From: Alloalcanivorax marinus
Lineage (GTDB): Bacteria > Pseudomonadota > Gammaproteobacteria > Pseudomonadales > Alcanivoracaceae
Reading direction: 5' to 3'
Assembly (NCBI RefSeq): GCF_016785095.1
Contig: NZ_JAEKJB010000002.1
Span: forward strand, 248,001 to 312,000
DNA: 64,000 nt
The stretch's first letter is position 1, and each line of letters starts with the position of its first letter. Below, piece by piece: positions 1 to 64,000 of this stretch. The position numbers were made by a program, and so were the translations under genes. A model generated the notes under the pieces. It worked only from the letters and a program-made list of their open reading frames with translations. It was not told the DNA's origin and ran no database searches.

Positions 1-1363
1 TCAGCAACATCAGGCCAAACATCCCGAGGAAGTTAGCGCCGCCTCCACCGCCACCGCCACCGCCCGCTGCCGGATTCGAAGCGGCCTCCGGCAGCGTCAG
101 CGAGCGTGCCCGGATGCTGTACTCCAGATCGGCGTTCTGTTCGTACCATACGGCGGTGGCGGTGCGGCCGTTAAGCACCACCTCCGTGTTCGGCGAGTAA
201 AAATAATCCCCCTGGGTATAGGACCCGACGGTAACGGCGTCATCGCCCAGGCGTTGACCGTTCTGGAAAGCCGTGACCCGGCTGAATCCATCGGCGTGGT
301 CGAGACGTGCGCTCCAGCCCGCGAGGATCAAGCCTTGCTCATTGGTGGCCAGTGAAGGGGCAACCGCGTTGCCGCCCAGGGTTTCCATACCATCGCCGCC
401 TATATTGTCATCGCTGAACACGAGCTCCGCGCGGGCGGTACCGTCGGCGGCCCAGCGCTGGCCGTGCTGGCTGTCCACGAGCTCATCGTTGAGGGCTCGC
501 GTCTGGTGCCACATGCCCAGGAATCCGCCGGCGGGGTCCTGAACAAGTACCGGTGAGGTTTGAATCACGGCGTGGTCCGGGGCGCCGTTATCCAGGCGGA
601 AATTCGCGTTGCCCAGGGCGGTGCCGTTCTGATTGTAACGGCGTGCCATTACCGGGTAGTCCGGCCCGACATCCGCGGTCCAGGCCACAGCCAGGGTGTC
701 GTCCCGCAAGGCGAGAGCTAACCCTGGAAAGATGGCGAGCGCTGGCGCCACCTCGAAGGACGGGGCGATGGTGGAGCCGTCGGCATTGAACGTCTGGACC
801 ACGTACGCCGGAGAGTTGGTGGCTGATTCATGGCGCCAGCCGAATGCGTAGCGACCATCGTCGTCCATTGTGACCCGAACCTGGCAGTCACTTCCGGAGC
901 CGGCATCATGGGACAGGGACTGTGGACTTGCGATGGTGTCGTCGGCGTCGACGCGAGTGTAGCCCAGAGTGCCGCAGCCGCCATCGTTGAAATCCCAGGC
1001 CACGACAAGGTCGCCGTCGTTGTCGGCGGCCACCACCGGGTTGTTTGGACCGCCGCTAGAGGACGGAGAACCGGACAACAGTTCCAGGACGTCGCCCTCG
1101 GCGTTGCCGTCGGCGTCAAAGCGAGCAAGCCGCACGTGGTAAAGGCTCGTGTCGCTGTCGTACTCGGACCAGACCAGCGCGAACAGGCCGTCGGGCAGGC
1201 CGGCCACGTCGAAGCCATTAATGCTGATGGCCTCGGTCGGGGCGTACAGCTCCACCATCGGCGAGGCGTCGTCGAGCAAGGAAGCGGCGCCTGCGGGCGT
1301 GGACAAAACGGCGGCGCCCACCGCCAGGGCCAGCGGCGTGCGTGAAAACACGGGCAGTGACAT
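1..1363 (-). CDS. Secreted GlyGly-CTERM protein (C-terminus cut by window edge)
   Basis: Exported protein of about 454 visible residues whose last residues lie beyond the left edge. Translation begins MSLPVFSRTPLALAVG with a signal peptide ending in an Ala-rich AGAA stretch, and a GAGGGGG Shine-Dalgarno sits just before the ATG. The body carries recurring blocks of the type G-D-L-V-V-A-W and R-F-D-A-D-G, which suggests a repeat (beta-propeller-like) fold. The C-terminus is a run of nine glycines followed by a hydrophobic helix (ANFLGMFGLMLL), the start of a GlyGly-CTERM sorting signal that in known systems is cut by rhombosortase after type II secretion. It is a paralogue of the next gene. 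Catalytic function cannot be assigned. Confidence 0.8.
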   Translation of the reverse strand, partial: MSLPVFSRTPLALAVGAAVLSTPAGAASLLDDASPMVELYAPTEAISINGFDVAGLPDGLFALVWSEYDSDTSLYHVRLARFDADGNAEGDVLELLSGSPSSSGGPNNPVVAADNDGDLVVAWDFNDGGCGTLGYTRVDADDTIASPQSLSHDAGSGSDCQVRVTMDDDGRYAFGWRHESATNSPAYVVQTFNADGSTIAPSFEVAPALAIFPGLALALRDDTLAVAWTADVGPDYPVMARRYNQNGTALGNANFRLDNGAPDHAVIQTSPVLVQDPAGGFLGMWHQTRALNDELVDSQHGQRWAADGTARAELVFSDDNIGGDGMETLGGNAVAPSLATNEQGLILAGWSARLDHADGFSRVTAFQNGQRLGDDAVTVGSYTQGDYFYSPNTEVVLNGRTATAVWYEQNADLEYSIRARSLTLPEAASNPAAGGGGGGGGGANFLGMFGLMLL

Positions 1364-1466
1364 GAGAATCCCCCTCAGGATCAGTGTTGTTATGAGCGGG
1401 GGATGGTGGCAATAAATTGCACAGGTAGCGGTTAACCGGCGCACGGTTTTGGGGCGCCTTGGTGAG

Positions 1467-1541
1467 ATCGCGACTGAAGCGGAACGCCGCCCGGCCGCTC
1501 CTACAACAGTAGATCGCGGTAGGAGCGGCTTCAGTCGCGAT
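1467..1541. repeat. REP-like inverted pair
   Basis: Two facing copies of a motif ending in TCAGTCGCGAT / ATCGCGACTGAAG, separated by a short spacer that contains GTAGGAGCGG. The same motif recurs at 18981, 60813, 62147 and 63348, always between genes, as REP/BIME elements of pseudomonads and relatives do. Confidence 0.8.
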
Positions 1542-1570
1542 GGCCCGGCGAGCGCCGGGCCGGGAGGGGG

Positions 1571-2932
1571 TTACCGTCGAACGCGGCGGCGTAGGGCAAG
1601 CAGGCCCAGGCCGAGCAGGCTGAGCAGGCCGGTGGTGCCGCCACCGCCGCCACCGCCGGAGCCGCCGTCATCGGAGCCGCCGTCGTCACCGCCGCCACCT
1701 TGGGCGTCGGACACATTCAGCGAACGGGCTTCCAGGGTCTGCCCGTCGGCGCCGTACCAGGCCACCAGGGCGGCGGTGCCATTGAGGGCGACGCGGGGCG
1801 CGCCGTCGGTGCCCAGAGCGGCCAGGTCGGCGAACTCCCAGTCCAATTCACCCAGGCGCTGGCCGTTGGCGTCGAAGGCGATGGCCCCGGCCTCGGGTGC
1901 CTGGCCGGCGGGCTGGTAGCTCCATACCGCCACCATCTGGCCGGCCGCGTTGGTGGCCACGCCGGGCTTGCTGAAACCTTCCTCCGCCTCGGCGGCCAGC
2001 AGCAGAGCGTCACCGGCGCTGCCGTCGGCGGCCCAGCGCTGGGCGCGCAGGGAATAAGCCTCGCCCGCCTCGGCGTCCGGAGCATGCTGGCGCCAGGCGC
2101 CCACGAAGCCGCCTTCCCGATCCCGGGCAATGATGGCGCCGGATTGGATCACGCCGTCGCCGAAGTCGGCGTCGTTGTCCAGGGCCATATTGCTGTACTG
2201 GTCGCTGCTCAGGTTGATGGATGAGTTGCGCAACAACTGGGTCTGCCCGCCGTTGTGAAAGGCGATGGCCACGGCGCCTTCGCCCTGCAGGCTGGCATGG
2301 CCCAGCCGTACCCCGTTGGTGGAGGCGTAGCGGTAGACCTGGTCGCTGATCGGGGTGCCGTCCGCCATGTAGGGGCGCAGGCCCAGTTGCTCCATGGGCT
2401 GGCCGCTCACGACGCTGGTCCAGGTCACCAGGAAGTCGCCGTCATCGTCCATGGCCACGTCCAGGGCGCAGGCCCCCATGACGTAATTCTGGTAAGGCAC
2501 CGCCGGCTCCGCCACGGCGTCGTCCGCGCTTACCCGGGTGAAATGCAGGCCACCGCCGCATTCCTCGGGGAACTGCGAGGTACTGCTGCTCTCCCAGCCC
2601 ACCACCAGATTGCCGCTCTGGTCGGCGGCCACGGAGGGGCGGCCCATGCTGCGCGAGCTGGCCTGTTCATGGACCAGGAAGGCATCGTCCAGCGGCAGGC
2701 CTTCGTCGTCGTAGCGGCGGGCCATCAAGCGATCCTGGGCGCTGTCGTCGTGCTCGGCCCACACCGCCACGAAGCCGTCCGGCGTGGCGGCCAGGTCGAA
2801 GCCGGTGAAGGTAACACTGCCACTCAGAGCGCGCAGGGTGAGGGTATCGTCGGTGGCGCCGCCGGCCGGTGCCGCCAACACCAAGGAGACCGCCGCGGCC
2901 AGAGGCGCGCGCCGGAAGTAAGGCAAGGACAT
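1571..2932 (-). CDS. Secreted GlyGly-CTERM protein
   Basis: 453-residue paralogue of the gene at the left edge. Start chosen at MSLPYFRRAPLAAAV because it aligns with the paralogue's start and gives a proper signal peptide (cleavage near APAGGA); a longer in-frame start at 2998 would bury it. Repeated motifs such as GFVAVWAEHD, GNLVVGWESS, GDFLVTWTS and GGFVGAWRQH indicate tandem beta-sheet blades. The tail is an Asp/Gly/Ser-rich linker, seven glycines, a hydrophobic segment (LLSLLGLGLLAL) and RRRVRR: a textbook GlyGly-CTERM signal, implying type II secretion and rhombosortase processing to a surface-attached form. No rhombosortase gene is present here. Substrate or partner unknown. Confidence 0.85.
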   Translation of the reverse strand: MSLPYFRRAPLAAAVSLVLAAPAGGATDDTLTLRALSGSVTFTGFDLAATPDGFVAVWAEHDDSAQDRLMARRYDDEGLPLDDAFLVHEQASSRSMGRPSVAADQSGNLVVGWESSSTSQFPEECGGGLHFTRVSADDAVAEPAVPYQNYVMGACALDVAMDDDGDFLVTWTSVVSGQPMEQLGLRPYMADGTPISDQVYRYASTNGVRLGHASLQGEGAVAIAFHNGGQTQLLRNSSINLSSDQYSNMALDNDADFGDGVIQSGAIIARDREGGFVGAWRQHAPDAEAGEAYSLRAQRWAADGSAGDALLLAAEAEEGFSKPGVATNAAGQMVAVWSYQPAGQAPEAGAIAFDANGQRLGELDWEFADLAALGTDGAPRVALNGTAALVAWYGADGQTLEARSLNVSDAQGGGGDDGGSDDGGSGGGGGGGTTGLLSLLGLGLLALRRRVRR

Positions 2933-3028
2933 GAGAGTTCCCCGAAACAAACATATATCGTTGCGGGAGCCGCGATCCTTGCCCCCGCGCGAGGACAAGA
3001 CGTTACCGTGAATCCGCCGATCGCGCGG

Positions 3029-3745
3029 TTAACCGGCGCACGCTTCCGGGGACCCCAGCATGCGCCGGATCAAAACGGTTACCTGGGCGAGCGCCTGATC
3101 CTCACTCATCTCCCCATGGGGGTTATACCAGTACGCCATGCGGTCGCACTGGCTGAGCACGGCCAGGGTCACCACCTTGGGGCTGACGGGACCGTCGTCG
3201 GGTACGTAGTCGCGTACCAGATCCTGCACCTGATGGCGGTAGCCCGCCATGCGCTCGCTAAAATGGCGAGCGGCGTCGTCGGGAAGGAACATGCGCGCGA
3301 ACTGAGGGTCGATCAGGCGGTCGTTGGCGCGGGCGATGAGCCGGTGGCGCATCTTATAGCGCGCATGGCGGTCGATCACCGTGAAAAGGCGTGATCCCCG
3401 GGGCACCGCCTCAATCCCATCGAGAATATAGGAGAAAAAATCGTCCATCCCCAGATCGATGGCTCCGACCAGGAGCGCTTCCTTGGAGGGGTAATAGTTA
3501 TAGAGCGTGGGCGCCTTGAGACCGACCCAACTGGCCAGTGTGCGCATGTTGAGATTCTCGTAGCCCCGCTCCGCGAACAGGGCGATGGCGGCCACCAGAA
3601 TACGGCTTTGCATGGTGCCGCCGCCCGCGCGCCGGGAGACCTCTTCAAGATCCTTCTCGATGTTCTCGCCCAGGTAATGCGGGGTGCCGCTGTCCTCGGG
3701 CAGCCGCGCGCCGTTGCGCGAGCGTCGTGTCGTGGTTCGTGTCAT
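3029..3745 (-). CDS. TetR-family transcriptional regulator
   Basis: 238-residue regulator. After an Arg-rich leader, the helix-turn-helix is visible around residues 45-90 (AIALFAERGYENLNMRTLASWVG followed by KAPTLYNYYPSKEALL), typical of TetR; the rest is a helical ligand domain. ATG at 3745 was chosen, but an in-frame GTG at 3781 directly follows the livM stop (TAGCGTG) and could be used by translational coupling. It is the last gene of the transporter/monooxygenase operon. The likely target is the perfect palindrome at 10600-10617 in front of the first gene, giving negative autoregulation of the whole unit relieved by the transported compound or a product; this is inferred. Confidence 0.85.
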   Translation of the reverse strand: MTRTTTRRSRNGARLPEDSGTPHYLGENIEKDLEEVSRRAGGGTMQSRILVAAIALFAERGYENLNMRTLASWVGLKAPTLYNYYPSKEALLVGAIDLGMDDFFSYILDGIEAVPRGSRLFTVIDRHARYKMRHRLIARANDRLIDPQFARMFLPDDAARHFSERMAGYRHQVQDLVRDYVPDDGPVSPKVVTLAVLSQCDRMAYWYNPHGEMSEDQALAQVTVLIRRMLGSPEACAG

Positions 3746-3782
3746 GGCGCCATTCTTGGTGAATTCGTGGTAAAAATCCACG

Positions 3783-4778
3783 CTAGGCTGTTTTTCGCGG
3801 ACGATGGCGGGAAAGCGATAGCAGTTCCCCCATGATGCCGCGCCGGAAGGTCAGCACACACAGCACGAACACGATCCCCATGATCATCATCACCGATTCT
3901 CCCAGGGTGGAGAACCAGGCGAAGCCGGTCAGGCTGGCCAAACCCGCTCCCAGGGCACCCATCTTGTTTTCCAGGGTAACCAGTGCCAGGGCGCCCACCA
4001 CGGGGCCGGAAAGGGTGCCCAGCCCGCCCACCAGGGTCATCAGCAATGCGTGGCCGGAGGTCATCCAATGCACGTCGGAAAGCGTGACGAAACCCAGGCT
4101 GATCGCCTTGAGCGCGCCGGCCAGGCCGGTCAGCGCGGCGGACAGGGTAAACACGATCAGTTTGTAATGGTTCGGATGGTAGCCCAGCGACACCGCCCGG
4201 GGTTCATTGTCCTTGATCGCCTGCAGGGCCTGCCCGAATGGCGAGTACACCACGCGGGCGATAAACAAGAAGGCGGCCACCGAGATGACCAGCACCGTGT
4301 AGTACATGGTCAGATCGTCGTGCAGGTCAAGCAGTCCGAACAGCCGGCCCCGATCAATGCCCTGCAGCCCGTCCTCGCCCCCGGTCTGTGGTAACTGCAC
4401 GCACAAAAAGTAGACCATCTGCGCCAACGCCAGGGTGATCATGGTGAAGTAGATACCCGAGCGACGGATTGATATGAAGCCCATCACCACGCCCAACAGC
4501 GCGCCGCTGCCGAGGCCGGCGAGCAACGCCAGCTCCGGGGAAAGCTGCCACATCTTGACCCCGTAGCCAGCCACGTAACCGCCCACCCCAAGAAAAGCCG
4601 CGTGGCCCAGGGAGGCCAGACCGGTGTAGCCAAGCAGTAGATGGAAGGCACAGGCAAACAGCGCATAGCACAGTAGCTTTGTGCCCAGCACCGGGTACAG
4701 GCCAGCCCACGGCGCCACCACCAAGGCGAACAACAACATCGCGTAACCGCAAGTGCGCAGGGAAGGGAAAGCGCTCAT
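3783..4778 (-). CDS. livM: Branched-chain amino acid-type ABC permease (LivM family)
   Basis: 331-residue inner-membrane permease with about eight to ten hydrophobic segments. Family landmarks are LLGYTGLASLGHAAFLGVGGYVAGYG near residues 48-73 and the cytoplasmic EAA-like loop FGQALQAIKDNEPRAVSLGY. It pairs with the LivH subunit and overlaps that gene by 4 bases (ATGA). Liv-type importers carry amino acids but also aromatic acids, amides and urea; the linked hydroxylase/esterase argues for a non-amino-acid substrate. Confidence 0.9.
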   Translation of the reverse strand: MSAFPSLRTCGYAMLLFALVVAPWAGLYPVLGTKLLCYALFACAFHLLLGYTGLASLGHAAFLGVGGYVAGYGVKMWQLSPELALLAGLGSGALLGVVMGFISIRRSGIYFTMITLALAQMVYFLCVQLPQTGGEDGLQGIDRGRLFGLLDLHDDLTMYYTVLVISVAAFLFIARVVYSPFGQALQAIKDNEPRAVSLGYHPNHYKLIVFTLSAALTGLAGALKAISLGFVTLSDVHWMTSGHALLMTLVGGLGTLSGPVVGALALVTLENKMGALGAGLASLTGFAWFSTLGESVMMIMGIVFVLCVLTFRRGIMGELLSLSRHRPRKTA

Positions 4779-5656
4779 TCGCCACCTCCAAATAATCCGT
4801 TCGGGCGCACCATGAGCACCAGCACCATGACCAGGAACATCACCATCGAGGAAGCCTCCGGGTAGTACACCTTGGTCAACGCCTCCACCAGCCCCAGGCC
4901 GATGCCGGTAACCACGGTGCCGAGAATCGAGCCCATGCCGCCGATCACCACCACCGCGAATACGATTACGATCAGGGTTTGGCCGGTCAGCGCGGAAACC
5001 TGCATTACCGGCGCCGCGAGCACGCCGGCGAAAGCGGCCAGCGCCACCCCGAAGCCGAATGTCAGGCTCACCATCATTGGTACGTTGACGCCGAACGCCT
5101 CCACCAGGCTGGCGTTCTCAGTGGCGGCGCGCAGGTAGGCGCCAAGCCGGGTCCGTTCAATCATGAACCAGGTAGCGCCACACACCAGCAGGGAAGCGAC
5201 AATCACCCACAACCGATAATTGGGCAGCATCAGGAAGCCGAGGTTGGTGACGCCGGCGATGGGCGGCGGGCCGTAGGGGCGCCCGGATACCCCATAAGCG
5301 GACCGTACCGCTCCTTCGATGATCAGCGTCAGCCCGAGGGTAAGCAGCAGACCGTAGAGATAATCCAGGTGGTAAACGCGGCGCAGAAACAACCGCTCCA
5401 GCAGGATACCGAACGCGCCGACGATCAACGGCGCCATAACCAGCATCACCCAGTAATTGATGTTGAAATAGTGTAGCCCGGCCCAACTCAGCAGGGCACC
5501 GAGCATGAACATGGCACCATGAGTGAAATTGATCACGTGCAACATGCCGAAGATTACCGCCAGCCCCAGGCTAAGCACGGCATAGAAGCAGCCATTCACC
5601 AGGCCGATCATCAGTTGCGCCATCAACGCCGTGATGGGCACGCCGAACAGGTCCAT
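4775..5656 (-). CDS. livH: Branched-chain amino acid-type ABC permease (LivH family)
   Basis: 293-residue polytopic permease. It shows the conserved N-terminal LivH block MIGLVNGCFYAVLSLGLAVIFGMLHVINFTHGA, the loop RTRLGAYLRAATENASLVEAFGVN and the GGMGSILGTVVTGIGLGL segment. It forms the membrane channel with LivM, whose start codon overlaps its stop. A 26-base gap separates it from the upstream ATPase gene. Length and motif order are normal for the family. Confidence 0.9.
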   Translation of the reverse strand: MDLFGVPITALMAQLMIGLVNGCFYAVLSLGLAVIFGMLHVINFTHGAMFMLGALLSWAGLHYFNINYWVMLVMAPLIVGAFGILLERLFLRRVYHLDYLYGLLLTLGLTLIIEGAVRSAYGVSGRPYGPPPIAGVTNLGFLMLPNYRLWVIVASLLVCGATWFMIERTRLGAYLRAATENASLVEAFGVNVPMMVSLTFGFGVALAAFAGVLAAPVMQVSALTGQTLIVIVFAVVVIGGMGSILGTVVTGIGLGLVEALTKVYYPEASSMVMFLVMVLVLMVRPNGLFGGGE

Positions 5657-5682
5657 AGCGTTACCTTGTTATCGTTATCGGG

Positions 5683-6396
5683 TCAGACACTGAGCAGCCG
5701 GGAGACCCGGTCCGCCTGGTCCTCGAGTTGCACCGGCGTCAATGTCTCGATGATGCGCCCGTGCTCCATGAACAGAAGCCGGTCGCACAGCGCGGCGGCG
5801 AAATGAAAGTTCTGTTCCACCAGAAGAATGGTGTAGCCACGCGAACGCAGTGCCCGGATCGCCTCACCCAAGGTGTCCACGATCACCGGTGCCAGCCCTT
5901 CGGAGATTTCATCGAGCAATAACAGCTTTGCCCCGGTGCGCAGGATGCGTGCCAGCGCCAGCATCTGTTGCTCGCCGCCGGACAGTGCCTTGCCGGGGCT
6001 GTGTCGCCGCTCCGCCAGGTTGGGGAAAAGCTGGTAAATTTCGTCCAGAGACAACCCGGGCGAGCCGTTGTCGAACAGCGGCGGCAGTTTCAGGTTTTCC
6101 TCGCAGGACAGGCTGGCGAAGATGCCGCGTTCTTCCGGGCAATAGCCGATCCCGTGTCGTGCGATGCGGTAGGTGGGTTGGCCCAGGGTTTCCTCGCCGA
6201 ACACCCGGATCGAACCCTGGCGGCGGCCGGTGAGCCCGAGAATGGCGCGCAAAGTCGTGGTGCGCCCGGCGCCGTTGCGTCCCAGCAGGGTTACCGCCTC
6301 ACCGGGCAGCACCTGGAAGTCCACGCCTTGCAACACCAGGGACTCGCCGTACCAGGCGCGCACATTGTCCAATACCAAAGCCGGTGTGCCGCTCAT
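5683..6396 (-). CDS. livF: ABC transporter ATPase (LivF family)
   Basis: 237-residue nucleotide-binding subunit. It has an ABC signature (LSGGEQQMLALARIL), Walker B (LLLLDEISEGLAP) and the switch His region (TILLVEQNFHFA). The Walker A motif reads GRNGAGRTT, with Arg where the catalytic Lys normally stands; the codon is CGC, so this is not a reading error on my part. Some LivF-type proteins are known to carry this Arg, so activity is not excluded. The start overlaps the stop of livG by 4 bases. Together with LivG it should power the importer. Confidence 0.88.
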   Translation of the reverse strand: MSGTPALVLDNVRAWYGESLVLQGVDFQVLPGEAVTLLGRNGAGRTTTLRAILGLTGRRQGSIRVFGEETLGQPTYRIARHGIGYCPEERGIFASLSCEENLKLPPLFDNGSPGLSLDEIYQLFPNLAERRHSPGKALSGGEQQMLALARILRTGAKLLLLDEISEGLAPVIVDTLGEAIRALRSRGYTILLVEQNFHFAAALCDRLLFMEHGRIIETLTPVQLEDQADRVSRLLSV

Positions 6397-7160
6397 GCCG
6401 CCGCGCCCCCTTGCCGTCCGCCGCCCAGATAGGCACGGGTGACCTCCTCGTTGCGGGACACCTGGTGGTAATCGCCGCTGGCAATCACCCGACCGCGCTG
6501 CAATACCGTCAGGGTATCGGCGATGCTCGCCACCACTTTCATGTTGTGCTCCACCATCAGCACGGTACGGCCCGCGGATACCGTCTTGATCAGCGAGGTG
6601 ACACGCTCCACGTCCTCGTAGCCCATGCCCTGGGTGGGTTCGTCGAGCAGCATCAGCACCGGGTCCATGGCCAGAGTGGTTGCCAGTTCCAGGGCGCGTT
6701 TGCGCCCATAGGGCAGGGCGCCGGCGGCTTCGTCAGCCAGCGTCGCCAAGCCCACCTGGTCGAGCAGGGTCAACGCTTCCTCATTGAGCCGGTCGAGCAC
6801 CCGCGCGCTACGCCAGAAATGAAACGAAACCCCCAGCTTGCGTTGCAGAGCCAGCCGCACGTTGTCGAGCACGCTGAGCCCGCCAAACACCGCCGAAATC
6901 TGAAACGAGCGCACCATGCCGCGCCGGGCCACCGCCTTGGCGGGAAGGTTGGATACCGGCTCGCCGTTGAAGTGGATTTCCCCGGCACTGGGTTCGATAA
7001 AGCGCGTCAAAAGGTTGAACAGGGTGGTCTTGCCGGCCCCGTTGGGGCCGATCAGTGCATGGATATGCCCGGATTGCACCGCCAGGTCCACGCCGTCCAC
7101 TGCGGTGAAGCCCTTGAAGCTTTTGCGTAATCCCCGGGTCTCCAGAACCGGGGCGCTCAT
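6393..7160 (-). CDS. livG: ABC transporter ATPase (LivG family)
   Basis: 255-residue nucleotide-binding subunit with canonical Walker A GPNGAGKTT near residue 38, a LivG-type signature LPYGRKRALELATTLA, Walker B VLMLLDEPTQGM and the downstream H-loop VLMVEHNMKVV. The C-terminus has the family ending in which GRVIASGDYHQV precedes RNEEVTRAYLG. It overlaps both neighbours, consistent with translational coupling in one transcript. It heterodimerises with LivF below the LivH/LivM channel. Confidence 0.9.
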   Translation of the reverse strand: MSAPVLETRGLRKSFKGFTAVDGVDLAVQSGHIHALIGPNGAGKTTLFNLLTRFIEPSAGEIHFNGEPVSNLPAKAVARRGMVRSFQISAVFGGLSVLDNVRLALQRKLGVSFHFWRSARVLDRLNEEALTLLDQVGLATLADEAAGALPYGRKRALELATTLAMDPVLMLLDEPTQGMGYEDVERVTSLIKTVSAGRTVLMVEHNMKVVASIADTLTVLQRGRVIASGDYHQVSRNEEVTRAYLGGGRQGGAAA

Positions 7161-8374
7161 GCCCCGCCCCCGGTGACCAGCGAGCAGCGGGACTCGGACA
7201 ATGGCTGGTAGGCCCGTTCGGCGGGGATGGTTTCCAGCCGGCGGTAGTAATCCCAGGGGCCGCTGGATTGAGCTGGCGTTTTCACCTGGTACAGATACAC
7301 ATCGTGGATCATCTGCCCGTCGGCGCGCACTCGTCCGTTACGCGCGAACATATCGTTGATCTCCCGGCCATGCAGATCGGCGAGCACTGCTTCGGCATTA
7401 TCGCTGCCAAGGGTCTGCACGCTGGTCAGGTACTGGGTAATCGCCGAGTAGGTGGCGGCATTGAGCATGTTGGGCTTGTTGCCGGTCTTCTCCTGGAAAC
7501 GGGCGCTCCAGGCTCGCGACGGCTCATCCTGGTCCCAATAGAAGCCCTCCACCAACAACATGCCCTGGGTGGTGGCCAGCCCCAGGGCGTGCACGTCGGT
7601 CATGCTCGCCGACAGGCCAACGATCTTCTGCTGCTGGTTGATGCCGAACTCATTGGCCACGCGGATCGCATTGTGCAGGTCGGCGCCGGCGTTGGCGATG
7701 CCGATCACCTGGGCACCGGAGCTTTGTGCCTGCAGCATGAAGGACGCGAAGTCCGAGGCGCCCATCGGATGGTGAAGCGAGCCCAGCACCTTACCCCCGG
7801 CACCCTCCACCGCCTTGGTGGCGTCGTATTCGATGGCCTTGCCCAGGGCGTAGTCCACCGTCACGAAGTACCAGGTCTTGTAACCCTGGTCGGTGAGGGT
7901 GCGCCCCAGGCTGTTGGCCAGGGAGTAGGTGTCCCAGGCGTAGAACACGGTATTGGGTGAGCACTGCTCATTATTGATCGCCGTCGAGCCGGAGCCGGTG
8001 ACCATAAGCACCCGGTTCTTGTCCCGCGTCACCTCGGACACTGCCAGGGCCACCGCCGAATTGATCACATCGGTGATCATGTCCACGCCCTGGGTGTCAT
8101 ACCATTCTCGCGCGCGGCTGGCGGCCACGTCGGTTTTGTTCTGATGATCGGCGGTTACCAGCTCCACCTTGAAGTCCGGCTCATGGGCGGCGACGAAGTC
8201 ATCCACGGCCATACGGGCCGCCGTGACCGCGCCTTCGCCACTGAGATCGGAGAAGATCCCGGACATATCCGACAGAACGCCGATCTTCACCGTGCCATCG
8301 GAAATTTCGGCCGCGCTGGCGCCGCTAGACAGCAGGACCAGCCCCAAAAGACCATGAAGAATTGAATTGCGCAT
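7157..8374 (-). CDS. Periplasmic substrate-binding protein of Liv-type importer
   Basis: 405-residue type I periplasmic binding protein. Signal peptide MRNSILHGLLGLVLLSSGASA is followed by the family opening SDGTVKIGVLSDMSGIFSDLSGEGAVTAARMAVDDF. A good AGGAAG ribosome site precedes the start. Later blocks (TWYFVTVDYALGKAIEYD; GASDFASFMLQAQSSGAQVIGIANAGADL) match LivK-like proteins that recognise aromatic or hydroxy acids as often as amino acids. Two Cys residues (EQCSPN, SRCSLV) could form a periplasmic disulfide. It determines the substrate of the adjacent transporter; the ligand cannot be read from sequence. Confidence 0.9.
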   Translation of the reverse strand: MRNSILHGLLGLVLLSSGASAAEISDGTVKIGVLSDMSGIFSDLSGEGAVTAARMAVDDFVAAHEPDFKVELVTADHQNKTDVAASRAREWYDTQGVDMITDVINSAVALAVSEVTRDKNRVLMVTGSGSTAINNEQCSPNTVFYAWDTYSLANSLGRTLTDQGYKTWYFVTVDYALGKAIEYDATKAVEGAGGKVLGSLHHPMGASDFASFMLQAQSSGAQVIGIANAGADLHNAIRVANEFGINQQQKIVGLSASMTDVHALGLATTQGMLLVEGFYWDQDEPSRAWSARFQEKTGNKPNMLNAATYSAITQYLTSVQTLGSDNAEAVLADLHGREINDMFARNGRVRADGQMIHDVYLYQVKTPAQSSGPWDYYRRLETIPAERAYQPLSESRCSLVTGGGA

Positions 8375-8406
8375 GATGCTTCCTCGTTATTGTTGTGATG
8401 ATGGTG

Positions 8407-10563
8407 TTAACCGACGGCGCGCACCGGGGCGCCGACCACTTTGGCGGCCCAGTCGCCAATGGCTTTCAGGGTGGTTTCCGTCTCCGGCAGGAACGGGAAT
8501 AGTGGGTACACATGCACGGAGTCCCGTACCGGCAGCATGGTTACCTCCATGCCGGCTTCCCGCGCCCGGTCCAGCAGCCGTGTGCTGTCGCTGTACAGGG
8601 ATTCTCCTTCCACCGCCGACAGGAACAGTGGCGGCAGGTCGCGCAAATCCCCGAACAATGGTGATACCAGAGGGTCGCGTGGCTCATGGGCCTGAAAATA
8701 GGACGCCGCCATCAAAGCCAGGGTGTCGCGGTTGGCGGCCGGGTCCTCACCAGCGAATTCCTTGATGCTCGGGCCGGACAGCGTCAGGTCGGTGAACGGG
8801 CAGATCGCCACGATCCCCGCCGGCAGCGGATCGCCAGCCATCTTCAACGCCAGCGCCAGGGCCAGCGCCAGGCCGCCACCGGAGGATTCGCCGCTCACGA
8901 TCAACCGTGACGGCGCCACCCCGGCGCGGACCAACCCGCGGTAGGCATCCATGGCGTCGTCCAGCGCGGCCGGGTAGGGCGCCTCCGGTGCCAGCCGGTA
9001 GTCCACCGTCAGGCATTCACCGCCCACCGCCTGGGCCAGCCGTCCCGCGTATTCCAGGGAGCTCCGGGCCGAGCCGAGCATGTAGCCGCCGCCGTGGAAG
9101 TGCAGCACCACGGGACCTTCTTCGCTTGCCGCCGTGTTCGCGTCGCGCACCCGGAATGCCGGTACGCCGCCCAGCTCAGCCTCTTCCACCCGGGTGCTTT
9201 CCGGCACCGGGAAATGAGTGGTCAGGAAGCGGTCGTAACCCTCGCGCATGCCGTCATGGCCGCGCGCCACATCCTCCGCGGTAAATGCCCCTTTCCAAAG
9301 ATCGAAGGCGCGCTGGCTCTCCGCCCGTGCCATGCGCTTGGCTTCACGGGTGGCGGACAATCCCAACACCTCGCCGGCCGGGCGCTCGACCTCCTCAAGC
9401 ACGTTGTACTCCCACACGAACGACCAGGTCGCTTCCGCCATCGGATCAATGTGCTGCATGCCTTTCCAGCGTCCGTTCCGGGCCTTGATCCGTTCCGGGT
9501 CGGACTCATGCACCATCTTCACCATCGCCCGCGCGCCGGACTGAACCCGGGTGGTACGCGGGCGGCGCCGCTGCTCGTATTCCCGCAGCCCGGCGAGCGG
9601 ATCATCACGATGGCGCTCCAGCATGGTGGCCAGCACCCAGGCATCCTCCATGCCCTGGCAGGCGCCCTGCGCCAGGAACGGCACCATCGGATGGGCGGCA
9701 TCCCCCATCAGGCTTACCCGCCCCTCGGTCCAGCGATCAATCGGGTCGCGGTAGAACATGCCAGTGATAAAGGCGCTGTCGATCTGGTCCATCATCGCTT
9801 GGGCGCGCGGTTCCAGGTCCGAGAACGAAGCCCGCAACTCATCGATGTCGCCGCTTTCCGTCCAGGATTCCCGGTGCACCTCTCCGGACGGTACCGAAGC
9901 CAGAATGCTGTAAAGCTTGCCGGGCCGGATCCAGTAAGTGATCAGAGTGCGCCCGGGGCCGAACCAGTAGTTACCCCGCTCCGGCAGATCAATGCCTTCC
10001 AGCTTCTCGGCGGGAATCAGTGCCCGCCACATCAGGATGTTGGAAAACTGGACGTCGTCGTCGCCAAACAACTGCTGGCGGATCACGGAATGAATGCCGT
10101 CGGCGCCGATCAGCACATCGCCACGCAGGGTCTCGCCATCTTCCAACCGCACGGTGACGCCGCCCTCGTCCTGCTCGAACCCGGCGCAGCGGCTGCCCAG
10201 GCGAAGCCGTTCAGAGGGCAGGGCGTTGGCCAGTATCTCGATGAGATCGGCGCGATGGACGTTGTACAGCGGTGCGCCCCAGCGACGTGTACCCGCGTCA
10301 CCCAGAGGGGCCACCCAAAGCAGCTTGCCGTTACCGATATCACGCATATCGAACGATCCCGGCACCACCGAGATGTCCGCCACGGCCTTCTCAAGCCCCA
10401 GTTCCCGCAGCACCACCGAGCCATTGGCGGCAATCTGAATACCCGCGCCAATCTCGGTGAGGCGGGGTGCCTGCTCGATGATGGTCGCGTCGATGCCCTT
10501 GTGGCGCAGGGCGATGGCGGCGGTCAAACCGGCGATGCCGGCACCCACGATCAGGACGTGCAT
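8407..10563 (-). CDS. Fusion of FAD aromatic hydroxylase and HSL-type alpha/beta esterase
   Basis: 718-residue two-domain enzyme. Residues 1 to about 400 are a group A FAD monooxygenase of the salicylate / 3-hydroxybenzoate hydroxylase type: dinucleotide-binding GAGIAG at 7-12, the DG motif GADGIHS at 153-159 and the second FAD motif GDAAHP at 287-292. Residues from about 440 are a hormone-sensitive-lipase-family hydrolase: oxyanion-hole HGGGY at 490-494, nucleophile Ser560 in GESSGG, an acidic residue in VEGESLYSD near 652-654 and His684 in DSVHVYP. No stop or frameshift lies between the halves. The AAGGGAG ribosome site precedes the ATG. First gene of the operon with the importer, so it likely hydrolyses an imported ester and hydroxylates the released ring, or the reverse. 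Confidence 0.87.
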   Translation of the reverse strand: MHVLIVGAGIAGLTAAIALRHKGIDATIIEQAPRLTEIGAGIQIAANGSVVLRELGLEKAVADISVVPGSFDMRDIGNGKLLWVAPLGDAGTRRWGAPLYNVHRADLIEILANALPSERLRLGSRCAGFEQDEGGVTVRLEDGETLRGDVLIGADGIHSVIRQQLFGDDDVQFSNILMWRALIPAEKLEGIDLPERGNYWFGPGRTLITYWIRPGKLYSILASVPSGEVHRESWTESGDIDELRASFSDLEPRAQAMMDQIDSAFITGMFYRDPIDRWTEGRVSLMGDAAHPMVPFLAQGACQGMEDAWVLATMLERHRDDPLAGLREYEQRRRPRTTRVQSGARAMVKMVHESDPERIKARNGRWKGMQHIDPMAEATWSFVWEYNVLEEVERPAGEVLGLSATREAKRMARAESQRAFDLWKGAFTAEDVARGHDGMREGYDRFLTTHFPVPESTRVEEAELGGVPAFRVRDANTAASEEGPVVLHFHGGGYMLGSARSSLEYAGRLAQAVGGECLTVDYRLAPEAPYPAALDDAMDAYRGLVRAGVAPSRLIVSGESSGGGLALALALALKMAGDPLPAGIVAICPFTDLTLSGPSIKEFAGEDPAANRDTLALMAASYFQAHEPRDPLVSPLFGDLRDLPPLFLSAVEGESLYSDSTRLLDRAREAGMEVTMLPVRDSVHVYPLFPFLPETETTLKAIGDWAAKVVGAPVRAVG

Positions 10564-10599
10564 GGTGCGTCTCCCTTGTTGTTGTCCTTATCAATTCGC

Positions 10600-10617
10600 T
10601 ACGAACGAATGTTCGTA
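10600..10617. promoter_or_regulatory. Perfect palindrome, probable TetR operator
   Basis: TACGAAC, four-base spacer GAAT, GTTCGTA: 7-bp arms match exactly. It lies 37-54 bases upstream of the fusion gene start, overlapping the expected promoter (a TTGACA-like hexamer reads on the minus strand at 10659-10654). Best candidate target of the TetR protein at 3029. Confidence 0.7.
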
Positions 10618-10687
10618 CGTGCCTCGGGGAGTGTTGATCCAACGGTCTGAAAGTGTCAATAGAATTTGTGCGACCGGATAGTCACAC

Positions 10688-10716
10688 AAAAAAAAGCGCC
10701 GGTGGGGACCGGCGCT
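10688..10716 (-). terminator. Rho-independent terminator on the minus strand
   Basis: Perfect 9-bp stem AGCGCCGGT / ACCGGCGCT with a four-base loop. Read on the minus strand it is followed by eight T residues. No annotated minus-strand gene ends here, which suggests a short unrecognised transcript coming from the right. Confidence 0.75.
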
Positions 10717-10876
10717 GGGAATCCGAAGTCACAACCCGAGTTCCCCCCAAGGGTGTGATTCGGTGGCTTAGCGGATTTGCACTATTGCAGCCCTGGCAGT
10801 GTGACGCCATTCGCAATTTTCATTGTTTTCTGTCCCCTTTTTAAGAAAAAGGAATGAGAGCGAGGGCGAATTTGTT
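10688..10876 (-). ncRNA. Candidate small transcript ending at the orphan terminator
   Basis: Inferred only. On the minus strand a CATAAT -10-like hexamer (10886-10881) could start an RNA of roughly 190 nt ending at the terminator. Within it a 13-codon frame (10823-10782, beginning MKIANGVTLPG) follows a GGGGA stretch, so a leader peptide or dual-function RNA is possible. No known sRNA family was recognised. Confidence 0.25.
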
Positions 10877-11187
10877 CCACATTATGGGACTCGGGGGGTT
10901 TTTAGCCCGTTATCGGGCGTTCTCCCTAGGGCTTGTTCTCAGCTCATGCCAACCCGGGTTACCGGTCCAGAATTCGCTCCCCGCGCCAATCGGCAAAAAC
11001 CACCCCGAAACGGCGAAAAGCCCGCCTTTAAAACCGCCGAATAGAGAAAAAAGCATTAGGTTAAAATAAGAGTTTAAGCCGACCTTCGTCTCCCCTGAAT
11101 GGGGGCTGCCAAAAGGTCAACGTCTGTGTTTTCATGCACTTAGCGGCCCGCCGGTTATCATGGCGTTACCATTGAAGAGTATTCATA

Positions 11188-11203
11188 TGTGATATTGATC
11201 ACA
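11188..11203. promoter_or_regulatory. CRP/Vfr binding site
   Basis: TGTGATATTGATCACA matches the consensus TGTGA-N6-TCACA perfectly. It lies about 240 bases upstream of the RfaH-like gene that heads the exopolysaccharide locus. A site of the same quality precedes the cellulose operon at 43702. Confidence 0.8.
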
Positions 11204-11232
11204 TAAACAAAGTGCACTAGCATCGAGGCATC

Positions 11233-11252
11233 TTTTACGGGGGGCCGTAAAA
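11233..11252. promoter_or_regulatory. Palindrome in leader region
   Basis: TTTTACGG, GGGG, CCGTAAAA: perfect 8-bp arms just downstream of the CRP box. It could be a regulator site or a small RNA hairpin. A second palindrome, CGCGAA-CCG-TTCGCG, follows at 11290-11304. Confidence 0.45.
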
Positions 11253-11311
11253 CAATGTTTACACATTTGAACGTGGATACGGGAGAATTCGCGAACCGTT
11301 CGCGTTATTCT

Positions 11312-11332
11312 TTCACGGTCACTTCACGGTCA
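11312..11332. promoter_or_regulatory. Tandem direct repeat, possible regulator site
   Basis: TTCACGGTCA occurs twice with one base between copies, an 11-base period equal to one helical turn. Such direct repeats are typical of response-regulator dimers. It lies 110-130 bases before the RfaH-like start. Confidence 0.4.
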
Positions 11333-11444
11333 TGAATCATCGCCAAGATGGCGTCCTGCCATCGTTCCCGGCATGGCTCGTGAACGGCATAAAGGAACCG
11401 CCTGGTGAGACACCCGGGCAGCCACCCAACTATGGAAGTAGGGT

Positions 11445-11960
11445 ATGAATGACTCAGCCTGGTACGTGGTGCAGTGCCGCGCCAACCAGAATTTCCGCGC
11501 CCAGGAAAACCTGGAAAACCAAGGCTTCACCTGCTTCCAGCCCCGGCTCCGCGTGGAAAAACTCCACGCCGGCCGCCGCACCCACCGCACCGAACCCCTG
11601 TTTCCCGGTTATCTGTTCATCCGCTTCGAGGAATACGGCCCCAGCTGGCACACCGTGCGCTCCACGCGCGGCGTCAACAAGCTGGTGGCGTTCGGCGAGC
11701 GGCCGGCGCGGGTGCCCGGCAAGGTGGTGGATGCATTAATGCAAAACAGCCGGGCCCGGGAGCAGGGCAGCGACGCCGAGCCGGCGATCCGTCCCGGCGA
11801 CCGGTTGCGCATCGAGCGCGGCCCCTTCGCCAACCTGGAAGCCACCTTCCACGGTTACAAAGGCGAAGAGAGAGCCATCGTTCTGCTGGACATGCTGCAC
11901 AAGCAGCACCGGCTCAACCTGGCCCTCAAGGACGTGCGGCCCCTGGCGGCGCACGCCTGA
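11445..11960 (+). CDS. rfaH: RfaH-like transcription antiterminator (NusG family)
   Basis: 171-residue NusG paralogue. N-terminal NGN domain landmarks WYVVQCRANQNFRAQENLE, EPLFPGYLFIRF and TRGVNKLVAFG match RfaH; the C-terminal KOW region covers GDRLRIERGPFANLEATF. RfaH-type proteins load onto RNA polymerase paused at an ops element and suppress termination in long polysaccharide operons. Exactly such an element lies 69 bases downstream of this gene, ahead of ugd, so it very likely controls the operon it heads. The upstream leader contains a CRP box. It is distinct from housekeeping NusG, which sits beside ribosomal protein genes. Confidence 0.9.
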   Translation: MNDSAWYVVQCRANQNFRAQENLENQGFTCFQPRLRVEKLHAGRRTHRTEPLFPGYLFIRFEEYGPSWHTVRSTRGVNKLVAFGERPARVPGKVVDALMQNSRAREQGSDAEPAIRPGDRLRIERGPFANLEATFHGYKGEERAIVLLDMLHKQHRLNLALKDVRPLAAHA

Positions 11961-12029
11961 CAACCGGCGCGGCCGCTGCCGCGCCCACGGATGGATCACC
12001 GTTCTCGGGGAACAGACGGCAAACCCCGT

Positions 12030-12041
12030 GGCGGTAGCGTG
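12030..12041 (+). promoter_or_regulatory. ops element (RfaH recruitment site)
   Basis: GGCGGTAGCGTG, an exact copy of the enterobacterial ops sequence. It sits between the RfaH-like gene and the start of ugd (60 bases upstream of its ATG), on the coding strand, as in JUMPstart leaders of capsule and O-antigen operons. Confidence 0.88.
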
Positions 12042-12100
12042 CCCGAACGGCGGGGGGCTGCTATGCTCTCGCGCCAGAGTCATATTGGGGAACGAAAGGA

Positions 12101-13468
12101 ATGCGCATTACCGTATTCGGCACCGGCTACGTGGGCCTGGTGACCGGAACCTGCCTGGCGGACGCCGGCCACGACGTACTCTGCGTGGACGTGGACCCGG
12201 CCAAGGTGGAAGCCCTCAAGCAGGGCCAGGTGCCCATCCATGAGCCCGGCCTGGCGCCCATGGTGGCCCGCAACCTCCGCGAAGGCCGCCTGAACTTCAC
12301 CACCGATGCCGAAGCCGGCGTCGCTTTCGGTGGCCTGCAGTTCATCGCCGTGGGCACGCCTCCGGACGAGGACGGCTCCGCGGATCTGCGCTATGTGCTT
12401 ACCGTGGCCGCCACCATCGGCCGTCACCTGGACGGCTACAAACTGGTGATCAACAAGTCCACCGTGCCCGTGGGTACCGTGGACAAGGTGCGCGCGACCA
12501 TCGCCGCCGAGCTTGAGCAACGGGGCCGGGACACCGAATTCGACGTCTGCTCCAACCCGGAATTCCTCAAGGAAGGCGCCGCCATCGAGGACTTCACCCG
12601 GGGCGCGCGCATCGTGGTGGGCACCGACTCACCCCGGGTCCGCGAACTGATGCGCGAATGCTACGGCCCCTATAACTGGAATCACGACAAGCTGATCTTC
12701 ATGGACCCGCGCTCCGCGGAGCTCACCAAATACGCCGCCAACGCCATGCTGGCCACCAAGATCAGCTTCATGAACGAAATGGCCAACCTGGCCGAACGGC
12801 TCGATGCCGACATCGAACACGTGCGCCTGGGCATCGGCTCCGACCCGCGCATCGGTTACCACTTTATCTACCCGGGCTGCGGCTACGGCGGCTCCTGCTT
12901 CCCCAAGGATGTACAGGCCCTGGCCCGCACCGCCCGGGACGTGGGCTACGACGCCCACATCCTGGCCGCCGTGGACGCCGTCAACCAGCGCCAGAAAACG
13001 ACCCTCTACGACAAGCTGGCCGCCGCTTTCGACGGCGACCTGGCCGGTCGCACCGTGGCCGTATGGGGCCTGGCTTTCAAGCCCAACACCGACGACATGC
13101 GCGAAGCCCCCAGCCGGGTGCTCATGGAAGCGGTATGGGCCGCCGGTGGTAAGGTGCGCGCCTACGACCCGGAAGCCGGCCGCGAATGCCGCCGCCTTTA
13201 TGGCGACCGCGACGACCTGGAGATCGTGGCGCACCGCCATGATGCCCTCGACGGCGCCGACGCCCTGGTGATCTGCACCGAATGGAAGGAATTCCGGGTG
13301 GCGGATTTCGCCACCATCAAGAAATTGCTTATCACGCCGATACTGGTGGACGGGCGCAACCTGTACGAGCCCAAGGCGGCCCGCGAAGCCGGTCTGCTCT
13401 ATTACGCCATTGGCCGTGGCGAGCGCCCGGGCGCGGCACTGTGTCGCAATTCGGTAACCGGCGTGTAA
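12101..13468 (+). CDS. ugd: UDP-glucose 6-dehydrogenase
   Basis: 455-residue NAD-dependent dehydrogenase that oxidises UDP-glucose to UDP-glucuronate in the cytoplasm. The Rossmann motif GTGYVG is at residues 7-12, NPEFLKEG at 152-159, the catalytic Lys region [11 protein letters not shown] near 207-217 and the nucleophile Cys266 in GGSCFPKD. All key residues are intact, in contrast to the paralogue at 56440. First enzyme gene after the ops element; it supplies an acidic sugar for the heteropolysaccharide. Related GDP-mannose dehydrogenases share the fold, but the sequence reads as the UDP-glucose type. Confidence 0.92.
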
Positions 13469-13563
13469 AATGCGTCGTTTTGCAGTACCCGAACCGCTAA
13501 ATTGAACACGCCGCCGTCCCCGGCCGCGAACGCACAAAACGCAAAAAAGGAACAGACAGCGCA

Positions 13564-15081
13564 GTGCCTACACCCCCCAAGACACTGAAGCACCTGGCCC
13601 TGGTCACCCTGTTGAGCCTGGCCGCCGTTCTGTCGCTGGCAGCCAAGGCCACCGCCGCCCCCTGGGTGGAAACCGGCGACCTGCGCGCCCGCCACCACAT
13701 CGAGGCGCTCTCCGCCCTGGGCTGCTTCGAAGGGCTCACGCTCACCTGGCCGGTGAACTGGTCCGCCGTGGCCCGTGGCCTCAACGGCGCCAGCGAAGCC
13801 TGCCAGGCCAGCGACCACGCCGCCTGGCTGCGCGCCCGGCTGGACCGCGCCAAAAACCAGGGCCGCACCGCCACGGTGAGCCTGGGCGGCGCCAACGACG
13901 AGCCCCTGTTCCGCCACTACGGCGAGCAGCCCCGTGGCGAGGCCGAGGCCTCGGCGGCGGTGACCGTCACCGGCCGGCGCTTCGCCGCCCGCGTGCGTGC
14001 CCAATACGTGGACAACGACCGCGAAGACCGGGAAGCCCGCCTGGACGGCAGCTACGTGGCCGGCCGCTTCGGCAACTGGCAGCTCGGCGCCGGCGCCATC
14101 GACCGCTGGTGGGGCCCCGGTTGGCAAAGCTCCCTGGCCTGGTCCAACAACGCCCGCCCGGTGGGCGGCGTCTGGTTCGCCCGGCAAACCCCCTACGCGC
14201 CGGAGTCCCGCTGGCTGTCCTGGATCGGCCCCTGGGACCTGCAAGGCTTCATTGGCCAGTTGGAACAGGACCGCGCCGTGCCCGACACCAAGCTGGTGGG
14301 CGGCCGCTTTACCTTCCGCCCGGCGGGCTTTCTGCAGATCGGCCTGACCCGACTGTTCCAGTGGGGCGGCGAGGGCCGCCCGGAAAGCTGGGACTCCTTC
14401 GGCGATGCCCTGGCCGGTAAGGACAATGGCCAGACCTCCGGCTTCGCCGATGGCCAGGACCCCAGCAACCAGGTGGCCGGCCTGGACTTCCGCGCCAGTT
14501 TTCCGGTGTTCGGCGTGCCCACCGGCCTGTATGGTCAGGCCATGGGCGAGGACGAAGCCGGCGGCCTGCCGTCCAAGTTCTCCACCCAACTCGGCGTGGA
14601 CGTGCTCACCGGCCTGGGGGAGGGCAGCCAGCGCTTCTTCCTGGAAGGCAGCGACACCGTGGCCGGCCGCACCTTCAGCGACGCCCGCTACAACACCGCC
14701 TATGAACACGGCACTTACAAAAGCGGCTTCCGCTATTACGGCCGCAACCTGGCCACCACCTACGAAGGCGACGCCCGCACGCTGACCCTGGGCGGCCAGC
14801 AGTTTTTCCGCAACGGGGTGGTGATGACCGCCTCCGTCACCGCCGCCACCCTCAACGCCAAGGGCGGCAAGCGAGCGGAAATCGCCGACGGCGGCGCCGA
14901 GATCCTGCAGGCCAGCGACGAACAGGACGTGGTGGTCACCGAGCTGCGCCTGGAACACGGTTTGCTGGGTGGCCGCATGAGCTGGTCCGTGGCCGCCTCC
15001 GACGACACCATCGACACCTTCGATGGTGAACGAGAACAAGTGACCGCCATGGCGCGGTGGCAACGCACCTTCGCCTGGTAA
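13564..15081 (+). CDS. wzi: Outer-membrane capsule assembly protein (Wzi family)
   Basis: 505-residue protein starting at GTG with a signal peptide (LALVTLLSLAAVLSLAAKATA). The remainder is rich in alternating aromatic/polar beta-strand patterns and ends in ...RWQRTFAW, a C-terminal aromatic residue typical of outer-membrane beta-barrels. Wzi proteins form an 18-stranded barrel that helps anchor or organise surface polysaccharide. Position between ugd and wza fits. The 95-base gap from ugd holds no hairpin of note. Confidence 0.85.
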   Translation: MPTPPKTLKHLALVTLLSLAAVLSLAAKATAAPWVETGDLRARHHIEALSALGCFEGLTLTWPVNWSAVARGLNGASEACQASDHAAWLRARLDRAKNQGRTATVSLGGANDEPLFRHYGEQPRGEAEASAAVTVTGRRFAARVRAQYVDNDREDREARLDGSYVAGRFGNWQLGAGAIDRWWGPGWQSSLAWSNNARPVGGVWFARQTPYAPESRWLSWIGPWDLQGFIGQLEQDRAVPDTKLVGGRFTFRPAGFLQIGLTRLFQWGGEGRPESWDSFGDALAGKDNGQTSGFADGQDPSNQVAGLDFRASFPVFGVPTGLYGQAMGEDEAGGLPSKFSTQLGVDVLTGLGEGSQRFFLEGSDTVAGRTFSDARYNTAYEHGTYKSGFRYYGRNLATTYEGDARTLTLGGQQFFRNGVVMTASVTAATLNAKGGKRAEIADGGAEILQASDEQDVVVTELRLEHGLLGGRMSWSVAASDDTIDTFDGEREQVTAMARWQRTFAW

Positions 15082-15104
15082 CCAACAGAGTCAGTTCCCG
15101 ATCT

Positions 15105-16235
15105 ATGAAAACAATCAAACTGCCCATTGCCCTCGCCGGGCTCATTGCCCTCAGTGGCTGCGCCTTCGCCCCGGGGCCGCACTACTCCAACTCCCCGGGC
15201 TGGTTCAGCGAGGATGAAGGCGCCGACGCGGCGGCCCTGCCCGACGTGGTGGAAGTACACCAGATCAGCACCGCGGTGCTCACCAACCCGGCGCAACAGT
15301 CCCGCCAGGCGCCGGACCCCACCCTGATGCAGGAGCCGGACAAGTACGATTACGAAGTGGGCCCCGGCGACGTACTGCAGATCACCATCTGGGACCATCC
15401 GGAACTGACCATCCCCGCCGGCTCCATGCGCAGCGCCCAGGAAGCCGGCAACTGGGTGCACAACGACGGCACCATCTTTTACCCCTACGTGGGCAAGATC
15501 CAGGTGGCCGGCATGCGCGTCACCGAGATCCGCGATGTAATCGCCGACCGCATCGCCGAATACATCGAGAACCCCCAGGTGGATGTCTCCGTGGCCGCCT
15601 TCCGCAGCCAGCGCCTGTACGTCACCGGCGCGGTCACCCAGCCGGGTGCCTTCCCGGTGACCAATGTGCCCACCCGCTTGCTGGACGCGGTGAACGCCGC
15701 CGGCGGCCTCAGTGAGCAGGCCAACTGGAGCAACGTCACCCTGAGCCGGGACGGCAAGGAATACACCCTGAGCCTGCGCGCCATCTACGAAAGCGGCGAC
15801 AAGAGCCAGAACGTGCTGCTCAAGCCCGGCGACGTGGTGCACGTGGCCCGCAACGACGACAACAAGGTGTTCGTGCTGGGCGAGGTGATGGAGCCCCAGC
15901 CCATCCCCATGACGCGCACCGGCCTGAGCCTGGCCGAGGCGCTCTCCGCCAGCGGCGGCTTCATGAAGCAAACCGCCGACGCCTCCGGCATCTTCGTGAT
16001 GCGCCGGGCGCCGGAGGGCAGCGGGCATCTGATCGATGTCTACCAGCTCAATGCCAAGAACGCCGCAGCCCTGGTGCTGGCGGACAACTTCCCGCTCAAT
16101 CAACGTGACATCGTGTACGTGACCACAGCGCCCATCGCGCGTTGGAACCGCGTGATCCAGAACATTCTCCCGACGGCACAAACGATCTATTTTGGCGCCC
16201 TGGCGGAGGATCGGATCAGAGACCAGGATCGCTAA
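15105..16235 (+). CDS. wza: Polysaccharide export lipoprotein (Wza family)
   Basis: 376-residue outer-membrane exporter. Signal peptide with lipobox LSGC (Cys at about residue 19) predicts lipidation. The polysaccharide export domain begins YEVGPGDVLQITIWDHPELT and is followed by SLBB-type segments (LYVTGAVTQPGAFPV; KVFVLGEVMEPQPIPM). Start chosen at MKTIKLPIALAG because it begins the signal peptide; the frame opens 16 codons earlier inside wzi. It forms the octameric outer-membrane channel with Wzc. The stop overlaps the start of wzb by one base (TAATG). Confidence 0.92.
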   Translation: MKTIKLPIALAGLIALSGCAFAPGPHYSNSPGWFSEDEGADAAALPDVVEVHQISTAVLTNPAQQSRQAPDPTLMQEPDKYDYEVGPGDVLQITIWDHPELTIPAGSMRSAQEAGNWVHNDGTIFYPYVGKIQVAGMRVTEIRDVIADRIAEYIENPQVDVSVAAFRSQRLYVTGAVTQPGAFPVTNVPTRLLDAVNAAGGLSEQANWSNVTLSRDGKEYTLSLRAIYESGDKSQNVLLKPGDVVHVARNDDNKVFVLGEVMEPQPIPMTRTGLSLAEALSASGGFMKQTADASGIFVMRRAPEGSGHLIDVYQLNAKNAAALVLADNFPLNQRDIVYVTTAPIARWNRVIQNILPTAQTIYFGALAEDRIRDQDR

Positions 16236-16663
16236 TGTTTGAAAGAATCCTGGTGGTCTGCGACGGCAACATCTGCCGCAGCCCCACCGTGGCGGCCATG
16301 CTTCAGGCCGCCCGGCCGGAAAAAACCGTGGAATCCGCCGGCCTGGTGGGCCTGGAAGGCCACGACATGGACGCCACCGCCCGCGAGGTGGCCCAGGCCA
16401 ACGGCCTGACGTGCCCACCCCACAAGGCGCGCAAGCTGGAGAGCCTGCACTGCCGCGAAGCGGAGCTGATCCTGGTGATGGAGGCCCGGCAACGGGACCG
16501 CATCATCCAGCGGTTCCCGGAAGCCAGCGGCAAAACCTTCCTGCTCAGCCATTGGAACGGCGGGCAGGACATCCCCGACCCCTACCGACGGGGCAGGGAA
16601 GTGTTCGAGCGGATTTATCCGATGATGAGCCAGGCCGTGGAAGGCTGGCTGCGGAAAGTATAA
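16235..16663 (+). CDS. wzb: Low-molecular-weight protein-tyrosine phosphatase (Wzb family)
   Basis: 142-residue cytoplasmic phosphatase. The catalytic P-loop CDGNICRS (C-X5-R-S) lies at residues 9-16 and the general-acid Asp in IPDPYRRG near 111-115. It dephosphorylates the Tyr-rich tail of the neighbouring Wzc kinase; cycling between phosphorylated and unphosphorylated Wzc is required for polymer assembly and export. One-base overlap with wza and a 19-base gap to wzc indicate co-transcription. Confidence 0.93.
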   Translation: MFERILVVCDGNICRSPTVAAMLQAARPEKTVESAGLVGLEGHDMDATAREVAQANGLTCPPHKARKLESLHCREAELILVMEARQRDRIIQRFPEASGKTFLLSHWNGGQDIPDPYRRGREVFERIYPMMSQAVEGWLRKV

Positions 16664-16682
16664 TGACGAGGAAAAGCAGGGT

Positions 16683-18887
16683 ATGAGTGACCAGCAAGGC
16701 ACTAATAAGCGGCTCAACGTAATGGATGACGAGATTGATCTGCAGCGTCTTTTCGCTCTGTTGGTGGACAATGTTTGGTTGATTCTGGGCACGACTCTGC
16801 TCGCGTTATTTTTGGGGCTGATTTATGCGTATGTAGCTACGCCTATCTACAAGGCTGATTCCTTGCTGCAGGTAGAGAAGAAACAAGCTGGGTTACCCGG
16901 TTTCGAAGAACTCAGTGAAATGTTCGCTGAGGAATCTTCCTCGCAGGCAGAAATTCAGATTATTCGTTCGCGTTTGGTATTGGGGCAGGTTGTAGACCAA
17001 TTCAATATGATTGTTGAGGTCACCCCTGATCGTTTACCTCTAGTCGGCCGGCTCGGCCAGCCTGAGGCTGCGCCGGAATTTGCGCCCCAACCTTTGTTTG
17101 CAGGCTACCGAGATAGTGAAACCTTCATTACAGTAGAAAGCTTTAATGTCCCAAAAAAATGGCAGGGTAAACCCTTCACACTTAAAGCGACGGAGAACGG
17201 CGAAGCTGCTCTCTATCATGAAGGTGACCTCGTTGCTCGCGGAGCACCCGAACAACCGCTGGTAAGCGAAGATGGTCGAGTTCGGCTTGTGCTTGGCCAG
17301 TGGCAGCTTGGCAAGGAAGCACTCATCGTGGTTCGCCAGAATCGGCTTACCGCGATCAACAACCTGCGTGCTCGCTTGAGTGTGGCCGAGCAAGGGCGGG
17401 ATACGGGGATTATCAACCTTAGTCTGACAGGCCCGAGCCCAGAGCGTATTCGTAAGGTCCTGGATGCCGTGGCCCAGACTTACCAGACGCAGAACATCCA
17501 GCGCAATGCCGCCGAGGCTGAGAAAAGCCTGGAGTTTTTGGACGAGCAGTTACCGGAAATCAAAGAAAAGCTTACTACTGCGGAAGAGCAACTCAACAAG
17601 TACAGGCTAAAAAGTGAGTCCGTGGACCTGAGCCTGGAAACCCAGTCGGTTCTTGAGCGGTTGGTAGGCATTGAAGCCAAACTGAATGAACTGAAGATTA
17701 AAGAGAGCGAGATTTCAGCTCGCTTTACTCAATCCCACCCGGCCTACCGCACGTTGCTCCAACAACGACAATCTTTGCTGCAGGAAAAGAAACAAATCGA
17801 ATCGCAGATTAAAAACCTTCCGGAGACCCAGCAGGAAGTGCTGCGTATGATGCGTGATGTGGAGGTCAATCAGCAGATTTATGTGGGCTTGCTCAATAAG
17901 GTCCAAGAACTACGTATTATGAAAGCCAGTACGGTAGGTAATGTCCGCATCATTGATGACGCTCTTGTACAGCCAGAGCCGGTAAAACCCAAGACCGGGC
18001 TTCTTGCTGCGCTTTCGGCGCTACTCGGGTTGATGGGGGCCGTAGGTTACGTACTTCTACATGCGGCGTTGCATCGCGGCATTCAAAGCCCGGATCAACT
18101 TGAGGAGCAGGGCATCCCAGTATACGCGGCGATCCCACTTTCAGAGCATCAGCAGAAGCTTGATCGTTTGGTGGCTCTGATGCGTCGTCGCCGACGTGGG
18201 CGACATGAGGCCATACCGCTCCTGGCAGTGGATGATCCGGCGGACCTCGCCGTGGAAGCACTGCGAAGTCTGCGAACGAGCCTCCACTTCGCCATGCTGG
18301 AAGCGGAAAACAAAATTATGATGATTTCCGGCCCCAGTCCGCAGGTGGGTAAGTCCTTTGTCAGTGCGAACCTGGCAGCCGTGTTGGCACAGGTGGGGCA
18401 GAAGGTCATCGTGGTGGACGCGGACATGCGCAAGGGCCACTTACACCGCTACTTTGATAACCAAAACGATCGGGGGCTCTCCGACTGGTTGGCTGGGCAG
18501 GCCGACGAAAACCAGATTATCTATAACACCAAGGTTGAGAATCTGCACTTCATCCCGCGAGGGCAGGTGCCGCCCAACCCTGCGGAACTGCTTATGCATC
18601 CACGTTTCAAAGAACTTATGGAGCATCTTTCCGGGCAATATGACTTGGTACTGGTGGATACTCCACCGATTTTGGCCGTTACCGACGCCGCTATTATTGG
18701 GCAGCTTGCCGGTACCAGCTTGATCGTCACCCGCTTCGGCCAGAATTCTGTTAAAGAAGTGGATGTAACGTTCAACCGTTTCGAGCAGAACAAGGTTGAA
18801 ATCAAAGGAGCTATCCTCAACTGCATCGAAAGGCGAGCCAGCAACGAGTACGGCTACTACAACTACAAATACGAAAGCACTAGCTAA
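16683..18887 (+). CDS. wzc: Tyrosine autokinase and chain-length regulator (Wzc family)
   Basis: 734-residue inner-membrane protein. A Wzz domain follows the first transmembrane segment (VWLILGTTLLALFLGLIYAYVA, about residues 33-55), then a long coiled coil (about 270-400), a second transmembrane helix near 437-460, and a BY-kinase domain with Walker A SGPSPQVGKS near 545, Walker A' VVDADMRKG and Walker B LVLVDTPPI. The C-terminus contains a Tyr cluster (YGYYNYKY) for autophosphorylation. It partners Wza and Wzb. GC content drops noticeably within this gene compared with wza/wzb, marking the start of the variable part of the locus. Confidence 0.93.
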   Translation: MSDQQGTNKRLNVMDDEIDLQRLFALLVDNVWLILGTTLLALFLGLIYAYVATPIYKADSLLQVEKKQAGLPGFEELSEMFAEESSSQAEIQIIRSRLVLGQVVDQFNMIVEVTPDRLPLVGRLGQPEAAPEFAPQPLFAGYRDSETFITVESFNVPKKWQGKPFTLKATENGEAALYHEGDLVARGAPEQPLVSEDGRVRLVLGQWQLGKEALIVVRQNRLTAINNLRARLSVAEQGRDTGIINLSLTGPSPERIRKVLDAVAQTYQTQNIQRNAAEAEKSLEFLDEQLPEIKEKLTTAEEQLNKYRLKSESVDLSLETQSVLERLVGIEAKLNELKIKESEISARFTQSHPAYRTLLQQRQSLLQEKKQIESQIKNLPETQQEVLRMMRDVEVNQQIYVGLLNKVQELRIMKASTVGNVRIIDDALVQPEPVKPKTGLLAALSALLGLMGAVGYVLLHAALHRGIQSPDQLEEQGIPVYAAIPLSEHQQKLDRLVALMRRRRRGRHEAIPLLAVDDPADLAVEALRSLRTSLHFAMLEAENKIMMISGPSPQVGKSFVSANLAAVLAQVGQKVIVVDADMRKGHLHRYFDNQNDRGLSDWLAGQADENQIIYNTKVENLHFIPRGQVPPNPAELLMHPRFKELMEHLSGQYDLVLVDTPPILAVTDAAIIGQLAGTSLIVTRFGQNSVKEVDVTFNRFEQNKVEIKGAILNCIERRASNEYGYYNYKYESTS

Positions 18888-18892
18888 GGTCT

Positions 18893-18926
18893 GTGCCACC
18901 CGTGTGCTTAAGCGCACGGGTGGCAC
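18893..18926 (+). terminator. Strong hairpin after wzc
   Basis: GTGCCACCCGTG pairs with CACGGGTGGCAC around a short loop, starting six bases after the wzc stop. No T-run follows, so it may be an attenuator, an mRNA end-protecting stem or a Rho-linked site rather than a classical terminator; an ops-loaded antiterminator could carry polymerase through it. Confidence 0.5.
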
Positions 18927-18980
18927 ATCCGTACATCTCCGTTCGACACGCACATCAATATCCCGCCTGGAAAACCAAAC

Positions 18981-19002
18981 AGGAGCGGCTTCAGCCGCGA
19001 TC
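18981..19002. repeat. REP-like repeat (single copy)
   Basis: AGGAGCGGCTTCAGCCGCGA followed by TC, a member of the repeat family seen at 1467 and 60813. It sits in the 200-base wzc-wecB gap. Confidence 0.7.
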
Positions 19003-19087
19003 AAAGCCATACAATTATTTCTGCAATTATCCATGCATCCAAATGGCGATTCTGTCGCCGTGAACGACGAAATGGCAGCAAGGACGT

Positions 19088-20215
19088 ATGACTAAGAAAA
19101 TACTGAGTATTTTCGGCACCCGCCCCGAAGCGATTAAAATGGCCCCTGTGGTCAAACAACTGGAAGCCGACCCCCGTTTCGACAGCCGTCTTTGCGTGAC
19201 GGCACAGCATAGGGAAATGCTGGATCAGGTACTTAGGCTGTTCGAACTGACGCCACACCATGATTTGGACGTCATGGCGCCTGGACAGGATCTGTATGAC
19301 ATAACCTCCCGTATGCTACTGGGGTTGAGAGAGGTCATCCAGAAAGAAGCGCCGGATATGGTCTTGGTACACGGAGATACGACTACGACATTATCGGCCT
19401 CCTTGGCTGCATTCTACCAGAAAGTGCCGATAGGCCACGTGGAGGCAGGGTTACGTACGGGTAATCTCATGTCTCCGTGGCCGGAGGAGGCGAATCGTAA
19501 GCTAACAGGCAATCTGGCGCGGCTACATTTCGCTCCCACCAATACGGCGCGACAGTCACTGCTGGCGGAAGGCGTTAGCGATGACAGTATCAGAGTAACT
19601 GGTAACACCGTTATTGATGCGTTGCTGTGGGTGAAGGAACGAATCGAAAATGACACGGGATTACGTGCGAATTTGAAAGGCCAATTGCCCTATGGTAAAG
19701 ACCGCCCTTTGATTCTTATCACGGGACACCGCCGTGAAAGTTTCGGAGGCGGATTCGAGCGTATCTGTGAGGCAATCGCGAAATTGGCGGAAGTACACCC
19801 TGACAAAGAATTTGTTTATCCGGTGCATTTAAATCCAAACGTTCAAGAGCCAGTCAATAGGCTGTTAAAAGGGCAGGGTAATGTCCATCTGATTGCACCA
19901 CAAGACTACCTTCCCTTTGTTTGGTTGATGATGAACGCACGCCTGATTCTCACCGACTCTGGGGGAATCCAGGAGGAAGCACCTTCACTAGGCAAGCCTG
20001 TGCTGGTGATGCGGGATACGACGGAGCGGCCGGATGCTGTTGCAGCTGGAACCGTTAAGTTAGTCGGTACAAAGAGTGAGGAGGTATTTAATGAGGCAAA
20101 TAATCTCCTCATTGATGAAGACGCATGGCAAATCATGAGTCGTGCGCATAATCCTTATGGTGATGGTACGGCGTCGGCTAAAATTGCAGATTTTATTGCG
20201 CAAACGTCGTTTTAA
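19088..20215 (+). CDS. wecB: UDP-N-acetylglucosamine 2-epimerase (non-hydrolysing)
   Basis: 375-residue cytoplasmic enzyme converting UDP-GlcNAc to UDP-ManNAc. Family landmarks are [18 protein letters not shown] at the N-terminus, [42 protein letters not shown] and [30 protein letters not shown]. It feeds the wecC product downstream; the pair makes UDP-ManNAcA for an acidic polysaccharide. The gene is AT-richer than wza/wzb. Confidence 0.94.
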
Positions 20216-20294
20216 CGTGTAACGCTTAGCTCTTTGTGGATTAAGTGCTCACGATCTTGAAAAAATCTGAACTCTATTCTAGGGAAAGGACCAT

Positions 20295-21557
20295 ATGAAT
20301 TTTGACACCATTTGTGTAGTAGGCCTCGGTTATATTGGTCTGCCCACCGCAACCATGTTTGCTTCACGGCGTAAGAAAGTTATTGGTGTGGATATTAATC
20401 AATATGCCGTTGATACGATCAATCGTGGTGAAATTCATATAGTAGAGCCGGAGTTAGACATAGCGGTACATGCAGCCGTCAAAGAGGGGTATTTAATGGC
20501 AACAACTCAGCCAGCCCCCGCTGATGCGTTTTTGGTTGCAGTTCCAACTCCATTTAAAGAAGGAGAGGAAGAAAGTGAAACGCCTACGCCCGATTTAAGC
20601 TATATACAATCAGCGGCAAGTGCAATCGCACCAGTTCTAGAGCGAGGGAATTTGGTTATCCTAGAGTCTACATCACCTGTTGGCGCAACCGAAAAGATGG
20701 CGGCTTGGTTGGCTGAGGCGAGGCCTGATTTAACCTTCCCGCAGCAAGAGGGTGAGGCAGCGGAGATTATGGTGGCACACTGCCCGGAACGCGTGCTTCC
20801 TGGGCGAGTCATGTATGAGCTTATTGAGAATGATCGAATTATCGGCGGGATGAACAACAAAAGCAGCTCCGCTGCTTGTGATCTGTATAAAATTTTTGTT
20901 CGAGGGGAGTGTATTGTAAGTAATGCTCGGACAGCTGAAATGGCAAAATTGACAGAAAATGCATTTAGGGATGTAAATATCGCATTTGCCAATGAGCTTT
21001 CCATGATCTGTGAAGAAGCCGATATTGATGTCTGGGAGTTAATACGGCTTGCTAACCGCCATCCTCGTGTAAATATACTCCAGCCAGGTGTGGGAGTCGG
21101 GGGGCATTGTATCGCAGTAGATCCGTGGTTTATCGTAAGTGGGTATCCAGAAAAAGCAAGAATAATAAAGTCAGCAAGAGAGGTTAATAACCGTAAAACC
21201 CAATGGTTTTTTGATAAAATCCAGAAAGAAGCGGAGAAAATTAAGTCAAAAGACCGAGGTAAGGAGGTTGATGTATGTGTGTTCGGCTTGGCATTTAAGC
21301 CAGACATTGATGATACTAGGGAAAGCCCGGCTTTGAGGTTGGCCGAAATGATCTCCGGATTAGACGGTGTGAATGTTTTTGCCGTTGATCCCCACGTAAT
21401 GACCGCCCCTAAAGCAGTCAGCTTGATTTCATGGGAAGACTTTGAGCGTATGGGGGTAGATATTTCTGTCGTCGCTGTGGCACATAAGTGTTTTGTTGGG
21501 AAGGCAGAAAATATATCCGGAAGAAGCGGGCTGACAATTATGGGTTGCAACATCTAA
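20295..21557 (+). CDS. wecC: UDP-N-acetyl-D-mannosamine dehydrogenase
   Basis: 420-residue NAD-dependent dehydrogenase oxidising UDP-ManNAc to UDP-ManNAcA. The Rossmann motif GLGYIG is at residues 10-15; HCPERVLPGRVMYELIENDRIIGG and NILQPGVGVGGHCIAVDPWF are diagnostic of WecC-type enzymes (catalytic Cys in GGHCIAVD). AGGGAAAGG ribosome site 7 bases before the ATG. Directly follows wecB. Strongly AT-rich for this genome, consistent with horizontal origin of this block. Confidence 0.94.
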   Translation: MNFDTICVVGLGYIGLPTATMFASRRKKVIGVDINQYAVDTINRGEIHIVEPELDIAVHAAVKEGYLMATTQPAPADAFLVAVPTPFKEGEEESETPTPDLSYIQSAASAIAPVLERGNLVILESTSPVGATEKMAAWLAEARPDLTFPQQEGEAAEIMVAHCPERVLPGRVMYELIENDRIIGGMNNKSSSAACDLYKIFVRGECIVSNARTAEMAKLTENAFRDVNIAFANELSMICEEADIDVWELIRLANRHPRVNILQPGVGVGGHCIAVDPWFIVSGYPEKARIIKSAREVNNRKTQWFFDKIQKEAEKIKSKDRGKEVDVCVFGLAFKPDIDDTRESPALRLAEMISGLDGVNVFAVDPHVMTAPKAVSLISWEDFERMGVDISVVAVAHKCFVGKAENISGRSGLTIMGCNI

Positions 21558-21568
21558 TCTGGTATGTC

Positions 21569-22234
21569 ATGAAAGAGATATTTAAGTATATTTTATGGAA
21601 TAGTGTATCTAGAAAAAGATATGTGACCGATATCTATCAATTTAGAAATAGGTACAGGCTTGAGCCTTGGAGAAATAAAGATTATCAATTCATTCATGTC
21701 CCAAAATGCGCGGGGACAAGTGTGGCTAAAGCAATTGGGCTTCCAGATCCCGGGCATTTTACATTTGACCAATTGAAAAATGCACAAATTACGACGGAGA
21801 GTAATGTTAACTTCGTGGTAGTCAGAAATCCGTTGGCGAGGCTTGTTTCAACCTTTAAATATGCTAAAAAGGCCCAGCAAAAAAATGGTTGGAATCCTTT
21901 GAGCTGGGTTGCGCAATATAGTGATTTTGATGATTTTATTTGTACAGGGCTTGATGAGTCCGATTTGGAAAAGAATTATTTCTTCTGGACTAGTAGCACA
22001 TATATTAGTGGGTGCCCGGAAGAGGCGTTGGAAATAATTGACTTCGATAGGGTCGAAGATGGCTTTAGAGAAGTCATGGAGCTGCTTAATCTAGGAGGGC
22101 TTTCTTTACCAAAGGAAAATGTTTCAAAAAAAGAAAAAGTATGCCCATCAAGAAAGGCTCAAGATAAGATATTCTCTTTATATAAAGATGATTATACTGC
22201 TTTCCCGGAAAGGCTGGGGGTGTGCTGGAAATGA
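21569..22234 (+). CDS. Sulfotransferase-like protein
   Basis: 221-residue protein with two PAPS-binding signatures of carbohydrate sulfotransferases: FIHVPKCAGTS near residues 40-50 (5'-phosphosulfate loop) and VVVRNPLARLVSTFKY near 85-100 (3'-phosphate site). It therefore probably sulfates a sugar of the polysaccharide or its lipid-linked repeat unit. The in-frame opening extends back into wecC; the ATG at 21569, 11 bases after the wecC stop, was chosen. No PAPS synthesis genes are in the window. Low GC like its neighbours. Confidence 0.78.
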   Translation: MKEIFKYILWNSVSRKRYVTDIYQFRNRYRLEPWRNKDYQFIHVPKCAGTSVAKAIGLPDPGHFTFDQLKNAQITTESNVNFVVVRNPLARLVSTFKYAKKAQQKNGWNPLSWVAQYSDFDDFICTGLDESDLEKNYFFWTSSTYISGCPEEALEIIDFDRVEDGFREVMELLNLGGLSLPKENVSKKEKVCPSRKAQDKIFSLYKDDYTAFPERLGVCWK

Positions 22235-23583
22235 ATGTTGAGACCCAGTTGGTGCTTCTGAATTTCATTTTTTGGATTTTGCCGGTGTTTTATTTTAAGG
22301 GGCTTTCTAGAATTGTATTCTTGGCAACTTCTTTAATATTTTCAGGAAGCTATTGGGCTCTTTCGGCGTTAAAAATATTTTTTGACGGACAATATCAAAC
22401 ATCCGTAGTGCAAGACTATGTTAACTCAAGCTTGTTATACAGTTGTTTTGCGGCATTTTTCTTTTATTTTTCGGCCATTCTTGTTAGTCCGCGCCGGACT
22501 ATATTGAATAATTCCGAATTTTCTCGGCTCATTGACCTTAATGTAATTTTACCAAGGTTTAATTTTTATTCTGTCCTCAAGTTCGCCAGCCTGGCGATCG
22601 CCTTTTATTCCTTCTGGGAAGCCCAAAAGATCATTGGGGTCGCAGGCAGGCGGTATTTTATTGATGAAATTGCCCCTTTTTGGCATGTAACTCTTATGCC
22701 TATAAATGGGATTATTTTGATGGTTTGTGCGGTTTATGACTTTAAAGAAGAAAGGCGAGGGGGGAGGGGTTGGGGGGCGTGGTTTACATTCATTCTTTGT
22801 CTTTTCCATGTGGTTTTAGTTGGGTTTGATGGAAGCCGAAGAGATGCTTTTCTTCCGATCGTTGGGTATGCAATTAGCTTTTTATTTTTATACCAAAAGA
22901 AAATAGATATGGGCTCGCGGATTAAAGAAAAGAAGCCCCTTTTCTTTGCTATATGCCTCGTTCTGATATCGTCATTCCTTAGTTTGAACCGTGGTTTTTT
23001 GGTTGGCTGGACATTTATCTCAAGTTTTGACTTCGATTTACTTAATGCTATAGAAAAAACAGCCTCTTATGTCTTCGCTGCGATGCCCACACTCCATGTT
23101 AATACAAATATGCTAGCGTACATTGATTTGAACGGAGTTCAGGGCGCCGATTCATATGTTTATGGTTTGATGAATACGTTGTTTCCGCATTTTATCTTTG
23201 GTGAATATATATTTGGCCAGCCGCTTGTGTTGCGGATACAAGATGAGCTGGGTTGGGTCGGATTTGACTTTGGTTTTATGGCAGAGGCTATATACGCTGG
23301 TGGGTTACCTGCGGTTTGTTTGGTTCATTTTTCTCTTGGACTTGTGATGGGTGGGATTTTGCGTGGCTTAAAAAGGGGTAAGTTAATATGTCTTGCTCTT
23401 CTAATAGGAATTATATTTGGCATGGTGAATTCACTGAGGTCGGATTTCATGAATTTCATGAAATCATTTCTTTACTCTGCGTTCTTGCTTTATATCGTAT
23501 TTAATGTCGCCACCGTTAGGTATAAGAAGGTGATGTGCTCAAAGAAAGGAATCAATCGAGATGAGAAAGCGAGTCCTGTTTAA
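22231..23583 (+). CDS. wzy: Probable Wzy-type polysaccharide polymerase
   Basis: 450-residue inner-membrane protein with about ten hydrophobic segments and one large periplasmic loop in the C-terminal half (roughly residues 275-345, including the segment LNAIEKTASYVFAAMPTLHVNTN). This architecture and the gene order fit an oligosaccharide-repeat polymerase; primary sequence is, as usual for Wzy, poorly conserved. ATG at 22231 overlaps the previous stop (ATGA); a GTG three codons earlier is possible. It is an alternative to the O-antigen ligase-like protein at 38436 as the polymerase of this locus. Confidence 0.7.
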   Translation: MNVETQLVLLNFIFWILPVFYFKGLSRIVFLATSLIFSGSYWALSALKIFFDGQYQTSVVQDYVNSSLLYSCFAAFFFYFSAILVSPRRTILNNSEFSRLIDLNVILPRFNFYSVLKFASLAIAFYSFWEAQKIIGVAGRRYFIDEIAPFWHVTLMPINGIILMVCAVYDFKEERRGGRGWGAWFTFILCLFHVVLVGFDGSRRDAFLPIVGYAISFLFLYQKKIDMGSRIKEKKPLFFAICLVLISSFLSLNRGFLVGWTFISSFDFDLLNAIEKTASYVFAAMPTLHVNTNMLAYIDLNGVQGADSYVYGLMNTLFPHFIFGEYIFGQPLVLRIQDELGWVGFDFGFMAEAIYAGGLPAVCLVHFSLGLVMGGILRGLKRGKLICLALLIGIIFGMVNSLRSDFMNFMKSFLYSAFLLYIVFNVATVRYKKVMCSKKGINRDEKASPV

Positions 23584-24706
23584 TTTTGTTCCGGTTTCGA
23601 TTGGTGGCGGGCTTCAAAATACGCTTAGTTTCTTGAGTACGGCCAAGAAGAGCAGTAAATTAAACTTTGATTTTGTGGTTGCTTGCCGACACCACTCTAA
23701 AATAGAAAGTTACTGTCGGGATAATGAAATTCCTTACGTCAGCGTTGGGAATGGCCTTTTGCATCGATTGTGTTTTGAGGTTTTTGGCGGGGCATTCCTT
23801 GCTAAGAGGTTAAAAGTTGATTTGGTTTTTAGTTTGTTTGGTGGTAGCCCGTATTTAATGTATGGGGTGGCCAAAAAAGTTTGTGGGTTTGCTTATTCGA
23901 ATATCATTGAGTCAGATGTTGATTTTTGGTGGTTTTGTTCGGGGAAAGATAAATTAGTAAAGAGGTCAATTGATTTTTTTCGTCTTAGATCATTTGGAAA
24001 TGCTGACTTTGTCATAATGGAGACAGACAGGCTTGCTCGGCTGGCAAAAGAGGGCGCCTTTAAAGATACACAGGTATCGGTTGTGCATATGGCTCCCTCA
24101 AGTCTTATCGTCCATAAAGACGTCGATAGAATTAAAGAAATATCTGAAAAGGATGAATTTTCCATTCTTTATTTGTGCGGTCCCCACAAGAATAAAAGAA
24201 TAAAGAGCTTGGCAGCCGTTTTTCAATGTCTACATGCGGATGGTTTCCTGGTGAGCCTTATTACGACCCTGCCTGAGAATTGTTCAGTATTTATGGAAGT
24301 CAAAGACGAATTTCGTCGGTTGGGAGTTGAGCATGCGCTAAAAAATATAGGCCCAATATCCCCTGATTCTCTGAATGAAGTTTTTGACGCCGTGGATGGG
24401 GTTGTTAACGTCGCGTTACTAGAAAGCTTTAGCAATAATTGGGTTGAAGCTTGGGCTGCATCATTACCCTTGTTTTCTACGGACGCGGGATGGGCGAAAG
24501 ACTCATGCGGAGATGCGGCGGTTTATATAAATGTCGATAAACCAGAGGATGCGGCGAATAGGATTAGGGGAACTTATTCGTCGATAAGTGAAATGGAAAA
24601 AATCGTAGGTTCAGGGAAGGAGATGCTGAGTTTTTTGCCGACACCCGAGGAAAAGTTCGAGCGTTACAGAATGATTATTGAAAAATGCTTAAAGGAAACG
24701 GCATGA
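23561..24706 (+). CDS. Glycosyltransferase, GT4-like
   Basis: 381-residue probable GT-B glycosyltransferase. The N-terminus [19 protein letters not shown] is a typical GT4 acceptor-domain opening with a Gly-rich loop. The C-terminal half has the donor-domain EX7E-like stretch beginning [27 protein letters not shown] (first Glu in LLES, second Glu in WVEAW). Overlaps the polymerase gene by 23 bases. Sugar specificity cannot be predicted. One of only two recognisable free-standing or fused glycosyltransferase domains here, which hints at a short repeat unit. Confidence 0.82.
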
Positions 24707-25218
24707 AATACTCCCTTGTTTCCTTGGTCGAATATTTTTCTTGGTTGGTTTTCAAGATGCCCAGGATGAGGGTTTTTAATAAAATAAAATCCTGTTATCT
24801 GTGTCTTCTTTTTGGTGCCGAAATTGGCCGCAGGCCAGTATTTTATCCTGGTATTTGGATTTTTACTGGAAGAAACTTAAAGGTTGGTGATGATGTCGAT
24901 TTTGCGACGGGCACACTTATAACTACGGATGGTGGTGTTTCCATTGGGGATCGTGTATTGATTGGCTACGGATCAAAAATATTGTCTTCAAACCATGTTA
25001 TTCCGCATGGTCGGTCTCCTATATTTTATGCTGGACACGAAAAAAAACCAGTCTCTATCGGGGATGATGTTTGGATCGGTGCTAATTGCATTGTGCTTCC
25101 TGGCGTAACAATTGGCGAAGGCGCGGTATTGGCTGCGGGAAGCGTTGTGACGAAAGATGTGCCTCCCTATGCCATTGTTGGTGGGGTCCCTTCTAAAGTA
25201 ATCCGGATTCGAGATTAG
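24703..25218 (+). CDS. Hexapeptide-repeat acetyltransferase
   Basis: 171-residue left-handed beta-helix acyltransferase of the WcaF/NodL/VatD type. Hexapeptide ladder: [30 protein letters not shown], then [51 protein letters not shown]. Catalytic His likely in SSNHVIPHG. It presumably O-acetylates a sugar of the polymer using acetyl-CoA. The ATG overlaps the previous stop (ATGA). Confidence 0.88.
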
Positions 25219-25220
25219 CA

Positions 25221-27353
25221 ATGAGGCAAGTATTCCAAGATTTATCCAACGGCACGACCTGCCTAATCGACTCTCCTGCGCCGGATTTGGTCTCCGGAAA
25301 AGTCGTGATTAATACCTCGGCATCTTTAATATCAGCTGGAACTGAGCGTATGCTTGTTGATTTTGGGCGGGCATCGTATTTGGAAAAAGCGCGCCAGCAG
25401 CCAGAAAAAGTGAAGATGGTAATAGAGAAAATTCAAACCGATGGATTTTTTACGACGGTTGATGCGGTTAAGTCTAAGCTGGCTCAGCCGCTTGCGCTAG
25501 GATACTGTAATGTTGGCGTGGTTCGGAAAGTAAAAGATAGTGCGCACTTTCTCAAAAAAGGTGACCGTGTTGTATCTAATGGCCCGCACGCGGACATTGT
25601 GCGCGTAAGTAAGAATCTTTGCGCACGAGTTCCGAATAACGTGAGTGATGAAGAAGCTTCATTTACCGTTGTTGCGAGTATAGGTTTGCAGGGGATTCGG
25701 CTGGCTAAGCCCTCATTGGGTGAGGCCTTTGTCGTAACCGGTGTTGGTTTGATTGGATTGCTTACTGTCCAGTTATTGCGTGCTCATGGTTGCCGGGTTC
25801 TTGCTATCGATTTTGATGATTCAAAGCTGGCATTAGCGGCTCAATTTGGAGCCGAAGTGTGCAATCCTGGTAGGGGTCAAGACCCCGTGGCAGCGGGGAT
25901 GGCATTCAGCCGTGGCAACGGAGTGGATGGCGTTATCATCACTGCTTCGACGAAGCAGAGTGATCCGGTAACTCAGGCCGCCCGGATGAGCCGCAAACGC
26001 GGTCGTATCGTGCTTGTTGGTGTGACGGGGTTGGAGCTTAACCGTGCTGACTTCTATGAAAAGGAGCTTTCTTTCCAGGTATCGTGTTCCTATGGCCCTG
26101 GGCGTTACGATCCTTCCTATGAAGAGCAAGGTATAGACTACCCCCTTGGTTTCGTGCGTTGGACGGAGCAGCGTAATTTTGAAGCCGTACTGGATATGAT
26201 GGCCAGCGGGCAGCTCGATGTTAAGCCCTTGATCACTCATCGGTTTGAATTCGAAGACGCACCCAAAGCATATGATCTTCTGACTACGGATAAGTCAGCG
26301 CTTGGTATCATTCTGAAGTATTCCAGCGATGTTGAGAGCCGGAATATCCGTTCTGTTTCGCTTCCAGGGGCAGCGACCATTGACCCTGATAAGCCGGTTG
26401 TCGGATTTATCGGCGCTGGGAATTACGCGTCCCGAATGCTGATTCCTGCATTCAAGGATGCAGGGGCACAGCTGCACAGCATCTCGACCTCGGGAGGGGT
26501 TAATGGCGTTATTCACGGTGAGAAAGCCGGGTTTTCTCATGCAACCACCGATACCGCCGGGATGCTGGCCAATCCAGAGATCAATACGGTCGCTATCGTA
26601 ACGCGTCATAATTCTCATGCGAATTTCGTCGCTTCGGCGCTCGATGCAGGAAAGCATGTTTTCGTGGAAAAACCCCTGGCGGTCAACCGGGCCGATCTTG
26701 AATGTGTTGAGAAAGCATATCGGGACAAAGGGGAAAAGGCGCCATTACTAATGGTTGGTTTCAACCGTCGCTTCGCCCCTCAGGTCCAGAAGATGAAATC
26801 CCTTCTGGCGCCGGTTTCCGAGCCCAAATCGTTTATTATGACGATGAACGCAGGCGCGATTCCCGCTGATCATTGGACTCAGGATGTCGAAGTCGGCGGT
26901 GGCAGGATCATCGGTGAGGCCTGCCACTTTATCGATTTGATGCGGTTCCTGGCAGGGTCCGAGATCGTTTCCGTGCAGGCCCGCAGAATGGGCGATACAC
27001 CGGGGGTACCGGTTACCGAAGATAAAGCCGCGATCACACTGGGTTTTGCTGATGGCTCCTTCGGTACCATCCACTACTTGGCGAATGGTGCGGCCAGTTT
27101 TCCCAAAGAGCGGGTTGAAGTATTCGCTGCAGGCAAGGTTCTGCAGTTGGATAACTTCAGGAAGCTGAAGGGGTTCGGCTGGTCTGGGTTTAGGAAGATG
27201 AACCTCTGGCGTCAGGACAAAGGCCAGAAGGCATGTGCCCAAGCTTTCCTGTCGGCGATTGAGTCCGGGGGCAGTGCCCCAATAGCAGTCAGCGAGTTGT
27301 TCGAGGTGGCAGCGGTCACCCTTGATGTGGTTGATCAGCTAAGAAGCCAATGA
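25221..27353 (+). CDS. Bi-domain oxidoreductase: zinc-type alcohol dehydrogenase + Gfo/Idh/MocA
   Basis: 710-residue natural fusion. Residues 1 to about 370 resemble a medium-chain alcohol dehydrogenase with Rossmann loop VTGVGLIGLLTVQLL near 175; residues from about 390 resemble a Gfo/Idh/MocA sugar dehydrogenase (VGFIGAGNYASRMLIPAF, then HVFVEKPLAVN with the conserved EKP and NRRFAPQV). Such two-domain proteins are found in surface-polysaccharide loci next to heparinase-like and glycosyltransferase genes, as here. The reaction is unknown; oxidation/reduction of a nucleotide sugar or glycan is the likely class. It overlaps the downstream gene by 4 bases. Confidence 0.85.
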   Translation: MRQVFQDLSNGTTCLIDSPAPDLVSGKVVINTSASLISAGTERMLVDFGRASYLEKARQQPEKVKMVIEKIQTDGFFTTVDAVKSKLAQPLALGYCNVGVVRKVKDSAHFLKKGDRVVSNGPHADIVRVSKNLCARVPNNVSDEEASFTVVASIGLQGIRLAKPSLGEAFVVTGVGLIGLLTVQLLRAHGCRVLAIDFDDSKLALAAQFGAEVCNPGRGQDPVAAGMAFSRGNGVDGVIITASTKQSDPVTQAARMSRKRGRIVLVGVTGLELNRADFYEKELSFQVSCSYGPGRYDPSYEEQGIDYPLGFVRWTEQRNFEAVLDMMASGQLDVKPLITHRFEFEDAPKAYDLLTTDKSALGIILKYSSDVESRNIRSVSLPGAATIDPDKPVVGFIGAGNYASRMLIPAFKDAGAQLHSISTSGGVNGVIHGEKAGFSHATTDTAGMLANPEINTVAIVTRHNSHANFVASALDAGKHVFVEKPLAVNRADLECVEKAYRDKGEKAPLLMVGFNRRFAPQVQKMKSLLAPVSEPKSFIMTMNAGAIPADHWTQDVEVGGGRIIGEACHFIDLMRFLAGSEIVSVQARRMGDTPGVPVTEDKAAITLGFADGSFGTIHYLANGAASFPKERVEVFAAGKVLQLDNFRKLKGFGWSGFRKMNLWRQDKGQKACAQAFLSAIESGGSAPIAVSELFEVAAVTLDVVDQLRSQ

Positions 27354-29197
27354 GGTCTTTATCTCTTAAGACCGGGACTGCATGGAGGCTGGGCGCCGCT
27401 AATATCTGGCGTGCGTTGTTTTACCGGCTTGGGCTTCGGCTCGGCTGGAATCCGGTGAAAAGAATAGCGGCGGAGCAGCCGACCGCTCCCTTTTTCTGGG
27501 CCAGCTCTTCTTGTACGCCACTGGATAATGCCTTGGCGGATGACCGGATGGCCGTCACCGCGTTCGGCCTGCCTGCAGGCCTTGATGTTACGCAGGGGCC
27601 GCCTGACTGGCACAAAAGTGTCATTACCGGAGGCGTTGCGCCGACTGTTCCATGGTGGCAAATCCCAGACTTTGTTGATGGCTTGGGCGATATAAAAGGC
27701 GTCTGGGAGGCATCCCGCTTTGATTGGCTGCTCGCGTTAGCGCGACTAGCGGAGCAGGGCGATGGCGGGTCGCTGGATCGCATCAACACTTGGCTGCAGG
27801 ACTGGTGTGAGCAGAATCCGCCTTATCTGGGTGCCAACTGGAAATGTGGCCAGGAAGCGTCCATCCGTGTCATGCATCTTGCTATGAGCGCCCGTCTTCT
27901 TGGCCAGGTGAGGGCGCCGGCTCAGGGGCTTATCGCGTTGCTCCGTGCTCATTTGAAGCGTATCGCTCCGACCATACAGTACGCTATCGCTCAAGATAAC
28001 AACCACGGTACATCGGAGGCGGCGGCGCTCTTTATCGGAGGGAGCTGGTTGGTGGCGTTATCCGAGGAGGATCGGGATGCTCACCGTTGGATGAGGCAGG
28101 GCCGCAAGTGGTTGGAAAATCGGGCCAAGCGCTTGATCGAAGAGGACGGCTCCTTCAGTCAGTATTCCATTAACTATCACCGCGTCATGTTGGACACTTA
28201 TTCCATGGCGGAGATTTGGCGTCGAGCGCTGGAGCTGCCGGAGTTTTCGGGAGGATTGGTGCGGAAGCTGAAGTTGGCCACCGCCTGGTTGGGGAATATG
28301 GTTTCCCCGGATGGGGGGGATACACCAAATCTTGGCGCCAACGACGGCGCCCGTTTGCTTCCCTTGGCGGATACGGACTATCGGGATGTCCGGCCATCCG
28401 TCCAGCTCGCCTCGGTGTTGTTTGCCGGTAAGCTCGCTTATTCAAAGCCCGGCCCGTACGACCAGCCTCTTCACATATTGAAGTTGCAGTTACCGTCAGC
28501 CTCTGCGTCCTATTCTGAGTCTCGTCAGTACGACCAGGGTGGCTACGTGGTCCTGCGTAAGCAGCAAACCATGGCTTTGTTCCGTTATCCGCGTTTTCGT
28601 TTTAGGCCAGGCCAGTCGGATCTCTTGCATGTGGATTTCTGGCGTGGCGGGCTTAACGTCCTCAGAGATGCGGGTTCATACAGCTATAACTGTGATGAGC
28701 CGTGGCAAAGCTATTTCCCGAGCTCGGAGGCGCATAATACGGTTCAGTTTGATGGTCGCGATTCGATGCCCCGGCTTAGTCGTTTTTTATTTGGCGCCTG
28801 GCCGAAGGCGAGGGCGGTGGTGCCCCTTTTCGATGAGCAAGGTCAGCTTCGGGCCGATGCAGGGTATTGTGACTGGAAAGGGGTGGATCATCATCGAAGC
28901 GTGTCGTTGGCGGACAATAGCTTAACCATCCTGGATGAGATCAGCGGCTTCGAAAAAGCGGCGGTTTTGCGTTGGCGTCTGGCCCCCGGCGAATGGCATT
29001 GGGAATCGAACGGCGACGGCGATGTCTGCTTGCTAGGGCATGGGTGCCGGTTGCGGGTCAAGGCTAGCCAAACATTCGTGCGTTGTGAGCTGGTTGAGGG
29101 TTGGGAGTCTCGCTATTACTCGCGAAAAACACCTCTGCCAGTTTTGGAAGTGGAAGTGGCTGACTCCGGGAAGCTGATTACTGAGTTGACTTTTTGA
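27350..29197 (+). CDS. Heparinase II/III-like polysaccharide lyase
   Basis: 615-residue protein. The N-terminal half is alpha-helical (alpha/alpha toroid: [62 protein letters not shown]) and the C-terminal half is a beta-sandwich containing [19 protein letters not shown] and [13 protein letters not shown], the hallmark of heparinase II/III-family proteins. Candidate catalytic residues are His and Tyr in NHGTSE and YSINYHR. No signal peptide is visible, unusual for a lyase. It might trim or edit the uronate-containing polymer, as AlgL does in alginate export, or act on a cytoplasmic lipid-linked precursor. Confidence 0.85.
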
Positions 29198-29198
29198 T

Positions 29199-31055
29199 AT
29201 GCGCGTTTTGTATTTTCACCAGCATTTTTCCACCCCCAAAGGCTCCACGGGTATACGTTCCTATGAGATGGCGCGGAGGCTGATCAAAGCCGGCCACGAA
29301 GTGACCATGGTTTGTGGTTCTTATGGCGGTGGAAACACCGGGCTGGAATCTTCATTCCGGCGTGGCCGCCGGGAAGGCGTTGTGGATGGCATCAGCATTA
29401 TCGAGTTTGATCTTGCCTATTCCAACAGTGATGGCTTTCTTAAGCGGTCGCTTATGTTCCTTCTCTTTGCTCTGCGGAGCATATGGGTGGCCATGACCCG
29501 GCAATACGACGTGGTTTTTGCCACCACAACGCCTCTGACAGCAGGGATACCTGGTATCTTCGCCCGCTGGCTGCGGGGCAAGGCTTTTGTGTTTGAAGTG
29601 CGTGATTTGTGGCCGGAGCTGCCCAAGGCCATGGGGGTGATCAAGAACCCGGTTGTGCTCTGGCTGATGTCTGTTCTTGAGTGGTGTTCATACCATTCCG
29701 CGCATCGCTTGGTGGCATTGGCCCCCGGCATGGCCGAGGGTATAGAGAGCCGTGGCATCCCGAAGGAACGCATTGCCATGATTCCTAATGGCTGTGATTT
29801 CGATATTTTCGCCGATGCGACTAACCCGTGGCGGCCCGAAGGCGTAGCTGAGGCGGATTTCCTGGCGATTTTCACTGGTACCCACGGCATGGCTAACGGC
29901 CTGGGCGCTGTCCTGGACGTTGCCGCCGAGCTGAAATCCCGTGGCCGCGATGATATCAAGCTGGCGTTGGTGGGGGACGGCAAGCTGAAGCCTGAGTTGG
30001 TGGATCGCGCCAGGCGTGAAGGCCTCTCAAATGTGGTCTTTCACGATCCGGTTGATAAGCAGCGTTTGGCGGGTTTGATGGCAGGGGCCGATGTCGGGCT
30101 TCAAATTCTGGCGAACGTGCCCGCCTTTTACTTTGGCACCTCTCCAAATAAATTCTTTGACTACATTTCCGCAGGGCTGCCCGTCATTAACAACTATCCG
30201 GGCTGGTTGGAGCGGCTTTTGGAAGAATCCGGGGCAGGTGTTGCGGTGCCCCCTGATAATGCCGGAGCCTTTGCGGATGCCCTGATAGACCTTGCGGATC
30301 ATCGGGACAGGCTGCCTGCAATGTCTCGGGCCGCCTCGGAGCTGGGCCAGCAGCGTTTTGACCGCGATGCGTTGGGCGGCACTTTTGTGGGCTGGCTGGA
30401 GGAGACTTTCGCTACTAACCGGTCTCAGCCGATGAAGCGCGCTTTTGACTTTTTGGCCTCGGTGGCGGCTTTGGTGCTGCTGGCTCCCATCTTACTGGTG
30501 CTGGCGATAATGGTGCGCTGGAAGCTTGGCGGACCAGTCCTGTTCACGCAGGAGCGTCCGGGGTTGGACGGTCGCTCCTTCAAAATGATGAAGTTTCGCA
30601 CCATGACCGACGAACGGGACGAGAATGGCGAGTTGCTGCCGGACGAAAAGCGGCTCACGCCCTTGGGGCGCTTTCTCCGTTCCACCAGCCTGGATGAACT
30701 GCCGGAGCTCTTCAACGTGCTCAAGGGCGACATGAGCCTGGTTGGCCCCCGCCCGTTGTTGATGGAGTACCTGCCGTTGTATTCGGAGCGCCAGGCCCGG
30801 CGCCATGAGGTGCGCCCAGGCATTACCGGTTGGGCTCAGATCAATGGCCGTAACGCGCTCTCCTGGGAGGAGAAGTTCGAGCTGGACGTTTGGTATGTTG
30901 AGAACCGGACTCTCTGGCTTGATATCAAGATCCTGTTTCTTACCGTCCTCAAGGTGATCAAGCGGGACGGTATCAGCCACGGCGGCGAGGCCACCATGCC
31001 CCGCTTTACTGGCTCTTCCGGCGAAGAGCGCTGCGATTCGGACCCTGGCGTATGA
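29199..31055 (+). CDS. Fusion of GT4 glycosyltransferase (WbuB-like) and PglC-type phosphoglycosyl transferase
   Basis: 618-residue fusion. Residues 1 to about 405 form a GT4 enzyme of the WbuB (FucNAc transferase) type: [39 protein letters not shown] and [18 protein letters not shown] near the donor site. Residues 411-618 are a monotopic sugar-1-phosphate transferase: re-entrant membrane helix [30 protein letters not shown], the catalytic Asp-Glu pair in [23 protein letters not shown], and [13 protein letters not shown]. The C-terminal half should start the repeat unit on undecaprenyl phosphate and the N-terminal half should add the next sugar. Confidence 0.9.
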
Positions 31056-31672
31056 AACGACTCGCGATCCTTGGAGCCAGCGGCCACGGGAAGGTGGTCG
31101 CCGATGCGGCTCTTTGTGCTGGCTGGGATGAAGTGTGCTTCTTTGATGACGCTTGGCCCCGGCTTAGCCGTAATGGCCCCTGGTCCGTCGAGGGCGCGTT
31201 CTCTGGGATGCTGGGCGGGTGCGGCCCTTCGTTTCAGGCGGCGGTGGTGGGGATTGGCCACAACGCCACACGCCTGGCCAAGATGTCGGCGTTAAGGGAG
31301 GCGGGTATTCCTTTGGTCACGGTGGTTCATCCGTCAGCGGTGATCAGTGCCCACGCTCACCTGGGCGAGGGCTGCATGGTGTTCGCCGGTGCGGTGGTTA
31401 ACGTGGACACTCGGATCGCTGCCGGATGCATTCTGAATACCGGTGCGACCGTCGACCACGATTGTTGCTTGGAAGAGGGCGTGCACATTAGCCCGGGTGC
31501 GAACCTCGCCGGTGGTGTGACGGTGGGCGCCGGCTCCTGGGTGGGTATTGGCGCCAGTGTTCGCCAGGGCGTCACGATTGGGCGGAATGTCATGGTCGGC
31601 GCAGGGGCGGCGGTGGTCTCTAATATTCCGGATGACGTCACCGTGGTCGGTGTGCCGGCCAGGGTTTTGTAG
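31052..31672 (+). CDS. pglD: PglD/NeuD-family sugar acetyltransferase
   Basis: 206-residue enzyme with an N-terminal nucleotide-sugar-binding subdomain ([18 protein letters not shown]) and a C-terminal left-handed beta-helix ([26 protein letters not shown] through [27 protein letters not shown]). The catalytic His is expected in TGATVDHDC. PglD acetylates UDP-4-amino-4,6-dideoxy-GlcNAc to UDP-N,N'-diacetylbacillosamine. PglE- and PglF-like partners occur at 37248 and 39770. It overlaps the PGT fusion gene by 4 bases, tying donor synthesis to its use. Confidence 0.85.
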
Positions 31673-31732
31673 AGGTCTTGGAACGCTATCGCTATGCCAA
31701 TGAATTTGGATTATGCGCTCTCAGGAGTAACC

Positions 31733-31819
31733 ATGATACTTCTGATCCTTCTTATATCCGTTGTTTTTATGATCAGTACGGAAATTAAATCGGTTCAAGT
31801 TCAGAGGGGCATTCTTTGA
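31733..31819 (+). CDS. Small single-span membrane protein (28 residues)
   Basis: A 28-codon frame starting with an ATG that has an AGGAG ribosome site seven bases before it. The product is one hydrophobic helix (MILLILLISVVFMIS) followed by a short polar tail with Lys, Glu and Arg. Its TGA overlaps the TTG start of the flippase gene (TTGA), which suggests translational coupling. It fills most of the 143-base gap between pglD and wzx. Homology cannot be judged at this length. Confidence 0.5.
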   Translation: MILLILLISVVFMISTEIKSVQVQRGIL

Positions 31820-33189
31820 GCCGAATCAAGACGTTTATGCGTACCGGGCTGAGGCGAATGCGTGGAGAAATGGGGCAAGCCCTTATGCGCACTTTCGTGG
31901 CCCGTGCGATCGCAGCTTTGGGCGCGTTGGCGCTGGCACTGGTGATTGGCCGGCTTTATGGGCCGGACGGCATGGGGGTGTACGCCCTAGCGTATGGCTT
32001 CCTCTTGGGCGTGGGCACCCTGGCCCGGATGGGTATGGATAATGGTTTGATGCGTTATGTTGGCCAGGATCCTGGAAGCCATCGCGTGCCGGTGTATTTG
32101 CGCTGGGCGCTACAGCGTACTTTGGTGCTTAGCGTGGTGGCCGGTGCGTTGATTTGGTTGCTGCGGTATCGGTTGGAGGGGGTATTTGAAGCGCCGGGTT
32201 TGGCGGCGGTCCTGGTCGGCATTGTTCTAGCGGCACCGCCCTATGCGTTCGGCTTTTTATTCTCCGGATTTTTCAAGGGTATCCGCAAGCCCGCCACAGC
32301 GAGTTTGCTGGAGAATGGGTCTGTGGCACTGGTGGCGGGGGCTCTGATTCTTGCCTATGGCCTTTGGTTTGGCGGTAATCAACTTGTAGTGATTGGCTAC
32401 GCTTATGCCATTGCTGCCTGGCTGGTTGCCCTGCAAGGAGGGCTACAGGCTTGGTTGTGGTGCCGTCGGCAGCCCTGGTGGGGACGGGGCCAGATGATGG
32501 ACGATATCCACGTAGCGGTATCACGGAGCCAGTTTATGGCAGTATCCCGGGCTTTTTTTGTCACCGGGCTCGCGAATTTCATGCAGTCGGTTCTGGGGTT
32601 GATGATTGCAGGTTGGTTATTGACCAGCGCGGAGTTGGGGTTGTTCAAATCATCTCAGCAGACCGCAACGTTGATTGGTTTTATCCTGATTGTGATCAAT
32701 GCCATCTTCCCTCCGCGTTTCGCGGCCCTGTATTACCGTGGCGAACTGAGCGCTCTGGGTAGGCTGGCGCGGCAAGGGGCTTTGTTGGGCTTGGTGATCG
32801 CCGCGCCCTTATTGGTACTTTGCCTGGTGGCCCCAGGCTGGGTGCTCGGTTGGTTTGGCGATGAGTTTCGACAGGGAGCTAACCTTTTGCGCATTATCGC
32901 CCTGGCGCAATTGGTGAATGTAGCCACTGGCTCGGTGGGCTTTCTGCTCAACATGACCGGCCACGAGCGGCTGATGCGTAATATCGCTCTTTTGTGCAAT
33001 AGCCTCGGGCTGGCTGGCTTCTTCCTGCTGCCTCAACTGTTTGGTGCACTTGGGGCCGCTCTCGCTTTGGCGTTCGTTCTGGTCACTCAGAATCTCATCG
33101 CTTTGTTCTTTGTCTGGCGCAGGCTGGGTATCTGGACCCTTCCGGGGCCTAACTTGCTTCACAGGTTGGGGGTGCACGGTGGCCGCTAG
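31816..33189 (+). CDS. wzx: Polysaccharide flippase (Wzx / MATE-like)
   Basis: 457-residue inner-membrane protein with about twelve transmembrane segments and the Wzx/RfbX opening FVARAIAALGALALALVIGRLYGPDGMGVYALAYGFLLGVGTLARMGMDNGLMRYVG. It flips the undecaprenyl-linked repeat unit to the periplasm for Wzy. Starts at TTG, overlapping the small upstream frame. It ends the first block of the polysaccharide locus. GC content is intermediate, between the AT-rich core and the flanks. Confidence 0.88.
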   Translation: MSRIKTFMRTGLRRMRGEMGQALMRTFVARAIAALGALALALVIGRLYGPDGMGVYALAYGFLLGVGTLARMGMDNGLMRYVGQDPGSHRVPVYLRWALQRTLVLSVVAGALIWLLRYRLEGVFEAPGLAAVLVGIVLAAPPYAFGFLFSGFFKGIRKPATASLLENGSVALVAGALILAYGLWFGGNQLVVIGYAYAIAAWLVALQGGLQAWLWCRRQPWWGRGQMMDDIHVAVSRSQFMAVSRAFFVTGLANFMQSVLGLMIAGWLLTSAELGLFKSSQQTATLIGFILIVINAIFPPRFAALYYRGELSALGRLARQGALLGLVIAAPLLVLCLVAPGWVLGWFGDEFRQGANLLRIIALAQLVNVATGSVGFLLNMTGHERLMRNIALLCNSLGLAGFFLLPQLFGALGAALALAFVLVTQNLIALFFVWRRLGIWTLPGPNLLHRLGVHGGR

Positions 33190-33823
33190 ATTTGTGCACT
33201 CAAAGGGATGCTCCTGTGCCAAGGCTGCGGTCGCTGAGTGCCGAAGTTCAAAAGATCTGATGGATGCTGGAAAAAATTACTGGCCGGGAACTTTCACTCC
33301 CGACCAGTAACCTTAGTAATCCTAAAAGGCAAAGGTTGAGGCGATGAAAGCCCCCGTAAGAGCTCGTATAACCTCAGCTGGGTCTATTAGGATTTTGAGC
33401 CTGATGGATATCATGTTTTATCCCGTAAAGACGGTGCCCCGATTATCTTCAGAGGCCCCGAAGGTTGATCGTTACCGCCCGCTGGCGGCGCGGGTAGGAG
33501 CGGGTGCGGCTCCTTAATGGAGATCGGCCAGATATTGTAGGGACGGGCTTAGCTGCGCACCCAGTTAGGCACCGCCATACACTCCCTGGTGAGATCAACC
33601 AGTATTTACTTGGATCGTTCGTGAGCGTTGGGGTTCCCCCAGACCATTTGGAAGCTTTGCATATCAGCTCGGCGCGAAAATTTGCCAGTGGGAAAGGTTG
33701 GGGCGGCGCCGGGGGGAGGTCGTTAGCTGATATCTTACATGGATTGCATTCTTTCGCTGACAGACATCGGGCGGCTTAGGTGGCAGCTTGGCCTCCGGGA
33801 ATCTGGCACGGGGGTTAGCGGGG
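33190..33823. other. 630-bp gap without a recognisable gene
   Basis: Short open frames exist (for example 33504-33779, plus strand) but have no ribosome site, family resemblance or convincing codon pattern. The stretch contains a minus-strand terminator (33278), a degenerate REP-like piece (33494-33516, GTAGGAGCGGGTGCGGCTCC) and patchy composition. It looks like a junction with gene debris between the flippase and the inserted metallo-hydrolase module. Confidence 0.55.
33278..33309 (-). terminator. Terminator-like hairpin, T-run on the minus strand
   Basis: TACTGGCCGGGA pairs with TCCCGACCAGTA (one wobble mismatch) around an eight-base loop. On the minus strand it is followed by AATTTTTT. 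No minus-strand gene upstream of it is apparent. On the plus strand it may still help end the wzx transcript. Confidence 0.55.
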
Positions 33824-35230
33824 ATGCCCGACACATCACGACACACCAATACCATCCATCATCACGGCGGTGCCCAGGGCGTTACCGGCTCCTGCCATGA
33901 GTTGGTGCTGGGGCCGGATGCCAGCCTGCTGATCGATTGTGGCCTGTTCCAGGGCGAGGATGCGGCGCCGCGCGGCGGGGCGGACCAACTGGCCATTGAG
34001 TTCGATGTGAGCCGTGTGGTCGCGCTGGTGGTGACCCATGTGCACATCGACCATGTGGGCCGTATTCCCTGGCTGCTGGCCGCTGGCTTCGAGGGGCCGA
34101 TTCTGTGCAGTGAGCCTTCGGCGCGGTTGCTGCCCATCGTGCTGGAGGATGCCTTCAAGCTGAGCCTGAGCCGCCAGACGGAGGCGGTGGAGCGCTACCT
34201 GAAGGTGGTTCGCGGCCGGCTGGTCCCGTTGCCCTATGACATCTGGTACCCGGTGCCGGGCGGGGACGGCGCCTGTGTGCGGCTGCAACGGGCCGGGCAT
34301 ATTCTTGGCTCCGCCTATGTGGAGTGCGAGGTGGCGGGCCACCGCACCGTGTTCTCCGGCGATCTGGGCGCGCCCCATGCGCCGTTGCTGGAGCCGCCGG
34401 TGCCGCCGGAGCGCTGCGATACCCTGGTGATCGAGAGCACTTACGGGGATCGCCAGCATGAAGACCGGGCCGGCCGCCGCCGGCGTTTGGCGGCGGTGAT
34501 CCGGCGTGCCCTGGAAGACCAGGGCACCGTGCTGATCCCGGCGTTCAGCCTGGGGCGCACCCAGGAGTTGTTGTACGAGCTGGAGACCCTGATCGAGGCC
34601 CACGGCGACCAGGAGGCGGCGGACGGTTTGCCCTGGAACGCGTTGCCGGTGATTCTGGATTCGCCCCTGGCGCGCCGCTTTACCCGGGTGTACCGGGCTC
34701 TGGCGCGCTTCTGGCCGCAGGAGGCGAGGGCGCGCCGGGAAGCCGGGCGCCGGCCACTGGCCTTCGAGCAGCGGCTTACCGTGGACGACCACGCCGCCCA
34801 CCAGCGCATGGTGCGCCACCTGGCGGAGAGCCGCCGCCCGGCCATCGTGATCGCCGCCAGCGGCATGTGCACCGGCGGGCGGATCGTCAATTACCTCAAG
34901 GCGATGCTTGGCGACCCGCGCCACAATGTGCTGTTCGTGGGCTACCAGGCCGCCGGCACCCCGGGGCGCGATATCCAGATTCATGGTCCCCGGGGTGGCT
35001 ATGTGGAGCTGGACGGCGAGCGCCACGTTATCCGCGCCGGCATCGAGACCCTGGGCGGCTACTCCGCCCACGCCGACCAGGCCGGCCTGGTGGACTTCGT
35101 CACCGGCATGGCGCGGTGGCCCGAGCAGGTGCGCATCGTCCACGGCGAGCCCCACGCCCGCCGCGCCCTCGCCGCCGCCCTCAAGCACCGCTACCAGCAA
35201 AAAGGCCGCCCGTTGCGTACCACCCCGTGA
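33824..35230 (+). CDS. Metallo-beta-lactamase/beta-CASP hydrolase (RNA exonuclease type)
   Basis: 468-residue MBL-fold protein related to CPSF73-like and RNase J-like enzymes. The metal site HVHIDHVGR lies near residue 72, further ligands in RAGHILGSAYVE and FSGDLGAPH, then the beta-CASP domain (ESTYGDRQH, IPAFSLGRTQELLYEL, IASGMCTGGRIVNYLK) and the final metal His in GGYSAHADQAGL. These proteins usually cut RNA. ATG at 33824 chosen for its length match to the family and a GGGG ribosome stretch. High GC, unlike wzx; it starts the module that interrupts the polysaccharide locus. Confidence 0.9.
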   Translation: MPDTSRHTNTIHHHGGAQGVTGSCHELVLGPDASLLIDCGLFQGEDAAPRGGADQLAIEFDVSRVVALVVTHVHIDHVGRIPWLLAAGFEGPILCSEPSARLLPIVLEDAFKLSLSRQTEAVERYLKVVRGRLVPLPYDIWYPVPGGDGACVRLQRAGHILGSAYVECEVAGHRTVFSGDLGAPHAPLLEPPVPPERCDTLVIESTYGDRQHEDRAGRRRRLAAVIRRALEDQGTVLIPAFSLGRTQELLYELETLIEAHGDQEAADGLPWNALPVILDSPLARRFTRVYRALARFWPQEARARREAGRRPLAFEQRLTVDDHAAHQRMVRHLAESRRPAIVIAASGMCTGGRIVNYLKAMLGDPRHNVLFVGYQAAGTPGRDIQIHGPRGGYVELDGERHVIRAGIETLGGYSAHADQAGLVDFVTGMARWPEQVRIVHGEPHARRALAAALKHRYQQKGRPLRTTP

Positions 35231-35252
35231 TTTGGCGTGGGCTGGCATTCCC

Positions 35253-35272
35253 GTTACACTTTGGAGTGTAAC
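35253..35272. promoter_or_regulatory. Palindromic operator of the toxin-antitoxin pair
   Basis: GTTACACTTTGGAGTGTAAC: exact 8-bp arms with spacer TTGG, ending 13 bases before the antitoxin start and overlapping its promoter zone. This is the expected layout for antitoxin-mediated autorepression. Confidence 0.7.
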
Positions 35273-35285
35273 TTGAGGAGTCGAT

Positions 35286-35585
35286 ATGGAAGCGACCACT
35301 AAAGACCTGCGTTTGCGCACCAAAACCCTGATTGCCGCGACGGACCGGGGGGAGGAGGTCATCATTACCTACCGGGGTAAGCCCCGTGCCAGGCTCGTTC
35401 CCCTCGGTGAGGAGGCCGAAGGCGCTGCTCGTCCGGAAGTGCGTGAGGGCGAAGCGCCGGCCTATCGAGCCGAACGTAATCCGGCTTTCGGGCTATGGCG
35501 GGACCGTGATGAACCGGGCCTCGCGCCTGATGAAAACGCGGTGGATGCCTATGTCAGACGAGTGCGTCGCCCCAGGGAGTTTTGA
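35286..35585 (+). CDS. Phd/YefM-type antitoxin
   Basis: 99-residue antitoxin. The N-terminal half (DLRLRTKTLIAATDRGEEVIITYRGKPRARLVPLG) is the prevent-host-death DNA-binding fold that dimerises on the operator just upstream. The C-terminal half, beginning about residue 45, is charged and probably disordered until it wraps the toxin. GAGGAG ribosome site before the ATG. The stop overlaps the toxin start by one base (TGATG), typical for type II modules. Confidence 0.87.
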   Translation: MEATTKDLRLRTKTLIAATDRGEEVIITYRGKPRARLVPLGEEAEGAARPEVREGEAPAYRAERNPAFGLWRDRDEPGLAPDENAVDAYVRRVRRPREF

Positions 35586-35971
35586 TGAGGCTGGTCGATA
35601 CGGACGTCCTGATTTGGAATCTGCGCGGAAATGAAGCGGCGGCACGTCTGCTGGATGGTGGCGAGCCTTTCATTGTGTCGGCCGTCAGCTATATGGAATT
35701 GTTGCAGGGGCTGCGTGACAACCAGGAACTGCGGACGCTGCGCCGTGCACTCCGGTTCTGGGGGGCGGACCTTCTGCATCTGAATGAGGAAATATCCGCC
35801 AGAGCGATGTTCTTGGTGGAGGAGTACGCTCTGAGCCATAACATGCAAATGGCGGATGCGCTGATCGCGGCGGGGGCTCTGTATCTCGGCGTGCCATTGG
35901 TGACGGCGAACGACCGTCATTACCGGCACATCAAGGAATTGGAGATCCTGGTTTTCCGCCCCCGGCAGTAA
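35585..35971 (+). CDS. vapC: PIN-domain toxin (VapC family)
   Basis: 128-residue PIN ribonuclease. The acidic active site is visible: first Asp in RLVDTDVLIW (residues 2-11), Glu in SYMELLQG near 38, Asp in MQMADALIAAGAL near 98 and the last Asp in VTANDRHYRHI near 115. VapC toxins cleave tRNA or rRNA when freed from antitoxin. An alternative TTG one codon earlier is possible. All catalytic positions are present, so the module looks functional. Confidence 0.9.
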   Translation: MRLVDTDVLIWNLRGNEAAARLLDGGEPFIVSAVSYMELLQGLRDNQELRTLRRALRFWGADLLHLNEEISARAMFLVEEYALSHNMQMADALIAAGALYLGVPLVTANDRHYRHIKELEILVFRPRQ

Positions 35972-36157
35972 GCCTTCCTTCAACGATCCATGGTACGCCG
36001 AACCCGGGGGAAGTTTTGCTCCTGCCGTTATCGCCCCACCGCCTTATCAGGGCCTACATATCGTGTCGTTGTTGGCTGACGTCGATCCAGGGTGCCGGCT
36101 GACATCGCTTTCTTTTCATCCCGGCCACACTGCCTCCAGAACAAATACGGAGGCCCC

Positions 36158-37102
36158 ATGGATGATCACGACACCAGTTACCGGTTGCTGTTTTCCCATG
36201 CCGAGATGGTGCGCGACCTGCTCACAGGCTTCGTGCCCGAGGAATGGGTTGCCGAGCTGAATCTCGATTCCCTGGAAAAGATGAACGGCAGTTATGTCAG
36301 CGATGACCTGCGTAGCCGTCACAGCGATGCGATCTGGCGAGTGCGGTGGGGACATGACTGGATCTATATCTACCTGCTGCTGGAGTTCCAGTCGACGGTG
36401 GATCGGTTCATGGCGGTGCGCATTCTGAGTTACACCGGCTTGTTGTATCAGGATTTGATCCGCCGCCAAGAGCTGGATGACACACGAGAGCTGCCGCCGG
36501 TATTTCCCATTGTGCTGTACAACGGTGAGGCGCGTTGGCGAGCGCCAACATGCGTTTCGCAACTGGCCCAGCCCGGTCCCGCGGCCTTGGCCGAATATCA
36601 GCCGGACCAGGCATTTTTGCTTATCGACGAAGGTACCTTCGATATGGACAGGCTGGCGCCGTTGAATAACCTGGTGGCGGCACTATTCCGGCTTGAGCAC
36701 CATCGCTCACTGGCGGAGGTGCCGGAGGTCCTCGGACTTTTGGTAAACTGGCTGGACAAGCCCGAGCAAGAAGGCTTGAGGCGAGGTTTCGTGGAGTGGT
36801 TGCGCCGCCGGTTGCGTCATTGGGCGCCTGGCGCGAATCTACCCGAGATTCATGATCTTCAGGAGGCCCGAGACATGGCCAGAGACACCGTTCAGGAATG
36901 GAAAGACGAACACCTCCAGGCCGGCATGGAGCAAGGCTCCACCAATGAAGCTCGCGCCATTTTGCGCCGCCAGTTGGCGCGTCGTTTCGGTGGCGTGCCC
37001 TCGGAAGTGAACGACCGGTTGGAGGCCGCCAGCCGTGGCGAGCTGGAAAACTGGATCGACCGTCTCTACGACGCCGCCACCCTTGATGAGGTGTTCCAGT
37101 AG
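36158..37102 (+). CDS. Rpn-type PD-(D/E)XK nuclease (transposase_31 / DUF4351-like)
   Basis: 314-residue protein. The N-terminal domain has the Rpn pattern YRLLFSHAEMVRDLLTGFVPEEW, then SDAIWRVRW and LLLEFQSTVDRFMAVRILSY, supplying the Asp and Glu-X-Gln of a PD-(D/E)XK nuclease. The C-terminus (ILRRQLARRFGGVPSEVNDRLEAASRGELENWIDRLYDAATLDEVF) matches the small helical DUF4351 domain found at the end of many Rpn proteins. Rpn proteins promote recombination and some act in phage defence. Start at 36158 follows a CGGAGG ribosome site. It follows the toxin-antitoxin pair after a 186-base gap. Confidence 0.87.
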   Translation: MDDHDTSYRLLFSHAEMVRDLLTGFVPEEWVAELNLDSLEKMNGSYVSDDLRSRHSDAIWRVRWGHDWIYIYLLLEFQSTVDRFMAVRILSYTGLLYQDLIRRQELDDTRELPPVFPIVLYNGEARWRAPTCVSQLAQPGPAALAEYQPDQAFLLIDEGTFDMDRLAPLNNLVAALFRLEHHRSLAEVPEVLGLLVNWLDKPEQEGLRRGFVEWLRRRLRHWAPGANLPEIHDLQEARDMARDTVQEWKDEHLQAGMEQGSTNEARAILRRQLARRFGGVPSEVNDRLEAASRGELENWIDRLYDAATLDEVFQ

Positions 37103-37112
37103 CACGACATGG

Positions 37113-37132
37113 GGCTCGGCGTAAGCCGAGCC
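37113..37132 (+). terminator. Hairpin after the Rpn gene
   Basis: GGCTCGGC-GTAA-GCCGAGCC, perfect 8-bp stem 11 bases after the stop. No T-run, so termination is uncertain. Confidence 0.4.
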
Positions 37133-37247
37133 TGCGCAATGAGCCCATCCGCTCTGCAATTCTGATATATCAATATCGTTTCCTTTCCTCTTTGCTTGGT
37201 TCGCGCTTGAAAGCGCGGACCGCCCGTTCTTGAACGATAGGATTATT

Positions 37248-38426
37248 ATGCTGAATGGACCTTTCCCGCCCTGGCCTTCCTTTAGCCAGGAAGAGGCGGA
37301 CGCCGCCAGCGCGGTGCTGCTTTCCAATAAGGTGAACTACTGGACCGGCCAGGAAGGCCGCGAATTCGAGCGCGAGTTCGCCGCTTTCGCCGGCACCGAG
37401 TACGCCATCGCCGTGGCCAACGGCACCCTGGCGCTGGATCTGGCCCTGCGTGGTCTGGGCATCGGCCCCGGCGATGAGGTGGTGGTGACGCCGCGCACTT
37501 TCCTGGCCTCGGCCACGGCGGTGATCAACGCCGGCGCCACGCCGGTGTTCGCGGACGTGGACCGCGACACCCAGAACATCACCGCCGAGACCGTGGCCGC
37601 CGTGCTCACGCCGCGCACCAAGGCGGTGATCTGCGTGCACCTGGCCGGCTGGCCCTGCGACATGGACGCCCTGATGGCCTTGGCCGAGGCCCACGATCTG
37701 TTCGTGATCGAGGATTGTGCCCAGGCCCACGGCGCCACCTGGAAGGGCCGCTCGGTGGGCGGCTTCGGTCATGTGGGTTGCTGGTCGTTTTGTCAGGACA
37801 AGATCATGACCACCGGCGGGGAGGGGGGCATGGTTACCGTCAACGACCGTGATCTCTGGTCCCGCATGTGGAGCTTCAAGGATCACGGCAAGAGCTGGGA
37901 AGCGGTCTACGAGCGCGAGCACCCGCCCGGCTTTCGCTGGCTGCACGAGAGCGTGGGCACCAACTGGCGCCTCACCGAAATGCAGTCCGCCATCGGCCGG
38001 ATTCAGCTTCGCCGGATGCCGGAATGGACCCGCCGGCGCCAGGCCCATTGCCAGGCCATCTGGGAAGCCGCCCGTGCGCTGCCCGGCCTGCGCGTGCCGG
38101 AGCCGCCGCCGGAGGCCGGCCATGCCGGCTACAAATGCTATGTGTTCGTGCGCCCGGAGACCCTGGCCCCCGGCTGGGATCGGGACTGCGTGATGAACCG
38201 CATTGTCGGCATGGGCGTGCCGTGCTTTTCCGGCTCCTGCTCCGAGGTGTACCTGGAGAAATGTTTCCAGGACCTGGGGCTGGCCCCCGACGAGCGCCTG
38301 CCCACCGCCCGCGAGCTGGGCGAGACCAGCCTGATGTTCCTGGTGCACCCGACCCTGGAGCCCGCCCACATCGAAAAGACCATCGCCGCCCTGCAGGCGG
38401 TCATGGCCCGCGCCACCCTCGCCTGA
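37248..38426 (+). CDS. pglE: DegT/DnrJ/EryC1 aminotransferase (PglE-like)
   Basis: 392-residue PLP-dependent aminotransferase. It begins PFPPWPSFSQEEADAASAVLLSNKVNYWTG, followed by FAAFAGTEYAIAVANGTLALDLALRG; the PLP-binding Lys is in WSFCQDKIMTTGGEGGM near residue 185, and TNWRLTEMQSAIGRIQL is the family's substrate-side signature. With the dehydratase at 39770 and PglD at 31052 it should make UDP-4-amino-4,6-dideoxy-GlcNAc en route to diacetylbacillosamine. ATG at 37248 preferred over an upstream TTG. High GC. Starts the second block of the polysaccharide locus. Confidence 0.87.
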   Translation: MLNGPFPPWPSFSQEEADAASAVLLSNKVNYWTGQEGREFEREFAAFAGTEYAIAVANGTLALDLALRGLGIGPGDEVVVTPRTFLASATAVINAGATPVFADVDRDTQNITAETVAAVLTPRTKAVICVHLAGWPCDMDALMALAEAHDLFVIEDCAQAHGATWKGRSVGGFGHVGCWSFCQDKIMTTGGEGGMVTVNDRDLWSRMWSFKDHGKSWEAVYEREHPPGFRWLHESVGTNWRLTEMQSAIGRIQLRRMPEWTRRRQAHCQAIWEAARALPGLRVPEPPPEAGHAGYKCYVFVRPETLAPGWDRDCVMNRIVGMGVPCFSGSCSEVYLEKCFQDLGLAPDERLPTARELGETSLMFLVHPTLEPAHIEKTIAALQAVMARATLA

Positions 38427-38435
38427 CCGGACCTG

Positions 38436-39770
38436 ATGTCCCTTCTCTCCCGCTTGCACACCGCGCTGCTTGCCGGCTTCCTGGCGTTGCTGCTGGTGGT
38501 GCCGTGGACCTATTACGCGGTGCCGCTGTTGGCGGCGGTACTGGTGCCCTGGGCGCTGGCGCGGCCCGCCGTGGCGCCGGCGCCGGATCGTGAGGATGGG
38601 CTTTGCCTGGCGGCGCTGCTGGTGTTCGGCGGGCTATGGTGCCTGGACGTGTGGCGCACCGGCTCCTGGCCGGTGGGGGAGGGCAACCAGGGCCTGTTCC
38701 TGCCGTTGTGGCCGTTTCTGGCGGCCTGGGTGGGGCTGGCCTGGCGGCGCGGGCCGCCGTCCGCCAACGGGCTTTGGGTGGGCGCCGCCCTGGGCGCGGC
38801 GCTGGCCGGCGGCATCGCTGGCTACGAGTTCGGCTGGCTGGGCCGGCACCGGGCCGACAGCGGCATTAACGCGATTCCTTTCGGCAACCTGGCGTTGTTG
38901 TTCGGCGGCCTTTCCCTGGTGGCTTTCCTGGCGCGGGGGCGCCGCCGTGGCTGGTTTCTGCTGGCCGGGGTATTGGGCGTGCTGGCGTCGGTGTTTTCCG
39001 GTACCCGGGGAGGCTGGGTGGTGTTCCCCCTGTTGTTGGCGGTGTTGGCCTGGGCGTTCGGCGAGGGCCTGCCGCGTCGCCGGCTGTGGCCGTTGGCGGG
39101 CGTGCTGGCCGCGCTGCTGATCGGTGGCGCGCTGTTGCCGCAAAGTGGCGTGCGTGAACGGGTGGATCAGGCCGTGGACAACCTGCAGGACTATGCCCGG
39201 GGTGACGCCGCGTCGTCGTTGGGGGCGCGGCTGGACATGTGGCGGGCCGGGCTGCGGCTGTTCGCGGAGCGGCCGGTACTGGGCTGGGGCGAGGGCCGGC
39301 TGGAGGCGCGCCGCGATCAATGGGTGGCGCGCGGTCAGTATTACGCGGGCATCAGCCGCTATGACCAGCTGCACAATGATTTGATCGATACCGCCGCCCG
39401 CCGTGGTCTGGTGGGGCTGGCGTCGTTGCTGGCGCTGTATGGCGTGCCGTTCGCGCTGTTCGCCCGGCACCTGCGCCGCCGCCAGGATCGGCGTGGGCGG
39501 GCCCTGGCGGCGGCGGGCTTGATGGTGATCACCGCCTTCGTGGGTTTCGGGCTAAGTCAGTCGATGCTGCGTGATGTGCGCGGGTTGTCCTGTTATCTGG
39601 GACTGTTGGTGGCTTGTTGGTGCCTGCTCAAGTCCACCGCGCCGGACCGTTCCCCCCCCCAATTGGGGGATGACGTCCCGGTGAATACTTCATCAATATC
39701 TGGTAACGTGATGTTCATCAAAAAACGCTACATCTCTCTCCTCCGGCTTCACGACAAGGAAAGGTCGTAA
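38436..39770 (+). CDS. O-antigen ligase/polymerase-family membrane protein
   Basis: 444-residue inner-membrane protein with about ten transmembrane helices and the Wzy_C/WaaL signature: VFSGTRGGWVVFPLLLAV in the middle and a periplasmic loop with RLDMWRAGLRLFAERPVLGWGEGRLEAR ending in YDQLHNDLIDTAARRGLVG (conserved His). Such proteins join undecaprenyl-linked glycans to lipid A core, to proteins, or to each other. It may be the ligase while the protein at 22231 is the polymerase, or the reverse. The stop overlaps the next start by one base (TAATG). Confidence 0.82.
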   Translation: MSLLSRLHTALLAGFLALLLVVPWTYYAVPLLAAVLVPWALARPAVAPAPDREDGLCLAALLVFGGLWCLDVWRTGSWPVGEGNQGLFLPLWPFLAAWVGLAWRRGPPSANGLWVGAALGAALAGGIAGYEFGWLGRHRADSGINAIPFGNLALLFGGLSLVAFLARGRRRGWFLLAGVLGVLASVFSGTRGGWVVFPLLLAVLAWAFGEGLPRRRLWPLAGVLAALLIGGALLPQSGVRERVDQAVDNLQDYARGDAASSLGARLDMWRAGLRLFAERPVLGWGEGRLEARRDQWVARGQYYAGISRYDQLHNDLIDTAARRGLVGLASLLALYGVPFALFARHLRRRQDRRGRALAAAGLMVITAFVGFGLSQSMLRDVRGLSCYLGLLVACWCLLKSTAPDRSPPQLGDDVPVNTSSISGNVMFIKKRYISLLRLHDKERS

Positions 39771-41767
39771 TGTCTTCTTTTTCGGAACACCGGCTGCTGA
39801 ACGCGGTTCTGGACAGCGCCCGCTGGCAGAAGCGCGCCATCATGCTGGCAGTGGATGGTCTGGGCCTGCCGCTGATGTTGTGGGCGGCCTACGCGTTGCG
39901 TTTCAGCACCCTGGACGTGGCCATCGAGCCCTGGTGGTTGCTGCCCGGCGCCGTGCTGATCTCTCTTGCCTGCCTGTACATTTGCGGTTTCTACCGATCG
40001 ATCGTGCGTTACCTGGGCGCCGAGGCGGTGTGGTCCATCGTGTTCGGCATGGGCGCCGCCGTGGTCACCCTGGCGGGCATGGCCTACATGATGAACCTGG
40101 AAGTGCCGCGCTCGGTGTTCGTGATTTTCTGGGTGCTGTCGGTGTTGTACCTGGGGGCCAGCCGCTTCGTGGCCCGGCGGGTGCTGTTCCGGCTGGTGTC
40201 CGGTTACTTCAACCGCGAGCCGGTGGCCATATACGGGGCCGGCGCCGCAGGTGGCCAACTGGCCGCCGCCTTGCAGTCCGCCGGCGAGCTGCGCCCGGTG
40301 CTGATCGTCGACGACGAGCCGGGCAAGCAGAACATGCTGCTCTCCGGCGTGCCGGTAAGCGGGCGTGGGCGGCTGGCGGAGATGGTCCGCGAGGGCAGGG
40401 TGCGCACCGTGCTGCTGGCCATGCCTTCCATGCCGCGCCACCGGCGCATGGCGCTGGTCACCTGGCTGGAGAAGCTTGGCGTGCGGGTGCAGACCGTGCC
40501 CAGTTTCGTGGACATCGCCAGTGGCCGGGCGCGCCTGGAGGAAATCAAGGACGTGGCCATCGAGGATCTGCTCGGCCGTGATCCGGTGCCGCCCCGGCGG
40601 GATCTGCTCAGCCGCTGTATCGCCGGTAAGAACGTGCTGGTTACCGGGGCCGGCGGGTCCATCGGCTCGGAGCTGTGCCGGCAGATCATCAAGCTGGGGC
40701 CCTCTTCCCTGGTGCTGCTGGAGCAGAGCGAGGTGGCGCTCTACGACATCGAACGCGAGCTCAAGGCGGCGCTGCGTGCCGCCGACCTGGACATTCCCAT
40801 CGTGCCGATGCTGGGTTCGGTGGTGAACCGGGGCTACGTGAAGCGCCTGTGCGAGAACCACGCCATCGACACCCTTTACCACGCCGCCGCCTACAAGCAT
40901 GTGCCGATCGTCGAGGGCAACCCGGCCGCCGGCGTGCGCAATAATATTCTCGGTACCCTGGAAACCGCCCAGGGCGCGGAAGCCGCCGGGGTGAAGCATT
41001 TCATTCTGATTTCCACCGACAAGGCGGTGCGGCCCACCAACGTAATGGGCGCCACCAAGCGGTTCGCGGAAATGGTGCTGCAGGCGATGGCCGCCAAGGG
41101 CAGCGCCACGGTGTTCTCCATGGTGCGCTTCGGCAACGTCCTGGGCTCGTCGGGCTCGGTGGTGCCGCTGTTCCGCGACCAGATCGCGCGGGGCGGGCCG
41201 GTGACCGTGACCCACCCGGATGTGATCCGTTACTTCATGACCATTCCGGAGGCTTCGCAACTGGTGATCCAGGCCGGTGCCATGGCGCGGGGTGGGGAAG
41301 TGTTCGTGCTGGACATGGGCGAGCCGGTGCGCATCGTCGATCTGGCTTACACGCTGATCCGCCTGATGGGGCTCACGGTGCGTGACGAGAGTAACCCGGA
41401 AGGCGACATCGAGGTGGCCTTCACCGGCCTGCGCCCTGGCGAGAAGTTGTACGAAGAGCTGCTGATCGGCGAGTGCAGCACCCACACCGAGCATGAAATG
41501 ATCATGCAGGCGAGCGAGGAAATGCTCGACCTGGAGGAGATGCTGCGCGCGCTGGAGGCGTTCCGGGGCGCCCTGGAGCGTGGCGACAGCGAGGGCATCA
41601 AGGCGCTGCTGCGCGCCTACGTCAACGGCTACATGCCCCGCCTGCCCGGCGACGAACCCGGCCCGCCCAGGAAGAGCCACACGCCGCTGCGTGAAACCGC
41701 CACCCTGGGCATGGCGCGGCCCGGCGACGCGGCCTCCATCGACAATACGCCCGGGTCCGTGCACTGA
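39770..41767 (+). CDS. pglF: UDP-GlcNAc 4,6-dehydratase, membrane type (PglF/WbpM/CapD-like)
   Basis: 665-residue inner-membrane enzyme. Four N-terminal transmembrane helices (about residues 20-135) and a CoA-binding-like domain (YGAGAAGGQLAAAL near 150) precede the SDR catalytic domain with NAD motif TGAGGSIGSEL near 288 and the modified active site STDKAVRPTNVMGATK (Thr-Asp-Lys instead of Tyr) near 415. It converts UDP-GlcNAc to the 4-keto-6-deoxy sugar used by PglE. A C-terminal Pro-rich tail is unstructured. Adjacent ligase and aminotransferase genes share the transcript. Confidence 0.93.
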   Translation: MSSFSEHRLLNAVLDSARWQKRAIMLAVDGLGLPLMLWAAYALRFSTLDVAIEPWWLLPGAVLISLACLYICGFYRSIVRYLGAEAVWSIVFGMGAAVVTLAGMAYMMNLEVPRSVFVIFWVLSVLYLGASRFVARRVLFRLVSGYFNREPVAIYGAGAAGGQLAAALQSAGELRPVLIVDDEPGKQNMLLSGVPVSGRGRLAEMVREGRVRTVLLAMPSMPRHRRMALVTWLEKLGVRVQTVPSFVDIASGRARLEEIKDVAIEDLLGRDPVPPRRDLLSRCIAGKNVLVTGAGGSIGSELCRQIIKLGPSSLVLLEQSEVALYDIERELKAALRAADLDIPIVPMLGSVVNRGYVKRLCENHAIDTLYHAAAYKHVPIVEGNPAAGVRNNILGTLETAQGAEAAGVKHFILISTDKAVRPTNVMGATKRFAEMVLQAMAAKGSATVFSMVRFGNVLGSSGSVVPLFRDQIARGGPVTVTHPDVIRYFMTIPEASQLVIQAGAMARGGEVFVLDMGEPVRIVDLAYTLIRLMGLTVRDESNPEGDIEVAFTGLRPGEKLYEELLIGECSTHTEHEMIMQASEEMLDLEEMLRALEAFRGALERGDSEGIKALLRAYVNGYMPRLPGDEPGPPRKSHTPLRETATLGMARPGDAASIDNTPGSVH

Positions 41768-41770
41768 CGC

Positions 41771-42139
41771 ATGCCGCGTCCCGGCTCTCCCACCTGGCGT
41801 TGCCTGTGCCTGCTGTGCTGGGTGGTGGGCCTGGTCGGCATCTTCGCGCCACAGAGCACGGTGCGCCCGGTGGCGGAGCTGGGGCCGGACGTGTTGCTGC
41901 ACGCCCTGGCCCTGGCCGCCATGGCCGGCACCGCCCGGCTGGCCTTGCCGGGGGCGCCGGCACGCTGGTTCTGGCCCTTGCTGCTGCTGATCGCGATTAA
42001 CCTCGAGGTGTTTCAGCACCTGATTCAACCGTCCCGTTTTTTCAGTGTGTACGACCTGGTCGCCAACCTTGTGGGGGTGGGCCTGGCGGCCCTGGCGCTT
42101 GTCGTGCTCACGCGATTTTTCCGCTTTTCTGATAACTAA
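41771..42139 (+). CDS. VanZ-like membrane protein
   Basis: 122-residue protein with four predicted transmembrane helices; GPDVLLHALALAAMAGTARLAL and INLEVFQHLIQPSRFFSVYDLVANLVGVGLAALAL match the VanZ-like pattern (conserved His, Glu, Gln-His and Asp-Asn positions). VanZ-like proteins commonly end exopolysaccharide operons but their biochemical role is unknown. Three bases separate it from the dehydratase gene. Confidence 0.8.
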   Translation: MPRPGSPTWRCLCLLCWVVGLVGIFAPQSTVRPVAELGPDVLLHALALAAMAGTARLALPGAPARWFWPLLLLIAINLEVFQHLIQPSRFFSVYDLVANLVGVGLAALALVVLTRFFRFSDN

Positions 42140-42179
42140 AAAATCTTCCTTCCTTTTTTTCTTTTCTGGGGTGTGTGAT

Positions 42180-42674
42180 ATGCAATTGATCGACCTCCTG
42201 GAGGGCGTGACGTTTATGCGTACGTCCTTCCACGGCGATGTGTTTCTGGATTGGCTGAAACAGGCCAAGGAAAAACCCAGCCTGATGGCCCTGATCAGCG
42301 GTTGCCTGCATCACCATGGGCCGGGCACCGATGCCGGTTGTGGCTGCACGGCGGCGACGCCGTTGTCCAGCTACCCGACCCCCTGCTTCATGGCCCTGGT
42401 TCGCTCCCAGGTGCTGCTGGCGGAGCTCGATCTGGGGCTGCCCTATCTGGAAGCCCACGCCGCCAACTATCTTCGCCGCCCCGGTCAGGACATCGAACAG
42501 GCTTTTATCGAGTGGCGCCACGAACGCCTGCGCGCCGGCCTGGCAACCCTCACCGGCTGGTGCGCCGCCCTGCATCAGACCGTGCTCACTCTCCCGTGCG
42601 AGGATTTCCCCATCAGCCGGGTTCAGGAACGCGACCTCGCCATCCTCAAACGTCTCAACGACATGGCTGCCTGA
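42180..42674 (+). CDS. Hypothetical protein with Cys/His-rich segment
   Basis: 164-residue protein of no recognised family. It shows a Cys/His cluster near residues 41-55 (CLHHHGPGTDAGCGC) and further single Cys at positions near 65, 125 and 141, followed by a helical C-terminal half. No signal peptide or membrane segment. A T-rich, hairpin-free 40-base gap precedes it. The cluster could bind a metal, but this is only suggested by spacing. A start 12 codons later (MRTSFHGD) is possible. Confidence 0.6.
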   Translation: MQLIDLLEGVTFMRTSFHGDVFLDWLKQAKEKPSLMALISGCLHHHGPGTDAGCGCTAATPLSSYPTPCFMALVRSQVLLAELDLGLPYLEAHAANYLRRPGQDIEQAFIEWRHERLRAGLATLTGWCAALHQTVLTLPCEDFPISRVQERDLAILKRLNDMAA

Positions 42675-42822
42675 TAACCTTTCTTGTTGCGATTCGTTTT
42701 TCTTTTATTGGTCCAATAACCCTTTGAATTTATTGAAAAAAATAAACAATGGGCTGGTAAGTCGCGGCGGCTGGAGGCATACTGCGCGGGTTTTCGGTTA
42801 TCCGTGATTCGAGGAGTGTTCC

Positions 42823-43290
42823 ATGAAAGGCCATCCGGACGTGATCGAGTGCTTGCGGGATCTGCTGCGCGGTGAACTGGCCGCCCGGGACCAGTATTTC
42901 CTGCATTCGCGCCAGTACGAGGACCAGGGCTACCAGCGTCTGTACGAGCGCATCAACCATGAGATGCAGGAAGAGACGGAGCACGCGGATGCCATTCTGC
43001 GCCGGCTGCTGTTTCTGGAAGGGGAGCCGGACATGACGCCCCACGCCATTGATCCGGGCCGCACTCTGATCGAGATGCTGGAATCGGACCTGCGCCTGGA
43101 GTACCAGGTGCGCGAGAACCTGGCCAACGCCATCGCGCTGTGCGAATCGGTGCGCGACTACGTGACCCGCGACATGCTGCGCCAGCAGCTTGAGGACACC
43201 GAGGAGGATCACACCCACTGGCTGGAGCAGCAGTTGCGGTTGATCAAGCACATCGGCGAGCAGAATTACCGGCAGTCGCAGATCTCCTGA
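42823..43290 (+). CDS. bfrA: Bacterioferritin-type ferritin lacking the heme Met (BfrA/FtnA-like)
   Basis: 155-residue four-helix iron-storage subunit. Ferroxidase residues are all present: Glu18, Glu51, His54, Glu94, Glu127 and His130 by count. Position 52, the heme-ligating Met in classical Bfr, is Thr. This matches the Pseudomonas FtnA/BfrA type ([27 protein letters not shown]), which stores iron but cannot bind heme on its own. GAGGAG ribosome site and an AT-rich upstream region suggest its own promoter; a strong terminator follows. Confidence 0.92.
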
Positions 43291-43314
43291 TCCGCTATTC
43301 CGCGAAGGCCAAGA

Positions 43315-43342
43315 AAAAGGCGCCCCAAGGGGCGCCTTTTTT
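43315..43342 (+). terminator. Rho-independent terminator after the ferritin gene
   Basis: AAAAGGCGCCCC / GGGGCGCCTTTT stem with a two-base loop, followed by further T residues, 25 bases after the stop. A-rich left flank makes it potentially bidirectional. Confidence 0.9.
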
Positions 43343-43755
43343 GTTCGACACGATGGAGAATCGGTCGATGGGTCGGCGGTGCTCCCTTCCCTGCTGAGTC
43401 ATGGACGCGCGACCTTAAGAGACTGCCGGGGGAGGGCGCCGGCGGCAATTGATAAAGGGAAATAATTTGTATACCGCCTGTTCACATGAAAAGGCGCCAG
43501 GAAGTGAGGCTCATGATATGCTCACGCCCGACTCACAACCTTAGGGTCAAGCTAGTAGCTTGATTCCCATGGGTTATATGTCACGTTTTTTCTGTGGCAT
43601 TTGATCCATAGCAAAGGTTAATTCATGTAACCGGCGTTATGAATTGGTTAACGTGTGTACAACTACGGTGCTTTTCTGTAGGCTCTCGACCGTGAGCAAA
43701 ATGTGAGCTATATCACAGTTTTTTCACTGTACCTGGCTGGCGGACTGAAAACGCA
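43343..43755. other. Promoter/leader region of the cellulose operon
   Basis: About 410 bases without a gene, clearly AT-richer than the surrounding genes. It contains a perfect inverted repeat TCAAGCT-AGT-AGCTTGA at 43547-43563, a CCCATGGG palindrome just after it, and the CRP box at 43702. No ribosome-site-supported small frame was seen apart from the bcsP-like start. Confidence 0.6.
43702..43717. promoter_or_regulatory. CRP/Vfr binding site upstream of cellulose operon
   Basis: TGTGAGCTATATCACA fits TGTGA-N6-TCACA perfectly. It ends 38 bases before the first start codon of the cellulose operon, so it could activate from upstream or repress by overlapping the promoter. Confidence 0.78.
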
Positions 43756-44163
43756 ATGAACAGACAATATGACGAACAGGACGGTTTCAGGAGGAAAGCG
43801 GGGGAAAGGGATTTCAAAATCAGACCGGTAAGCGGCCGTCCTTCCCAAGCGGAAAGCGCGGCGCCCCGGGCATCCGGATGGACACTGCTGGATCAGGTGG
43901 CGGGTGGCGAGGGTGGGGACCCCGCTCCCAGTCCGCAGGTTCAGCACCGTGAGGAGCCGGCGCCGATGACGTCGCCGGCACCGATGGCCGCCGCCGAGCC
44001 GGCGCGGCCCCGGTTTCGTTCGCTGCTCTCGCGAGCCGCGGAGGAGGCCTCAACGGAGACGGTGGAAAATGCTTACAATGGCACGCCATTGAAAGCGCTG
44101 CTGCGGCGTATCGCCGAGCGGCAAGCCGTCAACCGTCCATTCGGAACCGATGCATGGCGCTGA
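43756..44163 (+). CDS. bcsP: Cellulose biosynthesis accessory protein (BcsP/BcsO-like)
   Basis: 135-residue Pro/Ala-rich protein, largely disordered in the middle (EEPAPMTSPAPMAAAEPARPRFRSLLSRAAEE), with conserved-looking ends: DFKIRPVSGRPSQ...WTLLDQV at the N-terminus and TPLKALLRRIAERQAVNRPFGTDAWR at the C-terminus. Position directly before bcsQ and its make-up match the poorly characterised BcsP/BcsO proteins of type I cellulose operons, thought to act with BcsQ at the membrane. The assignment rests mainly on context. It overlaps bcsQ by 10 bases. Confidence 0.65.
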   Translation: MNRQYDEQDGFRRKAGERDFKIRPVSGRPSQAESAAPRASGWTLLDQVAGGEGGDPAPSPQVQHREEPAPMTSPAPMAAAEPARPRFRSLLSRAAEEASTETVENAYNGTPLKALLRRIAERQAVNRPFGTDAWR

Positions 44164-44945
44164 TTTCCGTTGATTCTCCCAAGGGTGGCGTGGGTAAGAC
44201 TACTTGCGCCGCCAACCTGGCATACGGCATTCGCCGTCTCGGCTACCGGGTCGCGGTCATCGACTTCGACGCGCAGAACGCTTTGCGTCTGCATTTCGGG
44301 GTGTCGCTGACCGATGGCGCGGGCTATGTGCATTCCGCCGTGGACCAGGATGACTGGCGCCCGCTGGCCCGTTCCGTGGGGGATGGCATTCAGTTGCTGC
44401 CCTATGGCGAGGTGCCGCGTTTCGAGCGCCAGGTGTTTGATCGTGCGCTGGAAGAGCCCGGCTTTCTGAACCGCCCTCTGGGCTCCCTGGCCTCGACGCC
44501 GGGGACCGTGGTGATCGCCGACTTGCCGCCGGGGGATTCCAGCGCGCTGTGGGCGGTGAGCCGGCTGGCGGATCTGCGCATCACCGTGTTGCTGGCGGAT
44601 TCAGCCTCTCTGTCGCTGCTGCCGCGGGTGGAATCCGGGGACTTCTTCCCGGAAGACGTGCCCGCCGGCAGCCGTCACGGGTTCATCCTCAACCAGGTGG
44701 ACCCGCGCCAGCGTTTGAATACGGAAGTAAAGGAAATCATGGAACGGCGGCACGGTTCGGAACTCCTTGGCGAGATTCACCGTGATGAGGCCTTTCCCGA
44801 AGCCAACGCCCGGCAGCGCTCGGTGTTCGAGCAGGCGCCCCATTCCCGGGGCGCGGCCGACATGAAGCAGTGCGTGAACCGGGTACTACAACAATTGGCG
44901 GAAATCGGCGGCACCGCGGTGGAGGTGCCGGGCGGCGCTTCTTGA
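44154..44945 (+). CDS. bcsQ: Cellulose biosynthesis ATPase BcsQ (ParA/MinD family)
   Basis: 263-residue SIMIBI ATPase. The deviant Walker A SPKGGVGKTT is at residues 8-17, then VAVIDFDAQNALRLHFGV with the Walker A' Asp and VVIADLPPGDSSALW as Walker B. BcsQ localises and assembles the cellulose synthase in other bacteria. It is translationally coupled to the bcsP-like gene upstream and lies 9 bases before the synthase gene. Confidence 0.9.
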   Translation: MALISVDSPKGGVGKTTCAANLAYGIRRLGYRVAVIDFDAQNALRLHFGVSLTDGAGYVHSAVDQDDWRPLARSVGDGIQLLPYGEVPRFERQVFDRALEEPGFLNRPLGSLASTPGTVVIADLPPGDSSALWAVSRLADLRITVLLADSASLSLLPRVESGDFFPEDVPAGSRHGFILNQVDPRQRLNTEVKEIMERRHGSELLGEIHRDEAFPEANARQRSVFEQAPHSRGAADMKQCVNRVLQQLAEIGGTAVEVPGGAS

Positions 44946-44954
44946 GGGGTTTTG

Positions 44955-47900
44955 ATGGCGACAATTTCGGAGCGGCGTGGGGGTCTCCTGCGCGGGCGGA
45001 TCATGCTTGTGTTGGCGCTGTTGCTCGCCATTCCACCTCTTTTTCTGTTCATCACCACCCCCATGGACGCCGAGCACCAGATGGCGCTCGGCATCGCCGG
45101 CGCCGTTCTGGCGATTCTGGCGCACCGGCTTAGCAACCCGGGTTCGCGGCGCGCCTCCCTGGGGCTGATCCTGCTGTCCATGGTGGTCTCCACCCGCTAC
45201 CTCTATTGGCGCACCACCGAGACCCTGGTGTTCCAGACCGGCTTTGAATACGTGCTCGGTTATGGCCTGTTCGCCGCCGAGCTCTATGCCTGGACGATTA
45301 TGTTCTTCGGCTACATCCAGACGCTTTTCCCGCTGGAGCGCCCGATCACGCCGATGCCGGAGAACATGGACGACTGGCCCACCGTGGACGTTTACATCCC
45401 CACCTATAACGAAGACCTGTCGGTGGTGATGGACACCGTGCTGGCCGCCCAGGAACTGGAATACCCGGCGGACAAGATGAAGATCTATCTGCTGGACGAC
45501 GGTGGCCGGCAGGCGTTCGCCGCCTTCGCCGCCCGCGCCGGGGTGGGCTACATCGCCCGCGAGGAACACAACCACGCCAAGGCCGGCAACCTGAACAACG
45601 CCATGGGGCTCACCGACGGTGAGCTGATCTGCGTGTTCGACTGCGACCACATTCCCACCACCGGTTTCCTGCAGAGCACCGTGGGCGGTTTTTGCACCGA
45701 CCCGGGCCTGTCCATGCTGCAGACCCCGCACTACTTCTATTCCCAGGACCCGTTCGAGCGCAACCTGGCGGTGGGCGATGACCTGCCCCGGGAAGGCGAG
45801 CTGTTCTACGGGCCGGTGCAAAAGGGCAACGACTTCTGGAACGCCACCTTCTTCTGCGGCTCCTGCGCGGTGATTCGCCGTGCCGCCCTGGACGAAGTGG
45901 AAGGCTTCGCCGTGGAGACCGTTACCGAGGACGCCCACACCGCCCTGAAGATGCAGCGCAAGGGCTGGCGTACCGCCTTCCTGGGCCTGCCGCTGGCCGC
46001 CGGGCTGGCCACCGAGCGGCTGTCGCTGCACATTGGCCAGCGGGCCCGTTGGGCGCGGGGCATGACGCAGATTCTGCGCCTGGACAACCCCTTGCTGGGG
46101 CGCGGCCTGACCCTGGCCCAGCGGCTGTGCTACCTGAACGCGGCGCTGCATTTCATGTTCCCGTTGCCGCGCGTGGTGTTCCTCACCGCTCCCCTGGCGT
46201 ATCTGCTGATCGGCCAGAACATCATCGCCTCCTCGGCGCAGATGATCCTGGCCTACGCGCTGCCGCACCTGTTCCACGCCATCTACACCAACTCCCGGTT
46301 GAATGGCCGCTACCGGCACACTCTGTGGGGCGAGATCTACGAATCGTCGTTGTGCTTCCACCTGGTGAAGCCGACCCTGGTGACCTTCTTCAACCCCCGG
46401 CGCGGCAAGTTCAACGTGACCGAGAAAGGCGGCCTGCTCAACGAGACCTTCTTCGACGTGGACCCGGTGAAACCGCACCTGGTGGTGGCCTTCCTGTTGA
46501 TGGCCGGGCTCGGCTGGGGCGTGGTACGCCTGTTCTGGCACGAATACTACGGGGTGCAGCCGGACGTCATGGCGCTGAACCTGTTCTGGGGCGGCTTCAG
46601 CCTGTTCATTCTGTTCGCCACCATCGCCGTGGCCCGGGAGCGCCGCCAGGTGCGTGGCTCGGTGCGCGTTAATCTGGATCTGCCGGCCACTCTCTATATG
46701 GTGGAGGGCCACACCCTGGCCACCCGCACGGTGGACATTTCCATGACCGGGGCGCGGGTGCGCAACCCGGGCGGCGAGCTGCCGGACCACGCGGTGGAGT
46801 TTCTCGAGGTGGGCATGAACGGCCGCACCGTGCTGCTGCCGGCGGAGACCATGGGCGGCGACCGGCGCTACCTGCGCCTGCGTCTTGGCGAGCTGGACAT
46901 CAACCAGCGCCGTCAACTGGTGCGTATCGTGATGGGCCGGGCGGACGCCTGGCTGGCCGATGGCGAACGCCGTCAGGATCATCCCTTGAAGGCGTTCTGG
47001 CCGGTGCTGCGCTGCGTGCTGGGCCTGTTCCTGCCGGACCTGATGTCCCGGGACGCGGAGGAGCGCGAGGCCAACCGGGTATTCCACCAGGGCAAGCTGT
47101 GGCGCTGGATCATCCCCACCGCCATGTTGTTCCTGGTGGCGGTGCTGGTGCTGCTGGCGGTGCGCCCGGCCATGGCCCAGGCCCAGGTGGAGGCGGTGCC
47201 GATCAGCGAACTGGCGCGGCCGGTGCCGACGTCGGCCAAGGAGATGACCCTGGCGCAGCTTGGTCTGCCTGATGGACTGTCGCTCACCGGCGACGGGTCC
47301 CAGGCCGGGGTGGGCGTGTCCCTGCCCGCCGACGAAGTGGTGGTGGGGGCACGCATGAAGCTGCGTTTGCGCCACGATCCGGCCCTGGCCAACGGCAACG
47401 GCGAGCTGGTGGTCAACATGAACGGCGAGCCGGTGCAGCGTTTGATTCTGCGCGAGGGCGACGGCGAAGCGCACGACTACGAATTCGACATCAACCCTTC
47501 CCTGTTGGTGGACCACAACCGCCTCGGCTTCCGGCTGTACGGCATCGCCGACCAGACCTGCCCGAACCCGCTGGACCCCCGGGTGCACGCCGAGATCCTG
47601 CCCGGCAGCACCCTGCACCTGGCGGTGGAAGGCCTGCCCCTGGCCAACCGGCTGGATCTGCTGCCGGTGCCGTTCTTCGATCCGGATGCCTCCGGCCCGG
47701 TGACCGTGCGCCTGGCGCTGCCCAGCCCGGACGACCAGGATCAGGTGCAGGCCGCCGCGCTGATCAGTTCCTGGATCGGTTCGCTCAGCCGCTACCGGGA
47801 GGTGAGCTGGTCCGTGGACACCAACCTGCCCGACGGCCACGCCGTGGTGTTCACCACCAACGATGACCCCATGCCCGGCCTGCCGCCTGCGGCGCCCGTC

Positions 47901-49355
47901 ACCGAGCCGGTCATCCGCATGGACGACAACCCCGGCGGTGGCAAGCTGCTGGTGATCGAAGCCCCGGACAGCGCCGGCCTGGTGCAGGCGGCGCGTTTCC
48001 TGATGCACCCGAAAACGCCGCCCTATGGCCGTAGCATGGTGGCGGAACCGGTGTCGACTCCGGTCAGCCGCCCCTACGACGCGCCACGCTGGAACGCCGG
48101 CGACGCGGTGCCCCTGCGTCTCGGGGATCTGGTCGAGCCGGACCAGTTGCGTGTCAACGGCATTACCCCCGCGTTGATCCGGGTGCCGTTCCGGGTGGCG
48201 CCGGACCTGGATCTGTGGCCCGGTGACACGGTACCACTGCGCATTCGCTACCGGTTCCCGGACGGCGAATGGCTGGACGCCGACAAATCGCGCCTGGACG
48301 TGGCGCTCAATGGCCAGTACCTGGGTTCACTGCCGGTGACCCGGCGCGGCCTGTTCGAGCACCTCTGGGGCCTGGTGGCCGGGCCGTTGCGTCAGGAGCA
48401 GGCGGTGCTGCCGGTGCCGCCGTCGCTGATCCACGGCCAGAACGAACTGACCTTCTATTTCAACCTGCGCTATCACTTTGACGATCCGTGCACCGTGACC
48501 CTGCCCACGGACGTGGTCAGCCAGGTGTACCCGGATTCCACCCTGGACCTCACCGACACCTGGCACCTGGCGGAGGTGCCGGAGCTGCGGCCGTTCCTGG
48601 CCGCCGGTTACCCCTTCACGGTGCGCGCGGACCTGTCGGAAAGCGCTCTGGTGCTGCCGGAGAAACCGTCCCTGTCGGCCCTCGATGGCGCCTTTACGTT
48701 GCTGTCCCGGTTCGCCGAAAGCACCGGGGTGACCGGTGACAAGCTGGCCGTGGTGCTTGGCCGCGATGGCCTTCGCAGTGTGGCGGATCGCCACTGGCTG
48801 GCGCTCACGTCTCTGGATGATCCATTGGCGCGCACCCTGTTGCAGCCGCCGTATTACTTCTACGAAAACCGCCTGCGGGTGCACCCGCCGGGGCTGTGGG
48901 AACGACTCAAGCTATGGGCCCTGTACGGCGACAATCTGGAACGTGACGAGGCCGACCGGGCCTTGAGCAGCCGCTCCCGGGTGCAGGCCCTGGTGGCCGC
49001 GCACTCGCCGCTGAACAACCAGCGTGAAATGGTGTTGCTGGCCACCAACGAGGCCAGCATGCTGGCATCACTGGCAGCGGAGCTGGGCGACGAGAAGGTG
49101 CGCGCCGAGGTGGGCGAGGACCTGTCACTGCTGGACGACAAGGAAGAAATCCGCAACTTCCGAATCCACCCGGTGAGCCCGGACAGTGACAACAACTACA
49201 TGACCATGGTGCGGTGGGTGCTGGGGCAGCGGCCGGATATTTTGCTGCTTTGCGCGCTGTTCGTACTGATCCTGATTGCCGGCACCATGGTGCCCTTGTT
49301 GCGCGCCCGGGCGGCGCGGCGCCTGAACGAACACGGGGAACGGAAAAAGCGATGA
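44955..49355 (+). CDS. bcsAB: Fused cellulose synthase catalytic and periplasmic subunits (BcsA-BcsB)
   Basis: 1466-residue fusion. The BcsA part has transmembrane helices from residue 17, GT2 motifs DDG (181-183), DCD (229-231), TED (324-326) and QRARW (362-366), and a PilZ domain with RRQVR (563-567) and DISMTG (594-599), so c-di-GMP activation is expected. A hydrophobic segment at about 717-738 ending in AMAQA leads into BcsB (about 745-1466: periplasmic carbohydrate-binding and flavodoxin-like domains) with its C-terminal anchor ILLLCALFVLILIAG. Fused BcsAB is known from acetic acid bacteria; the retained signal-peptide-like junction may be cleaved. Start is the ATG after GAGGGG, not the upstream TTG. 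Confidence 0.95.
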   Translation: MATISERRGGLLRGRIMLVLALLLAIPPLFLFITTPMDAEHQMALGIAGAVLAILAHRLSNPGSRRASLGLILLSMVVSTRYLYWRTTETLVFQTGFEYVLGYGLFAAELYAWTIMFFGYIQTLFPLERPITPMPENMDDWPTVDVYIPTYNEDLSVVMDTVLAAQELEYPADKMKIYLLDDGGRQAFAAFAARAGVGYIAREEHNHAKAGNLNNAMGLTDGELICVFDCDHIPTTGFLQSTVGGFCTDPGLSMLQTPHYFYSQDPFERNLAVGDDLPREGELFYGPVQKGNDFWNATFFCGSCAVIRRAALDEVEGFAVETVTEDAHTALKMQRKGWRTAFLGLPLAAGLATERLSLHIGQRARWARGMTQILRLDNPLLGRGLTLAQRLCYLNAALHFMFPLPRVVFLTAPLAYLLIGQNIIASSAQMILAYALPHLFHAIYTNSRLNGRYRHTLWGEIYESSLCFHLVKPTLVTFFNPRRGKFNVTEKGGLLNETFFDVDPVKPHLVVAFLLMAGLGWGVVRLFWHEYYGVQPDVMALNLFWGGFSLFILFATIAVARERRQVRGSVRVNLDLPATLYMVEGHTLATRTVDISMTGARVRNPGGELPDHAVEFLEVGMNGRTVLLPAETMGGDRRYLRLRLGELDINQRRQLVRIVMGRADAWLADGERRQDHPLKAFWPVLRCVLGLFLPDLMSRDAEEREANRVFHQGKLWRWIIPTAMLFLVAVLVLLAVRPAMAQAQVEAVPISELARPVPTSAKEMTLAQLGLPDGLSLTGDGSQAGVGVSLPADEVVVGARMKLRLRHDPALANGNGELVVNMNGEPVQRLILREGDGEAHDYEFDINPSLLVDHNRLGFRLYGIADQTCPNPLDPRVHAEILPGSTLHLAVEGLPLANRLDLLPVPFFDPDASGPVTVRLALPSPDDQDQVQAAALISSWIGSLSRYREVSWSVDTNLPDGHAVVFTTNDDPMPGLPPAAPVTEPVIRMDDNPGGGKLLVIEAPDSAGLVQAARFLMHPKTPPYGRSMVAEPVSTPVSRPYDAPRWNAGDAVPLRLGDLVEPDQLRVNGITPALIRVPFRVAPDLDLWPGDTVPLRIRYRFPDGEWLDADKSRLDVALNGQYLGSLPVTRRGLFEHLWGLVAGPLRQEQAVLPVPPSLIHGQNELTFYFNLRYHFDDPCTVTLPTDVVSQVYPDSTLDLTDTWHLAEVPELRPFLAAGYPFTVRADLSESALVLPEKPSLSALDGAFTLLSRFAESTGVTGDKLAVVLGRDGLRSVADRHWLALTSLDDPLARTLLQPPYYFYENRLRVHPPGLWERLKLWALYGDNLERDEADRALSSRSRVQALVAAHSPLNNQREMVLLATNEASMLASLAAELGDEKVRAEVGEDLSLLDDKEEIRNFRIHPVSPDSDNNYMTMVRWVLGQRPDILLLCALFVLILIAGTMVPLLRARAARRLNEHGERKKR

Positions 49356-52300
49356 AAGCGAAGCGCTTCAATGGATGGCTGGCCGCCGGCCTGCTCGGCT
49401 CGGCGCTGCTGGCGCCGGTGGCGCCGGTCCTGGCCCAGGAAACCGACGCCTCGGTGCAGCGGCTGCTCGATCAGGCGGAGTTCTGGCGTGGCAACAACCG
49501 CCCGGATCTGGCCGCGGACACCCTGCAGCGGGTGCTCAACGCGGACCCGGACAACCCGGCGGCGCTCTATCAGATGGCGATGCTGGAGATGGACCGCGAC
49601 CCGGCCGCCGCGCAACGCTACGCCGACCGTCTGCGCCGGGTGGCCCCGGACAGTGACTACGCGCGCCGCTTGGCCGAGCGCAACCGCCGCCAGGGGCTGG
49701 ATTCGGACCTGCTGCGTGAAGCCCGGCGGCTGGCCGCCGCCGGCAACCCGAAGGGCGCCGTGGCCCGCTACGAAGAACTGTTCGGCGACCAGCCGCCGCC
49801 CGGCGACCTGGCGCTGGAGTATTACCAGACCCTGGCCGGCGTGGAAGACCGCCGGGCCGAGGCCCGGCGCGGCCTGGAAGACATGGCCGCCGCGCGCCCC
49901 GGTGACCGGCGCATTTCCCTGGCCCTGGGCAAGGTGCTGACCTACGACGGCGGCACCCGGTTGCGCGGCATCGAACGCCTGCGCGGCCTCTGGACGCAGA
50001 AGCAGGACAAGGAAGTGGCCGCCGCCTGGCGCCAGGGCTTGCTGTGGCTGCCCGATCAGCCCTCCAGCGTGGCGCCGTTGCGTGCTTACCTGGAGAGTTT
50101 CCCCGAGGACAATGGCGTAAAAGCCAAGCTGGTGCAGGCCAACGACCAGGCCACCGCCGAGCGCGGCCGTGGCTACCAGGCCCTGGACGCCGGTCGGGCC
50201 AGCAATGCGGAGCAGGCGTTCCGCGCCGCCCTCAAGGACAACCCCAACGACGCCGAGGCGCTGGCCGGCCTGGGCCTGGCGCAACTGCGCCGCGAGAAGT
50301 TCCAGGACGCCGAGCGCTCCCTGGAGCGGGCCATCAAGATGAAGCCGGCCAAGGCCGCCGACTGGCGCCCGGCGCTGCAGAGCGCCCGCTTTTATGGCCG
50401 TCTCGCCACCGCCCGGGCCGCCTACCAGGCCGGTAACCTGGACCAGGCATTCCAGACCGTGCGCCCGCTCACCGAGACCGCCGGCAACCAGGGCCGCGAC
50501 GCCAAGCTGCTGCAGGGCGAGATTCTGCTCGCCCAGGACCGGCCCCAGGTGGCGGAAACCCTGTACCGGGGCCTGCTGGTGGAGCGCCCGGCGCTGACCG
50601 AGGCCCGCGGCGGGCTGGTGCGCGCGCTGCTCGCCCAGGGCCGCTATGACGAGGCCGACGAGGTGTTCGCCCAGTTGCCGGCGTCCGCCCGCGAGGATCT
50701 GGCCTACCTGCGCCAGCAGCGGGTCGATGCCCTGCGCACCCGGGGCGAGGAACTGCTCGCCGGTGGTCGCCCTGGAGCCGGCGAATCCGCCCTGCGTGAA
50801 GCCATGGCGCTGGCCCCGGACGATCCCTGGACCCGGCTGTCCCTGGCCCGCTTCTACGACGACCAGGGCCAGCCGCGCCGGGCGCGCGCCCTGATCGAGC
50901 CGCTGCTGGATGACAAGCCGGGCGTGGATGACCTGCGCGTGGCCGCCTTGCTGGCCGAAAAGCAGGAGCGTTGGGAAGACGCCGAGGCGCTGCTGGCCGG
51001 CATCCCCGCCGGCCAGCGCGACGATGCCATCGACGCCCTGGCGGAGCGGGTGCGTGGTGGCGCCCGGGTGGCGCGCCTGCGCCGGGTGCTCTCCGAAGGG
51101 GATTCCTGGCAGGTGGAAAACGCCCTGGACGATCTGTACCGCAACCCGCCCCAGGACCCGGGCGAGCTGGGTCAGGTGGCCACCTTGCTGGTGGACCAGG
51201 GCGAAGACGGCCTGGCCCTGGCCCTGGTGCGCCGGGATCTGGATTTGCACCTAAATGACAGCAACGCGGTGGAGCCGTTTCTGAACCACGCCTCGGTGCT
51301 GTCGCGCACCGGCAACCAGCGTGAAGCGCGGCGCCTGATGGCGCTGCTCGACCGCCGCGCCGGTGACGACCCCCAGGCCCGCGCGGCCCTGGGCCGTACC
51401 CGCGACCAGCTTCTGCTCGATCAGGTGGTGGCGCTGCGTGACCAGGACCAACTGGCCCAGGCCTACGACGTGCTGGTGGCGGAACTGGAACGGCGGCCCC
51501 AGGCGCCGGCGCTGCTCCATGAGCTGGGCAGCCTGTACCTGCAGGGCAAGCGCTATGAAGACGCCCGCCGGGTGTTCGAATGGCAGCTCGAGCGGGACCC
51601 TAATGACATCGTCGCCCGCCGTGGCGCGGTGGCTTCCGCCCTGGGCGCCGGCGACGCCGACCGCGCCGAGGAACTGTTGCGCCAGGTGGCGCCGCTGGAA
51701 GATGGCGAGCTGCTGCTGCTGGCGGCGCGCACCGCCGAGGCCCAGGGCGACAAGCGCCAGGCGCTGAAATTCGCCGAGCAGGCGGAGAACGCCGAGCGCG
51801 GCGACAGCCCGGTGATCGCCGGGGTGGTGAACCCGTTCCGGGGTGCCGGCCAGGCCCGTGACGATGGCCGCTGGGCGGCCTTCGGCGGCGGCGGTGGCGA
51901 CAGCAAGGGCGCCGGTGTATGGCTGCCCGGCCAGACCGAAACCGCCGGGCGCTGGCAGCCCGATGGCGAGGCCCGTGCCTACCTGAACCGCTCCTACGAC
52001 GCCGAGCCGGTGACCCCGACCCCCGCCAGCCCCTACCACGGTGGCGGCGACGAGCAGTGGGCCGGCGACTGGCGGCGCCCGGACGAAGTGGCGCGCATGC
52101 AGGATTATGGCTACGGTGGCGGTTCCGGCGGCGGTTCCGGCGCCGGTGCCAGCAGCGCCCGCGCCGCCGCTCGCCAGGAAGCGCCCAAGCCGGCGCCCAG
52201 CCGCGAGCGGCTGGTGCGCATCGACGATCTGCAGGGTGATCTGCGCCAGGCGCTGTCGCCGAAGGGGCAGGGCGGTCTGTCGCTGCGCTTCCGCGACGGC

Positions 52301-53893
52301 GAATCCGGCCTTAGCCAGCTCACCGAGGTGCGCGGCGACATCGGCCTGTCCGGGGTGCCGTTCGGCGGCGGCCGCTTCACCGCCACCGCCTCCCCGGTGT
52401 ACCTGAACGCCGGCACCCTCAGCGAGGACGCCGGTCGTCGCTTCGGCTCCACCGGCGCCACCTCCGACGCCGCCGAGGCGGTGGTGGAGCAGCTCAGCGG
52501 GGTCGGTGATCTGATCGATGAAATCGACGAGTTCGCCGATGACGTGGACGCCGCCCAGGGTGCCTTCGACACCGCCGACACCCAGCTCGGCGCCGCGCAA
52601 AGCAGCGTCGATACCGCCGAAACCAACCTGGCCGATGCCCAGCAGGAACTGCTCGACGCGGACGACCCCACCGATGAGGAACTGGCGGCCCTGCAAGCGG
52701 CGGTGGATACCCGCCAGACCCAGCTCGACCAGGCCGAGGAAACCCTCAACCAGCGTCAGAGCCAGTATGACCAGGCGGAAAATGATCTGACGGACGCCGA
52801 GGACGTGTTCGGCACCAACGTGACCCGCAACGTGCTGTTCGAATCCGGCATCGACCTGGATGCGCTCAACACCGAGCAACGCCAGTTCGTCAACGAGTAC
52901 CTGGAGCGCGAATTCGGCACCAGCGACTTCTCCCTGGAAGCGGACAACGTGGCCGACTACCGGGCGCGCAGCGCCGCCGTGCGGCAACTGGTCAACGACG
53001 TGGCCGCCCGTGCCGGCGCCTACCAGCGCGCCGCCGCCTCCGGCAACCAGACCGACTCCGGCCTGGCGGTGGCGTTCGGTTACCGCGAAGGTGGTTTCAG
53101 CGCCGACATCGGCAGCACCCCGTATGGCTTCGAGGTCACCAACCTGGTGGGCGGTATTACCTGGGCACCGGAAGTGGCGCCGAACACCAACTTCCGGGTC
53201 ACCGCTCAGCGCCGCGCGGTCAAGGACAGCCTGTTGTCCTACGCCGGCGTCGAGGACCCGGCCACCGGCGACCGCTGGGGCGGCGTGACCCGCACCGGCG
53301 CCGAGCTGGGATTGTCCTACGATAACGGCGAGGTGGGCACCTACGGCGACCTGGGCTTCTACAGCTACCAGGGCCACAACGTGGACGACAACCAGGAAGC
53401 GTCGTTCAACCTGGGCGCCTACGTGAAGCCGATCAACCAGCGCTGGCGGCAGCTGCAGACCGGCGTGCACCTCAACTATCGCAGTTTCGATGAGAACCGG
53501 GGCCAGTTCACCTATGGGCATGGCGGTTACTTCAGCCCGCAGGATTATGTGAGCCTGGCCTTCCCGATCACCTATCAGGAAAGCTATAACAAGGTTACCT
53601 GGAACGCCCGTGTGTCACCGGGCTTCCAGAGTTACAGCGTGGAAGAAGCGCCGTATTTCCCGACTTTGGGGGGGCAACAGCAGTGGTTGGATATACTGGT
53701 CGACGCCGGCGTCGCTCCTGCGTCGTACTACGAAGCAGAGAGCGAGAGCGGCTTCGGGCTGAATCTGGGCGCGGGGCTCGATTATCAGTTGTCACCGGCG
53801 TTCAGCCTGGGCACCAGCCTCGGGTACGATACGTTCGGGGATTATTCGGAAACGTCAGCGATGATCAACCTGCTTTACACCATGGAGCCGTGA
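49352..53893 (+). CDS. bcsC: Cellulose export outer-membrane protein BcsC
   Basis: 1513-residue protein. Signal peptide (WLAAGLLGSALLAPVAPVLA) is followed by about 800 residues of TPR repeats (for example LADDALQ-like units such as RLSLARFYDDQGQPRRARALIEPLL), a Gly/Pro-rich linker, and a C-terminal beta-barrel domain opening at LRFRDGESGLSQLTEVRG. Within the barrel domain, residues about 1050-1230 form an acidic coiled-coil-like insertion. The barrel resumes at GLAVAFGYREGGFSADIGSTPYGFEVTNLVGGI. BcsC carries glucan through periplasm and outer membrane. ATG overlaps the bcsAB stop by 4 bases. Confidence 0.93.
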   Translation: MKAKRFNGWLAAGLLGSALLAPVAPVLAQETDASVQRLLDQAEFWRGNNRPDLAADTLQRVLNADPDNPAALYQMAMLEMDRDPAAAQRYADRLRRVAPDSDYARRLAERNRRQGLDSDLLREARRLAAAGNPKGAVARYEELFGDQPPPGDLALEYYQTLAGVEDRRAEARRGLEDMAAARPGDRRISLALGKVLTYDGGTRLRGIERLRGLWTQKQDKEVAAAWRQGLLWLPDQPSSVAPLRAYLESFPEDNGVKAKLVQANDQATAERGRGYQALDAGRASNAEQAFRAALKDNPNDAEALAGLGLAQLRREKFQDAERSLERAIKMKPAKAADWRPALQSARFYGRLATARAAYQAGNLDQAFQTVRPLTETAGNQGRDAKLLQGEILLAQDRPQVAETLYRGLLVERPALTEARGGLVRALLAQGRYDEADEVFAQLPASAREDLAYLRQQRVDALRTRGEELLAGGRPGAGESALREAMALAPDDPWTRLSLARFYDDQGQPRRARALIEPLLDDKPGVDDLRVAALLAEKQERWEDAEALLAGIPAGQRDDAIDALAERVRGGARVARLRRVLSEGDSWQVENALDDLYRNPPQDPGELGQVATLLVDQGEDGLALALVRRDLDLHLNDSNAVEPFLNHASVLSRTGNQREARRLMALLDRRAGDDPQARAALGRTRDQLLLDQVVALRDQDQLAQAYDVLVAELERRPQAPALLHELGSLYLQGKRYEDARRVFEWQLERDPNDIVARRGAVASALGAGDADRAEELLRQVAPLEDGELLLLAARTAEAQGDKRQALKFAEQAENAERGDSPVIAGVVNPFRGAGQARDDGRWAAFGGGGGDSKGAGVWLPGQTETAGRWQPDGEARAYLNRSYDAEPVTPTPASPYHGGGDEQWAGDWRRPDEVARMQDYGYGGGSGGGSGAGASSARAAARQEAPKPAPSRERLVRIDDLQGDLRQALSPKGQGGLSLRFRDGESGLSQLTEVRGDIGLSGVPFGGGRFTATASPVYLNAGTLSEDAGRRFGSTGATSDAAEAVVEQLSGVGDLIDEIDEFADDVDAAQGAFDTADTQLGAAQSSVDTAETNLADAQQELLDADDPTDEELAALQAAVDTRQTQLDQAEETLNQRQSQYDQAENDLTDAEDVFGTNVTRNVLFESGIDLDALNTEQRQFVNEYLEREFGTSDFSLEADNVADYRARSAAVRQLVNDVAARAGAYQRAAASGNQTDSGLAVAFGYREGGFSADIGSTPYGFEVTNLVGGITWAPEVAPNTNFRVTAQRRAVKDSLLSYAGVEDPATGDRWGGVTRTGAELGLSYDNGEVGTYGDLGFYSYQGHNVDDNQEASFNLGAYVKPINQRWRQLQTGVHLNYRSFDENRGQFTYGHGGYFSPQDYVSLAFPITYQESYNKVTWNARVSPGFQSYSVEEAPYFPTLGGQQQWLDILVDAGVAPASYYEAESESGFGLNLGAGLDYQLSPAFSLGTSLGYDTFGDYSETSAMINLLYTMEP

Positions 53894-53895
53894 TC

Positions 53896-54369
53896 ATGGA
53901 TAAGAAGAGCGCGCATCAGGCTCGCAGCCTGGAGTACTTCCGGGGGCGGCAATTCAACGGCCAGTGGCGACTGTTCATCACCGCTCTGGTGGAAGAACTC
54001 AACGCCAGTGCCGGCAGCGACGAGATGCTGGCGTTCTTTGGTCACCTGGGCGCCAAGATCGCCAGCGACCTGCCCATCGACGAGCAGGACACCCTGGAGG
54101 GCCTGGAGGCGGCGGCCAACCGCCGCTGGAACCAGCTCGACTGGGGCTGGTGCCAGTTTTACAGTGAATCGGACATGATCGTGATCGTGCACGATGCCTG
54201 GCCGCGCCTGGAAGGCACGGTAGGTGATACCTGGGCCGCCGCGTTGGCGGCGATGCTGGCCGGTGCCTACAACGCCTGGCTGCGCGACCAGGGCGGGGAC
54301 GGCACCGTGGAGGTGCAGATACTCAAGGCCAATCAGGATGGGCCGCTGGAATTCTGCTATGGCTGTTGA
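53896..54369 (+). CDS. bcsD: Cellulose synthase subunit BcsD
   Basis: 157-residue protein, the usual BcsD length. Contains the family's helical core (YFRGRQFNGQWRLFITALVEELNASAGSDEMLAFFGHLGAKIAS) and the C-terminal beta segment with FCYG at the end. BcsD forms a periplasmic or cytoplasmic octameric ring that aligns glucan chains into crystalline fibrils. Presence of bcsD with bcsP/bcsQ marks a type I cellulose operon. It begins two bases after bcsC and overlaps bcsZ by 11 bases. Confidence 0.9.
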   Translation: MDKKSAHQARSLEYFRGRQFNGQWRLFITALVEELNASAGSDEMLAFFGHLGAKIASDLPIDEQDTLEGLEAAANRRWNQLDWGWCQFYSESDMIVIVHDAWPRLEGTVGDTWAAALAAMLAGAYNAWLRDQGGDGTVEVQILKANQDGPLEFCYGC

Positions 54370-55426
54370 CGATGATGACGTCGCGAGAGCGCCATCGGCC
54401 GCTTTCGCCCTTGTGCTGGCCCTGGTCTGGCTGGCACTGAGCGTGATCGGGGTGGCGCGCGCCGCCGACCCGGGCTGGCGGGCTTACCAGGCCCGCTTCA
54501 TCAGCGAAGAAGGCCGGGTAGTGGACACCGGCAACGGCAACATCAGCCACACCGAGGGCCAGGGCTGGGGCATGTTGATGGCGGTCTACTTCGACGACGC
54601 CGACCGCTTCGAGAAACTGTTCCGTTGGACCAACGACCACCTGCACCGCAAGGTGGACAATCTCTACACCTGGCGTTTCGAGCCGGACGCCGACCCCGCC
54701 ACCGTGGACCGCAATAACGCCACCGACGGTGATCTGCTGATCGCCTGGGCCCTGGAACTGGCCGGGCGCAAGTGGAAAGAACCCCGTTACGTGGTCGCCT
54801 CCATCGATACCCGCAATGCCATCCGCCGTTATCTGATCGCCGAGTACGGCGGTTACCTGGTGCTGCTGCCGGCCCGGGACGGTTTTCGCAAGGATGGCTA
54901 CGTGCAGTTGAATCTCTCCTACTGGGTGATGCCGGCGCTGGACTTTTTCGCGCGGCTGGAGCCGGACGGCCCCTGGCGGCGCCTGATGTACGATGGCGTG
55001 CGCTTGCTCAACGTGTCACGCTTCGGTAAACACCAACTACCACCGGACTGGCTGCGGCTGGACGACAACGGCAACGTAAGCCCGGCGACGGAGTGGCCTA
55101 CCCGCTTCGGCTTCGAGGCGGTGCGCGTGCCGCTCTATATGTACTGGTGGGGGCTGGGCGCGATGCCGGCCCTGGACGGCGTGCGCCGCTTCTGGCTGCA
55201 ACCGAAGCCGCCGGCCTGGGTGGACGTGATCAGCGAGGAAGAAGCGGAATACCCGCTGTCCGCCGGTGGCATGGCGGTACGTGCCCTGATCCAGGGGCGC
55301 GCCGGGCGCATTGCCCTGGTGCCGCCGCGCGCCGAGGATTATTACAGCGCCTCCCTGCAGATGCTCAGCCGGATCGCCGCCGCCCCGGCGCCATTGCTGA
55401 TCGGCCAGGACGGTAAAAAACTGTAA
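54359..55426 (+). CDS. bcsZ: Periplasmic endo-beta-1,4-glucanase BcsZ (GH8)
   Basis: 355-residue glycoside hydrolase family 8 enzyme. A hydrophobic leader (AFALVLALVWLALSVIGVARA) exports it to the periplasm, where it trims glucan during export. The general-acid Glu is in SHTEGQGWGM near residue 65. The segment equivalent to the E. coli base Asp243 (SYDAIR) reads GFEAVR here, with Glu in place of Asp (codon GAG). NNATDGDLLIAWALELAGRKW is the other conserved block. Start is the ATG overlapping the end of bcsD. Last gene of the cellulose operon. Confidence 0.9.
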   Translation: MAVDDDDVARAPSAAFALVLALVWLALSVIGVARAADPGWRAYQARFISEEGRVVDTGNGNISHTEGQGWGMLMAVYFDDADRFEKLFRWTNDHLHRKVDNLYTWRFEPDADPATVDRNNATDGDLLIAWALELAGRKWKEPRYVVASIDTRNAIRRYLIAEYGGYLVLLPARDGFRKDGYVQLNLSYWVMPALDFFARLEPDGPWRRLMYDGVRLLNVSRFGKHQLPPDWLRLDDNGNVSPATEWPTRFGFEAVRVPLYMYWWGLGAMPALDGVRRFWLQPKPPAWVDVISEEEAEYPLSAGGMAVRALIQGRAGRIALVPPRAEDYYSASLQMLSRIAAAPAPLLIGQDGKKL

Positions 55427-55529
55427 TTAGGCCGGCGGGCGCGACCCCGGTTCGGAACGCATCCGGGCTTCCTGGTTCCATACAGGGGAGGGGCGACGGG
55501 CCCCGTGTTTTTTTGCTAAAGGAGTGTTC

Positions 55530-56411
55530 ATGGTCAGGAAAGCGGTCATTCCGGTGGCCGGGTTCGGAACCCGCATGCTGCCGGCATCCAAGTCGATCCC
55601 CAAGGAAATGCTGCCGATCGTGGATCGGCCCGCCATTGATTACGTGGTGGAGGAGGCGGTCAACGCCGGCATCACCGAGATCATCCTGGTCAGCCATGGC
55701 AGCAAGACCGCCATCGAGAATTTCTTCGACGGCCACCCGGAATTGGAAGCCCAGCTTGAAGCCAAGGGCAAGACCGCGCTGCTGGAAACGGTGAGCAAGC
55801 CGCTGCCCGACGGCGTGCAGGTGATCAGCGTGCGTCAGGGCCCGCCCCTGGGCCTGGGTCACGCGGTCTGGCAGGCGCGCAACGCGGTGGCCGGCGAGCC
55901 GTTCGTGGTGATCCTGCCGGACGTGCTGGTGGACGACGATGGCCGAGGCAACGACCTGGCCAACATGATCCGCCGTTTCGAGGACAACGGCGCCGCCCAG
56001 ATCATGGTGGAGAAGGTGCCCGACGAACTGGTGCACAAGTACGGCATCGCCGACCTGGACGGCGCGCCACCGGCGGCCGGCGAGAGCGCGCCGATGCGCG
56101 GCGTGGTGGAAAAGCCGGACCGCGAGGTGGCACCTTCCAACCTGTCCGTGGTGGGCCGCTATGTGCTGCCGCCGGTGGTCATGGACCTGCTCGCCAACAC
56201 TCCGCCCGGGGCCGGTGACGAGATCCAGCTCACCGACGCCCTGGCCACCCTGATCGGGGACGCGCCGGTGGAAGCCTACGCCATGCTCGGCCGCACCTTT
56301 GATTGCGGCAGCAAGGAAGGTTACCTGGAAGCAATTCTGCATTACGCGCTCAAGCACCCGGAGATCGGTGGCGCCGCCCGCGATTTGATCGCCAAGGCGA
56401 ATCGCGGCTAA
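55530..56411 (+). CDS. galU: UTP-glucose-1-phosphate uridylyltransferase
   Basis: 293-residue enzyme making UDP-glucose, the substrate of both BcsA and Ugd. The nucleotide-binding opening VIPVAGFGTRMLPASKSIPKEMLPI is canonical, followed by IILVSHGSKTAIENFFD, LGLGHAVWQAR and the acceptor-site GVVEKP. AAAGGAG ribosome site; the ATG at 55530 is preferred to an in-frame GTG two codons earlier. About 100 bases separate it from bcsZ, so a separate promoter is possible. It starts a four-gene sugar-phosphate operon. Confidence 0.95.
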   Translation: MVRKAVIPVAGFGTRMLPASKSIPKEMLPIVDRPAIDYVVEEAVNAGITEIILVSHGSKTAIENFFDGHPELEAQLEAKGKTALLETVSKPLPDGVQVISVRQGPPLGLGHAVWQARNAVAGEPFVVILPDVLVDDDGRGNDLANMIRRFEDNGAAQIMVEKVPDELVHKYGIADLDGAPPAAGESAPMRGVVEKPDREVAPSNLSVVGRYVLPPVVMDLLANTPPGAGDEIQLTDALATLIGDAPVEAYAMLGRTFDCGSKEGYLEAILHYALKHPEIGGAARDLIAKANRG

Positions 56412-56439
56412 AGCGGAACGCATTGCAAAGGAGCCATAA

Positions 56440-57744
56440 ATGCGTATCGACATGTTTGGCGACACCCTGTGCGCCATGGTCACCGCCGCCGCCTTCGCGC
56501 AAAGCGGCCATCGGGTGCGCTGGTGGTTGCCACCCGGCCGGGTGGCAAGGGCTCTGGACGACGGCCGGGTGCTGTACCAGGAGCCCGGCCTGGCGGAGCT
56601 GGTCACCGCCCAGCGTCGCGCCGGGCGGCTGGACTGCCGTACCGACGAGCCGGGCCTGGCCGACCCCAATGGCGAACCGGCGGTGAGCGAACCCGCCCCG
56701 GTGGTGTGCCTGGCCCTGCAGCCCGGTGATTTCGACCGCGCCGAGCACCTGGCCGCCTGGGCCGGGCGCGGTGGCGCCCGCCTGCTGATCAATCAGAGCG
56801 TGTTCCCGGTGGGCAGCACCGAGCAACTGCAAAAAGGGCTGCGCGAGCAGGGCGCGGCCACCCCGGTGGTGTGCCTGCCGGATACCCTTCAGGAAGGCAT
56901 GGCGCTGGCCTCCTTCACCCGCCCCCATCATCTTCTGCTCGGTTGCGACGACCGCGAGGGGGAAGTGACCATGCGCGAACTTCTGCGCCCCTATAACCGC
57001 CGCCGCGACGTGCTGCAGGTGATGCAGCCCCGCGAGGCGGAGTTCACCAAGGTGGCGATCAGCGGCATGCTCGCCACCCGGCTCAGCTACATGAACGACA
57101 TGGCGCTGCTGGCCGAGGAACTGGGCGTCGACATCGACGTGATCCGCCAGGGCGTGGGCTCCGACCCGCGCATCGGCGAAGCCTATCTGTACGCCGGCTG
57201 CGGCTTCGGTGGCCCGGGTTTCAGCCGTGACGTGATGAACCTGACCGACACCCTGCGCCGGCGCCGGGTGGGCGCCAAGCTGCTTGAGCAGGTGCTGCAG
57301 ATCAACGAGCGCCAGAAGGAAGTTCTGTTCCGCAAGTTCTGGCGCCATTACGAAGGCGAGGTGGACCGCCGCCGGGTGACCCTGTGGGGCGCCGCCTTCA
57401 AGCCCGGCTCCGACCGGGTTGATAACGGCCCGGCGCTGCGTCTGATCGAAGCGCTCTGGGCCCAGGGCGTGGACGTGCACGTGCACGATCCCCTGGCGCT
57501 GCCGGAACTGGCCGCCTGGGCCCGGGACAAGGGCACCCTGACCCTGCACGACGATCCCTACGACGCCGCCCGCGACAGCGATGCCCTGATGCTGGTCACC
57601 GAATGGAAAGCCTATTGGGGCCCGGACTGGGACGACCTCAAGAACGCCATGCACACGCCGCTGATCCTGGACGGGCGCAACATCTATGACCCGGCGTACG
57701 TGACGCGCCAGGGCTTCACCTACTACGGCATCGGGAGACGCTGA
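56440..57744 (+). CDS. Degenerate UDP-glucose dehydrogenase paralogue (probable pseudoenzyme)
   Basis: 434-residue intact frame collinear with Ugd but lacking its catalytic machinery. The Rossmann motif GTGYVG has become GDTLCA (residues 7-12), the NPEF catalytic Glu segment reads LPDT (146-149), and the nucleophile segment GGSCFPKD reads GGPGFSRD, putting Gly at position 260. The Lys block [12 protein letters not shown] and [11 protein letters not shown] and the C-terminal domain ([14 protein letters not shown]) remain well conserved. The frame is undamaged and tightly coupled to pgi (TGATG), so it is maintained, perhaps as a regulatory or partner subunit. It should not be annotated as an active Ugd without testing. 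Confidence 0.85.
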
Positions 57745-59390
57745 TGAGTGGCATTCCCCTGCACGACGTTGACGCCGCCCGGGCCGCCGACCAGGCCCTG
57801 CGCGACCACGCCGGCCAGGCCCGCCACTGGCACCTGGCCGATCTGTTCGCCGAGGACGCGGAGCGTTTCCAGCGCCTGAGCCTGAGCGCCTGCGGGCTGC
57901 TGGCGGATTTCAGCAAGCAGCGTCTCAGTCCCGAGACCCTGGACAAACTGCGTGGGCTGGCCCACGCCCGGGGCCTGGACGCCTGGATGCGCTGCCTGTT
58001 CGAAGGCGGCGAGGTGAACTGGACCGAGGGGCGCGCCGCCATGCACTGGCGGCTGCGCGAACCGGGCCGGGAGGAGGGCGAGGACGATCCGGTGCGCGAC
58101 CAGCTGGCGCGCATGGAACGCATGGTCACGCGGATTCTCTCCGGCCAGTGGCGTGGCTGCGAAGGCGACGCCATCACCGACGTGGTCAACGTGGGCGTGG
58201 GCGGCTCCGATCTGGGCCCGCTGATGGCCTCGGTGGCCCTGCACGAGCACCGGCCCGCCAACGGCCAGCGTCCGCGGCTGCACTTCGTGTCGTCCATGGA
58301 CGGCAGCCAGATCGTGCCGCTGCTCGATGAGCTGAATCCGGCCACCACCCTGATCGTGCTGTCCTCCAAGTCGTTCACCACGGTGGACACCCTCAGCAAC
58401 GCGGCCACCGCCCGCTACTGGCTGGAGCAGGCCTTCCCGGACCGCAACGGCGCGGTGCTGCGCTGCCACTTCATCGGCGTGTCCGCCATGCCCGAGCGCA
58501 TGAGCGAGTGGGGCATCCACGAGGACAACCAGCTGCTGTTCTGGGAGTGGGTGGGCGGTCGCTATTCGCTGTGGTCCACCATCGGCCTGCCGATCGCGCT
58601 GACCATCGGCATGGACGGTTTTCGGGAGCTGCTGGCCGGTGCCCACGATCTGGACCGCCATTTCCGCGAGGCGCCCTGGGAGGCCAACCTGCCGGTGCTG
58701 ATGGGCCTGGTGGATGTGTGGAACCTGAACTACCTGGATATCACCGCCCGCGCGGTGCTGCCCTACGATGGCCGGCTCAAGCACTGGCCCGCCTACGTGG
58801 AGCAGCTTGAGATGGAGTCCAACGGTAAATCCGTGGATCGGGACGGCGAACTGGTGGACTACCACACCTGCCCGGTGATCTGGGGCGAGGTGGGGCCCAA
58901 CGCCCAACACGCTTTCTATCAGTTGCTGCACCAGGGCACCCAGCCGGTGGCCTGTGAGTTCATCGCCGCCGCCCGCCACGGCCTGGATGGCAACAGCGCC
59001 GAGCTGCGGCCGCTGGAGGAACAGCACTCCCTGACCCTGGCCAATTGCCTGGCGCAATCGCGGCTGCTGGCCCTGGGCGACCGGGCGCTGGACGATGATG
59101 GCGATACCCCGGCCTACAAGCGCTACCGGGGCAACCAGCCCAGCACCACGCTGCTCATGGACGAACTCACCCCCCGCCACCTGGGGGCCCTGGTGGCGCT
59201 CTACGAGCACAAGGTGTTCGTGCAGGCGGTGCTGTGGGGCATCAACCCCTTCGATCAATGGGGTGTGGAAATGGGCAAGAAAATCGCCAAGGATATGATT
59301 CGGGTGCTGGAAAGCGGTGAGGGCAGTGACGGCCTGGACGCTTCCACCCGGGCGTTGGCCGGTTATATCCGCGCCCAGCAAAGCTCCTGA
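57744..59390 (+). CDS. pgi: Glucose-6-phosphate isomerase
   Basis: 548-residue cytoplasmic enzyme interconverting glucose-6-P and fructose-6-P. Conserved blocks: [54 protein letters not shown] (family signature) and [12 protein letters not shown] containing the C-terminal active-site Lys. Length is normal for the bacterial/eukaryotic PGI type. It overlaps the upstream pseudoenzyme gene by one base. It connects central carbon flow to UDP-glucose and hexosamine supply for the surface polymers. Confidence 0.95.
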
Positions 59391-59420
59391 CTTCATGGAT
59401 TCAAGGATTAAGGACATCCC

Positions 59421-60791
59421 ATGACTGAACTGGCAGACACTCTGTTCCGCGCCTACGACATCCGCGGCATTTACGAGGACACCCTCACCGTGGACGCGGC
59501 CCGTCTGATCGGCCTGGCCATCGGCACGGAAGTGCGCGCCAAGGGCGGCGACACCGTGGCGGTGGGCCGCGATGGCCGGCTGTCTTCCCCGGCGCTGGTG
59601 GACGGCCTCGCCCGGGGCCTGCAGGCGAGCGGCTGCAACGTGGTGGAAGTGGGCCTGGTGCCCACCCCGGTGCTGTATTTCGCCACCCACCTTTACCACG
59701 ACGCCGACTCCGGCGTGATGGTCACCGGCAGCCACAACCCGCCGGACTACAACGGCTTCAAGATCGTTATTCAGGGCACGGCGCTGTCCGGTGATGCCAT
59801 CCAGGCTCTCAAGGCCCGCATTCAGCGCGGGGACTTCAGCGAAGGCGAGGGCACTCGCGAGCAACGGGACGTGCTGCCCGCCTACCTGAACGCCGTGCAA
59901 CGCCGCCATCAGCTGGCGCGCCCGCTCAAGGTGGTGGTGGACTGCGGCAACGGCGCCGCCGGCGTTACCGCCCCGGAGGCACTGATGCTGCTCGGCTGCG
60001 ACGTGGTGCCCCTGTACGCGGACGTGGACGGCACTTTCCCCAACCACCACCCGGACCCGGGCGACATTGAAACCCTCAAGGACCTGATCGCCACCGTTGG
60101 CGAGGAAAACGCCGACCTGGGGCTGGCCTTCGATGGCGACGGCGACCGGCTCGGCGTGGTGCTTCCCGATGGCGACGTGGTCTACCCGGACATTCTGCTC
60201 ATGGCCCTGGCCGAGGACCTGGCCTCCCGGGTGCCCGGCGCCAAGGTGATCTTCGACGTCAAATGCACCGGCGAGCTGTTCGACGTGATCAAGAAGGCCG
60301 GCGGCGAGCCGGAAATGTGGCGCACCGGCCACTCGCTGATCAAGGCGCGCATGAAGGAAACCGGCGCCCTGCTGGCCGGCGAGATGAGCGGCCATATCTT
60401 CTTCGCCGAGGATTGGTACGGCTTTGACGACGCCACCCTGGCGGCGGCCCGGCTGCTGGGTATTCTCAGCCGCTATGACGGCGACGCGGTGAGCTTCTTC
60501 CAGCGCTTCCCGCGCCTGCACTCCACCCCGGAGATCCAGATCCAGGTTACCGAGGAGAACAAGTTCGCCATCATCGAGTACCTGCAGGAGCACGCCGACC
60601 TGGGCGAGGGCGAGCGCCGGGTCATTGACGGTATCCGCATGGATTACCCGGACGGCTGGGGTCTGTGCCGGGCCTCCAACACCTCGCCGAAGCTGGTGAC
60701 CCGCTACGAAGCCCGCGACGACGCCACCCTGGCGCGTATCCGCCAGCGCTTCGAAGCCGCCATCGAGCAGGCCATTCAGGCGGTGGGCTGA
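59421..60791 (+). CDS. algC: Phosphomannomutase/phosphoglucomutase (AlgC type)
   Basis: 456-residue alpha-D-phosphohexomutase. FRAYDIRGIYEDTL at the start, active-site phosphoserine loop MVTGSHNPPDYNGFK near residue 108 (Ser in TGSHNP), metal-binding loop AFDGDGDRLGVV near 237, sugar-binding GEMSGHIFF near 320 and the C-terminal phosphate-binding RASNTSPKLVTRYE. Converts Glc-6-P to Glc-1-P for GalU and Man-6-P to Man-1-P. It ends in a palindrome (CGGTGGGC-TGA-GCCCACCG) that contains the stop codon and could mark the transcript end. Confidence 0.94.
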   Translation: MTELADTLFRAYDIRGIYEDTLTVDAARLIGLAIGTEVRAKGGDTVAVGRDGRLSSPALVDGLARGLQASGCNVVEVGLVPTPVLYFATHLYHDADSGVMVTGSHNPPDYNGFKIVIQGTALSGDAIQALKARIQRGDFSEGEGTREQRDVLPAYLNAVQRRHQLARPLKVVVDCGNGAAGVTAPEALMLLGCDVVPLYADVDGTFPNHHPDPGDIETLKDLIATVGEENADLGLAFDGDGDRLGVVLPDGDVVYPDILLMALAEDLASRVPGAKVIFDVKCTGELFDVIKKAGGEPEMWRTGHSLIKARMKETGALLAGEMSGHIFFAEDWYGFDDATLAAARLLGILSRYDGDAVSFFQRFPRLHSTPEIQIQVTEENKFAIIEYLQEHADLGEGERRVIDGIRMDYPDGWGLCRASNTSPKLVTRYEARDDATLARIRQRFEAAIEQAIQAVG

Positions 60792-60812
60792 GCCCACCGC
60801 TGCCACCTCCCT

Positions 60813-60874
60813 ATCGCGACTGAAGTCGCTCCTACGGCGGTCTTTGATGCTGTAGGAGCGACTTCAGTCGCGAT
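60813..60874. repeat. REP-like inverted pair
   Basis: ATCGCGACTGAAGTCGCTCC facing GGAGCGACTTCAGTCGCGAT around a short loop; arms are nearly perfect complements, so the RNA would form a long hairpin. Same family as 1467, 62147 and 63348. Confidence 0.85.
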
Positions 60875-60920
60875 CCCCCCCAAACCCAATGGCACACCCC
60901 AACCCCTCTCTGCTATCCTC

Positions 60921-60942
60921 AAACCAAGCAAGCGCTTGGTTT
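60921..60942. promoter_or_regulatory. Perfect palindrome, probable TetR-type operator
   Basis: AAACCAAGC, spacer AAGC, GCTTGGTTT: exact 9-bp arms, 47-69 bases before the acyl-CoA dehydrogenase start. This type of palindrome is typical for TetR regulators of lipid-degradation genes. No regulator gene lies nearby. Confidence 0.7.
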
Positions 60943-60989
60943 ATGGCGCACCCGATCAAAGCCCCCCGATTCGAGAACAAGGAGCGACC

Positions 60990-62132
60990 GTGGCCGACCT
61001 GTCCTATTTCAACGAAACCCACGAGATGGTGCGCGACACCGTGCGCAAGTTCGTGGAACGCGAGATCCTGCCCCAGGTGAACGACTGGGAGGAGGCCGGC
61101 GCCTTCCCCCGTGAGCTGTACAAGAAGGCGGCCGACGCCGGCATCCTCGGCATCGGCGCCCCGGAACGCTGGGGCGGCAGCGGCGAGGACGTGTTCATGA
61201 AGGTGGCCGCCTGCGAGGAAATCACCCGCTGTACCTCCGGCGGCGTGGGCGCCAGCCTGGGCTCCCTGGACATCGGCCTGCCGCCGGTGTGGAAGTGGGG
61301 CTCCGAGGCCCTGCAGGAGCGGGTGGTGCCGGCGGTGCTGGCCGGCGACAAGATCGCCGCCCTGGCGATCACCGAGCCCGGCGGTGGCTCCGACGTGGCC
61401 AACCTGCGCACCAAGGCCACCCGCGATGGTGACCACTATGTGGTGAACGGCGCCAAGACCTTCATTACCAGCGGCGTGCGCGCGGACTACTACACGGTGG
61501 CGGTGCGCACCGGCGGTGCCGGTTTCGGCGGTGTGTCCCTGCTGCTGGTGGAGAAGGGTACCCCGGGCTTCACCGTGGGCCGGGAGCTGAAGAAGATGGG
61601 CTGGTGGGCGTCCGACACCGCCGAGCTGTATTTCGAGGACTGCCGGGTGCCGGCGGAAAACCTGATCGGCCCGGAGAACGGCGGCTTCTACTGCATCATG
61701 AGCAACTTCCAGATGGAGCGGCTGATCCTGGCGGTGACCGCCAACATGACCGCCCAGGTGGCGCTGGAAGAGGCCATGGCCTACGCCAGGGAGCGCCAGG
61801 CCTTTGGCCGGCCCATCGCCGGCTTCCAGGTGACCCGCCACAAGCTGGCGGAGATGGCCACCCAGGTGGCCGTGAGCCGGGAATTCACTTACCGCACGGC
61901 GGCGCGCATCGCCAACGGCGAGGACTGCGTGCTGGACGTGTCCATGGCCAAGAACCAGGCCACGCAATGCGCCGACCGGGTGACCTGGGACGCGGTGCAG
62001 ATCTTCGGCGGCGCCGGCTACATGCGTGGCACCGTGGTGGAGCGGCTGTTCCGGGACAACCGCATCCTGTCCATCGGCGGCGGCACCTACGAGATCATGA
62101 ACGAGGTGATCGCCAAGCGGCTGGGGCTCTAG
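60990..62132 (+). CDS. Acyl-CoA dehydrogenase
   Basis: 380-residue flavoenzyme performing the first step of acyl-CoA beta-oxidation or branched/aromatic acyl-CoA degradation. The flavin/substrate motif LAITEPGGGSDVANLRT is near residue 130, and the C-terminal FGGAGYMRGTVVERLFRDNRILSIGGGTYEIMNEVIAKRLGL holds the catalytic Glu position in GGTYEI. Start is GTG at 60990, eight bases after an AAGGAG ribosome site; longer in-frame openings overlap the upstream palindrome. It is a single-gene unit flanked by REP-like repeats. Confidence 0.92.
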   Translation: MADLSYFNETHEMVRDTVRKFVEREILPQVNDWEEAGAFPRELYKKAADAGILGIGAPERWGGSGEDVFMKVAACEEITRCTSGGVGASLGSLDIGLPPVWKWGSEALQERVVPAVLAGDKIAALAITEPGGGSDVANLRTKATRDGDHYVVNGAKTFITSGVRADYYTVAVRTGGAGFGGVSLLLVEKGTPGFTVGRELKKMGWWASDTAELYFEDCRVPAENLIGPENGGFYCIMSNFQMERLILAVTANMTAQVALEEAMAYARERQAFGRPIAGFQVTRHKLAEMATQVAVSREFTYRTAARIANGEDCVLDVSMAKNQATQCADRVTWDAVQIFGGAGYMRGTVVERLFRDNRILSIGGGTYEIMNEVIAKRLGL

Positions 62133-62146
62133 CCGCCCACGCCGCC

Positions 62147-62218
62147 ATCGCGACTAAAGCGGAACGCCGCCCGGTCGCTCCTACAGAATATGGTAGTAGG
62201 AGCGACTTCAGTCGCGAT
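62147..62218. repeat. REP-like inverted pair
   Basis: Facing copies ATCGCGACTAAAGCGGAAC and GGAGCGACTTCAGTCGCGAT. The left arm carries the same GCGGAACGCCGCCCGG variant as the copy at 1467. It fills the gap between two convergent genes and may serve as a bidirectional transcript end. Confidence 0.83.
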
Positions 62219-62224
62219 CAGGCG

Positions 62225-63226
62225 TCAGCCGGCGGTGCACTCCGCCCGGGAGCTGTCGAGCTTGCAGCGGATCTTGCGCAGCAGGTCCAGCATGTCGCCG
62301 TCGTAGTAGCCTTCCTTGCGCAACTGGTCCCGGGAGTCCTGCATCATCAGCTCGTATTCGCGCTTGTCCTCGTCGGGGATGTCCACCCACCACTTGGGGT
62401 CGACCTGGTCCGACTCACGCTTGAGCTGCTCCAGTACCTTGTCCAGGTTGTCGTAAAAATACTCCCGGGACTTCTGCGCGATCTCCGCCGGGAACCGGTC
62501 TTCCTTGCCCACCAGCTGGATCGAGAGCTGCAACAGCGGGTAATCGATGATGCCACCGTCGGGCTGCAGGCCCTTGTACAGTTCCAGCACGTTGTAGGCC
62601 ACCAGCGGCGCGGCGATCACGTCCACGGAGCCGTTGTTGAACTTGCCGGCGAAGTTGGTGATGTCCGAGGGTACCGGGGTGGCGCCGGCGGCGGCCACCA
62701 TCTTGGCCTGGGTGGGGTCGAAATCGAGCACCGCCACTTTCTTGCCGGCGGCCTTGGCCAGGGAGTTGATCTCCCGGTCGTTGACGAACAGGTAGGCGGC
62801 GCCGATGGGGGCGATGCCGATCACCTCGTAGGAATTGGCGGTGAGCTGCTCGGCGCGGCTCGGGTGCGACAGCACGCGCAGGGCGAGCTTCATGTGCTCC
62901 ATGGTGGGCAGGGCGCCGATGGAGTCCAGGGTGCCGGCGTACTTGTTGAACTGGCGGGCGCGCAGCCCGGTGATCAGGGAGGCATCGCACTGGCCGGCCT
63001 TGAGGTCCTCGGCGGCCACTTGCTCATTGGTGTAGACGCGCAGGTTGGCCTTCAGGCCCCAGTTCAGCGCGGCGGCGCGCCAGTCCTTCATGGCGGCCAT
63101 GGTGGGGCCCATCTGGCCGGCGATATCGAATACGCAGATGTCGCGTTCGATCTGCTCCTGGGCCTGGGCGGCGCCGGCCAGCAACAGGGTGGCGGCGGCC
63201 AGGAGGGCGCTGAAGCGTTTTGTCAT
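62225..63226 (-). CDS. AdeT-like putative periplasmic solute-binding protein
   Basis: 333-residue exported protein: signal peptide SALLAAATLLLAGAAQAQ, then a TRAP/DctP-like body with ICVFDIAGQMGPTMAAMKDWRAAALNWGL, VAAEDLKAGQCDASLITGLRARQFNKYAGTLDSIGAL and ITNFAGKFNNGSVDVIAAPLVAYNVLELYKGL. These blocks match the Acinetobacter AdeT proteins, once annotated as RND efflux components but built like solute-binding proteins. Three Cys (two near the C-terminus, CKLDSSRAEC) could form a disulfide. No transporter membrane genes are adjacent. The ligand is unknown. Confidence 0.8.
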   Translation of the reverse strand: MTKRFSALLAAATLLLAGAAQAQEQIERDICVFDIAGQMGPTMAAMKDWRAAALNWGLKANLRVYTNEQVAAEDLKAGQCDASLITGLRARQFNKYAGTLDSIGALPTMEHMKLALRVLSHPSRAEQLTANSYEVIGIAPIGAAYLFVNDREINSLAKAAGKKVAVLDFDPTQAKMVAAAGATPVPSDITNFAGKFNNGSVDVIAAPLVAYNVLELYKGLQPDGGIIDYPLLQLSIQLVGKEDRFPAEIAQKSREYFYDNLDKVLEQLKRESDQVDPKWWVDIPDEDKREYELMMQDSRDQLRKEGYYDGDMLDLLRKIRCKLDSSRAECTAG

Positions 63227-63347
63227 GGTTATGGTCCTTCATCCGGGTCTCTGTCCGGATGGTAGGCGGGTGGCGCCAGGACACAAAACCTTGGCGCCCG
63301 GGTGAGTGAGCGTTTCGGTCACCCGCCGGGCTGATCGTACCCCCACC

Positions 63348-63370
63348 GTAGGAGCGACTTTAGTCGCGAT
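63348..63370. repeat. REP-like repeat (single copy)
   Basis: GTAGGAGCGACTTTAGTCGC followed by GAT, between the lipase and AdeT-like genes. Same family as the copies at 60813 and 62147. Confidence 0.75.
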
Positions 63371-63381
63371 AGTCCGCCGGC

Positions 63382-64000
63382 CTAGAAGCTGTAATTCTTC
63401 AGCCGGTTGGCTTGCTGCCGGTAGAGACTCACCGGGTCGGTGCTCCACAGATCGTGCAGGCCGAGCACCTGGTTGACCTCGTCCAGGTGATTCATGCGGT
63501 AGTCATCGCGGATCACCATGCCCAGATGGCTGGAACAGCTGCTCACCAGGCCATCGTTGGGCTCGCCCAGGAACACGATGGACGTGGCCGCCAGGAACGG
63601 GTCGGACGGGTCGAGAACATTGGTAAGGGTCTTGGCGCCGCTCCAGGAGAAGTAGGAAACGCCGTTGGCGGCCTGCCGGGGCGCGTCGCCGCAGTAGCGG
63701 GCCGGTATGCCCTCCGGATACCGCTGGTTGAAGGCCACCGTATCGGCGGTGGTGAGCGCCTTGAGCGCGGCCAGGATGTCCTGCTCGTTGCCGCCGCCGG
63801 AGAACAGGTCGATAAGCCCGGCCAGGGCGTTGCCCAGGTAGCCGATCAGGTTGCCGGAGAAGGGCACGTTATCAACCACGCCCTGCAGCACGTCCGCCAG
63901 CCGGGCGCCCCAGTTGACGCCGCCGACGCTGGTCACCGAGGCCACGTACTCAGGGTACACCGAGGCCACGTAGCGGGTGGTGGGGCCGCCGTGGCTGTGG
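63382..64000 (-). CDS. Family I triacylglycerol lipase (N-terminus beyond window)
   Basis: C-terminal part of a secreted lipase, about 206 residues visible. It starts within the nucleophile elbow HSHGGPTTRYVASVYPEYV (catalytic Ser in G-H-S-H-G). The catalytic Asp is expected in DPSDPFLAATS or NDGLVSSCSSHLG and the His in DDYRMNHLDEVNQVLGL; the ending QQANRLKNYSF matches Pseudomonas-type family I.1/I.2 lipases. The Cys pair (RYCGD, SSCSSH) fits the conserved disulfide. Such enzymes leave the cell by type II secretion and need the Lif foldase, which is not encoded just downstream here. Confidence 0.9.
   Translation of the reverse strand, partial: HSHGGPTTRYVASVYPEYVASVTSVGGVNWGARLADVLQGVVDNVPFSGNLIGYLGNALAGLIDLFSGGGNEQDILAALKALTTADTVAFNQRYPEGIPARYCGDAPRQAANGVSYFSWSGAKTLTNVLDPSDPFLAATSIVFLGEPNDGLVSSCSSHLGMVIRDDYRMNHLDEVNQVLGLHDLWSTDPVSLYRQQANRLKNYSF

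Follow-up and report, generated by a model that had tools for sequence, protein, structure and literature searches.

Baeyer-Villiger monooxygenase-esterase pairs place an oxygenase and an esterase in series, using class B flavoenzymes and an order that is the reverse of hydrolase-first, and the degradation of alkylquinolones by AqdA and AqdB uses a hydrolase plus a monooxygenase. In Acinetobacter the salicylate esterase SalE is said to be paired with salicylate hydroxylase, as separate proteins with hydrolysis followed by the monooxygenase step, and a monooxygenase-esterase fusion reportedly serves a Baeyer-Villiger pathway in Dietzia. A table in PMC6971185 carries the name SalE, and a term search of PMC4052671 did not find the Dietzia fusion. 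Closest to the protein described here is TrlE (8rqh), a group A monooxygenase of tropolone biosynthesis whose substrate, according to PMC11110157, is a ring acid that the thioesterase TrlF has released from CoA. In TrlF-TrlE, as in the SalE pairing, a hydrolase supplies the ring acid to the monooxygenase and each step has its own protein. Further points of comparison are 3-hydroxybenzoate 6-hydroxylase (PRK08163; 4bjy), which shares the group A fold and whose active-site Tyr is kept in our protein as judged by the TrlE-3HB6H matching in PMC11110157, and the HSL-type or bacterial family IV esterases (EstD11 (7at0), Est8 and E40), with which its HGGG motif, nucleophile elbow, Glu and His align.

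The stretch of DNA analysed here (the window) comprises 64,000 nt of Alloalcanivorax marinus (GCF_016785095.1, NZ_JAEKJB010000002.1, forward-strand positions 248,001-312,000). A. marinus belongs to a group of oil-eating marine bacteria. Positions 8407-10563 of the minus strand encode 718 aa in one uninterrupted frame, organized as follows:

8407..10563, minus strand: monooxygenase-esterase fusion gene (718 aa), the operon's first gene
9544..10560, minus strand: FAD_binding_3 domain, residues 2-340, of a predicted group A flavoprotein monooxygenase (Pfam; TrlE 8rqh is the nearest solved structure by sequence and fold)
9265..9543, minus strand: monooxygenase C-terminal tail and linker, residues 341-433, mostly helical and partly of low confidence in the model
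8410..9264, minus strand: predicted HSL-type alpha/beta hydrolase domain, residues 434-718 (Pfam core 486-686; EstD11 7at0 nearest)

The earlier note, made from the sequence of this locus, had claimed that a single frame joins a group A FAD monooxygenase to an alpha/beta hydrolase, and Pfam bears this out with two near-complete domains: FAD_binding_3 scores 95 bits (cut-off 22) over model positions 3-345 of 349 at residues 2-340, and Abhydrolase_3 scores 167 bits (cut-off 25) over model positions 1-208 of 210 at residues 486-686. The first half falls within group A by virtue of its full FAD_binding_3 match and of GAGIAG (7-12), DG (155-156) and GD (287-288), all invariant or nearly so in our alignment A1, which we take to be the GxGxxG, DG and GD motifs of such enzymes. 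The second half is of the HSL type, having a full Abhydrolase_3 domain with HGGG and GxSxG motifs that are also found in most of A1. At the level of narrower families the fusion fell below the NCBIfam cut-offs, with 279 bits against the equivalog cut-off of 459 for its best model, 3-hydroxybenzoate 6-monooxygenase (PRK08163), and 231 bits against 430 for the GESAG HSL subfamily (NF058651). An AlphaFold2 model built from 15 aligned sequences (mean pLDDT 75.7, pTM 0.57, with pLDDT < 50 at residues 353-381 and 397-408) matched TrlE 8rqh by Foldseek with a TM of 0.89 by target, other aromatic hydroxylases also matching, and EstD11 7at0 with a TM of 0.82 by target; by sequence, too, TrlE comes closest to the FAD domain among solved structures (236 bits). 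Two complete and apparently catalytic domains reside in one polypeptide. Both domain families are known, and we found no description of the FAD_binding_3 and Abhydrolase_3 pairing in searches of a library of open-access papers (most subscription papers lying outside this scope); the joined architecture is new and apparently unstudied.

Among 16 loci in genome contigs, 14 are of the fusion type (61-84% identity), and at 13 of the 14 both domains lie in one frame, 11 being complete and two (L030 and L032) cut by contig ends; the contig of the 14th (L033) ends inside the hydrolase and is uninformative on the fusion, and in L034 and L035 only the hydrolase part was matched. The carriers comprise Alcanivorax/Alloalcanivorax, Afipia, Bradyrhizobium, Xanthobacteraceae, Hyphomicrobiales, an unclassified proteobacterium, Pseudomonas citronellolis and Marinobacter (L033). 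In addition a Paraburkholderia plasmid holds a copy that is frameshifted in the hydrolase (L036), and seven Bradyrhizobium plasmids hold a divergent relative at 39% identity (L037), named in the Bradyrhizobium record only as an 'alpha/beta hydrolase fold domain-containing protein'. The fusion is nonetheless rare: it occurs in 5 of 46 genomes of the family Alcanivoracaceae (all five in A. marinus's own genus), in 2 of 397 genomes sampled from the order to which the Bradyrhizobium carrier belongs (this carrier is one of the two), and in 1 of 369 drawn from the class of A. marinus, which was its own genome. Comparing A. marinus with six relatives, both domains and the linker look to be under purifying selection, pN/pS being 0.15-0.42 in the monooxygenase, 0.11-0.40 in the linker (40 codons, 394-433) and 0.18-0.51 in the hydrolase, synonymous sites being near saturation in the more distant pairs. 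Because relatives are fused and pN/pS is low, a missed stop or frameshift in A. marinus is very unlikely, and together with the alignment these observations rule out a frameshift, missed stop or assembly artefact as the source of the architecture. Nor are the homologues always split, an outcome that the earlier note had named as fatal to its proposal; the fusion is conserved over large distances.

The separately encoded versions found are distant. Two adjacent hydrolase and monooxygenase pairs (L038 and L039) are only 27-33% identical to the fusion in either domain, and the nearest single-domain homologues among those listed reach about 41% (monooxygenase) and 45% (hydrolase). Elsewhere an alpha/beta hydrolase lies two genes after a single-domain monooxygenase, together with a 2,5-dihydroxypyridine dioxygenase (L110), and two single-domain relatives (L111 and L112) directly follow a PaaI-type thioesterase gene. 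A split pair closer than L038 and L039 may exist, the check having covered the neighbours of some single-domain relatives, with L109 and L114 lacking annotation.

The single-domain sample used for our trees was limited and hand-picked (30 monooxygenase (FMO) and 22 HSL rows, with near-duplicates and further loci left out). The FMO tree, of 45 rows, has a branch (support 98/97) of which all 14 main-clade fusions plus L037 make up one side, and it places L038 and L039 outside the fusions. The HSL tree, of 39 rows, keeps the main clade together at 96/94, gives its grouping with L037 a support of 63/25, and puts the separately encoded hydrolase of L038 into the fusions' group (94/88, on a long branch and not starred). 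Long branches make the placement of L037, L038 and L039 uncertain. An independent second origin of L037 thus finds no support from the FMO tree (98/97), the HSL tree (63/25) favouring neither outcome, and the fusion appears to be old and kept, apparently with one origin in the FMO tree. This history bears on the possibility that the substrates of the two domains have little or nothing to do with each other, the domains being joined for joint expression or stability only. A substrate common to both domains is our interpretation, and residues 353-381 and 397-408 between them are of low confidence in the model. However, Alpha- and Gammaproteobacteria have retained the fusion at identities as low as 39%, and a Betaproteobacterium has a frameshifted copy; the fusion has apparently one origin in the FMO tree and a linker of low pN/pS, and single-domain homologues approach it only to about 41% and 45%; we consider mere tethering improbable.

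The residues expected to matter for catalysis are the following:

10024..10026, minus strand: Arg180, the equivalent of TrlE Arg185 (TrlE alignment; invariant in A1)
9946..9948, minus strand: Thr206, at the position of TrlE His213 (TrlE alignment; Thr or Asn in 14/14 main-clade fusions)
9934..9936, minus strand: Tyr210, the equivalent of TrlE Tyr217 (TrlE alignment; 15/15 fusions)
8884..8886, minus strand: Ser560, predicted nucleophile (A1, EstD11 and L037 alignments)
8602..8604, minus strand: Glu654, predicted triad acid, with Asp659 as an alternative (invariant in A1; aligns with a Glu of EstD11)
8512..8514, minus strand: His684, predicted catalytic His (invariant in A1; aligns with a His of EstD11)

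In the hydrolase, HGGG occupies residues 490-493, GESSGG holds the predicted nucleophile Ser560, and His684 stands 34 residues ahead of the C-terminus; these are the motifs singled out by the earlier note, and they are largely conserved in A1. Ser560, Glu654 and His684, the predicted Ser-acid-His triad, align with EstD11, Glu654 and His684 being invariant over the 14 rows of A1 and Ser560 differing only in L037, where it is Cys. The role of Glu654 as the triad acid is inferred from these alignments. The domain differs from the HSL-type or family IV esterases named above in scoring under the GESAG_HSLs cut-off and in being joined to a monooxygenase.

The monooxygenase active site combines conservation with change. 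Arg180, Tyr210 and Thr206 were matched to TrlE Arg185, Tyr217 and His213 by alignment (chain numbers less 26), and the roles of the active-site Tyr217 and His213 were taken from PMC6043778, PMC5472690 and PMC11110157. According to the last of these, modelling has Arg185 and Tyr217 of TrlE holding the carboxylate of the substrate, and TrlE carrying H213A no longer formed product. Tyr210 is invariant in A1, and Tyr is found at this position in 15/15 fusions and 29/30 single-domain relatives. Position 206 is a different matter: main-clade fusions have Thr (13/14) or Asn (1/14) and never His (0/14), whereas His occupies it in 28/30 single-domain relatives and in L037, the two exceptions being L038 and L039, the most distant rows, with Lys. 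Of the active-site pair of 3-hydroxybenzoate 6-hydroxylase (Tyr217 and His213), aligned through TrlE, the fusion therefore keeps the Tyr as Tyr210 and replaces the His with Thr206, and it departs from that enzyme also in its sub-threshold score and its fused esterase. TrlE likewise differs from the fusion in being single-domain and in having His213 where the fusion has Thr206, and it carries out an ipso-hydroxylation and decarboxylation that the fusion may not share. With Arg and Tyr conserved and His replaced, the clade of A. marinus keeps its presumed grip on a carboxylate and has a changed active site, and given the inactivity of TrlE H213A its chemistry may differ.

The fusion opens an operon in which gaps do not exceed 32 bases, and which continues with these genes:

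7157..8374, minus strand: substrate-binding protein of the ABC transporter (Peripla_BP_6), a conserved neighbour that follows the fusion after 32 bases
6393..7160, minus strand: ABC transporter ATPase, UrtD/LivG-like (profile matches)
5683..6396, minus strand: second ABC transporter ATPase (position and conserved cluster c5)
4775..5656, minus strand: branched-chain-amino-acid-type permease (Pfam)
3783..4778, minus strand: branched-chain-amino-acid-type permease (Pfam)
3029..3781, minus strand: TetR-family regulator (Pfam), just before which several relatives, though not A. marinus, have an acyl-CoA ligase gene

By its predicted components the transporter is of the HAAT type. The substrate-binding protein has homologues close to 14 of the 16 main-clade loci, A. 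marinus included, none being seen at L030 (short flank) or L036 (incomplete annotation); the nearest solved structure bears a generic branched-chain name that does not indicate the ligand. Of 15 informative loci, 11 have an AMP-binding acyl-CoA ligase of a single cluster nearby (L020, L022-L027, L031-L033 and L036; six by profile, L036 by annotation and the rest by sequence clustering), L021 being left out as cut too early to judge. This ligase is absent at the A. marinus locus, where a permease directly adjoins the TetR gene and the best homologue in the genome is 49% identical, and at L028, L029 and L030; at L029, some 3.9 kb upstream, a different AMP-binding protein is encoded, and upstream at L031 there is another in addition to its ligase. 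A 4HBT thioesterase follows the fusion locus in L025, L031 and L032 (L025 by profile, the others sharing its cluster). Upstream of L025 we also noted a VanA-type Rieske oxygenase and a reductase.

Combining these data, we propose that the fusion is a cytoplasmic bifunctional catabolic enzyme in which the hydrolase acts first and the freed carboxylate then undergoes ring oxygenation, a reading whose chances we regard as about even. The HAAT-type transporter of the same operon would import a ring compound in the form of an ester or thioester-like derivative, and the C-terminal HSL domain would hydrolyse it by means of the Ser560-Glu654-His684 triad and an HGGG oxyanion hole. The freed ring carboxylate would be held by Arg180 and Tyr210 of the N-terminal FAD domain, which with NAD(P)H and O2 would add oxygen to the ring at the carbon that bears the carboxylate or close to it, and in many relatives the acyl-CoA ligase would activate the released or derived acid. 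We infer both activities, the shared substrate and its class, the placing of hydrolysis before oxygenation, and import as the transporter's direction. This reading draws on the near-complete profiles and on folds matching TrlE and EstD11, on the conserved triad (Ser560 with its one exception) and Arg180/Tyr210, on the precedent of TrlF and TrlE, the latter the nearest solved relative (PMC11110157), and on the position of L111 and L112 directly after PaaI-type thioesterases. Additional support comes from the transporter genes and CoA ligase that recur beside the fusion, from its apparent age and retention (98/97 in the FMO tree), and from the occurrence of L037 in a gentisate-type catabolic cluster with a branched-chain-type transporter. 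Against it stand the loss of the active-site His in the main clade, given that H213A is inactive in TrlE (PMC11110157), the lack of a CoA ligase in the A. marinus operon, and the nearest solved relative of the substrate-binding protein, which is silent on the ligand. The model's pTM of 0.57 also leaves the placing of the domains open to doubt, the HSL tree groups the main clade with L037 at only 63/25 and sets L038 among the fusions' group, and no searched ring-cleavage family is over cut-off in all carriers.

That last point comes from a survey of the enzymes that might act downstream. Gentisate dioxygenase was over cut-off in 3 of 15 distinct main-clade genomes, a count that excludes G046-G049 (apparent repeats of G024-G027), the plasmid records W01 (no match) and W02 (that of L037, below cut-off), and G275. 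HgmA, intradiol dioxygenases, LigB and catechol 2,3-dioxygenase were each surveyed in 24 genomes (16 distinct carriers and eight same-genus non-carriers). Among the carriers HgmA was found in 8, intradiol dioxygenases in 10 and LigB in 11, and catechol 2,3-dioxygenase was over cut-off in 3, with weak below-cut-off matches in 11 more to a model that also matches 9 of 14 control genomes. The eight non-carriers gave 0 for HgmA, 0 for intradiol dioxygenases, 7 for LigB and 0 over cut-off for catechol 2,3-dioxygenase. In the five Alcanivorax-group carriers HgmA and intradiol dioxygenases were both at 0, LigB was found in 4/5, and gentisate dioxygenase only in the A. marinus genome; since HgmA and intradiol dioxygenases are also missing from the eight non-carriers, their absence is not peculiar to carriers. 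G024 matched none of the five families, although its absences are soft since it is 90% complete and in 220 contigs. Absences in drafts are weak evidence, yet none of the five families is over cut-off in all carriers, and no single one of them serves them all.

These counts weigh upon a narrow form of the hydrolase-first reading, considered separately, in which 3-hydroxybenzoate or salicylate would be released by the HSL domain and converted to gentisate by the FAD domain. The best case for it is L037, which keeps the active-site His and lies beside a cupin that resembles gentisate dioxygenase (252 bits against a cut-off of 442), two FAA_hydrolase genes, genes annotated leuC and leuD, which together we take to be a maleate hydratase, and an IclR regulator, with a branched-chain-type ABC transporter further along. 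The L037 branch would fit a route from ester to gentisate, though its nucleophile position is Cys. The fusion's best NCBIfam model is also 3-hydroxybenzoate 6-monooxygenase, but 279 bits is far below 459, and the main clade has lost the His. Moreover, gentisate 1,2-dioxygenase is not in the fusion operon of A. marinus; the enzyme of this genome lies about 234 kb from the fusion on the same contig, with a separate monooxygenase about 1 kb from it (C2:492836 and C2:494763). Occurring over cut-off in only 3/15 main-clade genomes, gentisate dioxygenase does not point to the gentisate pathway as the general role of the fusions, and strict gentisate formation by the A. marinus enzyme is in our estimate very improbable. 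The hydroxybenzoate-ester substrate suggested by the earlier note is accordingly weakened for the main clade (His 0/14, none of the five ring-cleavage families over cut-off in all carriers) and strengthened for the L037 branch only, where the His is kept and the cluster is of the gentisate type; its coupling of ester hydrolysis to ring oxygenation as such is plausible.

The main rival of the hydrolase-first reading is the reverse order, in which the FAD domain makes an ester, a lactone or a ring-opened acyl compound, the HSL domain hydrolyses it, and the acid passes to the CoA ligase, which would make the fusion a ring-opening module in itself. Precedents exist, in that 2-methyl-3-hydroxypyridine-5-carboxylic acid oxygenase (MHPCO) opens its ring and Baeyer-Villiger systems oxygenate before they hydrolyse, and structures named MHPCO are among the weaker PDB matches of the fusion. 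Thr206 in place of His, by which the active site of the main clade departs from its single-domain relatives, would suit such a reaction, as would a recurrent partner that is a PRK08314-type fatty-acyl-CoA ligase (805 bits for that of L022, cut-off 705). So would the five Alcanivorax-group carriers, with neither HgmA nor intradiol dioxygenases, gentisate dioxygenase only in A. marinus and none of the five families in G024; however, four of these five have LigB-type enzymes, the same HgmA and intradiol absences mark the eight same-genus non-carriers, and those of G024 are soft. The closest solved relatives (TrlE, vanillate and 4-hydroxybenzoate 1-hydroxylases, and NicC) are moreover hydroxylases, and we regard oxygenation first as unlikely, if a serious contender. 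Somewhat more doubtful is the proposal of a self-contained ring processor, in which oxygenation by the His-less flavin domain would turn a ring other than hydroxybenzoate into an ester, a lactone or a ring-opened compound, which the hydrolase of the same polypeptide would open to give an acid for CoA activation with no need of a dedicated ring-cleavage dioxygenase. Both mere tethering and strict gentisate formation are less likely than hydrolysis first or oxygenation first.

Natural fusions reveal which two steps a cell wants linked, and this one is a possible one-pot esterase-oxygenase biocatalyst. Considering that the pairing is undescribed in the literature searched, that distant bacteria keep it together with a transporter and often a CoA ligase, and that its active site has changed, the fusion marks an uncharacterised catabolic pathway that is directly testable.

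The operon of the fusion in the window is without the acyl-CoA ligase gene that precedes the TetR gene in several of its relatives' operons, and here a permease gene directly abuts the TetR gene (window 3781-3783). Beyond the TetR end of the operon lie two homologous ORFs in tandem:

Window 2-1444, minus strand: secreted-looking ORF
Window 1571-2998, minus strand: secreted-looking ORF, homologous to the preceding one

The second of these, the one of the pair that was scanned, returned zero Pfam or NCBIfam profile matches. Its C-terminus runs from a Gly-rich through a hydrophobic to an Arg-rich segment, an order resembling that of a GlyGly-CTERM sorting signal. On the plus strand, window 11445-13468 adjoins the fusion operon and holds two further ORFs, with translations judged by eye:

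Within 11445-13468, plus strand: 171-aa ORF, resembling a NusG/RfaH-type regulator
Within 11445-13468, plus strand: 455-aa ORF, resembling a UDP-sugar dehydrogenase

A polysaccharide cluster may begin with these two ORFs.

The Paraburkholderia plasmid copy of the fusion (L036:9977-12060) has a frameshift within its hydrolase domain, and transposase genes lie downstream of it from about 3.5 kb on. The divergent fusion (L037:11944-14055), surrounded by a gentisate-type cluster, is found in copies of at least 99% identity on seven Bradyrhizobium plasmids; the nucleophile Ser of its hydrolase domain is replaced by Cys, a residue that dienelactone hydrolase likewise has there.

Two single-domain relatives (L111:3498-5152 and L112:3492-5128; 39-40% identity in the match) are surrounded by beta-oxidation-type genes. 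Both are immediately preceded by a PaaI-type thioesterase gene, and this setting suggests that a hydrolase-monooxygenase link exists outside the fusions as well.
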